From NCBI GenBank assembly GCA_903830425.1, contig CAIKTR010000132.1, positions 1 through 46,216 on the forward strand: DNA of 46,216 nt. The letters run 5' to 3'. The position numbers and the translations under genes were made by a program. Each line of letters starts with the position of its first letter. Position 1 is the stretch's first letter. Below are positions 1-46,216 of this stretch, in pieces. The stretch comes from an uncultured Opitutia bacterium. Its GTDB lineage: Bacteria > Verrucomicrobiota > Verrucomicrobiia > Opitutales > Opitutaceae. The notes beneath the pieces are model-generated. The model was not told the origin of the DNA. It was given only the letters and a program-made list of their open reading frames with translations, and made no database searches.

Positions 1-80
1 CCGCCCAGGCCAAGCCCCAGGCCCAAGGTGCCCAGCACCAGGGCTCGATAAAAACGCGTCTGCCGCACGGATTGGATCAT
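1..80 (-). CDS. N-terminus of an exported or membrane protein (cut by window edge)
   Basis: Reading the minus strand from an ATG at 80, the frame stays open to the window edge. It encodes a start typical of a signal peptide or signal anchor: polar and basic residues (MIQSVRQTRFYR) followed by a run of Ala, Leu, Val and Gly (ALVLGTLGLGLGLG). It lies 65 bases downstream of the beta-galactosidase stop on the same strand, with a hairpin between them. Only about 26 residues are visible, so no function can be given and the start codon is tentative. No Shine-Dalgarno sequence precedes it. Confidence 0.42.
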   Translation of the reverse strand, partial: MIQSVRQTRFYRALVLGTLGLGLGLG

Positions 81-101
81 CAGGCTGGAACGTGAATTGG
101 T

Positions 102-123
102 TTCCTTGCGACAGAGCAAGGAA
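102..123 (-). terminator. Hairpin after the beta-galactosidase gene
   Basis: A perfect 8-bp stem (TTCCTTGC with GCAAGGAA) and a 6-base loop sits 23 bases past the stop of the beta-galactosidase gene, before the next minus-strand start at 80. No T-run follows on the minus strand, so it may be a weak terminator or only an mRNA-end hairpin. Confidence 0.4.
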
Positions 124-145
124 TCAATCCCGCCTCGGCTCCGGC

Positions 146-3286
<3,141 letters not shown>

Positions 3287-4060
3287 TCAGTTGGAGACGG
3301 CGCCGACTGCGGCCACGAAGGCGGCCCGGGCGTCCAGATGGGGATTATGACCCGCCCCGGCGAGGGTCGTGAGCTCGGCGCGGGGAAAGTGGTGCCGGAT
3401 GACGGCATGGTCGGCGGCCGTCACATAGTGCGAGGTCGCGCCGAGGATGAACTGCGTCGCACCGTCAAACCGGTCGCCGGGCGACAGCGAGTTGCCCTCC
3501 AGCGCCGGCAGGGCCGCGGTCAGCACCGGCAGGTTGACCTGCCAGCGCCAGGCGCCCGCGTCGTCCTGCACCAGGTTGGTCGTGAGAAATTTCCGCAGGG
3601 CCCAGTCCGGCACCTGGGCCTCGAGCTGCCGCTCTGCGGCGGCGCGCGAGCTCAGCGTCGCCAGGTCCAGCGCGCCCATGGCCGCAAACTCCGCACGCGG
3701 GGCGCCGGTGTGGTAGTCCCTCGGGGCGATATCCACCACGATCAGCCGCTCCACCCGCTCCGGCTGCCGGCAGGCCAGGCGCATCGCCACCTTGCCGCCG
3801 AGGCTGTGGCCCAGGAGCGTGACCCGGCCCAGCCCCCGGGCGTCGAGCCAGGCCTGCACATCCGCCGCCAGCACGGCCGGGGTCATCGCCGTTGCCTGCG
3901 GCGAGCCGCCATGGTTGCGCAGGTCCAGCGCCCACACGTGGTAGCGCGCGGCCAGGTCGCGTCCGGCCGTCTGCCAGTTGCGCGACGAGCCCAGCATCCC
4001 GTGGAGGATGACCAGCGGGGGCCGGCCCGCCCCGCCGAGCTCGCGATGGAACAGCAGCAT
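3287..4060 (-). CDS. Alpha/beta hydrolase, YbfF-like esterase family
   Basis: A 257-residue single-domain alpha/beta hydrolase. The oxyanion motif HGMLGSS is near residue 20, the nucleophile elbow GHSLGG places Ser86, and the C-terminal AGAGHNPH motif provides His238. An Asp at 110 (VVDIAP) lies 24 residues after Ser86, the spacing I recall for the acid in E. coli YbfF. It most resembles short-chain esterases of the YbfF/abhydrolase group; the substrate cannot be predicted. No signal peptide is seen. It is the first gene of a probable two-gene unit with the beta-galactosidase and is divergent from mutS, sharing a 93-base intergenic region. Confidence 0.85.
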   Translation of the reverse strand: MLLFHRELGGAGRPPLVILHGMLGSSRNWQTAGRDLAARYHVWALDLRNHGGSPQATAMTPAVLAADVQAWLDARGLGRVTLLGHSLGGKVAMRLACRQPERVERLIVVDIAPRDYHTGAPRAEFAAMGALDLATLSSRAAAERQLEAQVPDWALRKFLTTNLVQDDAGAWRWQVNLPVLTAALPALEGNSLSPGDRFDGATQFILGATSHYVTAADHAVIRHHFPRAELTTLAGAGHNPHLDARAAFVAAVGAVSN

Positions 4061-4153
4061 CGCGGCAGGAGAGACGAGCCCGGAGACGGGAGCCAGTAGA
4101 AATCAGCGCAGGCTTGCCCCGACCGGCTCCTGAATCCTGACTGCTCCCCGCCC

Positions 4154-6709
4154 ATGACGGATACGAAACTCACCCCGATGATGCAGCAGTACTTCGAGGT
4201 GCGCCGCGGCCTGCCGCGCGACACGCTCCTGCTGTTCCGCCTGGGGGATTTCTTCGAGCTGTTCTTCGACGACGCGGTGGTGGCCTCGCGCCTGCTCGGC
4301 CTGACCCTCACCCGGCGCCAGGAGCATCCGATGGCCGGCATCCCGGCGCAGGCCTGCGACACCTACGTCACCAAGCTCCTCGCCGCCGGCAAGAAGGTCG
4401 CGATCTGCGACCAGGCCGAGGCCGCCCAGCCCGGCCGGCTCGTGAAGCGCCAGCTCACCCGGATCCTGTCGCCCGGCACCACCCTCTCAGCCAACCAGCT
4501 CGACGCCGCCCGCAACCACTACCTCTGCGCCCTCGCCCTGGACGCACAGGGCCTGCACGCCGCCTGGCTCGACCTGTCGACCGGCGAGTTCCGGATCGCA
4601 AGCGACGCCCACCCCGCGAACCTCCTGCCCGTCCTGACCGCACTCGACCCGGCCGAGCTGCTCGTGACCGAGGGCGAGCTCGCCCGCTGGGCGGCGGCCC
4701 CGCACGAGCAGGCCGCGGTGCATGCGCTGCAGGCCTTCTGCGCCGCGCGCCTGTGCACGGAGCTGTCGGGCTACCATTTTGACACGGCCACGGGCGCCAA
4801 GACGGTGATGGACACCCTCGGGGTGCTCAACCTGCAGGGCTTCGGGCTCGCCCCGAGCCATGCGGCGCTCGGGCCCGCCGGCGCGCTGGTCTATTACGCG
4901 ACCGAGAACCTCTGCGCCAAGCCCGAGAACCTGCGCGGGCTCCAGGAGTACCGCAGCACCCGCACGCTTCTGCTGGACCCCGCCACCCTGCGCAACCTGG
5001 AGATCTTCGCCTCCACCCAGGGCGGCCGGACAGGCTCCCTGCTCAGCGCCATCAACCGCACCACCACGTCCATCGGGGCCCGGCTGCTTGAGCGCTGGCT
5101 GGCCGCGCCCACCCTCGACCTGCCCGAGATCAACCGCCGCCAGGCGCTGGTCGGCGAGCTGCTCGCCCAGCCCTCCCGCCTGGCCGAACTGCGCGAACAA
5201 CTGGCCTCCGGGCGCGACCTCACCCGCATCCTCGGCCGGCTCCAGAACCGCCTCCGCAATCCCCGCGAGCTGGGCGGCATCCGCGACACCCTCGTCCAGC
5301 TGCCCGCGCTGCGCTCGGGCCTGGCCGCCTATGGCGGGGAGCTGGGCGCGGGTTATCTGCCGCGCCTGGCCGAACTGCCCGCGCTGCGCGCGCTCCTGAC
5401 CCAGGCCCTGGCCGACGAGCTCCCCAACGACCTCGCCGACGGCAACTACATCCGCCCCGGCCACGACGCCGAGCTCGACCGCCTCCGCGCCCTCACGAGC
5501 GACAACAAGACCTGGCTGTCCGCGCTCGAGCGCACCGAGCAGGAACGCACCGGCATCCGGAGCCTGAAGGTCCGGTTCACGAATCATTTCGGGTACTATA
5601 TCGAGATCACCAAGGCCAACCTGCACCTCGTGCCGGCCGACTACGTGCGGCGCCAGACCACCGTCGGCGGCGAGCGCTACGTCACCGAGGAGCTGAAGCT
5701 GAAGGAAAAGGAGATCTTCCACGCCGAGGAGAACGCCCTGGCGCGCGAGCTGGAGCTCTTCCACCGGCTGGTCGCGGCCATTCTGGACGAGTCCCTGGTG
5801 CTGGCGCACACCGCCGACGCCCTGGCCGAACTCGATGTCCTCGCCGGCTGGGCGGTGCTGGCGCGGGAATGGGACTACTGCCGCCCGGTGCTCGACGAGG
5901 GCGAGGGGCTGGAGATTGCCGAGGGCCGCCACCCGGTCGTCGAGCAGATGCTCAAGGCCCCGGACGCCGCCCTCGCCCGCGGGACCAGCCCGGCCTTCGT
6001 GCCCAACGACACCGCGCTGGACTGCGCCGACACCCAGATCGCCCTCCTCACCGGCCCGAACATGGCCGGCAAGTCCACTTACATCCGCCAGGTCGCGCTC
6101 ATCACCCTGCTCGCCCAGGTCGGCTGCTGGGTGCCGGCCAAGTCCTGCCGCCTCGGGCTCGTCGACCGCATCTTCTCCCGGGTCGGGGCCAACGACGACC
6201 TCGCCCGCGGCAACTCGACCTTCATGGTCGAGATGACCGAGACCGCCAACATCCTCAACAACGCCACCACCCGCTCGCTGATCATCCTCGACGAGATCGG
6301 CCGCGGCACCTCCACCTACGACGGCCTGGCCATCGCGTGGTCCGTCGTCGAGCACCTGCACCGCGAGCCGGAGCGCGGCCCGCGCACGCTGTTCGCCACG
6401 CACTACCAGGAGCTGACCCAGCTCGACCGGCACCTGCCCCGCCTGCGCAACTTCTCGGTGGCGGTGAAGGAGTGGCAGGACGACATCGTCTTCGTCCGCC
6501 GCGTCGTGCCCGGGGCCGCCGACCGCAGCTACGGCATCCAGGTGGCCCGGCTGGCCGGCCTGCCGCTCAGCGTGATCGACCGCGCCAAGACCATCCTCCG
6601 CCAGCTCGAAAGCGACGAGAGCAGCGTGACCGTCGCGGCGCCGCAGGCCCGGCCGAAGAAAAAGATCACGGTCGTGCCGGCGGACGACTCGCAGCTAAAC
6701 CTGCTCTAG
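4154..6709 (+). CDS. mutS: DNA mismatch repair ATPase MutS
   Basis: An 851-residue MutS, nearly the length of the E. coli protein (853). It recognises mismatches and small loops and recruits MutL. The mismatch-reading Phe-x-Glu motif is present as GDFFELF (Phe33, Glu35). The connector, core lever and clamp regions follow. The ATPase domain has Walker A GPNMAGKST at 634-642, Walker B with Asp713-Glu714 in IILDEIGRGTSTYDG, and the conserved FATHYQEL. The C-terminus ends with a short basic stretch and the LDE-type tail is absent. The ATG at 4154 opens directly into the conserved N-terminal domain. There is no Shine-Dalgarno sequence; the leader is C/T-rich. No mutL is in the window. Confidence 0.97.
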   Translation: MTDTKLTPMMQQYFEVRRGLPRDTLLLFRLGDFFELFFDDAVVASRLLGLTLTRRQEHPMAGIPAQACDTYVTKLLAAGKKVAICDQAEAAQPGRLVKRQLTRILSPGTTLSANQLDAARNHYLCALALDAQGLHAAWLDLSTGEFRIASDAHPANLLPVLTALDPAELLVTEGELARWAAAPHEQAAVHALQAFCAARLCTELSGYHFDTATGAKTVMDTLGVLNLQGFGLAPSHAALGPAGALVYYATENLCAKPENLRGLQEYRSTRTLLLDPATLRNLEIFASTQGGRTGSLLSAINRTTTSIGARLLERWLAAPTLDLPEINRRQALVGELLAQPSRLAELREQLASGRDLTRILGRLQNRLRNPRELGGIRDTLVQLPALRSGLAAYGGELGAGYLPRLAELPALRALLTQALADELPNDLADGNYIRPGHDAELDRLRALTSDNKTWLSALERTEQERTGIRSLKVRFTNHFGYYIEITKANLHLVPADYVRRQTTVGGERYVTEELKLKEKEIFHAEENALARELELFHRLVAAILDESLVLAHTADALAELDVLAGWAVLAREWDYCRPVLDEGEGLEIAEGRHPVVEQMLKAPDAALARGTSPAFVPNDTALDCADTQIALLTGPNMAGKSTYIRQVALITLLAQVGCWVPAKSCRLGLVDRIFSRVGANDDLARGNSTFMVEMTETANILNNATTRSLIILDEIGRGTSTYDGLAIAWSVVEHLHREPERGPRTLFATHYQELTQLDRHLPRLRNFSVAVKEWQDDIVFVRRVVPGAADRSYGIQVARLAGLPLSVIDRAKTILRQLESDESSVTVAAPQARPKKKITVVPADDSQLNLL

Positions 6710-6728
6710 GCGGGCGGATCATTCCCGG

Positions 6729-6744
6729 CCCGCCGACTGGCGGG
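6729..6744. terminator. Hairpin between convergent mutS and DAHP synthase genes
   Basis: A perfect 6-bp stem (CCCGCC/GGCGGG) with a GACT loop lies between the mutS stop (6709) and the stop of the convergent DAHP synthase gene (6751). It could serve both strands. There is no T-tract on either side, so the call rests on position and symmetry. Confidence 0.38.
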
Positions 6745-6750
6745 GGCGCC

Positions 6751-7809
6751 CTACCCGGCCTTGGCCGTCCGGCGCAGGGTCCAGAGCTGCTTGGCCTGGG
6801 CGATGAGCTCCTTCAGCACCTCCGGGGCCACGGCCTGCTTGGGATCGTCGCCGATCCCGTGGCTCGGGCTGACGTGCGACTCGATGCACAGGCCGTCCGC
6901 GCCGTAGGCGACGGCCGCAAGGGCGCAGGCCGGGACGTAGGAGGCCTTGCCGACCGAGTGCGAGGGATCCACCACCACGGCCGCCCAGGTCTTTTCCTTG
7001 AGCAGCGGGGTGATGCTCTCGTCGGGGTGGTTGCGGTAGCCGTCGAGGGTGGGACTGGTGCCGCGGGGGCAGAGCAGAATGTTGGGGTTGCCGAACGCCG
7101 CGATGTACTCCGCGGCGGAGATGAACTCGTTGAGCGAGCCCATGTGGATGCTGCGCTTGAGCAGCACGGCGCGGTCGGTGCGCTCGCCCACCGCCCGGCC
7201 GATGGCGCGGAGCAGCGAGTAGTTGAGGGCGTTGCGCGCCCCGACCTGCAGCAGCGTCACCCCGGCGTCGAGCGCGAGCCGGACATGCTCCTCCTCCATC
7301 ACCTCGGTGTTGACCGGCAGCCCGGTGCGGCGCGAGGCCTCCAGCAGGATGTCGAGCGACTTGGTGTCGCCCTGGAAAGTGTAGGGGTTGGTGCGCGGCT
7401 TCCACACCCCGCCGCGCAGCAGGTGGGCGCCGGCCTCCTTCACGGCGTGCGCCGTCTCATAGAAATAGTTCGGGTTCTTCGGGTCGATCGTGCACTGCCC
7501 GGCGATGATGAACAGCTCCTGCCCGAGGGTGACGCCCCCGAGGGTCAGCCGCCCGCTCGCCAGGTCGGAGCGGCGGTCCATCAGCTTGAAGGGCGACTGG
7601 ATCCGGTCGATCCGGTCCACGTACTCGAGCCCCTCGAGCCGGTTGATCATCAGCTCGTCCCGCTCGTCGCCGACGATCGCGTAGATCGTGCGCACCGCGC
7701 CGACGATCGGCTGGATCTTGCAGCCGAACTCCGCGACGATCGCGGTGATCTCGGTCAGCTGCTCGGTCGTGAGGCGGTTGGTTTTCGGGAGGATCATGGC
7801 AGCGCGCAT
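6751..7809 (-). CDS. aroF: 3-deoxy-7-phosphoheptulonate (DAHP) synthase, type I-beta
   Basis: A 352-residue enzyme for the first step of the shikimate pathway: condensation of phosphoenolpyruvate and erythrose 4-phosphate. The first 70 or so residues form a ferredoxin-like domain as in regulated type I-beta enzymes; the barrel follows. Expected metal and substrate residues are present: Cys106 in AGQCTID, KPRTNPY at 137-143, His284 in DPSHS and Glu310 in CIESH. Two positions differ from the usual forms AGPCS and KPRTSPY (Pro to Gln, Ser to Asn), marking a divergent subgroup. Two in-frame ATGs exist; the one at 7797 (MILPKTNRL) is equally plausible. It converges on mutS and lies 49 bases downstream of the pseudouridine synthase gene. 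Confidence 0.9.
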   Translation of the reverse strand: MRAAMILPKTNRLTTEQLTEITAIVAEFGCKIQPIVGAVRTIYAIVGDERDELMINRLEGLEYVDRIDRIQSPFKLMDRRSDLASGRLTLGGVTLGQELFIIAGQCTIDPKNPNYFYETAHAVKEAGAHLLRGGVWKPRTNPYTFQGDTKSLDILLEASRRTGLPVNTEVMEEEHVRLALDAGVTLLQVGARNALNYSLLRAIGRAVGERTDRAVLLKRSIHMGSLNEFISAAEYIAAFGNPNILLCPRGTSPTLDGYRNHPDESITPLLKEKTWAAVVVDPSHSVGKASYVPACALAAVAYGADGLCIESHVSPSHGIGDDPKQAVAPEVLKELIAQAKQLWTLRRTAKAG

Positions 7810-7858
7810 TCAACGGGAACGCCCCGGCCCCGCAAGGAAAGTCCGCGCCGCGCCCCCG

Positions 7859-8623
7859 TCACCGCACCGTCCCGAACTCCGCCGGCAGGGGCGCCTCGAC
7901 CGCGAAGGTGTGCCGCCGGCCCTGGAACTCGTAGGTGAAACTGGTCGCGAGCGAATGGAGGAAGAGCCGCTTGGTCCGGTGGAGCTTGGCAAACGCGCGG
8001 TTGGCGGGGAAGTCGCCGTAGGTCTGGTCCCCCACGATCGGCAGGTGGCGCTTGGCGCACTGCACCCGGAGCTGGTGGCTGCGCCCCGTCATCGGCTCCA
8101 GGCGCAGCAGGCTGACGCGCGGCTCGCCGCTTCCGGCGCGCACCACGCTCATCCGGCACTCGGCGGGGACGCGGCCGACGCCGGTCACGGCGCGGACCTG
8201 GGCGGACTGCTTGACCGCCGCGATCGTGTCCCGCCAGACCTCGTTGGCCTGCCGGGGGGTGCCGAAGACCAGCGTCTGGTAGATTTTGCGCACCTGCTTG
8301 CGGCGGAAGTGCGCGCGGACCTCGTGCGCCAGCGCCTCGTCGGCGGCGACCAGGATCACCCCCGAGGTGGCGGAGTCGAGCCGGTTGAGCAGCCAGAGCC
8401 GCTGCGGCGCGCGGCCCGGGGCCGCCCCCCATTCGTAGCACTCCCCGGTGGGCTGGTAGCGGACGGTCAGGAGCGAGCGGGGCTCGTCGCCGCCGGCGTT
8501 GGGATGCGAGAGGACGCCGGCGGGCTTGTCGAAGGCCGCCAGGCCGTTGGCATCGTGCGTGAGCAGCTGCACCCCCCGGCCGAGGGGCAGCGACGTCCAG
8601 AAGCTCTCCGGGACGGTGCTCAC
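7859..8623 (-). CDS. RluA-family pseudouridine synthase
   Basis: A 254-residue pseudouridine synthase that should isomerise specific uridines in rRNA or tRNA. The catalytic motif NRLDSATSG places the aspartate at 83. It is followed by the family's RKIYQTLV, the RLEPMTGRSHQLRVQCA motif and the GDQTYGD loop. There is no S4 domain, as in the single-domain RluA/TruC-like members. The start is a GTG at 8623 that overlaps the TGA of the upstream TonB-like gene (GTGA), because the conserved sequence begins a few residues later; a longer frame to 8923 only shadows the upstream gene. The overlap suggests translational coupling. Which RNA it modifies is not evident. Confidence 0.88.
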   Translation of the reverse strand: MSTVPESFWTSLPLGRGVQLLTHDANGLAAFDKPAGVLSHPNAGGDEPRSLLTVRYQPTGECYEWGAAPGRAPQRLWLLNRLDSATSGVILVAADEALAHEVRAHFRRKQVRKIYQTLVFGTPRQANEVWRDTIAAVKQSAQVRAVTGVGRVPAECRMSVVRAGSGEPRVSLLRLEPMTGRSHQLRVQCAKRHLPIVGDQTYGDFPANRAFAKLHRTKRLFLHSLATSFTYEFQGRRHTFAVEAPLPAEFGTVR

Positions 8624-9735
8624 TGGTAGTAGAACGAGAAGGTCATTTCCTGCTGCTCGCCGAGCACGGCCTTCATGTCGTCGGTCCACGGGCCGTAGGG
8701 CGAGCGCTCGGTGATGGCATTGACGCAGGCCCGCGCGGCGGGCTCGGTGGCCTTGTTTTCGACGCTCACCACCCGGGCGATCTTGCCCTCGGAATCCATG
8801 ATGAACTTCACCGTCACCAGGCTGCCCGACGGCGGATAAATCCGGCTGTCCTCCAGCAGCATGTCCCACTGGCGCTGGACGGTCTCGATCATCTTCTGGA
8901 GGTAGACGCCGTAGTTGCTCCACTTGGCGTCGATCGCCACGGGGCCGATGTTGGCGGTGCCGAACTGGTTGTCCTCGAAGATGGCGGGGCGCACCCGCTG
9001 CTGGGCGACGATCTGCGGCCGGGGGCGCGGCCGCCGGGGGTCGATCCGGGGCTGCATCGTGGCCGCCCCCTCGATCAGGGGCGCGTCCTTGGTGCCCTCG
9101 ATCTTTTCCGGGATGTTCTTCGGGTTCGGCGCGATCCGCGCAATGTTGCTGCCCGACGCCGCCGGGTCGTCGCCGATCCGCTTCTCAAAGCCCGACAGCG
9201 GATTCTGCTCCGGCCGCGAGCTCATCACCTTGGCCTCCTGCGGCGGGGCCTCGGGCGCGGGCGCGACGGCCGGCTGCACGATCGGCTGGGACAGCTGCCC
9301 CGTGACGATCTGCGCGGACTTGATGTCCTTCTGGCCGGCGAGCGCCGGGCGGTCGCTGCGGCCGTTGGGGGTGGGCTTTTCCTGCGCGACCTGCTGGTTC
9401 TGGGCGGCAAAGTTGTCTGTCTTGTCCGGGATGTTGTCCGGGGCGTTGGGATTGGTCTCGACGAACTTCATCGCCGGCTTCGGCGGCGGCCGCGGCCGGA
9501 AGGCGTCCGGGGCCAGCTCGATGCTGAACTGGCGCGCGGAGGCATGCGGCCGGGTGACCACCAGCGTGCGGTCGCTCTGCAGCAGCACGGGCCCCAGCAG
9601 GAAGAGCAGCAGGTGGACCAGCACGACGCCCAGCAGGCCGATCAGGACGCTCCGCGAGTCCGGGTCGTCCCACATCCGCAGCACGGTGCGCCGCAGGGTG
9701 ACCGACAGAGGTGGGGAGACGATGGTTTGGCTCAT
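8620..9735 (-). CDS. TonB/TolA-like envelope-spanning protein
   Basis: A 371-residue protein with the layout of TonB/TolA energy transducers. It has a short cytoplasmic N-terminus, one transmembrane segment at about 31-53 (VLIGLLGVVLVHLLLFLLG), a long Pro/Gln/Ala-rich and charged periplasmic linker (about 80-250), and a C-terminal globular region. That last region reads YLQKMIETVQRQWDMLL, then VTVKFIMDSEGKI, the TonB C-terminal signature, with four terminal aromatic residues. Neither exbB/exbD nor tolQ/tolR is in the window, so the motor partner is unknown. It lies 25 bases after maf and overlaps the pseudouridine synthase start by four bases. TonB versus TolA cannot be settled here. Confidence 0.72.
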   Translation of the reverse strand: MSQTIVSPPLSVTLRRTVLRMWDDPDSRSVLIGLLGVVLVHLLLFLLGPVLLQSDRTLVVTRPHASARQFSIELAPDAFRPRPPPKPAMKFVETNPNAPDNIPDKTDNFAAQNQQVAQEKPTPNGRSDRPALAGQKDIKSAQIVTGQLSQPIVQPAVAPAPEAPPQEAKVMSSRPEQNPLSGFEKRIGDDPAASGSNIARIAPNPKNIPEKIEGTKDAPLIEGAATMQPRIDPRRPRPRPQIVAQQRVRPAIFEDNQFGTANIGPVAIDAKWSNYGVYLQKMIETVQRQWDMLLEDSRIYPPSGSLVTVKFIMDSEGKIARVVSVENKATEPAARACVNAITERSPYGPWTDDMKAVLGEQQEMTFSFYYQ

Positions 9736-9760
9736 GGAGGACCCGGCGCGAAGGGCCTAG

Positions 9761-10342
9761 TCAGCCGATCAGACCCCACTGCGTCAAAATATGTTTCGTC
9801 TCATCCATCGGCAGGCCCATAATATTGGTGAACGACCCCTCCCAGCCGGCGATGATCAGGTCCCGCCCCTCCTGGATCCCATAGGCGCCGGCCTTGTCCA
9901 GCGGGTTCACCAGGAGGAAATAGGCGTCGATCACCCGGTCGTCCAGGGTCCGGAAGGTCACTTGGCTGGCGACCCCCTGGTCCACCGCCACGCCGCTCCG
10001 GTGCCGCCGCAGCGCCACCCCGGTGAACACCGTGTGCGTCCGGCCGGACAGCTGGCGGAGCATGGCGCGCGCCTCGGCCAGGTCGCGGGGCTTGTTCAGC
10101 ACGGTCTGGTCGAGGTACACGGTCGTGTCCGCCCCCAGCACCCAGGCGTCCGGGTGGCGGGCGGCCACCCAGTCGGCCTTGAGCGCGGCGTTGTGCGCCA
10201 CCATCGCCCGGGGCTCGGCCGCGGGATGCTCGTGCTCGGTGACATCCGCCACGAGCACCTCGAACTCCCGCCCGAGGCCGGCGAGCAGTTCGCGGCGGCG
10301 GGGCGAGGCGGAGGCCAGGATGAGGCGGTCGGGAGGGGCCAT
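9761..10342 (-). CDS. maf: Maf-family nucleotide pyrophosphatase
   Basis: A 193-residue Maf protein, predicted to hydrolyse non-canonical or pyrimidine nucleoside triphosphates (dTTP/UTP in the YhdE type) to the monophosphate. Diagnostic motifs are [13 protein letters not shown] at the start, GADTTVYLD and NKPRDLAEA in the middle, and [11 protein letters not shown] near the end. The start is taken at the ATG at 10342, just ahead of the conserved [10 protein letters not shown]; an upstream extension to 10423 is non-conserved. It leads a minus-strand row with the TonB-like and pseudouridine synthase genes and is divergent from nadE across about 100 bases. Confidence 0.92.
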
Positions 10343-10443
10343 GGAGCCGCGGAGCAAAGCGCCCCGCCGGCCCCGGGTGCAAGCCCAGCCTTGCGAGTTG
10401 TCAGCGCCGGAAAACGTGTCCACGGTGCCCCTCCCCTTTCACC

Positions 10444-12114
<1,671 letters not shown>

Positions 12115-12163
12115 CCCACCCACGCGCCTCTTTTTCCGCCCAGCGATTTCCCGCGGTTCACCC

Positions 12164-13447
12164 ATGACCTCCCCCGTCTCCGACTCCCTCTTTGCCCGCG
12201 CCAAGCAGCTCATGCCGGGCGGCGTCAACTCCCCGGTCCGCGCCTTCCGCTCGGTGGGCGGCGCGCCGTTCTTCGTCAAGGCCGCCCGCGGCGCCACCCT
12301 GGTCACCGCCGACGACCGCGAGCTGATCGACTTTGTCTGCACCTGGGGCCCGGCGATCCACGGGCACAACCACCCGCGGATCAAGGCGGCGCTCGCCGCC
12401 GCCCTCGAGCACGGCACGTCGTTCGGGACGCCCAACCCCTCGGAGGTCGAGATGGCCGAGTGGATCGTGAAGTTCTTCCCCTCGATCCAGAAGGTGCGCC
12501 TGTGCAACAGCGGCACCGAGGCCACGATGTCGGCCATCCGGCTCGCGCGCGGCTTCACCCGGCGCGACAAGATCATCAAGCTCGCCGGCTGCTACCACGG
12601 CCACTCCGACTCGCTGCTGATCAAGGCCGGCTCCGGCGCCCTGACCCACGGGCACCCCGACAGCGCCGGCGTGCCCGCGGCGTTTGCCCGCGAGACCGTG
12701 GTCGTGCCCTACAACGACTGCGCCGCGCTCGCCGCCGCCTTCGCCGCCAACCCCGGCCAGATCGCCGCCCTCATCCTCGAGCCCTACTGCGGCAACGTCG
12801 GCTTCATCATGCCCGACCCCGGCTATCTCGCCCAGGTCCGCCAGCTCACCGCCCAGCACGGCACCGTCCTCATCTTCGACGAGGTCATGACCGGCTTCCG
12901 CATCGCCCCCGGGGGCGTGCAGGAGCGCGAGCAGATCGTCCCCGACCTCACCTGCCTCGGCAAGATCATCGGCGGCGGCCTGCCGGTCGGCGCGTTCGGC
13001 GGCCGCGCCGAGATCATGGACTGCCTCGCGCCGCTGGGCCCGGTCTACCAGGCCGGGACGCTGAGCGGCAACCCGCTCGCCATGGCCGCCGGCATCGCCT
13101 CGCTCCAGCTGCTCGCGGAGCTCCAGCCCTACGCCCGGCTCGACGCCCTCGGGCGCCAGCTGCGCGACGCGGTCCAGGCCGCCGCCCGGGCCAAGGGGCT
13201 GCCCGTGCAGGTGCCGCAGTGCGGCTCCATGTTCAGCATCTTTTTCACCGCCACCCCGGTCCGCGACTACGCCACCGCCCTGACCGGCGATGCGGCGCTG
13301 TTCGGCCGGTTTTTCCATGCCTGCCTCGCGGGCGGCGTCTACCTCGCGCCCAGCGCGTACGAGGCCGGGTTCATCAGCACCGCCCACGAGGGCGCCGCGA
13401 TCGACCGGGCCTGCGAGGTCCTCACCGCGGCGATCCGCGGGCTGTAG
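12164..13447 (+). CDS. hemL: Glutamate-1-semialdehyde 2,1-aminomutase
   Basis: A 427-residue PLP enzyme converting glutamate-1-semialdehyde to 5-aminolevulinate in the C5 route of tetrapyrrole synthesis. The N-terminus [19 protein letters not shown] is typical. Other family motifs are [36 protein letters not shown], and the cofactor lysine Lys267 in [16 protein letters not shown]. The ATG at 12164 is chosen because the family sequence begins right after it; a longer frame back to 12068 overlaps nadE. The xer-type gene converges from the other side with only 13 bases between stops. hemA and other haem genes are not in the window. Confidence 0.97.
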
Positions 13448-13460
13448 GCCGGCCCCCGCC

Positions 13461-14414
13461 CTAGCCCCGCGGGTGGGCCCGGGCGTGGATGTCCTTCAGC
13501 CGCGCCACGCTCACGTGGGTGTAAACCTGGGTGGTCGCCAGCTGCGCGTGGCCGAGCAGCTCCTGGACCAGCCGCAGGTCGGCCCCGGCGTTGAGCAGGT
13601 GCGTCGCATACGAGTGCCGGAGCTTGTGCGGCGTCAGGTCGAGCGGCAGCTCCGCGTGCGCCAGGTAGCGCTTGAGCAGCAGCTGCACCTGCCGCACCGG
13701 CAGGCGCCGCTGGTGGCGGTCGACGATCACCGGCGCGGGAGGCAGGCTCGAGCGCGCAAACTCGGTCCGGAACTTCCCCAGCAGCGCCGTGGCGACGCGC
13801 CCGAGCGGGCAGAGCCGCTCCTTGCGCCCCTTGCCCAGCACCCGCGCCACCCCGGTGTCGAGGTCGATGGCCCCGTAGGTCAGCCCCACCAGCTCGCTCA
13901 CCCGCAGCCCGCCGCCGTAGAGCAGCTCCATCACCAGGCGGTCCCGGCACGCGGTGAAGGCGTCGAGTTCCCCCGCGGCTAGCAGTCGCTGCGGGCCGTT
14001 CAGCAGCAGGACCATTTGCTCCTCCGTCAGGAACTTGGGCAGCCGCCGCTCGAGCTTGGGCAGCGGCACGCCCACAAAGGGATTCCGCCGCACCTGGCCC
14101 CGCCGCAGCCAGAACTTGTAGAAGGCCCGCAGGCCCGAGACGTGGTTGTGGAGCGTCCGGCGGCCGAACCGCCGCTGCGCCTCGATCACGAAGTCGCGCA
14201 CCTCGCGCGTCCCCAGCGCGTCAAAGCCCGCCGCCGCCAGCCCCGCCCCCGTCAGCCACGCATGAAAATCCTCCAGGGCCTGGAAATAGTTCCGCAGCGT
14301 GTAGGCCGAGTACCGGCGCTCGTGCGCCAGGTAGTCCGCGAAGGGCAGCCACCACTCGGCGAGCACCCCGGCCGGGAGCTCAGGCCGGGGCGGATGAGAC
14401 GCGTTGTTCGACAT
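13461..14414 (-). CDS. xerC: Tyrosine recombinase, XerC/XerD type
   Basis: A 317-residue recombinase with the Xer architecture: SAM-like DNA-binding domain (about 20-110) and catalytic domain (about 125-310). All catalytic residues are visible: Arg171 (GGGLRVSEL), Lys195 (GKGRKER), His263 and Arg266 (HKLRHSYATH), His289 (LLGHA) and nucleophile Tyr298 (TQVYTHVS). The spacings match E. coli XerD, and the length is near the usual 300. A chromosome-dimer resolution role is likely, but XerC and XerD cannot be told apart. The ATG at 14414 overlaps the mazG 3' end by 35 bases; a GTG at 14363 would avoid the overlap. No attachment sites or phage genes lie nearby, so an integrase role is unlikely. Confidence 0.88.
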   Translation of the reverse strand: MSNNASHPPRPELPAGVLAEWWLPFADYLAHERRYSAYTLRNYFQALEDFHAWLTGAGLAAAGFDALGTREVRDFVIEAQRRFGRRTLHNHVSGLRAFYKFWLRRGQVRRNPFVGVPLPKLERRLPKFLTEEQMVLLLNGPQRLLAAGELDAFTACRDRLVMELLYGGGLRVSELVGLTYGAIDLDTGVARVLGKGRKERLCPLGRVATALLGKFRTEFARSSLPPAPVIVDRHQRRLPVRQVQLLLKRYLAHAELPLDLTPHKLRHSYATHLLNAGADLRLVQELLGHAQLATTQVYTHVSVARLKDIHARAHPRG

Positions 14415-15048
14415 CGCGCATGACCTCCGCCGCGTGCTGGCGCAGCGCGCCTTCCGCGTCGAGGCCCTGCCGCCGGGCCGCCGCCGCCAGTTCAAACAGC
14501 TGCCGGCCCAGCGACGCCGGCGTCAGGCCCTCCGCCCGCGCCCGCACCTGCGCCGGGTCCACGCTCGGCCCCACCGGCAGCGACTGCTGCTCGATCTGCC
14601 GCCACACCGCCTCCGCCAGCATCAGCGCCGGCAGCCGCGGCGGCTGCGCCTTGAACAGCCCGCTCTTCGCCGGCCCGTTCTTTTTCTCCGTCGCCTTGAT
14701 CGCGTCCCACTGGGCGATCACCTGGCTGGACGTCTCCAGCTTGTCCTGCCCGAAGACGTGCGGATGCCGCCGCACCAGCTTGTCGTTGATCTCCCGGGCC
14801 ACGTCGTCGAAGTTGAAGTGCCCCGCCTCCTCCGCCAGCCGGGCGTGAAAGACGATCTGGATGAGGACGTCGCCGAGCTCCTCGCGCATGTGAGGCCGGT
14901 CCCCGCGGTCGATTGTGTCGATCAGCTCGCTCACCTCGTCGATCAGGCAGCGCACCAGCGTGGCATGGGTCTGCTCCTGGTCCCACGGGCAGCCGCCCGG
15001 CTCGCGCAGCCGGGCCATGGTCCGGCAAAGATCCTCGATCGCACTCAT
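14380..15048 (-). CDS. mazG: Nucleoside triphosphate pyrophosphohydrolase MazG
   Basis: A 222-residue all-alpha NTP pyrophosphatase. The signature opening LREPGGCPWDQEQTH is followed by the metal-binding set Glu38-x-x-Glu41 (DEVSELID) and Glu57-x-x-Asp60 (EELGDVLIQIVFHA), then VRRHPHVFG. It hydrolyses (d)NTPs to monophosphates, probably as house cleaning. E. coli MazG has two such domains in 263 residues; here only the first is clear and the C-terminal part is less conserved. It is upstream of and overlaps the xer gene on the minus strand, and is divergent from trpC across 87 bases. Confidence 0.93.
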   Translation of the reverse strand: MSAIEDLCRTMARLREPGGCPWDQEQTHATLVRCLIDEVSELIDTIDRGDRPHMREELGDVLIQIVFHARLAEEAGHFNFDDVAREINDKLVRRHPHVFGQDKLETSSQVIAQWDAIKATEKKNGPAKSGLFKAQPPRLPALMLAEAVWRQIEQQSLPVGPSVDPAQVRARAEGLTPASLGRQLFELAAAARRQGLDAEGALRQHAAEVMRDVEQRVSSAPA

Positions 15049-15135
15049 GGCGTGGAGGAAACCACACCGGGTCCGAAGCGCACGCAGAAAAACGGGTTTA
15101 CCTTCGGGCGCTTCGCGTCCTTCGTGGGGCCAGCC

Positions 15136-15936
15136 ATGGCGGACAAGCTCACCGAGATCATGAATTGGAAGCGGCGCGAGATCGCGCCGCTGCTGCGGCC
15201 CGTGCCCGAGGCCGAGCTGGCCCGGCTCGACGCCGAGCTGCCCCGGCCCCCGTCCTTTGCCGCGGCCCTGCGCCGCCGCGACGGCCGGCTGGCGGTCATC
15301 GCCGAGATCAAGCGCCGCTCGCCCTCCGCCGGCGACATCCAGCCGGGCGTCTCCGCCGTCGCCCAGGCGGGCCGCTACCAGGCCGCCGCCGCCGATGCGC
15401 TCTCAGTCCTGACCGACGAGCAGTTCTTCGGCGGCACGCTGGCGGACCTCGAGGGCGTGACCGCCCACTTTCGGGCCGCGCCGCCCGCCCTGCCCTGCCT
15501 GCGCAAGGATTTCATGGTGCATCCCCTGCAGGTCCGGCAGGCCCGCGCCGCCGGCGCCAGCGCCATCCTCATCATCGTCCGCGCCCTGAGCGACGAGGAG
15601 ATCGCCGGGCTGGCGGCGGCGGCCGCCGCCGCCGGGCTCGACGCGCTCTTCGAAATCCACACCGAGCCGGAGATCGCCCGGGCGGTGCGGCATGGGGCCC
15701 GGATCATCGGCGTCAACAATCGCGACCTCGCCGTCTTCCGCACCGATCTCGGCCTGAGCGAGCGCCTGTTCCCCCTATTGCCCCGCGATGTGATCGCCGT
15801 CAGCGAGAGCGGCATCGCCACGCAGGCCGACGCCGCCCGGGTCCGGGCCGCCGGCGCCCACGCCGTGCTGGTGGGCGAGGCGCTCATGCGCGCCCCCGAC
15901 CCGGTCGGCCTCCTCGACGAGCTGCGCTCCGCGTGA
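15136..15936 (+). CDS. trpC: Indole-3-glycerol phosphate synthase
   Basis: A 266-residue TIM-barrel enzyme of tryptophan synthesis that closes the indole ring from CdRP. Catalytic motifs are intact: Glu57 and Lys59 in IAEIKRRSPSAG, Lys124 in LRKDFMVHPLQV, then FEIHTE, IGVNNRDL and SESGI. The ATG at 15136 fits the usual N-terminus (MADKLTEIMNWKRREI). A much longer frame from 14404 runs antisense to mazG and is not real. The TGA overlaps the GTG of rsmA (GTGA), so rsmA is probably translationally coupled. No other trp genes are in the window, so the gene is outside a trp operon. Confidence 0.96.
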   Translation: MADKLTEIMNWKRREIAPLLRPVPEAELARLDAELPRPPSFAAALRRRDGRLAVIAEIKRRSPSAGDIQPGVSAVAQAGRYQAAAADALSVLTDEQFFGGTLADLEGVTAHFRAAPPALPCLRKDFMVHPLQVRQARAAGASAILIIVRALSDEEIAGLAAAAAAAGLDALFEIHTEPEIARAVRHGARIIGVNNRDLAVFRTDLGLSERLFPLLPRDVIAVSESGIATQADAARVRAAGAHAVLVGEALMRAPDPVGLLDELRSA

Positions 15937-16763
15937 TCCCCCTCTCCCCCAGCACCACCCGCGCCCTGCTCGCCCAGCTCGGCCACCAGCCGAAGCACTT
16001 CCTCGGGCAGAATTTTCTGGTCGACGGCAACATCGTCCGGAAGTCGCTCGCCCTCGCCGCGGTGGCGGCCGGCGACACCGTGGTCGAGATCGGGCCCGGG
16101 CTGGGCACGCTGACGCGCGCGCTGCTCGCCGCCGGCGCCGAGGTCTGGGCGGTGGAGAAGGACCGCAACCTGCACCTCCACCTCGAGGAGTCGCTCGTGC
16201 CGGAATCGGCCGGGCGGCTGCACCTGCTGGAGGGGGACGCGGTGGAGTGTCCCCTCGCCGGCCTGGCGGCGGAGCGCGCGCGGGCGGGGTTCAAGGTCGT
16301 GGCCAACCTGCCCTATGCCATCGCCACGCCCTGGATGGATGCCGTGCTCTCCGGCCCGCTGCCGGAGCGCCTGGTGCTGATGCTGCAGCTGGAGGCCGCG
16401 CAGCGCTACACCGCCCGGCCCGGCGGCAAGCAGTTCGGGGCCATCTCGGTCTTCCTGCAGGCGGCCTATGACCTCGCGCCGGGGCACAAGGTGGACGCGG
16501 GCTGCTTTTACCCGAAGCCGGACATCGAGTCCTGCCTGCTGCACCTCGTGCGCCAGCCGGCGCCCCATGTGTTTTCGCCGACGGTGAAGACCCTCGTGCG
16601 GGCCTGCTTCCAGCAGCGCCGCAAGCAGATTGGCGGCATCCTGCGCGGGCTGCTCCCGGATGGCGGGGAGGCCTGGCTGGCCCGGCTGACGGCCGCCGGG
16701 CTGTCGCCCCAGGCCCGGGCCGAGGCGATTCCGGTGGAACTTTGGCGCCAGCTGACGGTATGA
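15933..16763 (+). CDS. rsmA: 16S rRNA dimethyladenosine transferase RsmA (KsgA)
   Basis: A 276-residue SAM-dependent methyltransferase expected to dimethylate A1518 and A1519 of 16S rRNA late in 30S assembly. It shows KHFLGQNFLVD near the start, the SAM-binding VVEIGPGLGTLT (about 45-56) and the catalytic NLPYAIATPW. The C-terminal helical domain FYPKPDIES...FQQRRKQIGG is present, and the length is typical. It starts with GTG at 15933, embedded in the trpC stop (GTGA). A hairpin lies eight bases after its stop. Confidence 0.95.
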   Translation: MIPLSPSTTRALLAQLGHQPKHFLGQNFLVDGNIVRKSLALAAVAAGDTVVEIGPGLGTLTRALLAAGAEVWAVEKDRNLHLHLEESLVPESAGRLHLLEGDAVECPLAGLAAERARAGFKVVANLPYAIATPWMDAVLSGPLPERLVLMLQLEAAQRYTARPGGKQFGAISVFLQAAYDLAPGHKVDAGCFYPKPDIESCLLHLVRQPAPHVFSPTVKTLVRACFQQRRKQIGGILRGLLPDGGEAWLARLTAAGLSPQARAEAIPVELWRQLTV

Positions 16764-16771
16764 ACGATGAA

Positions 16772-16791
16772 CCGCGGCTTGAAAGCCGCGG
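16772..16791. terminator. GC hairpin after rsmA
   Basis: A 7- to 9-bp near-perfect inverted repeat (CCGCGGCTT...AAGCCGCGG) begins eight bases after the rsmA stop. The downstream plus-strand sequence is CTTCCCCCAGTTTTTC, so a T-rich stretch starts 13 bases later rather than immediately. It may be a terminator or a dispersed REP-like palindrome. Confidence 0.42.
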
Positions 16792-16810
16792 GCCCTTCCC
16801 CCAGTTTTTC

Positions 16811-17479
16811 ATGAGGATGTTCCGCACCTCCCTGCTGCTTCTGGCGCTGACCACCGCGCCCCTGCTGCCCCTGGCCGCCGCCGGACCGGGCCTGGCGGGC
16901 CGGGTGGAGGGCCGGATGTACATCGCCCCGACCGGCGCGTACCGGCTGCCCATCCCGGTCCTGCCCGAGCTCGGCGGCAGCATCAGCGACACGGAGAACG
17001 TCGTGACCTTCCAGGACCAGTTCTCCCTGCACGTCAGCATCGGCGTGTTCCCGCAGGATGCGACCCACCGCTGGGAGCTCTCCACCCGCGGGCTGAAGGA
17101 CTACCTGGGTTATTTTTTTGGCGGCTTCGTGATGCCGGACTTCCGCCTCGCCTTTCCCGGCGGCCGCGTGGAAAGCGTCGGGTTCTCCCCGGACGTCATG
17201 GGCGGCGCGCTCTTCGCCTACACGCTCCTGCCCGGCGGCTCCATGTTTGAGGCCAAGCGGGCCATCCTCGGGGCCGGGGACTCCCCGCTGGAGGCCAAGC
17301 GCGGCAACCTGATCTTCGTGCGCAACGGCGTCATCTACGTCCTCACGACCGAGCTCGCCGAGCGGGTGACGGAGCGCAGCAGCTACCACAAGACCACGGA
17401 GGAGGAGAATCAGATCCTCCGCGACCGCCTGGTCGCGCTGGTGCGCACGATGGAGTTTTCCCGGCCCGCCACCCCGTGA
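16811..17479 (+). CDS. Exported protein of unknown function
   Basis: I do not recognise this 222-residue protein. It begins with a clear signal peptide (MRMFRTSLLLLALTTAPLLPLAAA). The mature part is beta-rich with few charged clusters (GRMYIAPTGAYRLPIPVLPELGG near residue 35). It ends with a helical stretch, TEEENQILRDRLVALVRTMEF, that could form a short coiled coil. No cysteine pairs, metal motifs or lipobox are seen. It lies 47 bases after rsmA but the hairpin between them may separate transcription. The ATG at 16811 is preferred because it starts the signal peptide; ATG 16817 would also do. Confidence 0.7.
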   Translation: MRMFRTSLLLLALTTAPLLPLAAAGPGLAGRVEGRMYIAPTGAYRLPIPVLPELGGSISDTENVVTFQDQFSLHVSIGVFPQDATHRWELSTRGLKDYLGYFFGGFVMPDFRLAFPGGRVESVGFSPDVMGGALFAYTLLPGGSMFEAKRAILGAGDSPLEAKRGNLIFVRNGVIYVLTTELAERVTERSSYHKTTEEENQILRDRLVALVRTMEFSRPATP

Positions 17480-17540
17480 GGCCGCCCCCGCGGCGGTACG
17501 CGCTCCCTCCATTTCGCTCGCGCCCCGGCGCCCGGCTTCC

Positions 17541-17807
17541 ATGCTCGCGGCCATGACGTTCCAGAGTTTCGTGACCCTGCTCCTCCTCGGCGCCCTGGCC
17601 GGCTGGATCAGCGGGCTCATCAGCAAGGGCCGGGGGTTCGGCATCGCGGGCAACATGGTCGTCGGCATCATCGGCTCCTTTCTCGGCGGCTTTCTTTTCG
17701 GTCTCCTGGGCATCGCTGCGCACAGTCTTCTGGGACAACTGATCTTCGCCGTGCTCGGCGCGCTGCTGTTCCTCGCGCTGCTGCGCCGGATCAAGCCCTC
17801 GCGCTAG
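17541..17807 (+). CDS. GlsB/YeaQ/YmgE-family small membrane protein
   Basis: An 88-residue integral membrane protein with three hydrophobic segments and the family's glycine-rich motifs (AGWISGLISKGRGFG, GNMVVGIIGSFLGGFLFG). Relatives such as YmgE and GlsB are stress-associated inner-membrane proteins once labelled transglycosylase-associated; their biochemical role is not established. An in-frame ATG at 17553 would give 84 residues and matches the family start about as well. The GNAT gene starts 5 bases after its stop, so the two are probably co-transcribed. Confidence 0.82.
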   Translation: MLAAMTFQSFVTLLLLGALAGWISGLISKGRGFGIAGNMVVGIIGSFLGGFLFGLLGIAAHSLLGQLIFAVLGALLFLALLRRIKPSR

Positions 17808-17812
17808 CCACC

Positions 17813-18319
17813 ATGACGATCCGGGACGCGCAGGAGGGGGATCTGCCGGCGATCGTGGCGATCTACAACTCCACCATCCCCGGACGGATGGTGACCGCCG
17901 ACCTCGAGCCCGTGAGCGTCGCCAGCCGCGCGCCGTGGCTGGCGGCCCATGATCCCGCGCACCGCCCGGTCTGGGTCGCGGAAACCGCCGGCCGCGTCGC
18001 CGCCTGGCTGAGCTTCGACCTATTTTTCCCGCGCGCGGCCTACGACGGCACCGCCCTGATCGCCCTGTATGTCGACGAGTCCCAGCGGGGCCGCGGGCTG
18101 GGCCGGGGCCTGCTGGCCCACGCCTGCGCGCAGGCGCCCCGGCTGGGCCTGCACACGCTGCTGGGCTACATCTTCGCCCACAATGAGCCGAGCCTGCGCT
18201 TCTTCACGCGAGCGGGTTTCGAGCGCTGGGGACACCTGCCGCGCATCGCCCGGCTCGACGGCCAGGAACGCGACCTGGTCATCGTGGGCCGCCGCCTTCC
18301 GCCGCCCACCCAGCCATGA
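17813..18319 (+). CDS. GNAT acetyltransferase, phosphinothricin/methionine-sulfoximine type
   Basis: A 168-residue Gcn5-related N-acetyltransferase. The acetyl-CoA loop is QRGRGLGRG at about residues 91-99, preceded by the beta-strand ALIALYVDES and followed by the NEPSLRFFTRAGFERWGHLP signature. The opening TIRDAQEGDLPAIVAIYNSTI and the overall layout match the Pat/MnaT group, which acetylates phosphinothricin or methionine sulfoximine analogues; the true substrate cannot be inferred. Its stop overlaps the start of the isoaspartyl peptidase gene (ATGA), indicating coupling. Confidence 0.87.
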   Translation: MTIRDAQEGDLPAIVAIYNSTIPGRMVTADLEPVSVASRAPWLAAHDPAHRPVWVAETAGRVAAWLSFDLFFPRAAYDGTALIALYVDESQRGRGLGRGLLAHACAQAPRLGLHTLLGYIFAHNEPSLRFFTRAGFERWGHLPRIARLDGQERDLVIVGRRLPPPTQP

Positions 18320-19368
18320 AGCGCCTCCTCCTCTGCCTGCTCGCTGCCGGCCCCCTGCTCCTGAACGCCGCCGCTCCCGCCCCCGCTCCCATGCACAAAC
18401 CCTACGGTCTGGTGATTCACGGTGGCGCCGGCGTCATCCGGCGCGAGGAGCTGCCTCCCGCCCTGGAGGCGGAGTATCGCGCCCAGCTCGCCGCCGCCCT
18501 CGCCGCGGGTTACGCCGTGCTCGACGGCGGCGGTTCCGCCCTGGACGCCGTGGTGGCCGCCATCCGGGTCCTGGAGGACTCCCCGCTGTTCAACGCCGGC
18601 AAGGGCGCCGTGCTCAACGCCGCCGGCGTCTGCGAGCTCGACGCCGCGATCATGGACGGTCGCACGCTCGCCGCGGGTGCAGTGGCCGGGGTGCGCCACA
18701 TCCGGAATCCCATCCGGCTGGCGCGCGATGTCATGGAGCGCTCCGGCCACGTCCTGGTGGTCGGCGACGGCGCCGAGGTCTTCGCCCGGAAACTGGGCTA
18801 CACGCTGGAGGACGAGTCGTACTTCCAGACCGACGTGCGCCGCCGCCAGCTCGAGCGGGCCCGGCAGCTGGAGACAACGGGCCAGCCCGCAGCCGCACTG
18901 CCCGCCGGCACCCTGGGCCGCGGCGTCACCGGGGACGAATACCGCGTCAATGAATTCAAGTTCGGCACGGTGGGCTGCGTCGCGCTGGACCAGGCCGGCA
19001 ATCTCGCCGCGGGCACGTCGACCGGCGGCATGACGAACAAGCGCTATGGCCGCGTCGGCGACTCGCCGATCATCGGCGCGGGCACCTATGCGAGCAACGG
19101 CACCTGCGCCGTCAGCGCCACCGGCTACGGCGAGTATTTCATCCGCACCGTGGTCGGCCACGACATTGCGGCGCAGATGGAGTACCGGGGGGCGAGCCTG
19201 GCGGAAGCGGCGGCCGCCACCCTCGCCAAGGTGGCGCGCCTCGGCGGCACCGGCGGGGTGATCGCGATCGACCGCGCCGGACACATCGCGCTGCCGTTCA
19301 ACACCGCCGGCATGTACCGCGGCCATCACCTCGCCGGGGGCGAGGCGGTGGTCGAGATTTTCCAGTAA
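18316..19368 (+). CDS. iaaA: Isoaspartyl peptidase / L-asparaginase, Ntn hydrolase, exported
   Basis: A 350-residue plant-type asparaginase precursor. A signal peptide occupies about 1-22 (MKRLLLCLLAAGPLLLNAAA), followed by VIHGGAGVI at 33-41. The autocleavage site is ahead of Thr218 in FKFGTVGCVALD, the nucleophile exposed on self-processing into alpha and beta subunits. The substrate loop AAGTSTGGMTNKRYGRVGDSPIIGAGTYA is typical. The enzyme removes isoaspartyl residues from dipeptides and also hydrolyses asparagine; the signal peptide suggests a periplasmic site. It overlaps the GNAT gene by four bases and converges on the GH4 gene with seven bases between stops. Confidence 0.92.
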   Translation: MKRLLLCLLAAGPLLLNAAAPAPAPMHKPYGLVIHGGAGVIRREELPPALEAEYRAQLAAALAAGYAVLDGGGSALDAVVAAIRVLEDSPLFNAGKGAVLNAAGVCELDAAIMDGRTLAAGAVAGVRHIRNPIRLARDVMERSGHVLVVGDGAEVFARKLGYTLEDESYFQTDVRRRQLERARQLETTGQPAAALPAGTLGRGVTGDEYRVNEFKFGTVGCVALDQAGNLAAGTSTGGMTNKRYGRVGDSPIIGAGTYASNGTCAVSATGYGEYFIRTVVGHDIAAQMEYRGASLAEAAAATLAKVARLGGTGGVIAIDRAGHIALPFNTAGMYRGHHLAGGEAVVEIFQ

Positions 19369-19375
19369 GGCCGCC

Positions 19376-20848
19376 TTACCGGAAGCCCGGCAGGTACGCC
19401 TGCTCGGCGGCAAACATCTCGAGGGTCATCCGCTTGATCTCCTCGGGGCTGCAGACGGCCGAGGTGAGCGGATCCAGCATGAGGGCGTAGATCGCGAGCT
19501 CCTTGCTGCGCTCGATGCAGGCCTGCGCCCCGAGGTCGAACATCCGCATGTTCGAGTCGCAGAGCCCGGCCATCTGCCGCGGGAGCGCGCCGTACCGGGT
19601 CGGGTTGATCCCGTTGCGGTCCACCATGCACGCCACCTCGACGCAGCCGTCCGCGGGGAGATTGGTGATGAGCTGCCCCGCGCCCTGCCGGTGATTCATG
19701 ACGTTGCCGTGGATCCGGAGGGGCGAGTCCTTCTCGCGGGCCTCGATGATCCAGCTGGCGTACTCCCAGCTGCGTTCCCACTCCATCGGCTCCTTGCCGG
19801 CGAGCATGCGGGCGCGCTGTTTGTCCGCGTTTTTCCGCCAGGTCGGCCAGTTGTTCGCGTAGAAACTGGTGCCGCCGTCGTAGCCTTCGCGGCTGAAGCG
19901 CTGGATCAGGTCGGGCCGCTTGCGGTAATACGGCAGGTACTCCGAGAGGTGGCCGCTCGACTCCGTGATGAACGCGCCGAAGTGCAGCATCATGTCCTTC
20001 CGGACGATGTCCTTGTGCCACTCGGGGGACTCCCACTGGTGGTGGTTGAGCCGCTTCGGCTGGCGGGCGCGGCCGTCGGCATGGGCGCGTTTGAGGTCGG
20101 CGAGCGCCTTGCGCTTGAGCAAGGGATAGAGGTCGCGGCCCTGGTGCCGCAGCTCGGTGAACCACGCCAGGTGGTTGATGCCCGCGCAGGTCCACTCCAT
20201 CTCCGCCACCGGCACCCCGGCCCGGTCGGCCAGCAGCTGGCTGGTCCCCTGGACCGAGTGGCACAGCCCGACCACCTGCAGGGCGGACGACCGCCCGGCG
20301 GCGAGGCACATCATCGACATCGGGTTCGTGTAGTTGAGCACGATGGCGTCGGGACAAAGCTCCTCGGCATCCTTCAGCACCTGCAGGAACACCGGGACGG
20401 TCCGCATCGACTTGAACAGGCCGCCCGGCCCGATGGTGTCGCCGATGCACTGGTCGATGCCGTACTTGGCGGGGATGTCGTTGTCGAAGCGCACGCAGGC
20501 CGTGCCGCTCACCTCGATGCAGTTCACGAGGTAATGGGACCCGGCCATCACGTCGCGGCGGCGGGTGGAGCCGATGACCTGCCAGTTCGACTTGCCCAGC
20601 TGCTGGGTGAGGCGCGTGACCAGCTGCACCATGGTGCGGAGCCGCTCCCGGTCGATGTCCACCAGGGCGATCGTGCCGCCGGCATCACCCGGGATGCGCA
20701 GGACGTCGTTCATCAGCCGCGGCGTGAAGCCGCTGCCGGCGCCGAGCATCGTGATTTTGAGCGGCCGCTGGAGTTTGCCGGGCAATCCGCGCGCGGCGGC
20801 GTCCTGCGTGTGGGAGACGTGTCCCAGAAGTTTGGTTTTTTTGTTCAC
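19376..20848 (-). CDS. melA: GH4 NAD/Mn-dependent glycosidase, alpha-galactosidase (MelA) like
   Basis: A 490-residue family 4 glycoside hydrolase, which uses NAD and a divalent metal in a redox-elimination mechanism. The dinucleotide-binding motif KITMLGAGSGFTPRL lies at 31-45. Cys196 in GLCHSVQGT and His226 in GINHLAW are the expected metal ligands. The CHSVQ form is typical of MelA alpha-galactosidases, although GH4 also contains alpha-glucosidases and galacturonidases, so the substrate is tentative. It starts with GTG at 20848 after a pyrimidine-rich leader and carries about 28 extra N-terminal residues. It follows xylB by 126 bases on the same strand. Confidence 0.86.
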   Translation of the reverse strand: MNKKTKLLGHVSHTQDAAARGLPGKLQRPLKITMLGAGSGFTPRLMNDVLRIPGDAGGTIALVDIDRERLRTMVQLVTRLTQQLGKSNWQVIGSTRRRDVMAGSHYLVNCIEVSGTACVRFDNDIPAKYGIDQCIGDTIGPGGLFKSMRTVPVFLQVLKDAEELCPDAIVLNYTNPMSMMCLAAGRSSALQVVGLCHSVQGTSQLLADRAGVPVAEMEWTCAGINHLAWFTELRHQGRDLYPLLKRKALADLKRAHADGRARQPKRLNHHQWESPEWHKDIVRKDMMLHFGAFITESSGHLSEYLPYYRKRPDLIQRFSREGYDGGTSFYANNWPTWRKNADKQRARMLAGKEPMEWERSWEYASWIIEAREKDSPLRIHGNVMNHRQGAGQLITNLPADGCVEVACMVDRNGINPTRYGALPRQMAGLCDSNMRMFDLGAQACIERSKELAIYALMLDPLTSAVCSPEEIKRMTLEMFAAEQAYLPGFR

Positions 20849-20949
20849 GGGGTGGTAAAAAGGGTGGCGACCTTAATCTTGGGCCGCCCCGGCCATGGCA
20901 AGTCTCCATGCAGGCCCGGGCAATGATTGTTCGCCGTGGCGGAGCTGGG

Positions 20950-20970
20950 CCGCGGCGGCGCCAGCCGCGG
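20950..20970 (-). terminator. Hairpin just after xylB
   Basis: A perfect 7-bp stem (CCGCGGC/GCCGCGG) with a 7-base loop begins four bases after the xylB stop, before the GH4 start at 20848. No T-tract follows on the minus strand, so termination may be partial. Confidence 0.35.
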
Positions 20971-20974
20971 ACGA

Positions 20975-22492
20975 TCAGTCCGCCAGACGTCGCTGGGCGG
21001 CAAACACGCCGCGCACCGCCAGGCTCAGCTGGTCCTGCAGCGCCTGCAGCTTCCGGTAGCGGGCGGTGTGGGCCGGGCGGGGACGGCAGCGGGTGGCCTC
21101 GTTGAGCGCCACGATGCCGGTCGTGAAGTCGGTGAGCCGGGCCCGGGGCTGGCCCGCGCGGCGCGCCACGCACCAGGCGGCCTGGAGCGCGCCGCCGAGC
21201 GCGGCCCCTTCGTCCTCCCGCATCGCCACGACCGGCACGCCAAAAATGTCGGCCATCAGCTGACGCCAGACGGGGGATTTGGCCCCGCCCCCGGTCACAC
21301 GGATTTCCTTCGCCTTCACCCCGAGGCTGGCGAGCCGGCGCAGCCCGTAGTTCATGCCCAGGGTCACGCCCTCCATGGCGGCGCGGGCGAGATGGCCGGG
21401 CTGGCAGGTTTGCGGCGTCAGGCCGAGCAGCACCCCGGAGCCTTCCGGCACGTTGGGCGTGCGCTCGCCGGCCAGGTACGGGAGCAGCACCAGCCCGTTG
21501 GCCCCGGGCGGCGTCGCGGCCACGGCGGCGTCCAGGGCGGCGTGATCCTGCCCGAACAGGGCGCGCACCTGCTCCGTGACCGTGGTCACGTTCATGGTGC
21601 AGAGCAGCGGCAGCCAGCCGCCGGTCGAGGAGCAGAAGGCGGCGATCTCGCCCTGCGGGTCGATCACCGGCTGGCGGGCGTGGGCGTAGATGGTGCCGCT
21701 CGTGCCGAAGCTCGCCGTGATGATGCCGGGGACCACGTTGCCCGTGCCGATGGCGCCCATCATGTTGTCGCCGCCGCCGGCGCTGACCACGACGCCGGGG
21801 CCAAAGCCGTACCGCCGGCTCAGCTCGGGCTTCAGCAGGCCCGCCGCCGCGTGCGACTCGGACAGCGCCGGCAGCCAGCCTGCCAGGGCCGGGTCGACGG
21901 CGTGGAGGGCGGCGCGCGACCACGTCCGCCGGCGCACATCCAGCAGCGCGGTGCCCGACGCATCACCCAGTTCCATGAAGTAATTTCCGGTCAGCCAGTA
22001 GTTGAGGTAGTCATGCGGCAGCAGGACCTGCCGGAGCCGGCGGTAATTCGCCGGCTCATGCCGCTTGAGCCAGAGGATTTTCGGGGCGGTGAAGCCGGGC
22101 AGGATCCGGTTTCCCGTCAGGCGGATCGCCGCCTGCGGGCCGCCGAGCCGCTTGGTGATGAGCGCGCACTCGTCCGTGGTGCTGGTGTCGCACCAGAGCT
22201 TGGCGGGGCGGATCACCCGCCCGGCCGCATCCAGCGGCACCAGGCCGTGCTGCTGGCCCGAGACGCCGATCCCGCGCACCTGGCTCCCGTCGATCTGCCC
22301 CGCGACCTGCGCGAGCACCTGGTCCAGCGCGGCGGTCCAGTCCTCGGGCCGCTGCTCCAGGTGGCCCGCCGGCAGCCCGGGGATCAGCGCGTGGGGCGCG
22401 CGGGCCTCGGCGACCACCTGGCGGCGCGCGAGGTCGAGGACGACCGCCTTGACGCTCTGGGTGCCGGAATCGATGCCGATGTAGAGGGACAT
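20975..22492 (-). CDS. xylB: Xylulokinase (FGGY family)
   Basis: A 505-residue FGGY carbohydrate kinase most like XylB, which phosphorylates D-xylulose for entry into the pentose phosphate pathway. The N-terminal phosphate loop is GIDSGTQSVKAVVLD, followed by SGQQHGLVPLD and KLWCDTST. The catalytic base is Asp242 in SAGGGDNMMGAIGTGN, close to Asp233 of E. coli XylB. The C-terminal half has TGGGAKSPVWRQLMAD and VVAMREDEGAALGGALQA. The ATG at 22492 begins the conserved MSLYIGIDSG. An isomerase-like gene lies about 4 kb upstream on the same strand. Confidence 0.92.
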   Translation of the reverse strand: MSLYIGIDSGTQSVKAVVLDLARRQVVAEARAPHALIPGLPAGHLEQRPEDWTAALDQVLAQVAGQIDGSQVRGIGVSGQQHGLVPLDAAGRVIRPAKLWCDTSTTDECALITKRLGGPQAAIRLTGNRILPGFTAPKILWLKRHEPANYRRLRQVLLPHDYLNYWLTGNYFMELGDASGTALLDVRRRTWSRAALHAVDPALAGWLPALSESHAAAGLLKPELSRRYGFGPGVVVSAGGGDNMMGAIGTGNVVPGIITASFGTSGTIYAHARQPVIDPQGEIAAFCSSTGGWLPLLCTMNVTTVTEQVRALFGQDHAALDAAVAATPPGANGLVLLPYLAGERTPNVPEGSGVLLGLTPQTCQPGHLARAAMEGVTLGMNYGLRRLASLGVKAKEIRVTGGGAKSPVWRQLMADIFGVPVVAMREDEGAALGGALQAAWCVARRAGQPRARLTDFTTGIVALNEATRCRPRPAHTARYRKLQALQDQLSLAVRGVFAAQRRLAD

Positions 22493-22564
22493 GGAGTGGT
22501 GAGCATGGCCGCAAAAAGCCCGCGGCGGCGCAAGCCGCATTCCGGCCGATAGCGCGGGAGGGGC

Positions 22565-25498
<2,934 letters not shown>

Positions 25499-25544
25499 GC
25501 GGTGCCCGCGCGACGCCGCCCGCCCGGTCGCCGGCCGTCCCGCC

Positions 25545-26627
25545 ATGCCTGACTCCGCCCCCACCCCGCCCGGTGATGCCCCGCCCGGGCCGCACGTGCG
25601 GCGGGTGCGTTATGCCGGCAAGCATCCCCGGCGCTTCGCGGACAAATACAAGGAGCTCCAGCCGGAGCGCTACGCCGCCGACGTGGCCAAGGTGCTGGCG
25701 TCGGGCAAGACGCCGGCCGGCACGCACCGGCCCATCCTGGTGGCGGAGATCCTCGGGGTGCTGGCGCTCCGGCCGGGCGAGCTCGCGGTCGACTGCACGC
25801 TCGGTTTCGGCGGGCACGCCCAGGCCATGCTGGCGCGCCTCGCCCCGGATGGCCGGCTGATCGGGCTGGATGTCGACCCGGTCGAGCACCCCAAGACCAC
25901 CGCCCGCCTGCGCGCGGCCGGCTGGGGCGAGGCGGCCTTCACCGCGGTCCGCTCCAACTTCGCCGCCCTGCCCGCCGTGCTGGCGTCGCTCGGTCTCGAC
26001 GGGGCGGACGCGATCCTCGCCGATCTCGGGGTCTCCTCCATGCAACTCGACGATCCCGCGCGCGGCTTCACCTTCAAGACCGACTGTCCGCTCGACCTGC
26101 GCCTGAACCCGTCCCGCCCGCCGTCGGCGGCCGAGTGGCTCGCGCGGGTGTCCCCGGACACGCTCGCCGCCGCCCTGCACGACCACGCCGACGAGCCCGA
26201 CGCCGCGGCGCTGGCCCGCGGGCTGGTGGCGCGCCGTGCGGACACACCCTTCACGCGGACGCTGCAACTCGCCTCGGCCATCCGGGACCTGCGCGCGGCG
26301 CACCGTCCCCGCCGCGATCCGGCGGAGGACGACGACTGCGTGCGCCGGGTGTTCCAGGCCATCCGCATCGCGGTGAACGACGAATTCGGCACGCTCGAGC
26401 TCTTCCTGCGGCGGCTGCCGTCCTGCCTGCGCGCCGGCGGGCGCGTGGCGATCCTCACGTTCCATTCCGGCGAGGACCGGCGGGTGAAGCAGGCGTTGCG
26501 GGAGGGGGTGCGCGCCGGGATCTACGCGTCCGCCAGCGAGGAGGTCGGGCGCGCCGGACCGGAGGAGCGCCGCGACAATCCCCGCAGCTCGTCGGCCAAG
26601 CTGCGCTGGGCGGTGCGCGCGGGCTAG
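25545..26627 (+). CDS. rsmH: RsmH-like 16S rRNA (cytosine-N4) methyltransferase with N-terminal extension
   Basis: A 360-residue homologue of RsmH/MraW, which methylates N4 of C1402 in 16S rRNA. The core begins with HRPILVAEIL at 61 and has the SAM loop VDCTLGFGGH (82-91), GLDVDP, ILADLGVSSMQLDDPARGF and the end NPRSSSAKLR. Two features are odd. About 54 residues precede the core, including a conserved-looking basic stretch RRFADKYKELQPERY. The usual FHSLEDR is FHSGEDR (306-312). The gene is not next to mur/fts genes where rsmH normally sits, so it may be a second paralogue with another rRNA target. Its TAG overlaps the stop of the convergent isomerase-like gene. Confidence 0.8.
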   Translation: MPDSAPTPPGDAPPGPHVRRVRYAGKHPRRFADKYKELQPERYAADVAKVLASGKTPAGTHRPILVAEILGVLALRPGELAVDCTLGFGGHAQAMLARLAPDGRLIGLDVDPVEHPKTTARLRAAGWGEAAFTAVRSNFAALPAVLASLGLDGADAILADLGVSSMQLDDPARGFTFKTDCPLDLRLNPSRPPSAAEWLARVSPDTLAAALHDHADEPDAAALARGLVARRADTPFTRTLQLASAIRDLRAAHRPRRDPAEDDDCVRRVFQAIRIAVNDEFGTLELFLRRLPSCLRAGGRVAILTFHSGEDRRVKQALREGVRAGIYASASEEVGRAGPEERRDNPRSSSAKLRWAVRAG

Positions 26628-27661
26628 CAGCCGAGCAGGTGCTCGATCACCAGCTGGTCGAGGTCCTGGTAGTTGCGGTCCGCGATCAGGGCGGCGGCCT
26701 GCTGCTTCGGGTAGCTGCGGGCCTTGGCGACGAGGTGCAGGAAGGTCTTCCGGGAATTGTCGAGGTGCCGGAGATAGTGCTCCTCCCGGGTGGTGCGGAA
26801 CGGATGCACGTCAAAGGCGACGTACTCGCCGCGGCGGCCGTAGCCGTTGCGCTCGAGGGCGCAGACCTGATTGAAGGCGCTGCGGAGATTGGCCGAGCCA
26901 AACGGCTTGTCCTGGTCGTACTTGAGCCCGTTCTGGTCGTTGAGGTGGAGCGACCAGAGCTTGCCGAACGCCATCGCGAAATCGATCTCGTCCGCCGGGT
27001 CCAGGCCCGCGAGGACGGAGTGGGCCGACTCAATCAGGCAGCCGACGCGCTGCGGGGCGCGGGTGAGCTGGGCGATGGCCAGCGCGTGGCCGATCGTCGG
27101 CAGGTAGGCGTGGTCCATCGGCTCGTTCGGCTTGGGCTCGATGCAGAGCCGGGCCTGACGGTCGTGCGCCAGCAGCGCGTCGAGCGCCTCCACGAGCAAG
27201 GCGGTGGAGCGCGCCCCGGACTTGGACTCGCGCACGTAGGTGCCCTCGCGCGCCAGCCAGAGCACGATCAGGTCGGTGCCCAGCACCCGGGCGATGTCGA
27301 GCGTCTGCTTCGAGCGGTCGAGCGCATAGCGGCGGTCCGCCGCCCGGTTGGAGGTGAAGCCGCCGTCCACGGTCTGCGGGGCGAACCAGAGCCGGGGCGC
27401 GACCAGCTCGGCGACGATCCCGGCGTCGTCGAGCTTCCGCCGCAGGGCCTTCGCCTCCTTGAGCACCTGCGCGGACGACTTGGTGTCGATGTCCGGCACG
27501 GCGTCGTCGTCGTGAAACATCATGGCGTCGAACCCGAGCTGCTTGAGGGCGGCGAGCTTCCAGTCGAAGGACTGGGGCAGCCGCGTCTCGGGACCATACG
27601 GATCACGGCCCTCGCTGAAATTCCAGGGGCCGGCGCAAAAACGGTAGGTGGTTTTGGACAT
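26624..27661 (-). CDS. Xylose-isomerase-like TIM-barrel sugar isomerase
   Basis: A 345-residue protein of the XylA fold. Active-site elements of class I (Streptomyces-type) xylose isomerase are recognisable: His50 and Asp53 in FHDDDAVPD, Glu175 and Lys177 in IEPKPNEP, Glu211 and His214 in ESAHSVLAG, Asp249 and Asp251 in KYDQD, and Asp284 in AFDVHP. The metal-ligand position Asp245 of the Streptomyces enzyme is His239 here (LHLNDQNG), a HLND motif also seen in RhaI-type L-rhamnose isomerases. It is also about 40 residues shorter than typical class I enzymes. An aldose-ketose isomerase is likely; whether it uses xylose, rhamnose or another sugar is open. xylB lies downstream on the same strand beyond icd and rsmH. 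Confidence 0.78.
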   Translation of the reverse strand: MSKTTYRFCAGPWNFSEGRDPYGPETRLPQSFDWKLAALKQLGFDAMMFHDDDAVPDIDTKSSAQVLKEAKALRRKLDDAGIVAELVAPRLWFAPQTVDGGFTSNRAADRRYALDRSKQTLDIARVLGTDLIVLWLAREGTYVRESKSGARSTALLVEALDALLAHDRQARLCIEPKPNEPMDHAYLPTIGHALAIAQLTRAPQRVGCLIESAHSVLAGLDPADEIDFAMAFGKLWSLHLNDQNGLKYDQDKPFGSANLRSAFNQVCALERNGYGRRGEYVAFDVHPFRTTREEHYLRHLDNSRKTFLHLVAKARSYPKQQAAALIADRNYQDLDQLVIEHLLGC

Positions 27662-27733
27662 GGGGGTGGCGGTCAAGCTAGGGGCTAGGGGCGCGGGGCG
27701 GAAGCGGAAAACACCGGCGGCGCGGACCGCGCG

Positions 27734-29689
27734 TCAGCGCCGCACCCGGGCGTAGGCCTCCTGCACGGCGGTCAGCGCAGGTTTGGGATGGAAGGGATAC
27801 GCGATGTAGGCCGGGGAAATTTGGGGCCAGCAGTCGGACAGACTCCAGAGGAAGATGCCCCAGCAGCCGGGCTGACCGGCGTAGAGTTCGATCCAGAAGC
27901 GGGAGGCCTCGGCGTGGAGCTGCTGGCTCTTCGCGATCAGGTCGTCGAGGGACGTCGGCTCCGGCCAGCCCCGCGCCTCGATGCTCTGCCAGAGGGTCCG
28001 CAGCAGGCCGCGCCGGTCCAGCCGGGTGCAGTCCGAGCCGTGCGTGAGGTAGGACTCGTTCCAGATGGGCCAGCGCTGGTCCGGCGGCACGAAGCGCTCG
28101 ATCACCGCCAGGTCCGGCATGCCCATGTGCCCGATCTCGGTCACCATCCGCGGCTCCTGGCCCACGTAGAGCTCGGCCCGGTAGGACTGGCCGTGGGCCC
28201 AGAGGTGGCAGTCACCCTCCCGCGGCGAGTTCTGGTCGTACACCCCGGGGGAAAAGGGCGAGGTCGGCACATAGGGCGTGAGCGGCGCATGGGCCCGCAC
28301 GACGTCGCGCAGGACCTCCTTGCTCAGCCGGTTGTGGCGGTAGGCCGGGTAGTTGAAGCTGGTGTCGGCCAGCACGTCGTTCTCGTTGTCGCCAAACCAG
28401 ACGACGACGCTTGCAAAGTGCCGCAGCCGCCGCACCTGAAACTCCGCCTCGCGGCGCGCCTCGTCGAGAAACTCCGGGTCCTGGGGATAACAGCCGCAGG
28501 CGAACATGAAGTCGTGGGTGACGAGCAGGCCGAGTTCGTCGCACCGGGCATAGAAGGAATCGTGCTCGTAGATGCCGCCGCCCCAGACGCGCAGGGCGTT
28601 GATGTTGGCCCCCCGGGTCGCCTGCAGGAGCTCATGGTAACGCGCGTCGTCGATCCGCGCGTAGATCGCATCCACCGGCGTCCAATTCATGCCCTTGAGA
28701 AAAATTTTACGCCCGTTCACCGCCACGATGAACGACGTGGTTCCGTCCGCCGCGGGCTCCTGAATGAGGTCCACCGTGCGGATGCCGAAGCGGCCGCTCC
28801 GCTGGTCCAGGGTCGACCCGGCGCGGCGCAGGACCGCAGTCCACGCATACAGGGGTTGTGCGCCGTGGTCGTGCGGCCACCACAGCTTGGCCTGGGGCAC
28901 GGTGAAGCGCTCCACGTGGCGGTCGCCGGCCGGGTCGCCCGGCAGCGTCAGCCGGCGGGTCTGGCCGGCGACGGTCAGCTCGAGCTCGACCGGCCCGGGC
29001 GCGCCGTGGTTGTGCTGCAGCTCGATCCGGGCCTCCAGTTCGGCGGTGCCGTCCGCCGCCAGCGCCACCGTGCTCACATACACGTCGGCGATCTCCGCGG
29101 GCTCGACCAGCAGCCAGGACACGGGTTTCCAAATCCCGATCGTGACCAGTCGCGGCGTGATGTTCCACCCGTAGCAGGACTGGGCCTTGCGCACCTGCAG
29201 GCGCAGCGGCGAGCCATAGCCCCGCACCTCGGGCGAGGGCTGGCGGCCCGGCGGCGTCACCGGCGAACCGAGGCAGACCTCGAGCCGGTTCGTCCCCGGC
29301 TGCACGCCATCCGTCACATCCAGCCGGAGGGGGGTGAACATGTTGCGGTGCCGCCCCACTTCCCGCCCGTTGAGGTAGACCGTGGCAAAGACATCCAGCC
29401 CCTCGAAGCACAGGTGCAGCCGCTGCCCCGGACCGGGCGCCGGCGGAACGAGGTCGGTGCGATACCACCAGTCCCACTCCTCCATCCACCGGCAATGGTC
29501 GTGGTTGGTGCCGTAAAACGGGTCCGCAATCAGTCCGGCGCGCTCATAGTCGAGGTGCACGTCGCCGGGCACCTGGGCCGGCACCCAGCGCTCCGCGAGG
29601 GGCAGGGCTGAGCAGGCCACGGTCGCGCCCAGCCAGGGCTCGGCATGCATCACGTTCCACTCGCATGGCAGCGGCAGGGTTTGCTTCAT
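27734..29689 (-). CDS. GH2 beta-mannosidase, short form
   Basis: A 651-residue family 2 glycosidase of the beta-mannosidase subgroup. The N-terminal jelly roll contains VPGDVHLDYERAGLIADPFYG and the WYRTDL and FEGLDVFATVYLNG motifs. An Ig-like domain and TIM barrel follow (KGMNWTPVDAIYAR, LRVWGGGIYEHDSFY). The acid/base is Glu436 in VVWFGDNEND and the nucleophile Glu518 in MVTEIGHMG; WSLSDCWPQISPA near the end is the family's barrel-closing motif. Typical members run past 800 residues with one or two C-terminal beta domains; this one stops right after the barrel. No signal peptide, so it probably acts inside the cell on imported mannosides. Confidence 0.85.
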   Translation of the reverse strand: MKQTLPLPCEWNVMHAEPWLGATVACSALPLAERWVPAQVPGDVHLDYERAGLIADPFYGTNHDHCRWMEEWDWWYRTDLVPPAPGPGQRLHLCFEGLDVFATVYLNGREVGRHRNMFTPLRLDVTDGVQPGTNRLEVCLGSPVTPPGRQPSPEVRGYGSPLRLQVRKAQSCYGWNITPRLVTIGIWKPVSWLLVEPAEIADVYVSTVALAADGTAELEARIELQHNHGAPGPVELELTVAGQTRRLTLPGDPAGDRHVERFTVPQAKLWWPHDHGAQPLYAWTAVLRRAGSTLDQRSGRFGIRTVDLIQEPAADGTTSFIVAVNGRKIFLKGMNWTPVDAIYARIDDARYHELLQATRGANINALRVWGGGIYEHDSFYARCDELGLLVTHDFMFACGCYPQDPEFLDEARREAEFQVRRLRHFASVVVWFGDNENDVLADTSFNYPAYRHNRLSKEVLRDVVRAHAPLTPYVPTSPFSPGVYDQNSPREGDCHLWAHGQSYRAELYVGQEPRMVTEIGHMGMPDLAVIERFVPPDQRWPIWNESYLTHGSDCTRLDRRGLLRTLWQSIEARGWPEPTSLDDLIAKSQQLHAEASRFWIELYAGQPGCWGIFLWSLSDCWPQISPAYIAYPFHPKPALTAVQEAYARVRR

Positions 29690-29779
29690 GGGTCAACCAA
29701 GCCGGTGCGTCCTTGGGCTCGGGTCAAATCCAAACTGCGGCCCGGCGCCTGTGCGGCCGGTCCGCCGCGCCAACGCCGC

Positions 29780-29917
29780 TCAGGCCTCCTTCGGCTTGGA
29801 CTTCTTCACCGGCGGCAGGCTGGTCGGTTTCTTGAAAAAAGGCAGGGGGTGCTGCTTCTGCTGGAAGCGCAGGCTGGCCTTCTGGTCTTTGATGGTCGGT
29901 AGGTACTTGGCGCCCAT
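29780..29917 (-). CDS. Small basic protein, 45 residues, unknown
   Basis: An intergenic ATG-started frame of 45 codons (MGAKYLPTIKDQKASLRFQQ at the start, ending KKSKPKEA). It is rich in Lys, Gln and Pro and has no hydrophobic segment. Codon choice uses AAG/CTG/CCG like the neighbouring genes. It occupies the centre of the otherwise empty 29690-30105 gap, 137 bases upstream of nothing else on this strand but the beta-mannosidase start at 29689. The remaining bases of that gap (29690-29779 and 29918-30105) show nothing I can assign. Expression is unproven. Confidence 0.45.
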   Translation of the reverse strand: MGAKYLPTIKDQKASLRFQQKQHPLPFFKKPTSLPPVKKSKPKEA

Positions 29918-30105
29918 GCCTGCAAGGCCGGCGATAATGCCGGGCCCGGGCAATCAGATTCGCCGCGGCGCGGCGGAAATTATCCGCGGCCGGGGCGCGG
30001 CTGCGTCCGTTAGTTCGCGCGGCGCCGAATTTCGTCCCGATTCCCGCTTGCTCCCGACCGCCGGAGACGGGCACTTTGGCCGACTCCCTTACACCCGCGC
30101 ACCCG

Positions 30106-30435
30106 ATGACGACCAAGCCCACCTGCCCTGCCTGCACCCTGGAAGACGTGCTCAGCCACCCCGATCGCTGGGAATGCGCGACCTGCGGCCACGAGTGGCC
30201 CAAGGAAGCCGCCCCCGAGGCCGCCCGGGTCGTGAAGGACGCCCACGGCAATGTGCTGGCCAACGGGGATACCGTCGCGTTGATCAAGGACCTGAAGGTG
30301 GGCGGCGGATCCCAGGTGCTGAAACAGGGCACCAAGGCCAAGAACATCCGCCTGGTGGACGGCGACCACGAAATCGACTGCCGGATCGACGGCAGCGCGA
30401 TGGCCCTCAAGGCCTGCTTCGTGAAGAAGGCCTGA
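30106..30435 (+). CDS. yjdM: PhnA/YjdM-family zinc-ribbon protein
   Basis: A 109-residue protein of the PhnA/YjdM family. The N-terminal zinc ribbon has two Cys pairs, CPAC at about 7-10 and CATC at about 27-30, followed by the PhnA domain: VVKDAHGNVLANGDTVALIKDLKVGG, KQGTKAKNIRLVDG and a terminal ALKACFVKKA. Despite the name, E. coli PhnA/YjdM is not phosphonoacetate hydrolase and its role is unclear. The ATG at 30106 starts just before the ribbon; upstream in-frame codons back to 30076 add an unconserved tail. It stands alone on the plus strand. Confidence 0.9.
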   Translation: MTTKPTCPACTLEDVLSHPDRWECATCGHEWPKEAAPEAARVVKDAHGNVLANGDTVALIKDLKVGGGSQVLKQGTKAKNIRLVDGDHEIDCRIDGSAMALKACFVKKA

Positions 30436-30502
30436 GCCGGCGCCACCCGGACACGCGGCACCCGCGCGGCCGCAGCCGGCGGGCGGACCCACCGACCACG
30501 CC

Positions 30503-30604
30503 TTAGCGGGCGTTCTTCTTGTCGCGCTTCGCGGCTTTTTTCTCGGCCTGCGTTTTCAGCGGCTTCTTCTTGGACTGCTTCTGGGAGTTTTGCGTTTTAG
30601 CCAT
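30503..30604 (-). CDS. Very small lysine-rich protein, 33 residues
   Basis: An ATG-to-TAA frame of 33 codons starting MAKTQNSQKQSKKKPLKTQA, with 13 lysines and two arginines and no hydrophobic stretch. The predicted product is extremely basic and probably a single helix or disordered, of the kind that binds nucleic acid or ribosomes. Its local base composition (many AAA/AAG/CAG codons) stands out from the GC-rich surroundings, which favours a real coding sequence. It is 75 bases downstream of the MFS gene on the same strand. Function unknown. Confidence 0.55.
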   Translation of the reverse strand: MAKTQNSQKQSKKKPLKTQAEKKAAKRDKKNAR

Positions 30605-30679
30605 AGGCGCGAACGTGCGCCCGGGCGGCGGGGAGAGCGAGCGCGAACTGTCGCGCGACGAAACCGGCCGCGCCGGCCG

Positions 30680-31849
30680 TCAGGTCACCCGATCCAACAG
30701 CCGGACGCTGGCGGCCAGAACGATGATGCCGAGGACGAGCACCCAGGGGATGCCGGCCAGCGAATACTGCGCCAGCCAGCCGGCCGCGGCGGGCAGCAGG
30801 GCTCCGCCGAGATAAGACGCGCCCGACTGCCGGCCGATCACGGTGAGCGTGGCGTCCGGCGCGAACCGCCGCGGGACCTCGTGCATCAGGCAGGGATAGG
30901 CCGGAGCAAAACCCAGCCCGAGCAGGACCAACGCACCGGCGTTCAGCCAGGGTGTCGTGGCGCAGGCAAAGAGTCCCGCGCCGAGCAGCGCGACCAGCAG
31001 CCCGAGGGCGACCACCCGGCGGTTGTCCCCGTCCTTCACGACAAAACCGACGAGGATGCGGCCGCCGGTGATCGCGCCGTAGTAGGCCGCGGTGCACAGG
31101 GCGGCGGTATCCGGCGCCACCCCCCGCCCCACCACCAGGATCGAGCCGGCCCAGAGCCCGGCGGTGGATTCCACCGCCACATACAGCGCGAAAATCACGG
31201 GCGACAGCCAGCCGGCAAAGGAGTTGGCCGGCCGCGTCGGCCGACCGTCAGGCGCGTCCGCCGCCGCGGCGTGCCGGGCCTGCTCAGGTGCAGTCGCCCA
31301 CAGCCGCAGCGTGACCAGGAACAGCAGCGCGAGCAGCACCTGCAGGCCCCCCAGAGCCAGGTAACCCGCGCGCCACCCCCGGTGGGAGCCGAGCGCGTAG
31401 CTCATGAACAGCGGACCGCACGTGGCGCCCACGCCCCAGCACGCGTGCAGCCAGTTCATGTGCCGTCCGCTGTAGTGCCGCGCCACATAGCCATTGAGGC
31501 CGGCGTCAACCGCCCCCGCCCCCACCCCCAGCGGCAGGGCGGCCGCCAGCAGCCAAACCAGACTGGAGGCCTGGGAAACGATCAACAGCGCCCCGCCGGT
31601 GAGCAGGCAGCTCATGAATACGACCGGACCCGTGTGGAACCGGGCGATGATGCGGCCGCTGAGAAAGCCCGAAAGCCCGGAGAGCAGCGTGACGACGATC
31701 GTGATCGTGCCGGCCAGCCCGATGGGCAGGTGCAGCTCAGGATAAATTGCCGGCCACGCCACGCCGAAGGTTCCGTCGGGCAGCCCCAGACTGATGAAGC
31801 CCAGATAGATGATCAGGAGCAGGGCGAAGGCGGGCGGGCGGAAACGCAC
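30680..31849 (-). CDS. MFS transporter, fucose-permease (FucP) like
   Basis: A major facilitator superfamily protein of 389 residues with about 12 hydrophobic segments. The sequence (LLLIIYLGFISLGLPDGTFG, GVGAGAVDAGLNGYVARHY, NWLHACWGVGATCGP) matches the FucP/COG0738 group, which imports fucose, glucose or other sugars with protons. The start is probably GTG at 31849; a TTG at 31861 is the other choice. It lies 105 bases downstream of the URO-D-like gene on the same strand, suggesting a shared transcript. The substrate is not predictable, but the glycosidases nearby make a sugar likely. Confidence 0.82.
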   Translation of the reverse strand: MRFRPPAFALLLIIYLGFISLGLPDGTFGVAWPAIYPELHLPIGLAGTITIVVTLLSGLSGFLSGRIIARFHTGPVVFMSCLLTGGALLIVSQASSLVWLLAAALPLGVGAGAVDAGLNGYVARHYSGRHMNWLHACWGVGATCGPLFMSYALGSHRGWRAGYLALGGLQVLLALLFLVTLRLWATAPEQARHAAAADAPDGRPTRPANSFAGWLSPVIFALYVAVESTAGLWAGSILVVGRGVAPDTAALCTAAYYGAITGGRILVGFVVKDGDNRRVVALGLLVALLGAGLFACATTPWLNAGALVLLGLGFAPAYPCLMHEVPRRFAPDATLTVIGRQSGASYLGGALLPAAAGWLAQYSLAGIPWVLVLGIIVLAASVRLLDRVT

Positions 31850-31954
31850 CGGCTCAACCAAACACTTGCCGCGACGCTGGCAAGGCTCCCGCCGTCGGGC
31901 GCAGCCGCGTGCCTTGCAACTCGGCCGGACCTCCCCGCGGCGGTCAGCGACGCC

Positions 31955-33004
31955 TCACCGGCTCGCGCGGCGGATCTTGGCCAGGATCGACTTGGCCCCG
32001 GCCAGGTCCTTGGCCTCGGTCTGGATGACCATGCGCGCATGCGGCGGCAAATGGCGCGGCCACTGCCAGGGCGGAATCTTGGCATCCCAGAAGCCGTGGT
32101 GCTGGCCGGTGCTCTCGGCAAAGGCGTGGTAGGCGGCCTTGATCACGTCGGGCGGCTGGCAGATATTGAGCATGCGCAGATTGCGGATGCGCTTGAAATT
32201 ATCCCACTGGTGGCGCGAGTTGGCGCAGCAGTGAATCCCGATGCCGCCGTAGCGGTCGGAGAGCGCCTGCAGCTCCGGCAGAAAAAACTCGCAGAACATG
32301 TCGGGGTTGACCGCCCCGACCTCGTCTTCCGAAAGCGTCACGCCGCGCGGCATGTAATAATACGGGAAGTGCGCGATGAACTCGCAGCCGTAGCGGCGGT
32401 ACCACTCGTCGAGGAACGCCGTGAACAGCGTGTGCACCTTCGCGGCGAGGTGCTTCACCGCGTCCGGGGCCTCGAGCATCGCGCTGAACAGCTCCGTCTT
32501 GTCCCAAAGCAGCGCCACCGTGTCCATCGGGCTCTGCGTGTCCACGAGCTTCATCACCGCGTCCGGCCCGGCCCGCCGCCGGAGCTCGTCCGCGATGTCG
32601 AACAGCTCGGCGAGCGGGGAGGAGCTCAGCTCCGGGACCTTGATCCGGTCGGCCTCGGCCGGGGTCGTGATCCGCGGCAGGGCGAAGGGCATGTTGTCCG
32701 CCGGCCGGTGCACCGCGCAGCCGAAGGCCTCGGCGAAAATCTCCGTGCCGGTATAGGGGTCAAGGTACGGGATGAAGTCGTCGTCCAGCACCGCGGCGCG
32801 GCGCAGGTCGCGCTGGTAGCCCTGCCAGGCCCAGTCGATGCGCGCCGCCTGCTGGTCATGGTTGGGCCAGGGGCGCGGCGGGGCGGCCGGGTCGGTGATG
32901 CCGAGCAGGACCATGCAGCGCGCGTCGGGCTTGCCGGCATAAAAATCGAGCCAGCGCTGCTTGCGCTGGGCCAGACACGGGGCGGGGTTCGCGGCGGGGG
33001 GCAT
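31955..33004 (-). CDS. Uroporphyrinogen-decarboxylase-fold protein with HxC...C motif
   Basis: A 349-residue URO-D superfamily member. It is not a haem-pathway HemE, whose N-terminal arginine motifs are missing. Near the C-terminus, GIGIHCCANSRHQW gives His258-x-Cys260 and Cys282 follows in NICQPP. That arrangement recalls the His-x-Cys...Cys zinc site of corrinoid:thiol methyltransferases such as MtaA and MtbA. A methyl-transfer role is therefore possible, though no corrinoid protein is nearby. Such proteins are common near sugar-degradation genes in Verrucomicrobiota and Planctomycetota, and here it precedes a FucP-like permease. It is divergent from the POT-like transporter across 181 bases. 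Confidence 0.75.
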   Translation of the reverse strand: MPPAANPAPCLAQRKQRWLDFYAGKPDARCMVLLGITDPAAPPRPWPNHDQQAARIDWAWQGYQRDLRRAAVLDDDFIPYLDPYTGTEIFAEAFGCAVHRPADNMPFALPRITTPAEADRIKVPELSSSPLAELFDIADELRRRAGPDAVMKLVDTQSPMDTVALLWDKTELFSAMLEAPDAVKHLAAKVHTLFTAFLDEWYRRYGCEFIAHFPYYYMPRGVTLSEDEVGAVNPDMFCEFFLPELQALSDRYGGIGIHCCANSRHQWDNFKRIRNLRMLNICQPPDVIKAAYHAFAESTGQHHGFWDAKIPPWQWPRHLPPHARMVIQTEAKDLAGAKSILAKIRRASR

Positions 33005-33087
33005 GGGTCGTCGGTGGCCCCAGCATCACCAGAGTGCGGCGGCAGGCCAGCCGAAAGCCGGCACTCGCCGCCGAGGCTGGCGAACGG

Positions 33088-33124
33088 CAACAATGCCATC
33101 GCATTTCGGGCCGGGTTATTGTTG
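33088..33124. promoter_or_regulatory. Inverted repeat in the divergent URO-D-like / POT-like intergenic region
   Basis: CAACAAT at 33088-33094 and ATTGTTG at 33118-33124 form a perfect 7-bp inverted repeat with centres 30 bases apart, about three helical turns. They lie in a locally AT-richer part of the 181-base divergent region. The spacing suits a pair of operator half-sites for a regulator acting on both genes, but no regulator gene is adjacent. Confidence 0.3.
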
Positions 33125-33185
33125 ATCATGCCCCGCCTGCCCCGCCTTTCACCCGCCCGCCACCCCACCCCTACCTCCCGCTGTC

Positions 33186-34637
33186 ATGAGTGACCCCGCC
33201 CCGCGCCGCACCACCGCCGAGATGATCGTCGGCTATTTCAAGGACTTCGGCGTCCTCAAGGAAACCCGCGTCGAATACTGGGGCATCCAGATCGTCAACT
33301 TCCTGGACTCCACCGCCTACTTTGCGCTGCTGACCATCGCGGCGGTGTTCCTCTCCGAGGATCTCGGGCTCAACGACCGCTCGGCCGGCTACACCATCAC
33401 GGTGTTCACCTCGGCGACGTCCCTGATGCTGCTGTTTTCCGGCATGACCACCGACTGGCTGGGCATCCGGCGCTCGCTGAACATCGCCCTGGGCGGCCAG
33501 CTGGTGCTGCGCCTCGCGATGGTCTGGGTCGGGCTCACGCCCTCGCTGCCGCACCGCGGGCTGCTGGCCGGCGTGATCTTCCTCCTGATGGCCCCGTTCA
33601 TGGCCGGCCTGCAGACCATCTTCCAGGCGGCCACCAACCGGTACACCACCCGCCGCTCCCGGAGCGCGGGCTTCAACCTCTGGTACCTGTTCATGAACAT
33701 CGGCGCCGCCGCCGCGGGCTTCTCGATCGATATCGTGCGCAAGCTGCTCCACCTCCCGAACGTCCACATCTTCACCCTCGGGGTGATCTGCGCCGTGCTC
33801 TGCCTCATCACGGGCAAGCTGCTGATCAAGACCGAGGACCAGCTGGTCAGCCCGGATGACCCGCCGGAGGCCCCGACCGAGGAGAAAACCGTCGCGCGCA
33901 AGAACCCCCTGCAGATCTGGCGCGAGATGATCCGCGAGCCGGCGCTCTGGCGCCTGCTCGTGCTGATCGGCCTGATCGTCGGCGTGCGCGCCGTCTACGT
34001 GTACCTCTACCTGCTCATGCCGAAATACTGGCTGCGCACCATCGGGCCCGACGCCGCCATCGGCACGCTCAACGCGATCAACCCCATCGGCATCGTACTC
34101 GGCCTCATCCTGTTCATTCCCTTCACGAACAAGTTCGGCGTGTTCCGGATGCTCGTGTACGGGGCCATGATCTCGTCCGTCGCCCTCCTGCCCATGGCGC
34201 TGCCGTGGACGGTCTACGGCATGGAAATCGGCCAGGCCCACTACGTCATGGCGCTCCTCTGCATGGTGCTCGTGACGGTCGGCGAGGTCGTGTGGTCGCC
34301 CAAGCTCTACGAGTACACCGCCGCCATCGCCCCCAAGGGCCAGGAAGGCACCTACCTCGGCCTGTCCCTCGTCCCGTGGTTCCTCGCCAAGACCCTCGTC
34401 AGCGCCTTCTCCGGACACCTGCTCGAGCACTGGTCGCCCGAGACCGTCACGCTCCACGGCGTGGTCACACCCCTGAAGCAGGCCATGATCACCCACCAGC
34501 TCGACTACTGGCACCGCCCCGAGGCCATGTGGATGCTGCTCGGCAGCTACGCGCTTGTCGGCTGCATCATCGCCGCGTTCATGGAGAAGTGGCTCACCCA
34601 AGGGGCCCGGGAACACCCGTCGACCCCGACGGCCTGA
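33186..34637 (+). CDS. POT/PTR-like MFS transporter
   Basis: A 483-residue membrane protein with 12 or more hydrophobic segments. It resembles the proton-dependent oligopeptide transporter family: RSRSAGFNLWYLFMNIGAA matches the POT FY-x-x-x-N-x-G region, and the large loop after segment 6 (about 220-240) is typical. The ExxERFxYY motif of true peptide carriers is not present in helix 1 (here VEYWGIQIVNFLD), so substrate is uncertain. An exported oligopeptidase gene follows on the same strand after 133 bases, which would fit peptide uptake. The leader is strongly pyrimidine-rich. Confidence 0.78.
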   Translation: MSDPAPRRTTAEMIVGYFKDFGVLKETRVEYWGIQIVNFLDSTAYFALLTIAAVFLSEDLGLNDRSAGYTITVFTSATSLMLLFSGMTTDWLGIRRSLNIALGGQLVLRLAMVWVGLTPSLPHRGLLAGVIFLLMAPFMAGLQTIFQAATNRYTTRRSRSAGFNLWYLFMNIGAAAAGFSIDIVRKLLHLPNVHIFTLGVICAVLCLITGKLLIKTEDQLVSPDDPPEAPTEEKTVARKNPLQIWREMIREPALWRLLVLIGLIVGVRAVYVYLYLLMPKYWLRTIGPDAAIGTLNAINPIGIVLGLILFIPFTNKFGVFRMLVYGAMISSVALLPMALPWTVYGMEIGQAHYVMALLCMVLVTVGEVVWSPKLYEYTAAIAPKGQEGTYLGLSLVPWFLAKTLVSAFSGHLLEHWSPETVTLHGVVTPLKQAMITHQLDYWHRPEAMWMLLGSYALVGCIIAAFMEKWLTQGAREHPSTPTA

Positions 34638-34770
34638 AGCCCGCCCGCCACGCGGCGAGCACCTGCGGCCGACTCCTCCGGACCGGAGCGCGGCGGCCGC
34701 CGTTCTGCGCCGCCGTCCGGCGGGCGCGCGGCGGCTGGACATGCCCCCGCGGGCCAGCATACTGCGCCCC

Positions 34771-36678
34771 ATGCCTCAACCTACGTTGCCCGCGTTCCTC
34801 CTCGCCACCACCCTCCTGTTTGTGACCACCGCCACCGCCAGCCCCACCGCCCCCCGCACCCGTGCCGAGATCCCCGTCGCGGACCGCTGGGACTTCTCCC
34901 CCATTTTCCCCAGCTGGGAGGCCTGGGAGGCCGGGATGAAAACGATGGAGGTCAAGATGGACGAATTTGCCGCGCTCCGCGGCTCGCTGGCGCAGGGTCC
35001 GGCCGCCGTCCTGAAGGCCTACCAGCGCTTCGACGAGATCGGCATGCTCCAGTACAAGACCTATTGCTACCCGCAGCTGCAGCGCGACGTCGACACCCGC
35101 AACCAGACCATCGCGGGCAAGTACCAGCAGGTCGGCGCGGTGTTTGCCAAGTTCGGCACCGCCACCGCCTGGTTCACGCCGGAACTGCTCACCATTCCCC
35201 AGGCGACGATGGAAAAGTGGATCCAGTCCACCCCCGCCCTGGCGCCCTACGCCTTCATCATCCTCGACAACTACCGGCTGCAGGCCCACGTGCTCGACGA
35301 GAAGGGCGAGAAGCTGCTCTCGTTCGCCTCGCGGTTCAACCGGACTCCGACGTCGATCTTCCAGGAGCTGAGCACGTCCGACATCAAGTTCCCCGCGCTC
35401 AAGCTCGCCGATGGCAGCACGATCACCGTCACGCCGGCCAACCTGGGCCTGGTGCTGGAGACCAACTATAACCAATCCGACCGCGCTGCGGCCTTCACCG
35501 CCAACATCCAGACCTACGCCGCCACCGCCAACACCTACGCCGCGATCTACAACGCGGTCCTGCAGCGCGGCTGGTGCAACGCCCAGGCCCGCAACTACCC
35601 CTCGACCCTCGCCGCCGCCCTCGACAGCAGCGCCATCCCGACCTCCGTGGTGGAAACCCTCGTCGCGACCACCCGCGCCGGCACCGCGCCCCTGCAGCGC
35701 TACTCCCGCCTGCGCCAGAAGCTGCTCAAGCTCGAGCACTACCACCACTACGACAGCGTGATCCCGATCTACCGCTCGACGCGCACCTTTCCCTTCGAGG
35801 AAACCAAGGAGCTGGTCATCGGCTCCGTCGCCCCGCTCGGTGCCGACTATGTCGCCAAGTACCGGAAGTTCGTCGCGGGCGGCCGGATCGATGTCTACGA
35901 GAGCGAGGGCAAGGCCAGCGGGGCCTACTGCGCGGGGGTCTACGGCGTGGGCCCCTACCTGCTGCTGAACTATAACGACACCCTCGACTCGGCGTTCACC
36001 CTCGCCCACGAGGCCGGCCACGCGATGCACACCGTGCTGTCCTACGAGAGCCAGCCCTTCGCCACCGCCGACTACACCATCTTCGTCGCCGAGGTCGCCT
36101 CCACCATCAACGAGCGCTTCCTCCTCACCCAGATGCTGGCCAAGTCCACCAGCCCGCAGGAGCGCTTCCTCCTGCTCCAGCACGCGGTGGACTCGATCGT
36201 GCGCACCTTCTACCGGCAGGTGATGTTCGCCGACTTCGAACTGCAGGCGCACCGCCTGGCCGAGCACGGCCAGCCCATCACCGCGGAGGTCCTCAACGGC
36301 ATCTACCGCCAGCTCCTGCAGGACTATTACGGCGACTCCGTGACGCTGGACGAGCTCTACCAGTACACCTGGGCGCGGATCCCGCACTTCTACAACTCGC
36401 CCTATTACGTCTACCAGTACGCCACGTGCTTCGCCTCCTCCGCCAAGCTGTTCAAGGACATGACGACGGGGACCCCGGCGGCCCAGGCCCAGGCCACCGA
36501 GCGCTACCTCACCCTGCTGCGGAGCGGCGGCAACGACCTGCCGATGCGCCAGCTGCTCAAGGCCGGCGTGGATCTCAGCCGGCGCGAAACCGTGCAGGCC
36601 GTCGTCGACCAGATGGACCAGCTGGTCTCGCAGATGGAGGCCGAGGCCGCCAAGATCGACGCGGCCAAGCAGCCCTAG
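34771..36678 (+). CDS. pepF: M3-family oligoendopeptidase (PepF-like), exported
   Basis: A 635-residue zinc metallopeptidase of family M3. The HEXXH site is His413-Glu414-Ala-Gly-His417 in FTLAHEAGHAMH, with the third ligand in the following FVAEVASTINE. The N-terminal helical domain WDFSPIFPSWEAWEAGMKTM and FRYD-type segments follow PepF order. A signal peptide is predicted at 1-22 (LPAFLLATTLLFVTTATA), unusual for oligoendopeptidase F, which is normally cytoplasmic in Gram-positives. It probably trims peptides in the periplasm. ATG 34771 is chosen since it starts the signal peptide; ATG 34741 would add ten residues. Confidence 0.9.
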   Translation: MPQPTLPAFLLATTLLFVTTATASPTAPRTRAEIPVADRWDFSPIFPSWEAWEAGMKTMEVKMDEFAALRGSLAQGPAAVLKAYQRFDEIGMLQYKTYCYPQLQRDVDTRNQTIAGKYQQVGAVFAKFGTATAWFTPELLTIPQATMEKWIQSTPALAPYAFIILDNYRLQAHVLDEKGEKLLSFASRFNRTPTSIFQELSTSDIKFPALKLADGSTITVTPANLGLVLETNYNQSDRAAAFTANIQTYAATANTYAAIYNAVLQRGWCNAQARNYPSTLAAALDSSAIPTSVVETLVATTRAGTAPLQRYSRLRQKLLKLEHYHHYDSVIPIYRSTRTFPFEETKELVIGSVAPLGADYVAKYRKFVAGGRIDVYESEGKASGAYCAGVYGVGPYLLLNYNDTLDSAFTLAHEAGHAMHTVLSYESQPFATADYTIFVAEVASTINERFLLTQMLAKSTSPQERFLLLQHAVDSIVRTFYRQVMFADFELQAHRLAEHGQPITAEVLNGIYRQLLQDYYGDSVTLDELYQYTWARIPHFYNSPYYVYQYATCFASSAKLFKDMTTGTPAAQAQATERYLTLLRSGGNDLPMRQLLKAGVDLSRRETVQAVVDQMDQLVSQMEAEAAKIDAAKQP

Positions 36679-36839
36679 GCGCGCGCCACGCCGGCCGAAG
36701 AAGCCGCGGGCGGCGCCCCGTGCAATTTCTGCGCCACCTTGGACAACGGATGGCGTGCCCGCGGCGCGGGCGTGCCGTAGGATGGGTCATGCCTCCCGGA
36801 CATGGTGTCCGTGAGCCACCCACCCCCCGTCCTAGAGTC

Positions 36840-37469
36840 ATGAATAAAATGTTCCGTCTTGTCGCCTGCGGCACCGCGCTGCTGCTTTCCGCCGCGTCGC
36901 TCTCCGCCGCCAGCCCCTGGTCCGCCCGCCTGCGGGCAACCTACCTGCAAACTGTGGACAGCTCCGATGCGTTCAGTGCGCTGGGCATCAACTTCGCCAA
37001 GGATGCCGTCGCGATCAACGACCAGTTCATTCCCGAGATCGACGTCGGCTACGCCTTCAGCGACACCCTCGCGGCCGAACTGGTGCTGACCATTCCCCAG
37101 ACGCAGGACGTCAGCCTGGCCGGCGTCGGCAAACTCGGCACGTTCAAGCACCTGCCGCCCACCCTGCTCCTGCAATACCGCGCCAACCCCGGCGGCGCGA
37201 TCCGGCCCTACGTCGGCGGCGGCGTCAATTTCACGCTCATCTGGGACACCCATCTCTCGGTTGCCGGTGTGCCGCTGGCGCTCGACCACTATAGCGTGGG
37301 TCTCGCTGCCCAGGGCGGCGTGGACTGGGTGATCGACGAGCAGTGGAGCTTCAATCTCGACGTCAAACGCGCGATCATCCGCTCGGATGTCATCGCGGGC
37401 GCGACCACCCTGACCCAGGCGCGGCTCGATCCCTGGCTCTACGCGGTCGGCCTGAAGTATCAGTTCTGA
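36840..37469 (+). CDS. ompW: OmpW-family outer membrane beta-barrel protein
   Basis: A 209-residue OmpW-like porin. The signal peptide is MNKMFRLVACGTALLLSAASLSA (1-23). The mature protein alternates polar and hydrophobic residues as in an 8-stranded barrel, with the family's PEIDVGYAFSDTLAAELVLTIPQ, FKHLPPTLLLQYRANPGGAIRPYVGGGVNFT and DVKR motifs. It ends on the aromatic YQF expected for BAM recognition. It likely forms a narrow hydrophobic channel. It starts 161 bases after the peptidase gene and is closed by a strong terminator 28 bases after its stop. Confidence 0.9.
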   Translation: MNKMFRLVACGTALLLSAASLSAASPWSARLRATYLQTVDSSDAFSALGINFAKDAVAINDQFIPEIDVGYAFSDTLAAELVLTIPQTQDVSLAGVGKLGTFKHLPPTLLLQYRANPGGAIRPYVGGGVNFTLIWDTHLSVAGVPLALDHYSVGLAAQGGVDWVIDEQWSFNLDVKRAIIRSDVIAGATTLTQARLDPWLYAVGLKYQF

Positions 37470-37496
37470 TCGCGAATCACTTGGTTGTGTGAGTGT

Positions 37497-37526
37497 GCGC
37501 CGGACCGCAAGGTCCGGCGCTTTTTT
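37497..37526 (+). terminator. Intrinsic terminator of the OmpW-like gene
   Basis: A perfect 10-bp GC stem (GCGCCGGACC/GGTCCGGCGC) closed by a GCAA tetraloop and followed directly by TTTTTT. It lies 27 bases after the OmpW-like stop on the plus strand and is the best intrinsic terminator in the window on this strand. Confidence 0.9.
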
Positions 37527-37568
37527 GTCCCTGCCGCCGGCCTCGCCGGCGTTCGGCGGGCAGGCCGC

Positions 37569-38405
37569 TCAGAAGCCGCGGGCGACCGGCCGGGTCGGAT
37601 CGGCGATCCACTCGCTCCAGGAGCCGGCATAGAGCTTGGAGCCGGGCAGGCCGGCGTGCTCCATCGCCAGCAAATTCGCGCAGGCCGTGATCCCGGATCC
37701 GCACTGGTGGATCACGTCGGCCGGCGCCCAGCCCCCGAGCAGCGCCACCAGCTCGCGCTTCAGCTCGGTCGCGGGGCGCAGGGTCAGGTCGGGATTGAGG
37801 TTGGCCTTAAAGGGACGATTCCGGGCGGTCGGGATGTGTCCCGCCACCGGGTCCACCGGTTCCACGTTGCCCCGGAAACGCTCGGGCGGGCGGGCGTCGA
37901 TCACCAGGGCGGTCCCGGCCTGCACCCGCGCCAGCACCCCGGCGGCGTCAACCAGCCGCGTCGGATCCGGCCGGGCGCTGACCAGGCCGCGCCCCGGTAC
38001 GGGACGGACGGAACTGACCGGGTGGCCGCCGGCGACCCACTTGGGCAGGCCGCCGTCCAGCACCGCGACCTGGGTCAGCCCGATCCAGCGGGCCAGCCAC
38101 CAGAAGCGCGCCGCATACGGCCCGCCGGCATCGTCGTAGGCCACGATCCGGCTGTCCGCGGTGACCCCGTGTTGCGCGAGAAAGGCGGCGACATCCTCGG
38201 CGCGGGGCAGCGGGTGCCGGCCGTTGGCGCCCGTCGGGGCACTCGAGAGCGCGGTGGCGATCGGCGCAAAGTGGGCCCCGGGAAGATGCGCCTCCCGGTA
38301 GCCCCGCGCGCCGTAATCGGCGTCCTGCAGGTCGTGCCGGCAGTCGAAGATGACCCACGCGGGATCGAGCAGGTGCGCACGCAGGTCGGCGGTGGCGATC
38401 AGCAT
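37569..38405 (-). CDS. sseA: 3-mercaptopyruvate sulfurtransferase (tandem rhodanese)
   Basis: A 278-residue sulfurtransferase with two rhodanese domains. The N-terminal one is inactive and structural (ALIFDCRHDLQD region onward, about 1-135). The C-terminal one has the active Cys235 in HQCGSGITAC; the CGSG(I/V)T loop is that of mercaptopyruvate sulfurtransferases rather than thiosulfate enzymes. Other landmarks are DARPPERFRG and GHIPTARN. It transfers sulfur from 3-mercaptopyruvate to thiol or cyanide acceptors. The aminotransferase gene ends 28 bases upstream on the same strand; a transaminase could supply mercaptopyruvate from cysteine, though that is inference. Confidence 0.93.
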   Translation of the reverse strand: MLIATADLRAHLLDPAWVIFDCRHDLQDADYGARGYREAHLPGAHFAPIATALSSAPTGANGRHPLPRAEDVAAFLAQHGVTADSRIVAYDDAGGPYAARFWWLARWIGLTQVAVLDGGLPKWVAGGHPVSSVRPVPGRGLVSARPDPTRLVDAAGVLARVQAGTALVIDARPPERFRGNVEPVDPVAGHIPTARNRPFKANLNPDLTLRPATELKRELVALLGGWAPADVIHQCGSGITACANLLAMEHAGLPGSKLYAGSWSEWIADPTRPVARGF

Positions 38406-38433
38406 GGGGCGTCCGGTGGCCGTGCGCCGCCGC

Positions 38434-39627
38434 CTAGCGGCGGAGCGTGGCGCAGAAGCGCGCCAGCCGCGCCAGGCCCTTGGCGATGGTCTCGTCGGAG
38501 GTGGCGTAGCTCAGGCGCACGTAGCCCTCGGCGCCGAACGCGCTGCCGGGCACGACGGCGACCTTCTCCGTCTCCAGCAGCCGGCTGGAGAACTCGCGGT
38601 CGGTCAGCCCGAAGCTCGCGATGTTGGGAAAGAGGTAAAACGCGCCCTGGGCCAGGAGGCAGCGCACGCCGGGAATCCGGTTGAGCTCGGCATGGAGGTG
38701 CCGGCGCCGCCGGTCGAAGGCGGTCAGCATCCGCGCCACCGCCGCCGCCGTCTGCTCCCGCTCGGTCAGCGCCGCCAGCGCGCCGTACTGGGCGAAGGTG
38801 GTGACGTTGGACGACATCTGGCTCTGCAGTTCGCTGATGGCCTTGGCGATCGGCAGCGGCGCCAGCGTGGTGCCGATGCGCCAGCCCGTCATCGCATAGG
38901 TCTTGGAGAACCCGGCGACCACAATCGTCCGCGCCTCGGCCGCGGGGGAAAGCGTGGCGAGGCAGGTCGGCTGGGCGCCGTCGTAGATGAGATGCTCGTA
39001 CATCTCGTCCGACAGGATGTAGAGGTTGTGCTGCACCGCGACGGCCACGAGGGCGGCCAGTTCCGCGCGGGTGTAGACGGCGCCGGTGGGGTTGGACGGC
39101 GAGTTCAGGACGAGCAGCCTGGTCCGGGGCGTGAGCGCCGCCGTCAGCGCCGCCGGGGTGAGCTTGAAGCCGGTGGCGTCGTCGCAGAGCACGAACTTCG
39201 GCGTGGCCCCGGCGAGCTTCACCATCTCGGGATAGCTGACCCAGTAGGGCGCCGGGATGATGACCTCGTCGCCCGGCGAGCAGGTGGCGAGGATGCCGAG
39301 GTAGCAGTTGAACTTGCCGCCGGGGGAGACGACGACCTGCGCGGGCACGGCGGCCAGGCCGTATTCGGCGGTGTAGCGCGCCGCGATGGCCTGGCGCAGG
39401 GGCTCGATCCCGGGGGTCGGCGCGTACTTGGTCTTGCCGCCGCGCAGCGCGGTGATGCAGGCCTCCTTGATGTGGTCGGGCGTGTCGAAGTCGGGCTCGC
39501 CCGCCGCAAAGCTGCAGACGTCCTCGCCGGCCGCCTGCATGGCCTTGGCCTTGGCGTCGACCGCGAGGGTCGGCGAGGGAGCGATATTGCGGGCCCAGGT
39601 GGAGAGCGGCGGCGGGGCGGAGTTCAT
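38434..39627 (-). CDS. aspC: Class I aspartate aminotransferase
   Basis: A 397-residue fold-type I PLP aminotransferase of the thermophilic/prokaryotic aspartate aminotransferase group. Landmarks are [53 protein letters not shown] and the Schiff-base Lys242 in [14 protein letters not shown]. It should interconvert aspartate/2-oxoglutarate and oxaloacetate/glutamate, with possible activity on prephenate or cysteine. The ATG at 39627 begins the conserved region; a longer frame to 39900 overlaps the RHH gene. A GGAG lies seven bases before the ATG, one of few Shine-Dalgarno-like sites here. The mercaptopyruvate sulfurtransferase gene is immediately downstream. Confidence 0.94.
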
Positions 39628-39668
39628 GGGACGCTCCACTACAACGAAGCGCGCGGGACAAAGGCAAG

Positions 39669-39702
39669 CCCCCGCGCAGGGGCGCCGGACCGCGGTCCGG
39701 CG
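39669..39702 (-). terminator. Tandem hairpins after the RHH gene
   Basis: A 20-bp perfect palindrome at 39683-39702 begins four bases past the RHH stop. A second hairpin (CCCC/GGGG, 39670-39682) abuts it, then a TTGCCTTTGT stretch on the minus strand. The long arms GCCGGACC/GGTCCGGC are the same as those of the 37497-37520 terminator. It likely ends the RHH transcript just upstream of aspC. Confidence 0.5.
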
Positions 39703-39706
39703 GGCC

Positions 39707-40030
39707 TCACTTCCTGGCGCGCGACCGGGCCGGCCGGACCGACAGGTTTTCCAGCGCCAGTCGCACCAGTTCGCCGACGCTCGAATCCTTGCTCTGCGCG
39801 TAGCGCTTGACCATCGCGCGCTGCGCCGCGGTGATCCGCACCGAGATCTGCCGGTGCGGCTCGTGCAGCAGCACGCAGCCTTCAAAGTCGAACTCCTCAA
39901 TCGCCAGCCGCACCACCGCGGTCGCGGTTTTGAGGCGGCGGACCTTCCGCACGGCGTGGATCTTCGCGATCAGGCTCAGCGGCAGGTCGAAGGTATGGGG
40001 GGCGGAATTTTTGCTGGAAGCGGTGGCCAT
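39707..40030 (-). CDS. Tandem ribbon-helix-helix DNA-binding protein
   Basis: A 107-residue basic protein with two successive CopG/Arc-type ribbon-helix-helix units. The first is [16 protein letters not shown] then [17 protein letters not shown] (about 12-50); the second is [20 protein letters not shown] then [14 protein letters not shown] (about 60-98). RHH proteins normally dimerise with one unit each to make the DNA-reading sheet; two in one chain could make a single-chain dimer. A basic tail SRARK follows. It is divergent from the ABC ATPase gene with 126 bases between, a common layout for an autoregulated repressor. ATG 40051 would add seven residues; the pyrimidine-rich leader favours ATG 40030. 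Confidence 0.7.
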
Positions 40031-40156
40031 GGCAGGGAAAGAGATGGACATGAGGCGCCGCGGCGGGCGCCGGAGCAACGAAAAATTGCCGCGCATAAAA
40101 ATTGACTCAAACGGGGATTCTCCGAGTTTCGCAGAGGTACTTTCTTTCCCCACCCC

Positions 40157-41287
<1,131 letters not shown>

Positions 41288-41289
41288 GC

Positions 41290-41308
41290 GCGGCCGCCTA
41301 GCGGCCGC
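41290..41308. terminator. Convergent hairpin with a stop codon in its loop
   Basis: GCGGCCGC, CTA, GCGGCCGC: an 8-bp stem with a 3-base loop between the ABC ATPase stop (41287) and the GH99-like gene. The CTA loop is the TAG stop of the minus-strand gene. It probably acts in both directions though neither side has a T-tract. Confidence 0.5.
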
Positions 41309-42449
41309 CGGCCCGCGGGGCGCGTCCAAAGGCGCGCCGCAGTTCCTGCAGATAAGCCAGGCCGTAGCGCTTTTCCGGGAGCAGGAAGCTGTACTCGGTC
41401 CATTCGTTCCACGCGTTCACAAAGACCGCAAAGGGATGCTGCGGATCCTGGCGCACGTGCTCCACCGCGCGCCGGCAGAGCTGGCCGAAGCGCCGCGGGG
41501 TGTTCCCCGTCACGATGTGGCCGTAGGGATAACCGTGCCCGCCCGTGAGCTTCGACGGGGGAAACGGCCACGGCAGCTGCGGATCGCAGCGCATCGTGAC
41601 ATCCCACCCCATCGTCACGACCGGACAGTGCGGCAGCGGCGTGGCGGCCAGGGCCCGCCACTTGCGGGCGTGCTCCGCCATGACGTCGGGGTACCGCTGG
41701 ACGAGCCCGGCGCCCGGCTGGCCGGTCGAGTTGATGTTGTAGGTGGTGGTGCTGTGAAAACCCGCGTCCTTCAGCCCGGCGGCCGCGCCCGGTTCCCAGA
41801 TCATGGCATTCCAGTGCATGGGCGGCAGGCCGCCCGCCCGCAGCCGGCGGTCGATCCGGGCAAAAATCCGGCGCGTCGCCGCCGGCCCGCCGAGTTGCTT
41901 CACCAGCTCCTCCGGCTGGAAGAGGCTGAAGAACAGCCTCCCCTCCACCTGCCAGTAGTTTGGCTGGTTGAAATAGTGCTCCTGCGCGTAGGCGATCACG
42001 CGCTCGAGGTCCTGGGGCGAGTGGCGCATCGGCAGCCAGGAGTTCCAGGGCTGGTCAAAGGGCGCGGGGAAATAGTCGGACCACGCGTGGTTGGCCCACA
42101 TCAGGGCAAACTTCAGCCGGCGGCGGTTCGGCGCCCGGAGAAACCCCCGCTCCAGGGCCTCCTCCATCAGCTTCACCCCGCTGTACCAATACCAGTCGAA
42201 GATGAAGACGTCGACGCCATGGTCCGCCGCCAGCGCGACCTCGCGGGCGGCCCAGCGCGGGTCGCTTTCGTCAAAGCACCCCCAGCTCGGCTGGAGCGGC
42301 AGGCGGTGTCCCTTGAAGCGCGGGATCGCCGACTTCACCAGCTCCCATTCGCACCAGCCCTCGCCTTTCCACGAGCTCGCGTGGTCGTAGCTGTGCCACA
42401 GGGGGCAGTAGATGACGGCGACTTCCGGGCGCTGGGTGACTTGGGGCAT
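41298..42449 (-). CDS. GH99-like / WbsX-type protein
   Basis: A 383-residue TIM-barrel protein of the glycoside hydrolase 99-like (WbsX/glycosyltransferase_WbsX) group. Recognisable parts are AVIYCPLWHSYD at the start, ALAADHGVDVFIFDWYWYSG, LKFALMWANHAWSDYFPAP, and NAWNEWTEYSFLLPEKRYG near the end, which matches the family's terminal NEWxExxxLxP signature. GH99 enzymes are endo-alpha-mannosidases; WbsX relatives occur in polysaccharide loci and most are uncharacterised. No signal peptide is visible. It converges on the ABC ATPase gene. Mannoside metabolism would fit the beta-mannosidase elsewhere in the window but is speculative. Confidence 0.8.
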   Translation of the reverse strand: MPQVTQRPEVAVIYCPLWHSYDHASSWKGEGWCEWELVKSAIPRFKGHRLPLQPSWGCFDESDPRWAAREVALAADHGVDVFIFDWYWYSGVKLMEEALERGFLRAPNRRRLKFALMWANHAWSDYFPAPFDQPWNSWLPMRHSPQDLERVIAYAQEHYFNQPNYWQVEGRLFFSLFQPEELVKQLGGPAATRRIFARIDRRLRAGGLPPMHWNAMIWEPGAAAGLKDAGFHSTTTYNINSTGQPGAGLVQRYPDVMAEHARKWRALAATPLPHCPVVTMGWDVTMRCDPQLPWPFPPSKLTGGHGYPYGHIVTGNTPRRFGQLCRRAVEHVRQDPQHPFAVFVNAWNEWTEYSFLLPEKRYGLAYLQELRRAFGRAPRAGGR

Positions 42450-42531
42450 GGCGGCGCAGGTGCGCAGAGAGTGAGCAAGCCGCGTTTTCTCGGCAGTGCA
42501 AGCCGGGCGTGCGGCCCGCGCGCCGGGTTCC

Positions 42532-43419
42532 TCAGTCGAACCGCACCAGCCGACCCGGGGCCGGAACCGCGACCGCCTCGGTCAGCTGGTCCGGCGCAAA
42601 CACGGCCGCGGGTAACACCAAATCGAGGGCGGCCGCCGTGACCTGGAAGCGCGTCTTGTCCCGCGTCACGTCATTGCGCAGGTCGATGGTCTTCGGGAGG
42701 TATTGTTCGCCGACCTTCTTGAGGTCGACCAGGGACAGCGTCCGCAGCACCCGGCCATTCGGGGCGATGAGCTCGGTCTGCACCGGCACGTTGAACTGCG
42801 TGTCGAGGGACACCCGCACCCCGCCGATGTCGCGATGCTGGGCGGCCCAGGCGGCGGGCGGGACGAAGAAAAACACATGAGCCGGGCGGCTGCGCACGCG
42901 GCTGACCCGCTCGAGCGTGGCATCGGGCCAGTAGAGGTAGGGCATCTGGAGCTCGAAGGCCGTGAGCTCGACGCCGGGGACCAGCGGTTCGAACGCGTCC
43001 ACCCGGCGCGTGGTCGTCGCGCCCTTGGCGGCATCCGTGCACCAGACGCCGGCGTCTTCGCCGTTCTGAATCAGCAGGCGGCGCTCGCCGGAGGCGGCGG
43101 AGGCGACGGTCACCCGGGTGACGGCGCCCTGCTCATTGCGGGAGCCCCAGAGTTTGCCCGGCAGCACCCGCTCCTCGCCGCGCCGGGGCATCACCCGCAG
43201 CGCGAACTCGAGGTAATACTGCCCGGGAATCCCCGCGGCGCGGAACGCGGCCAGCACGCGGCGGCCCTCGGCCTGGTCGGGCTGCCCCAACTGGAGGTAC
43301 GGGGCCGGCGACTGGCCGGGACCCGGAGCCGGTCCCCCGCGGGCAACGGTCGCCGCCAGCCACGCGGAAATAAAAAACGCCCGCCGAATGAAGGCGGGCG
43401 CGTGCAGCGAAACCGGCAT
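42532..43419 (-). CDS. Exported LolA-like (outer-membrane lipoprotein-sorting) protein
   Basis: A 295-residue protein with an N-terminal export signal (FIRRAFFISAWLAATVARG, about 10-28). The mature part resembles the LolA/outer-membrane lipoprotein-sorting fold. Long beta-strands include VRVSLDTQFNVPVQTELIA and QYLPKTIDLRNDV; the end reads TAAALDLVLPAAVFAPDQL, the usual pattern of this superfamily. It may carry lipids or lipoproteins in the periplasm; a true LolA role is unproven. It starts 4 bases after the secG stop. A terminator-like hairpin spans codons 7-18, so either transcription reads through it or the gene starts further downstream from its own promoter. Confidence 0.6.
   Translation of the reverse strand: MPVSLHAPAFIRRAFFISAWLAATVARGGPAPGPGQSPAPYLQLGQPDQAEGRRVLAAFRAAGIPGQYYLEFALRVMPRRGEERVLPGKLWGSRNEQGAVTRVTVASAASGERRLLIQNGEDAGVWCTDAAKGATTTRRVDAFEPLVPGVELTAFELQMPYLYWPDATLERVSRVRSRPAHVFFFVPPAAWAAQHRDIGGVRVSLDTQFNVPVQTELIAPNGRVLRTLSLVDLKKVGEQYLPKTIDLRNDVTRDKTRFQVTAAALDLVLPAAVFAPDQLTEAVAVPAPGRLVRFD
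43368..43400 (-). terminator. Intrinsic-terminator-like hairpin downstream of secG
   Basis: On the minus strand an 8-bp GC stem (CGCCCGCC/GGCGGGCG) with a 7-base loop is followed at once by TTTTTTATTT. It begins 24 bases past the secG stop, a classical intrinsic terminator position. It also lies inside the first codons of the LolA-like frame. Confidence 0.75.
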
Positions 43420-43423
43420 GAGC

Positions 43424-43765
43424 TCAGGGCTTCGCGGGAGCCGCGGGCGTCGCCGGGGCCGGATGGGCCGCGGGGACCGCAATCGTCGGCAGGGCGTCGC
43501 CGGTGGCCGCGGCCGCATGCTTCCGCTGGTAGATGTGGCCGAGATAGAGGACGAAGCTCAGGATGAAGAACGCGATCGCCGCATTGATCGTCGCCTTGCT
43601 CAGGACGTTGCCCGTGTCGGCGCCAAACGTCGCCTCGGTCATGCCCCCGCCCAAGGCGGAGCCCACGCCGCCATCGGTCTTGGCCTTCTGCGCCAGGACC
43701 ACGAGCACGAGGAAGAGTGAAATGACGATCAGGAGGACGGTCAGAATCGTGAGGAGAATACTCAT
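43424..43765 (-). CDS. secG: Preprotein translocase subunit SecG
   Basis: A 113-residue inner-membrane protein with two transmembrane helices (about 5-26 and 59-78) separated by the SecG loop DGGVGSALGGGMTEATFGADTGNVLSKAT. SecG assists the SecYEG channel during SecA-driven export. The C-terminus carries an Ala/Pro-rich tail of about 30 residues (PTIAVPAAHPAPATPAAPAKP-like), longer than the E. coli form relative to the second helix. Its putative promoter leaves only a very short 5' leader. parB lies upstream on the same strand, 123 bases away. Confidence 0.93.
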   Translation of the reverse strand: MSILLTILTVLLIVISLFLVLVVLAQKAKTDGGVGSALGGGMTEATFGADTGNVLSKATINAAIAFFILSFVLYLGHIYQRKHAAAATGDALPTIAVPAAHPAPATPAAPAKP

Positions 43766-43775
43766 GTGAACGGGC

Positions 43776-43805
43776 AGAAAATCAGGCGGGCGCGGGAGTT
43801 GTCAA
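43776..43805 (-). promoter_or_regulatory. Putative sigma-70 promoter of secG
   Basis: On the minus strand a perfect TTGACA (43805-43800) is followed after 18 bases by TTTTCT (43781-43776), or after 16 bases by GATTTT (43783-43778). The -10 match is only three of six. Transcription would start about four to six bases before the secG ATG at 43765. Confidence 0.42.
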
Positions 43806-43888
43806 TCATGTGGTTGCGCCCCGCCACCGGTCGCCGGGCGCAGGCCAGGGTCCGGAAACAGCGCCGCGTGACAGCCGACGGCCGGGGC

Positions 43889-44797
43889 TCAGGTCTCGAC
43901 ACCGAACTTCTCCAGCAGTCGCTGAAGATCCTCATTGCCATGATATTCAATGACAATGCGGCCTTTTTTGGGCGCATGGAGCACGGCCACCCGGGCGCCG
44001 AAATGGGAGGAAAGTTTCTGCGCGATGCCCTCCACGGCTGCGGCGTCCTGGGCGGAGCCGCCGCGCGCGTGACTGCGGCGGGGCGCTTTGCCCGTTGCCT
44101 TGCGGTCCTGCACGAGCTTCTCGGTGGTCCGCACGCTGAGGCCCCCCTCGATCACGCGCCGGGCGAGCACGGCCCGCTGCGCGGGGTCGGTGATCCCGAG
44201 CAGGACCTTGGCATGGCCGACGCTCAGGAGGCCCTTCGCGATGAAGCCCTGGATCTCCGCGTCGAGCGCGAGCAGGCGCAGGGTGTTGGCCACGGTGGCG
44301 CGGGCCTTGCCGACGCGGTCCGCCGCGATCTCCTGCGTCAGGTCGAAGTCGCGGATCAGGCTGGCGTAGCCGTGGGCCTCCTCGATCGGGTTGAGCCCTT
44401 CGCGCTGGAGGTTCTCGATCAGGCCGAGCGCGGCCGCCGAGGCATTGCTGGCCTCCACGATCCGCGCGGGAATGGCCTTGAGCTTGAGGTGCTGGAACGC
44501 GCGCCAGCGGCGTTCCCCCGCGATGAGCTGGTAGCGCTCGCCCGCCTTCCGCACCACGATCGGCTGCAGCAGGCCCTCCGACCGGATGCTCTCGGCCAGC
44601 TCGCCGAGCTGCTCGGCCGGGATCTCCCGGCGGGCCTGGTACGGGCTGGGCTCGACCAGGTGCACCGCAATCTCCTGGTAGCCGGGGGCGGACGGGGCGG
44701 CGCCGGGCGCGGCCTCGAGTTTGGGGGCGGCGGGGGCGGCGCTGGCGATGAGGCCGCCGAGTCCGCGGCCGAGACGTGATTTGGGTGCGGCGGCCAT
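43889..44797 (-). CDS. parB: Chromosome partitioning protein ParB
   Basis: A 302-residue ParB/Spo0J CTPase that loads at parS and organises the origin region. The N-terminus SRLGRGLGGLI matches the ParA-contacting motif. The CTP-binding GERRWRA is at 94-100 and ENLQR at 128-132. A helix-turn-helix follows (LTQEIAADRVGKARATVANTLRLL), and the C-terminal dimerisation part ends FGARVAVLHAPKKGRIVIEYHG. parA, normally just upstream, is not here: the upstream gene is the LysM protein, 4 bases away. I found no parS-like TGTTTCACGTGAAACA in the window. Confidence 0.95.
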   Translation of the reverse strand: MAAAPKSRLGRGLGGLIASAAPAAPKLEAAPGAAPSAPGYQEIAVHLVEPSPYQARREIPAEQLGELAESIRSEGLLQPIVVRKAGERYQLIAGERRWRAFQHLKLKAIPARIVEASNASAAALGLIENLQREGLNPIEEAHGYASLIRDFDLTQEIAADRVGKARATVANTLRLLALDAEIQGFIAKGLLSVGHAKVLLGITDPAQRAVLARRVIEGGLSVRTTEKLVQDRKATGKAPRRSHARGGSAQDAAAVEGIAQKLSSHFGARVAVLHAPKKGRIVIEYHGNEDLQRLLEKFGVET

Positions 44798-44801
44798 GGT
44801 G

Positions 44802-45371
44802 TTATTTGGCTTCGGGGGTGGGAATGAAAAGGGTCTGGCCGGCCTGGATGCGCGAGGGATCCGTGAGCTTGTTGGCGTTGATGATGTCCTGCGACCTTCC
44901 GCCGGTCTTCTTCGCGATCACCGCCAGGGTGTCGCCCTTCTGCACGGTGTAGCTGACGCCTTCCTTGGCGTAATTGTCGGTGAAGCTGGCCGGCACGGTC
45001 GGCCGGGTGGCCAGCCCGCGGGCGAGCGAGTCCATCGCGGCGTTCGTCGCCTCGCCGAGGCGCTTGATCTGGGCGGTGGCCCGTTCCGCGGTGACGGCGT
45101 CGCCGGCGTTGATCGCACGCTTGAGCTCGGTGATGGCGTCGTGCAGCTGCGAGAGCGTGGCGTAGGCCGGGCTGTCGGCGCTGACCTTGTCGCGCAGTTC
45201 GGCGTTCTGCCGCTCGAGTTGCTCGACCCGCAGGGAGAGTTCCCCGACCCGTTGCACCAGGCCGCGCAGGTCCTCGCGCAGGTTCGCCAGCTCCACCTGG
45301 GGAGAGGTCGTCTGGCCGGGGGCCGCAGTCGCGCCGAGCAGCGCGCCGGCGAAAAACAATCGGGTCAGCAT
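44802..45371 (-). CDS. Exported coiled-coil LysM protein
   Basis: A 189-residue exported protein. It has a signal peptide (MLTRLFFAGALLGATAAPG, 1-19) and an amphipathic helical stretch from about 25 to 62 (LREDLRGLVQRVGELSLRVE...) likely to form a coiled coil. A second helix follows, then one C-terminal LysM domain (about 141-186): SYTVQKGDTLAVIAKKTGG, IINANKLTDPSRIQAGQTLFIP. LysM binds N-acetylglucosamine polymers, so it should sit on peptidoglycan. No catalytic domain is present. parB starts four bases after its stop, so the two are probably in one transcript together with fmt. Confidence 0.88.
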   Translation of the reverse strand: MLTRLFFAGALLGATAAPGQTTSPQVELANLREDLRGLVQRVGELSLRVEQLERQNAELRDKVSADSPAYATLSQLHDAITELKRAINAGDAVTAERATAQIKRLGEATNAAMDSLARGLATRPTVPASFTDNYAKEGVSYTVQKGDTLAVIAKKTGGRSQDIINANKLTDPSRIQAGQTLFIPTPEAK

Positions 45372-45414
45372 GGTGTCGCAGCTTGGGCAAGCGCCCGGGA
45401 AAAACAAGGAAGAC

Positions 45415-46216
45415 CTAGCGCCGGAACGGCGTGGCGGCCACCAGCGGCGTCATCGGACGGCTGGCGATCCGGGTCCCCGCCGGCACGGCAAATCCGCGCA
45501 GGAATTCCGCCGCCGCCAGCAGGCGCCCGCCCGGTCGCTGCAGCCGGCGCAGCCGGAGCACCCCGGCCCCCGTGCCGACCAGCAGGCCGTCCGCCTCCGC
45601 CCCGAGCACCTCGCCGGGCGCACCGGCCCCGGGCCGGGCGTCGGCCAGGCCCACCTTCACCTCCTGGCCGTCGAGGGTCACGGCGCAGGCGGGCCAGGGA
45701 AACAGGCCGTTGATCCGCGCCGCCAGTTCGGTTGCGGGCCGGGCAAAGTCCAGGGCGCCGTCGCCTTTTTCGAGCCGGCGGCAGTAGCTGGCGGCGTCCG
45801 CCGCCTGCGGCGTGAACGCCAGCGTGCCCAGGCGCAACCGCGGCAGGGTCCGCGCCAGCAGGGGCACGCAGGCGGCGGCCAGCGCGGCCTCCAGGTCCGC
45901 GGCGGTCGTGTCCGCACCGATCGCCACTCGCTCGCGGTCCGCGATCGGGCCGGCATCCAGGCGGCGGATGATCCGCATCAGGGTGACCCCCGTCTCGTGC
46001 TCGCCGCAGGCGATGGCGGTCTGGATCGGCGAGGCCCCGCGATACTGCGGCAGCAGGGAGGTGTGCAGGTTCAGCGTGCCGAGGCGGGGCGTGGCGATGA
46101 ACGCGTCGTCGAGGATGCGGCCGTAGGCCATGACCAGCGCCACGTCGGCGGCGCACGCGGCGAGTGCGGCGCGGGTTTCCGCCGTGAGCGTTTCCGGCTG
46201 GTGCACCGGCAGGCCG
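45415..46216 (-). CDS. fmt: Methionyl-tRNA formyltransferase (N-terminus beyond window)
   Basis: The C-terminal 266 or so residues of Fmt, which formylates initiator Met-tRNA with 10-formyl-THF. The visible part starts at GLPVHQPETL and includes the catalytic region: the Asn and His of LGTLNLHTSLLPQYRGASPIQ and the Asp of RIIRRLDAGPI. The C-terminal OB-like domain begins near INGLFPWPACAV. The frame runs open to the window edge; the GTG at 46206 is internal, not the start. It is followed by the LysM gene 43 bases downstream on the same strand. def, its usual partner, would lie outside the window if present. Confidence 0.95.
   Translation of the reverse strand, partial: GLPVHQPETLTAETRAALAACAADVALVMAYGRILDDAFIATPRLGTLNLHTSLLPQYRGASPIQTAIACGEHETGVTLMRIIRRLDAGPIADRERVAIGADTTAADLEAALAAACVPLLARTLPRLRLGTLAFTPQAADAASYCRRLEKGDGALDFARPATELAARINGLFPWPACAVTLDGQEVKVGLADARPGAGAPGEVLGAEADGLLVGTGAGVLRLRRLQRPGGRLLAAAEFLRGFAVPAGTRIASRPMTPLVAATPFRR

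Follow-up and report, generated by a model that had tools for sequence, protein, structure and literature searches.

A URO-D-superfamily protein with a conserved His-Cys-Cys motif in an uncultured Opitutia bacterium: a candidate corrinoid-linked methyltransferase

The range of methylated compounds open to an anaerobe is set by its URO-D-fold methyltransferases, and to our knowledge few of their substrates are known. Among the described members of the URO-D superfamily are MtvB, MtoB and CdmB, the type I methyltransferases of O-demethylase and chloromethane systems. In the available text of two papers, such systems comprise a type I enzyme, a corrinoid protein, a second methyltransferase and an activase, often in many paralogues, and the logic of MtoB and CdmB is that the type I enzyme brings the methylated substrate up to the Co(I) of a small corrinoid protein (PMC8630106, PMC13222342). 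CdmB is described, in the accessible part of the source, as working without zinc and as having human UroD as its closest structural homologue (PMC13222342). For MetE, the accessible portion of another paper gives His618, Cys620, Glu642 and Cys704 as zinc ligands, with the same set in MT2-A (PMC539065). Finally, MtaA (4ay7/4ay8) is a methylcobalamin:coenzyme M methyltransferase with the same TIM-barrel URO-D fold.

The gene studied here lies on the minus strand at 31955..33004 of the window (the whole stretch of DNA analysed, 46,216 nucleotides). In line with a sequence-only reading, which called the product a URO-D-fold protein, it is a 349 aa ORF with a URO-D match above the Pfam cut-off (E 6.8e-12, 45.5 bits against 23.9, residues 89-273); no NCBIfam model matched the protein at E <= 0.001. 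The pN/pS of 0.27-0.34 against four congeneric orthologues indicates that the gene is coding, conserved and under purifying selection. An earlier AF2 model from 5 near-identical orthologues had a pLDDT of 46.3, and a model from 30 sequences reached 94.3. In this latter model the protein is predicted to be a URO-D-type TIM barrel, and its best PDB matches (Foldseek, VIA-align 2) are HemE structures and MtaA. The match to 4ay7 (MtaA) has a Z of 20.2 and covers 293 residues at 13% identity in the structural alignment, and its rmsd of 3.4 is lower than that of any other of the top 23 structural matches; 4zr8 is tied with it in Z (20.3, rmsd 4.1 over 304 residues), and the highest TM-score, 0.67, is with 4ay8 (MtaA). 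Human and bacterial HemE structures share the fold at Z 18.5-20.3, and the C-terminal barrel of MetE is related to it at a Z of about 12. When the sequence alone was searched against the PDB with phmmer, the best E was 0.51. A common fold does not establish function.

His258, Cys260 and Cys282 are found at the positions that the sequence-only reading gave them, and Cys259 between the first two completes a His258-Cys259-Cys260 (HCC) motif (32225..32233, minus). To follow these residues we used an alignment of 24 sequences (A3), comprising the query, 4 congeneric orthologues, 4 MAG proteins (labelled Defluviitaleaceae (2), Oscillospiraceae and Candidatus Flemingibacterium) and 15 sequences from other genomes of the phylum. 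His258 and Cys260 are invariant (24/24) and Cys259 is kept in 22 of 24; the motif aligns with HICG of 4ay7, so the proposed likeness of His-x-Cys to that of MtaA, at the same alignment position, is borne out. A second invariant pair (24/24) is Asp155-x-Gln157 (32534..32542, minus). Within the Ser225-Glu-Asp-Glu228 motif (32321..32332, minus), Asp227 is present in 23 of the 24 rows and Glu228 in 18, which are the 18 core rows; His212 likewise occurs in 18/24. The Pfam URO-D model matches 23 of the 24 members.

Orthologues were found in 5 of the 12 genomes of the genus that were searched, namely the query's own and 4 others at 76-79% identity. In a family sample of 150 genomes, 11 had any match at E <= 0.001, and strong matches were confined to the own genome and two congeners. 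Further away, relatives that are 42-45% identical over the alignment occur in MAGs labelled Defluviitaleaceae, Oscillospiraceae and Candidatus Flemingibacterium, and a MAG labelled Chloroflexi holds another (L066) with 50% identity in its best segment. In this Chloroflexi record a run of N around position 6700 masks the HCC motif, and the reading frame differs on the two sides of the run; L066 was omitted from all alignments for that reason. A search for further relatives in the families of the genomes G266 and G274 yielded one new sequence, L083, which was omitted from A3 and A4. In a FastTree phylogeny of 65 proteins rooted on HemE, with L071 left out and with a sampling that includes no characterised methyltransferase such as CdmB, MtvB or MtoB, 17 core members form one group (support 0.994) from which all 42 own-genome paralogues are excluded, and the core together with 6 outgroup relatives forms a group with a support of 0.856. 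No characterised member of this HCC clade was found in a non-exhaustive literature search.

The genome as a whole is equipped for corrinoid chemistry. It is 3.5 Mb in 254 contigs and 95% complete, and it holds 46 URO-D matches, 12 of them on contig C55, and three B12-binding matches, all on contigs other than that of the query (C132). One of the three is a 1089-aa open frame of MetH size. A search for corrinoid proteins, which the sequence-only reading had proposed, turned up a 212-aa protein with both cap and B12 domains on C55, where DUF1638, RACo, a Pterin_bind protein, MTHFR with DUF5981, and FTHFS are also encoded, as well as an MFS protein and a homocysteine methyltransferase-MTHFR fusion. 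A 361-aa ORF between URO-D genes of this island (L014:14048-15130) had no Pfam match at E <= 0.001 and is possibly a diverged URO-D protein. The C55 genes look like a corrinoid methyl-transfer system that has type I and type II methyltransferases, an activase and tetrahydrofolate as the acceptor, the second methyltransferase being recognised by its Pterin_bind domain alone. The island's role could instead be methionine synthesis (PMC5764234, PMC12478193, both in the parts available), as the accessible text of the former has DUF1638 and a RamA-like protein serving methionine synthesis in Phaeobacter (PMC5764234), although the genome has the 1089-aa frame of MetH size as well.

In a sample of the phylum, RACo was present in 13 of 13 genomes carrying the query's subfamily (E <= 1e-20) compared with 105/288 overall (Fisher p 1.2e-6, or 3.3e-6 without the own genome, with URO-D copy number not controlled and the 13 genomes, which span nine families, not fully independent). 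This co-occurrence may merely reflect an anaerobic lifestyle that goes with many URO-D genes. URO-D copy number follows RACo in the genus, with 3-9 matches (E <= 1e-25) in each of the 9 RACo-bearing genomes and exactly 1 in each of the 3 that lack it; the chance of the three lowest counts coinciding in this manner is 1 in 220 if kinship is ignored. The link between the orthologue and RACo is not significant within the genus (5/5 versus 4/7, p 0.16), and the corrinoid lead has its support at the level of the whole genome alone. Together, the 46 URO-D matches and the corrinoid-to-formate gene set would make such Verrucomicrobiota candidates for anaerobic demethylation. Our literature search found nothing on point about a URO-D expansion in Verrucomicrobia, and a term search of the available main text of He et al. 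2017 on freshwater Verrucomicrobia found no words beginning corrinoid, methyltransferase or uroporphyrinogen (PMC5615132).

Given the predicted fold close to that of MtaA, a glycine (Gly86) in the column of the catalytic aspartate of HemE, the partner genes on C55 and the co-occurrence with RACo, the explanation that we put first, at about even chances of being right, is that the protein is a substrate-specific (type I) corrinoid-linked methyltransferase of the URO-D superfamily, belonging to the HCC-motif clade. Methyl transfer is favoured by indirect evidence, all of it at genome level. A methylated small molecule would be bound in the TIM barrel, and its methyl group would pass to Co(I) in the small corrinoid protein that the genome encodes. 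The pterin-binding protein would then move the methyl from the corrinoid protein to tetrahydrofolate, MTHFR and formate-tetrahydrofolate ligase would presumably carry it onward in this direction, and RACo would keep the cobalt reduced. In the predicted structure His258 and Cys260, with Cys259, Asp155, Gln157 and Asp227, would line an active site at the ends of the barrel strands; these residues may hold a metal, in which case they would do so with fewer ligands than the His/Cys/Glu/Cys set found in full in MetE and related enzymes. CdmB itself matches a profile of the wider alignment weakly (A4; E 0.0017, with no single stretch passing alone). Evidence against a corrinoid-linked type I enzyme is that, in contrast to MtvB, MtoB and CdmB, its gene is not beside that of a corrinoid protein: it stands alone on C132, the corrinoid protein is on C55, and no homologue of it was found in 19 stretches around orthologues and relatives.

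The same solitary setting is an argument for a second explanation, possible if somewhat unlikely, namely a URO-D-fold enzyme of some other chemistry (a lyase, decarboxylase or isomerase) in URO-D-rich anaerobes. The 19 stretches were searched by tblastn at 1e-4 with the corrinoid protein, RACo, pterin-binding protein, FTHFS and DUF1638 of C55 and with the window permease; the one match was a DUF1638 in L086, which its sister locus L087 does not have. In addition, the superfamily includes non-methyltransferases such as HemE, and two relatives (L066 and L062) lie in sugar or glycyl-radical gene strings. However, His-x-Cys is kept in every one of the 24 aligned sequences, and RACo accompanies the subfamily in all 13 genomes, both of which argue against another chemistry.

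A zinc enzyme similar to MtaA or MetE, moving methyl to or from a thiol at a zinc held by His258, Cys260 and Cys282, was proposed from the sequence and now seems improbable. In its favour are the invariant His258-x-Cys260 in the place of HICG in 4ay7, and the conservation of Cys282 (32159..32161, minus) throughout the five genus sequences, 22 residues past Cys260, which is the spacing from Cys620 to Glu642 in MetE (PMC539065, in the portion available). By this spacing Cys282 falls near the position of the exchangeable Glu and not at that of the second Cys. By alignment the acidic position is two residues away, at Asn280 (32165..32167, minus), a column in which 5 of the 6 outgroup rows have Asp or Glu. 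Where MtaA-type proteins have an acidic residue, the query has Asn280 or Cys282. Against the zinc site, Cys282 is lineage-specific: its column is Cys in 6 of 24 sequences (the five of the genus, query included, and L065), and V, T, N, I, M, H, D or A in the other 18, including L069 and also L068, which is 54% identical to the query and has Ile. The second zinc-type Cys near the C-terminus, a feature of MtaA and MtbA, is absent as well, its column being Ala331 in the query (32012..32014, minus) and Cys in 1/24 (L064). This column was located in A4, an alignment of the A3 type with MtaA-type paralogues from the same genome added. We aligned 42 of the 45 other URO-D matches of the genome, leaving out three fragments of <300 aa, and by eye 4 of the 42 carry His-x-Cys with a later Cys, indicating that the alignment can reveal the full pattern where it is present.

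Cys282 is accordingly rejected as a conserved ligand and is not supported as the third ligand of an MtaA/MtbA site. The sequence-only reading had asked whether the three residues are conserved among close homologues: Cys282 is not conserved outside the genus, and His258 and Cys260 are. As judged from the alignments, the MtaA/MtbA motif as originally written does not apply to the query, which appears to keep half of the classical zinc site. MtaA and MetE differ from it in having the second Cys, and MetE also in having a second (folate) barrel; what the query has in common with MetE is His-x-Cys and the 22-residue spacing to the next ligand position. In the AF2 model (DSSP), strand 255-259 ends within the HCC motif, strand 276-281 directly before Cys282 and strand 324-331 at Ala331, and thus all three sites are predicted to sit at strand ends. 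The HCC clade, with its half of the classical zinc site, is a defined, testable group.

That the protein is the uroporphyrinogen decarboxylase of the haem pathway (HemE), as its Pfam match and the HemE structures among its best fold matches might suggest, is practically ruled out, because Gly86 (32747..32749, minus) occupies the column of the catalytic Asp86 of human HemE (profile alignment read by eye, the column located by ungapped counting from the Gly common to both at query position 95), no RQAGRY-like string is present and other residues stand at that place in the profile alignment with 6w2o, and a distinct HemE is encoded on contig C59 of the same genome (E 1.4e-114, 382.9 bits). The lack of the arginine segment of the haem pathway had been correctly recognised from the sequence.

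The gene 93 bp downstream on the same strand (30680..31861, minus) encodes an MFS permease (PF07690, 3e-27). It had been described as FucP-like, and the permease part of that description stands, with the FucP label weak (the matching NCBIfam transporter models score 20-33 bits, far under their cut-offs). Co-occurrence with sugar permeases had also been suggested as a check; a close homologue of this permease (E <= 1e-40) is found in 1 of 12 congeneric genomes, which is the own genome, and in none of the other 11. The 19 stretches (4 to 20 kb, tblastn 1e-4) likewise contain no match to it. A partnership is therefore rejected, and the permease is probably no more than a neighbour. At the four orthologous loci no window ORF of at least 100 aa has a match, apart from ones overlapping the query; two of these loci are short (4.2 and 8.9 kb), and at L056 the contig stops some 130 bases beyond the gene, which leaves that side out of view. 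At the three longer orthologue loci the gene lies by what we take, from reading the translations, to be pyrE, a degP-like gene and other housekeeping-type genes, and a metallo-beta-lactamase protein and an NAD-binding protein were identified there by Pfam. As a whole, the sequence-only reading rightly saw a non-haem URO-D protein whose His-x-Cys is of the zinc type, and the genome does carry a corrinoid protein; its view of Cys282 as a ligand and its permease link found no support. The interest of the locus lies in the HCC clade and the RACo-tied URO-D expansion rather than in a zinc motif.

A methylated-sugar substrate is possible, given that three relatives belong to compact gene strings with sugar, glycan or radical-enzyme genes. 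At L066, a SIS-domain gene is 24 bp upstream of the relative and is itself preceded by two ROK kinase genes, a weak sugar-epimerase match and an oxidoreductase gene. At L062 (5926-10111), the relative and a glycyl-radical enzyme have overlapping ORFs (first-ATG start), and the activase and a GH101-like gene come next; no named NCBIfam model matched this glycyl-radical enzyme at its cut-off. At L091 (5159-15614), the relative has a 4-base overlap with a beta-helix gene that matches GH141 weakly, and their strand also carries GH106, apiosidase-like and GH36 genes. GH genes are found at greater distance in L084, L086, L088 and L092, and it is our impression that the genomes of the relatives are rich in GH-type genes. 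The loci of the genus orthologues, as far as they were read, show no sugar or radical-enzyme setting. The sugar setting is a lead only, with methylated sugars as a possible substrate.

The gene string of L091 is reminiscent of rhamnogalacturonan II breakdown, and apiose and 2-O-methyl-fucose are sugars of rhamnogalacturonan II according to the accessible text of PMC12282258. A far-reaching and rather doubtful extension of the corrinoid-linked reading would make the HCC clade a group of new O-demethylases for methyl-ether sugars, for example 2-O-methyl-fucose released from rhamnogalacturonan II. The active-site metal set of these enzymes would be smaller than that of MtaA, and methyl groups taken from sugars would enter a route by way of tetrahydrofolate to formate, both in the phylum and in the Clostridia- and Chloroflexi-labelled relatives. 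Our search of the literature on corrinoid demethylation of sugars found nothing on point. In the window itself, on the query's strand, a xylose-isomerase-like TIM-barrel protein is encoded beside a GH2 protein (26624-29689), a possible sugar gene pair.
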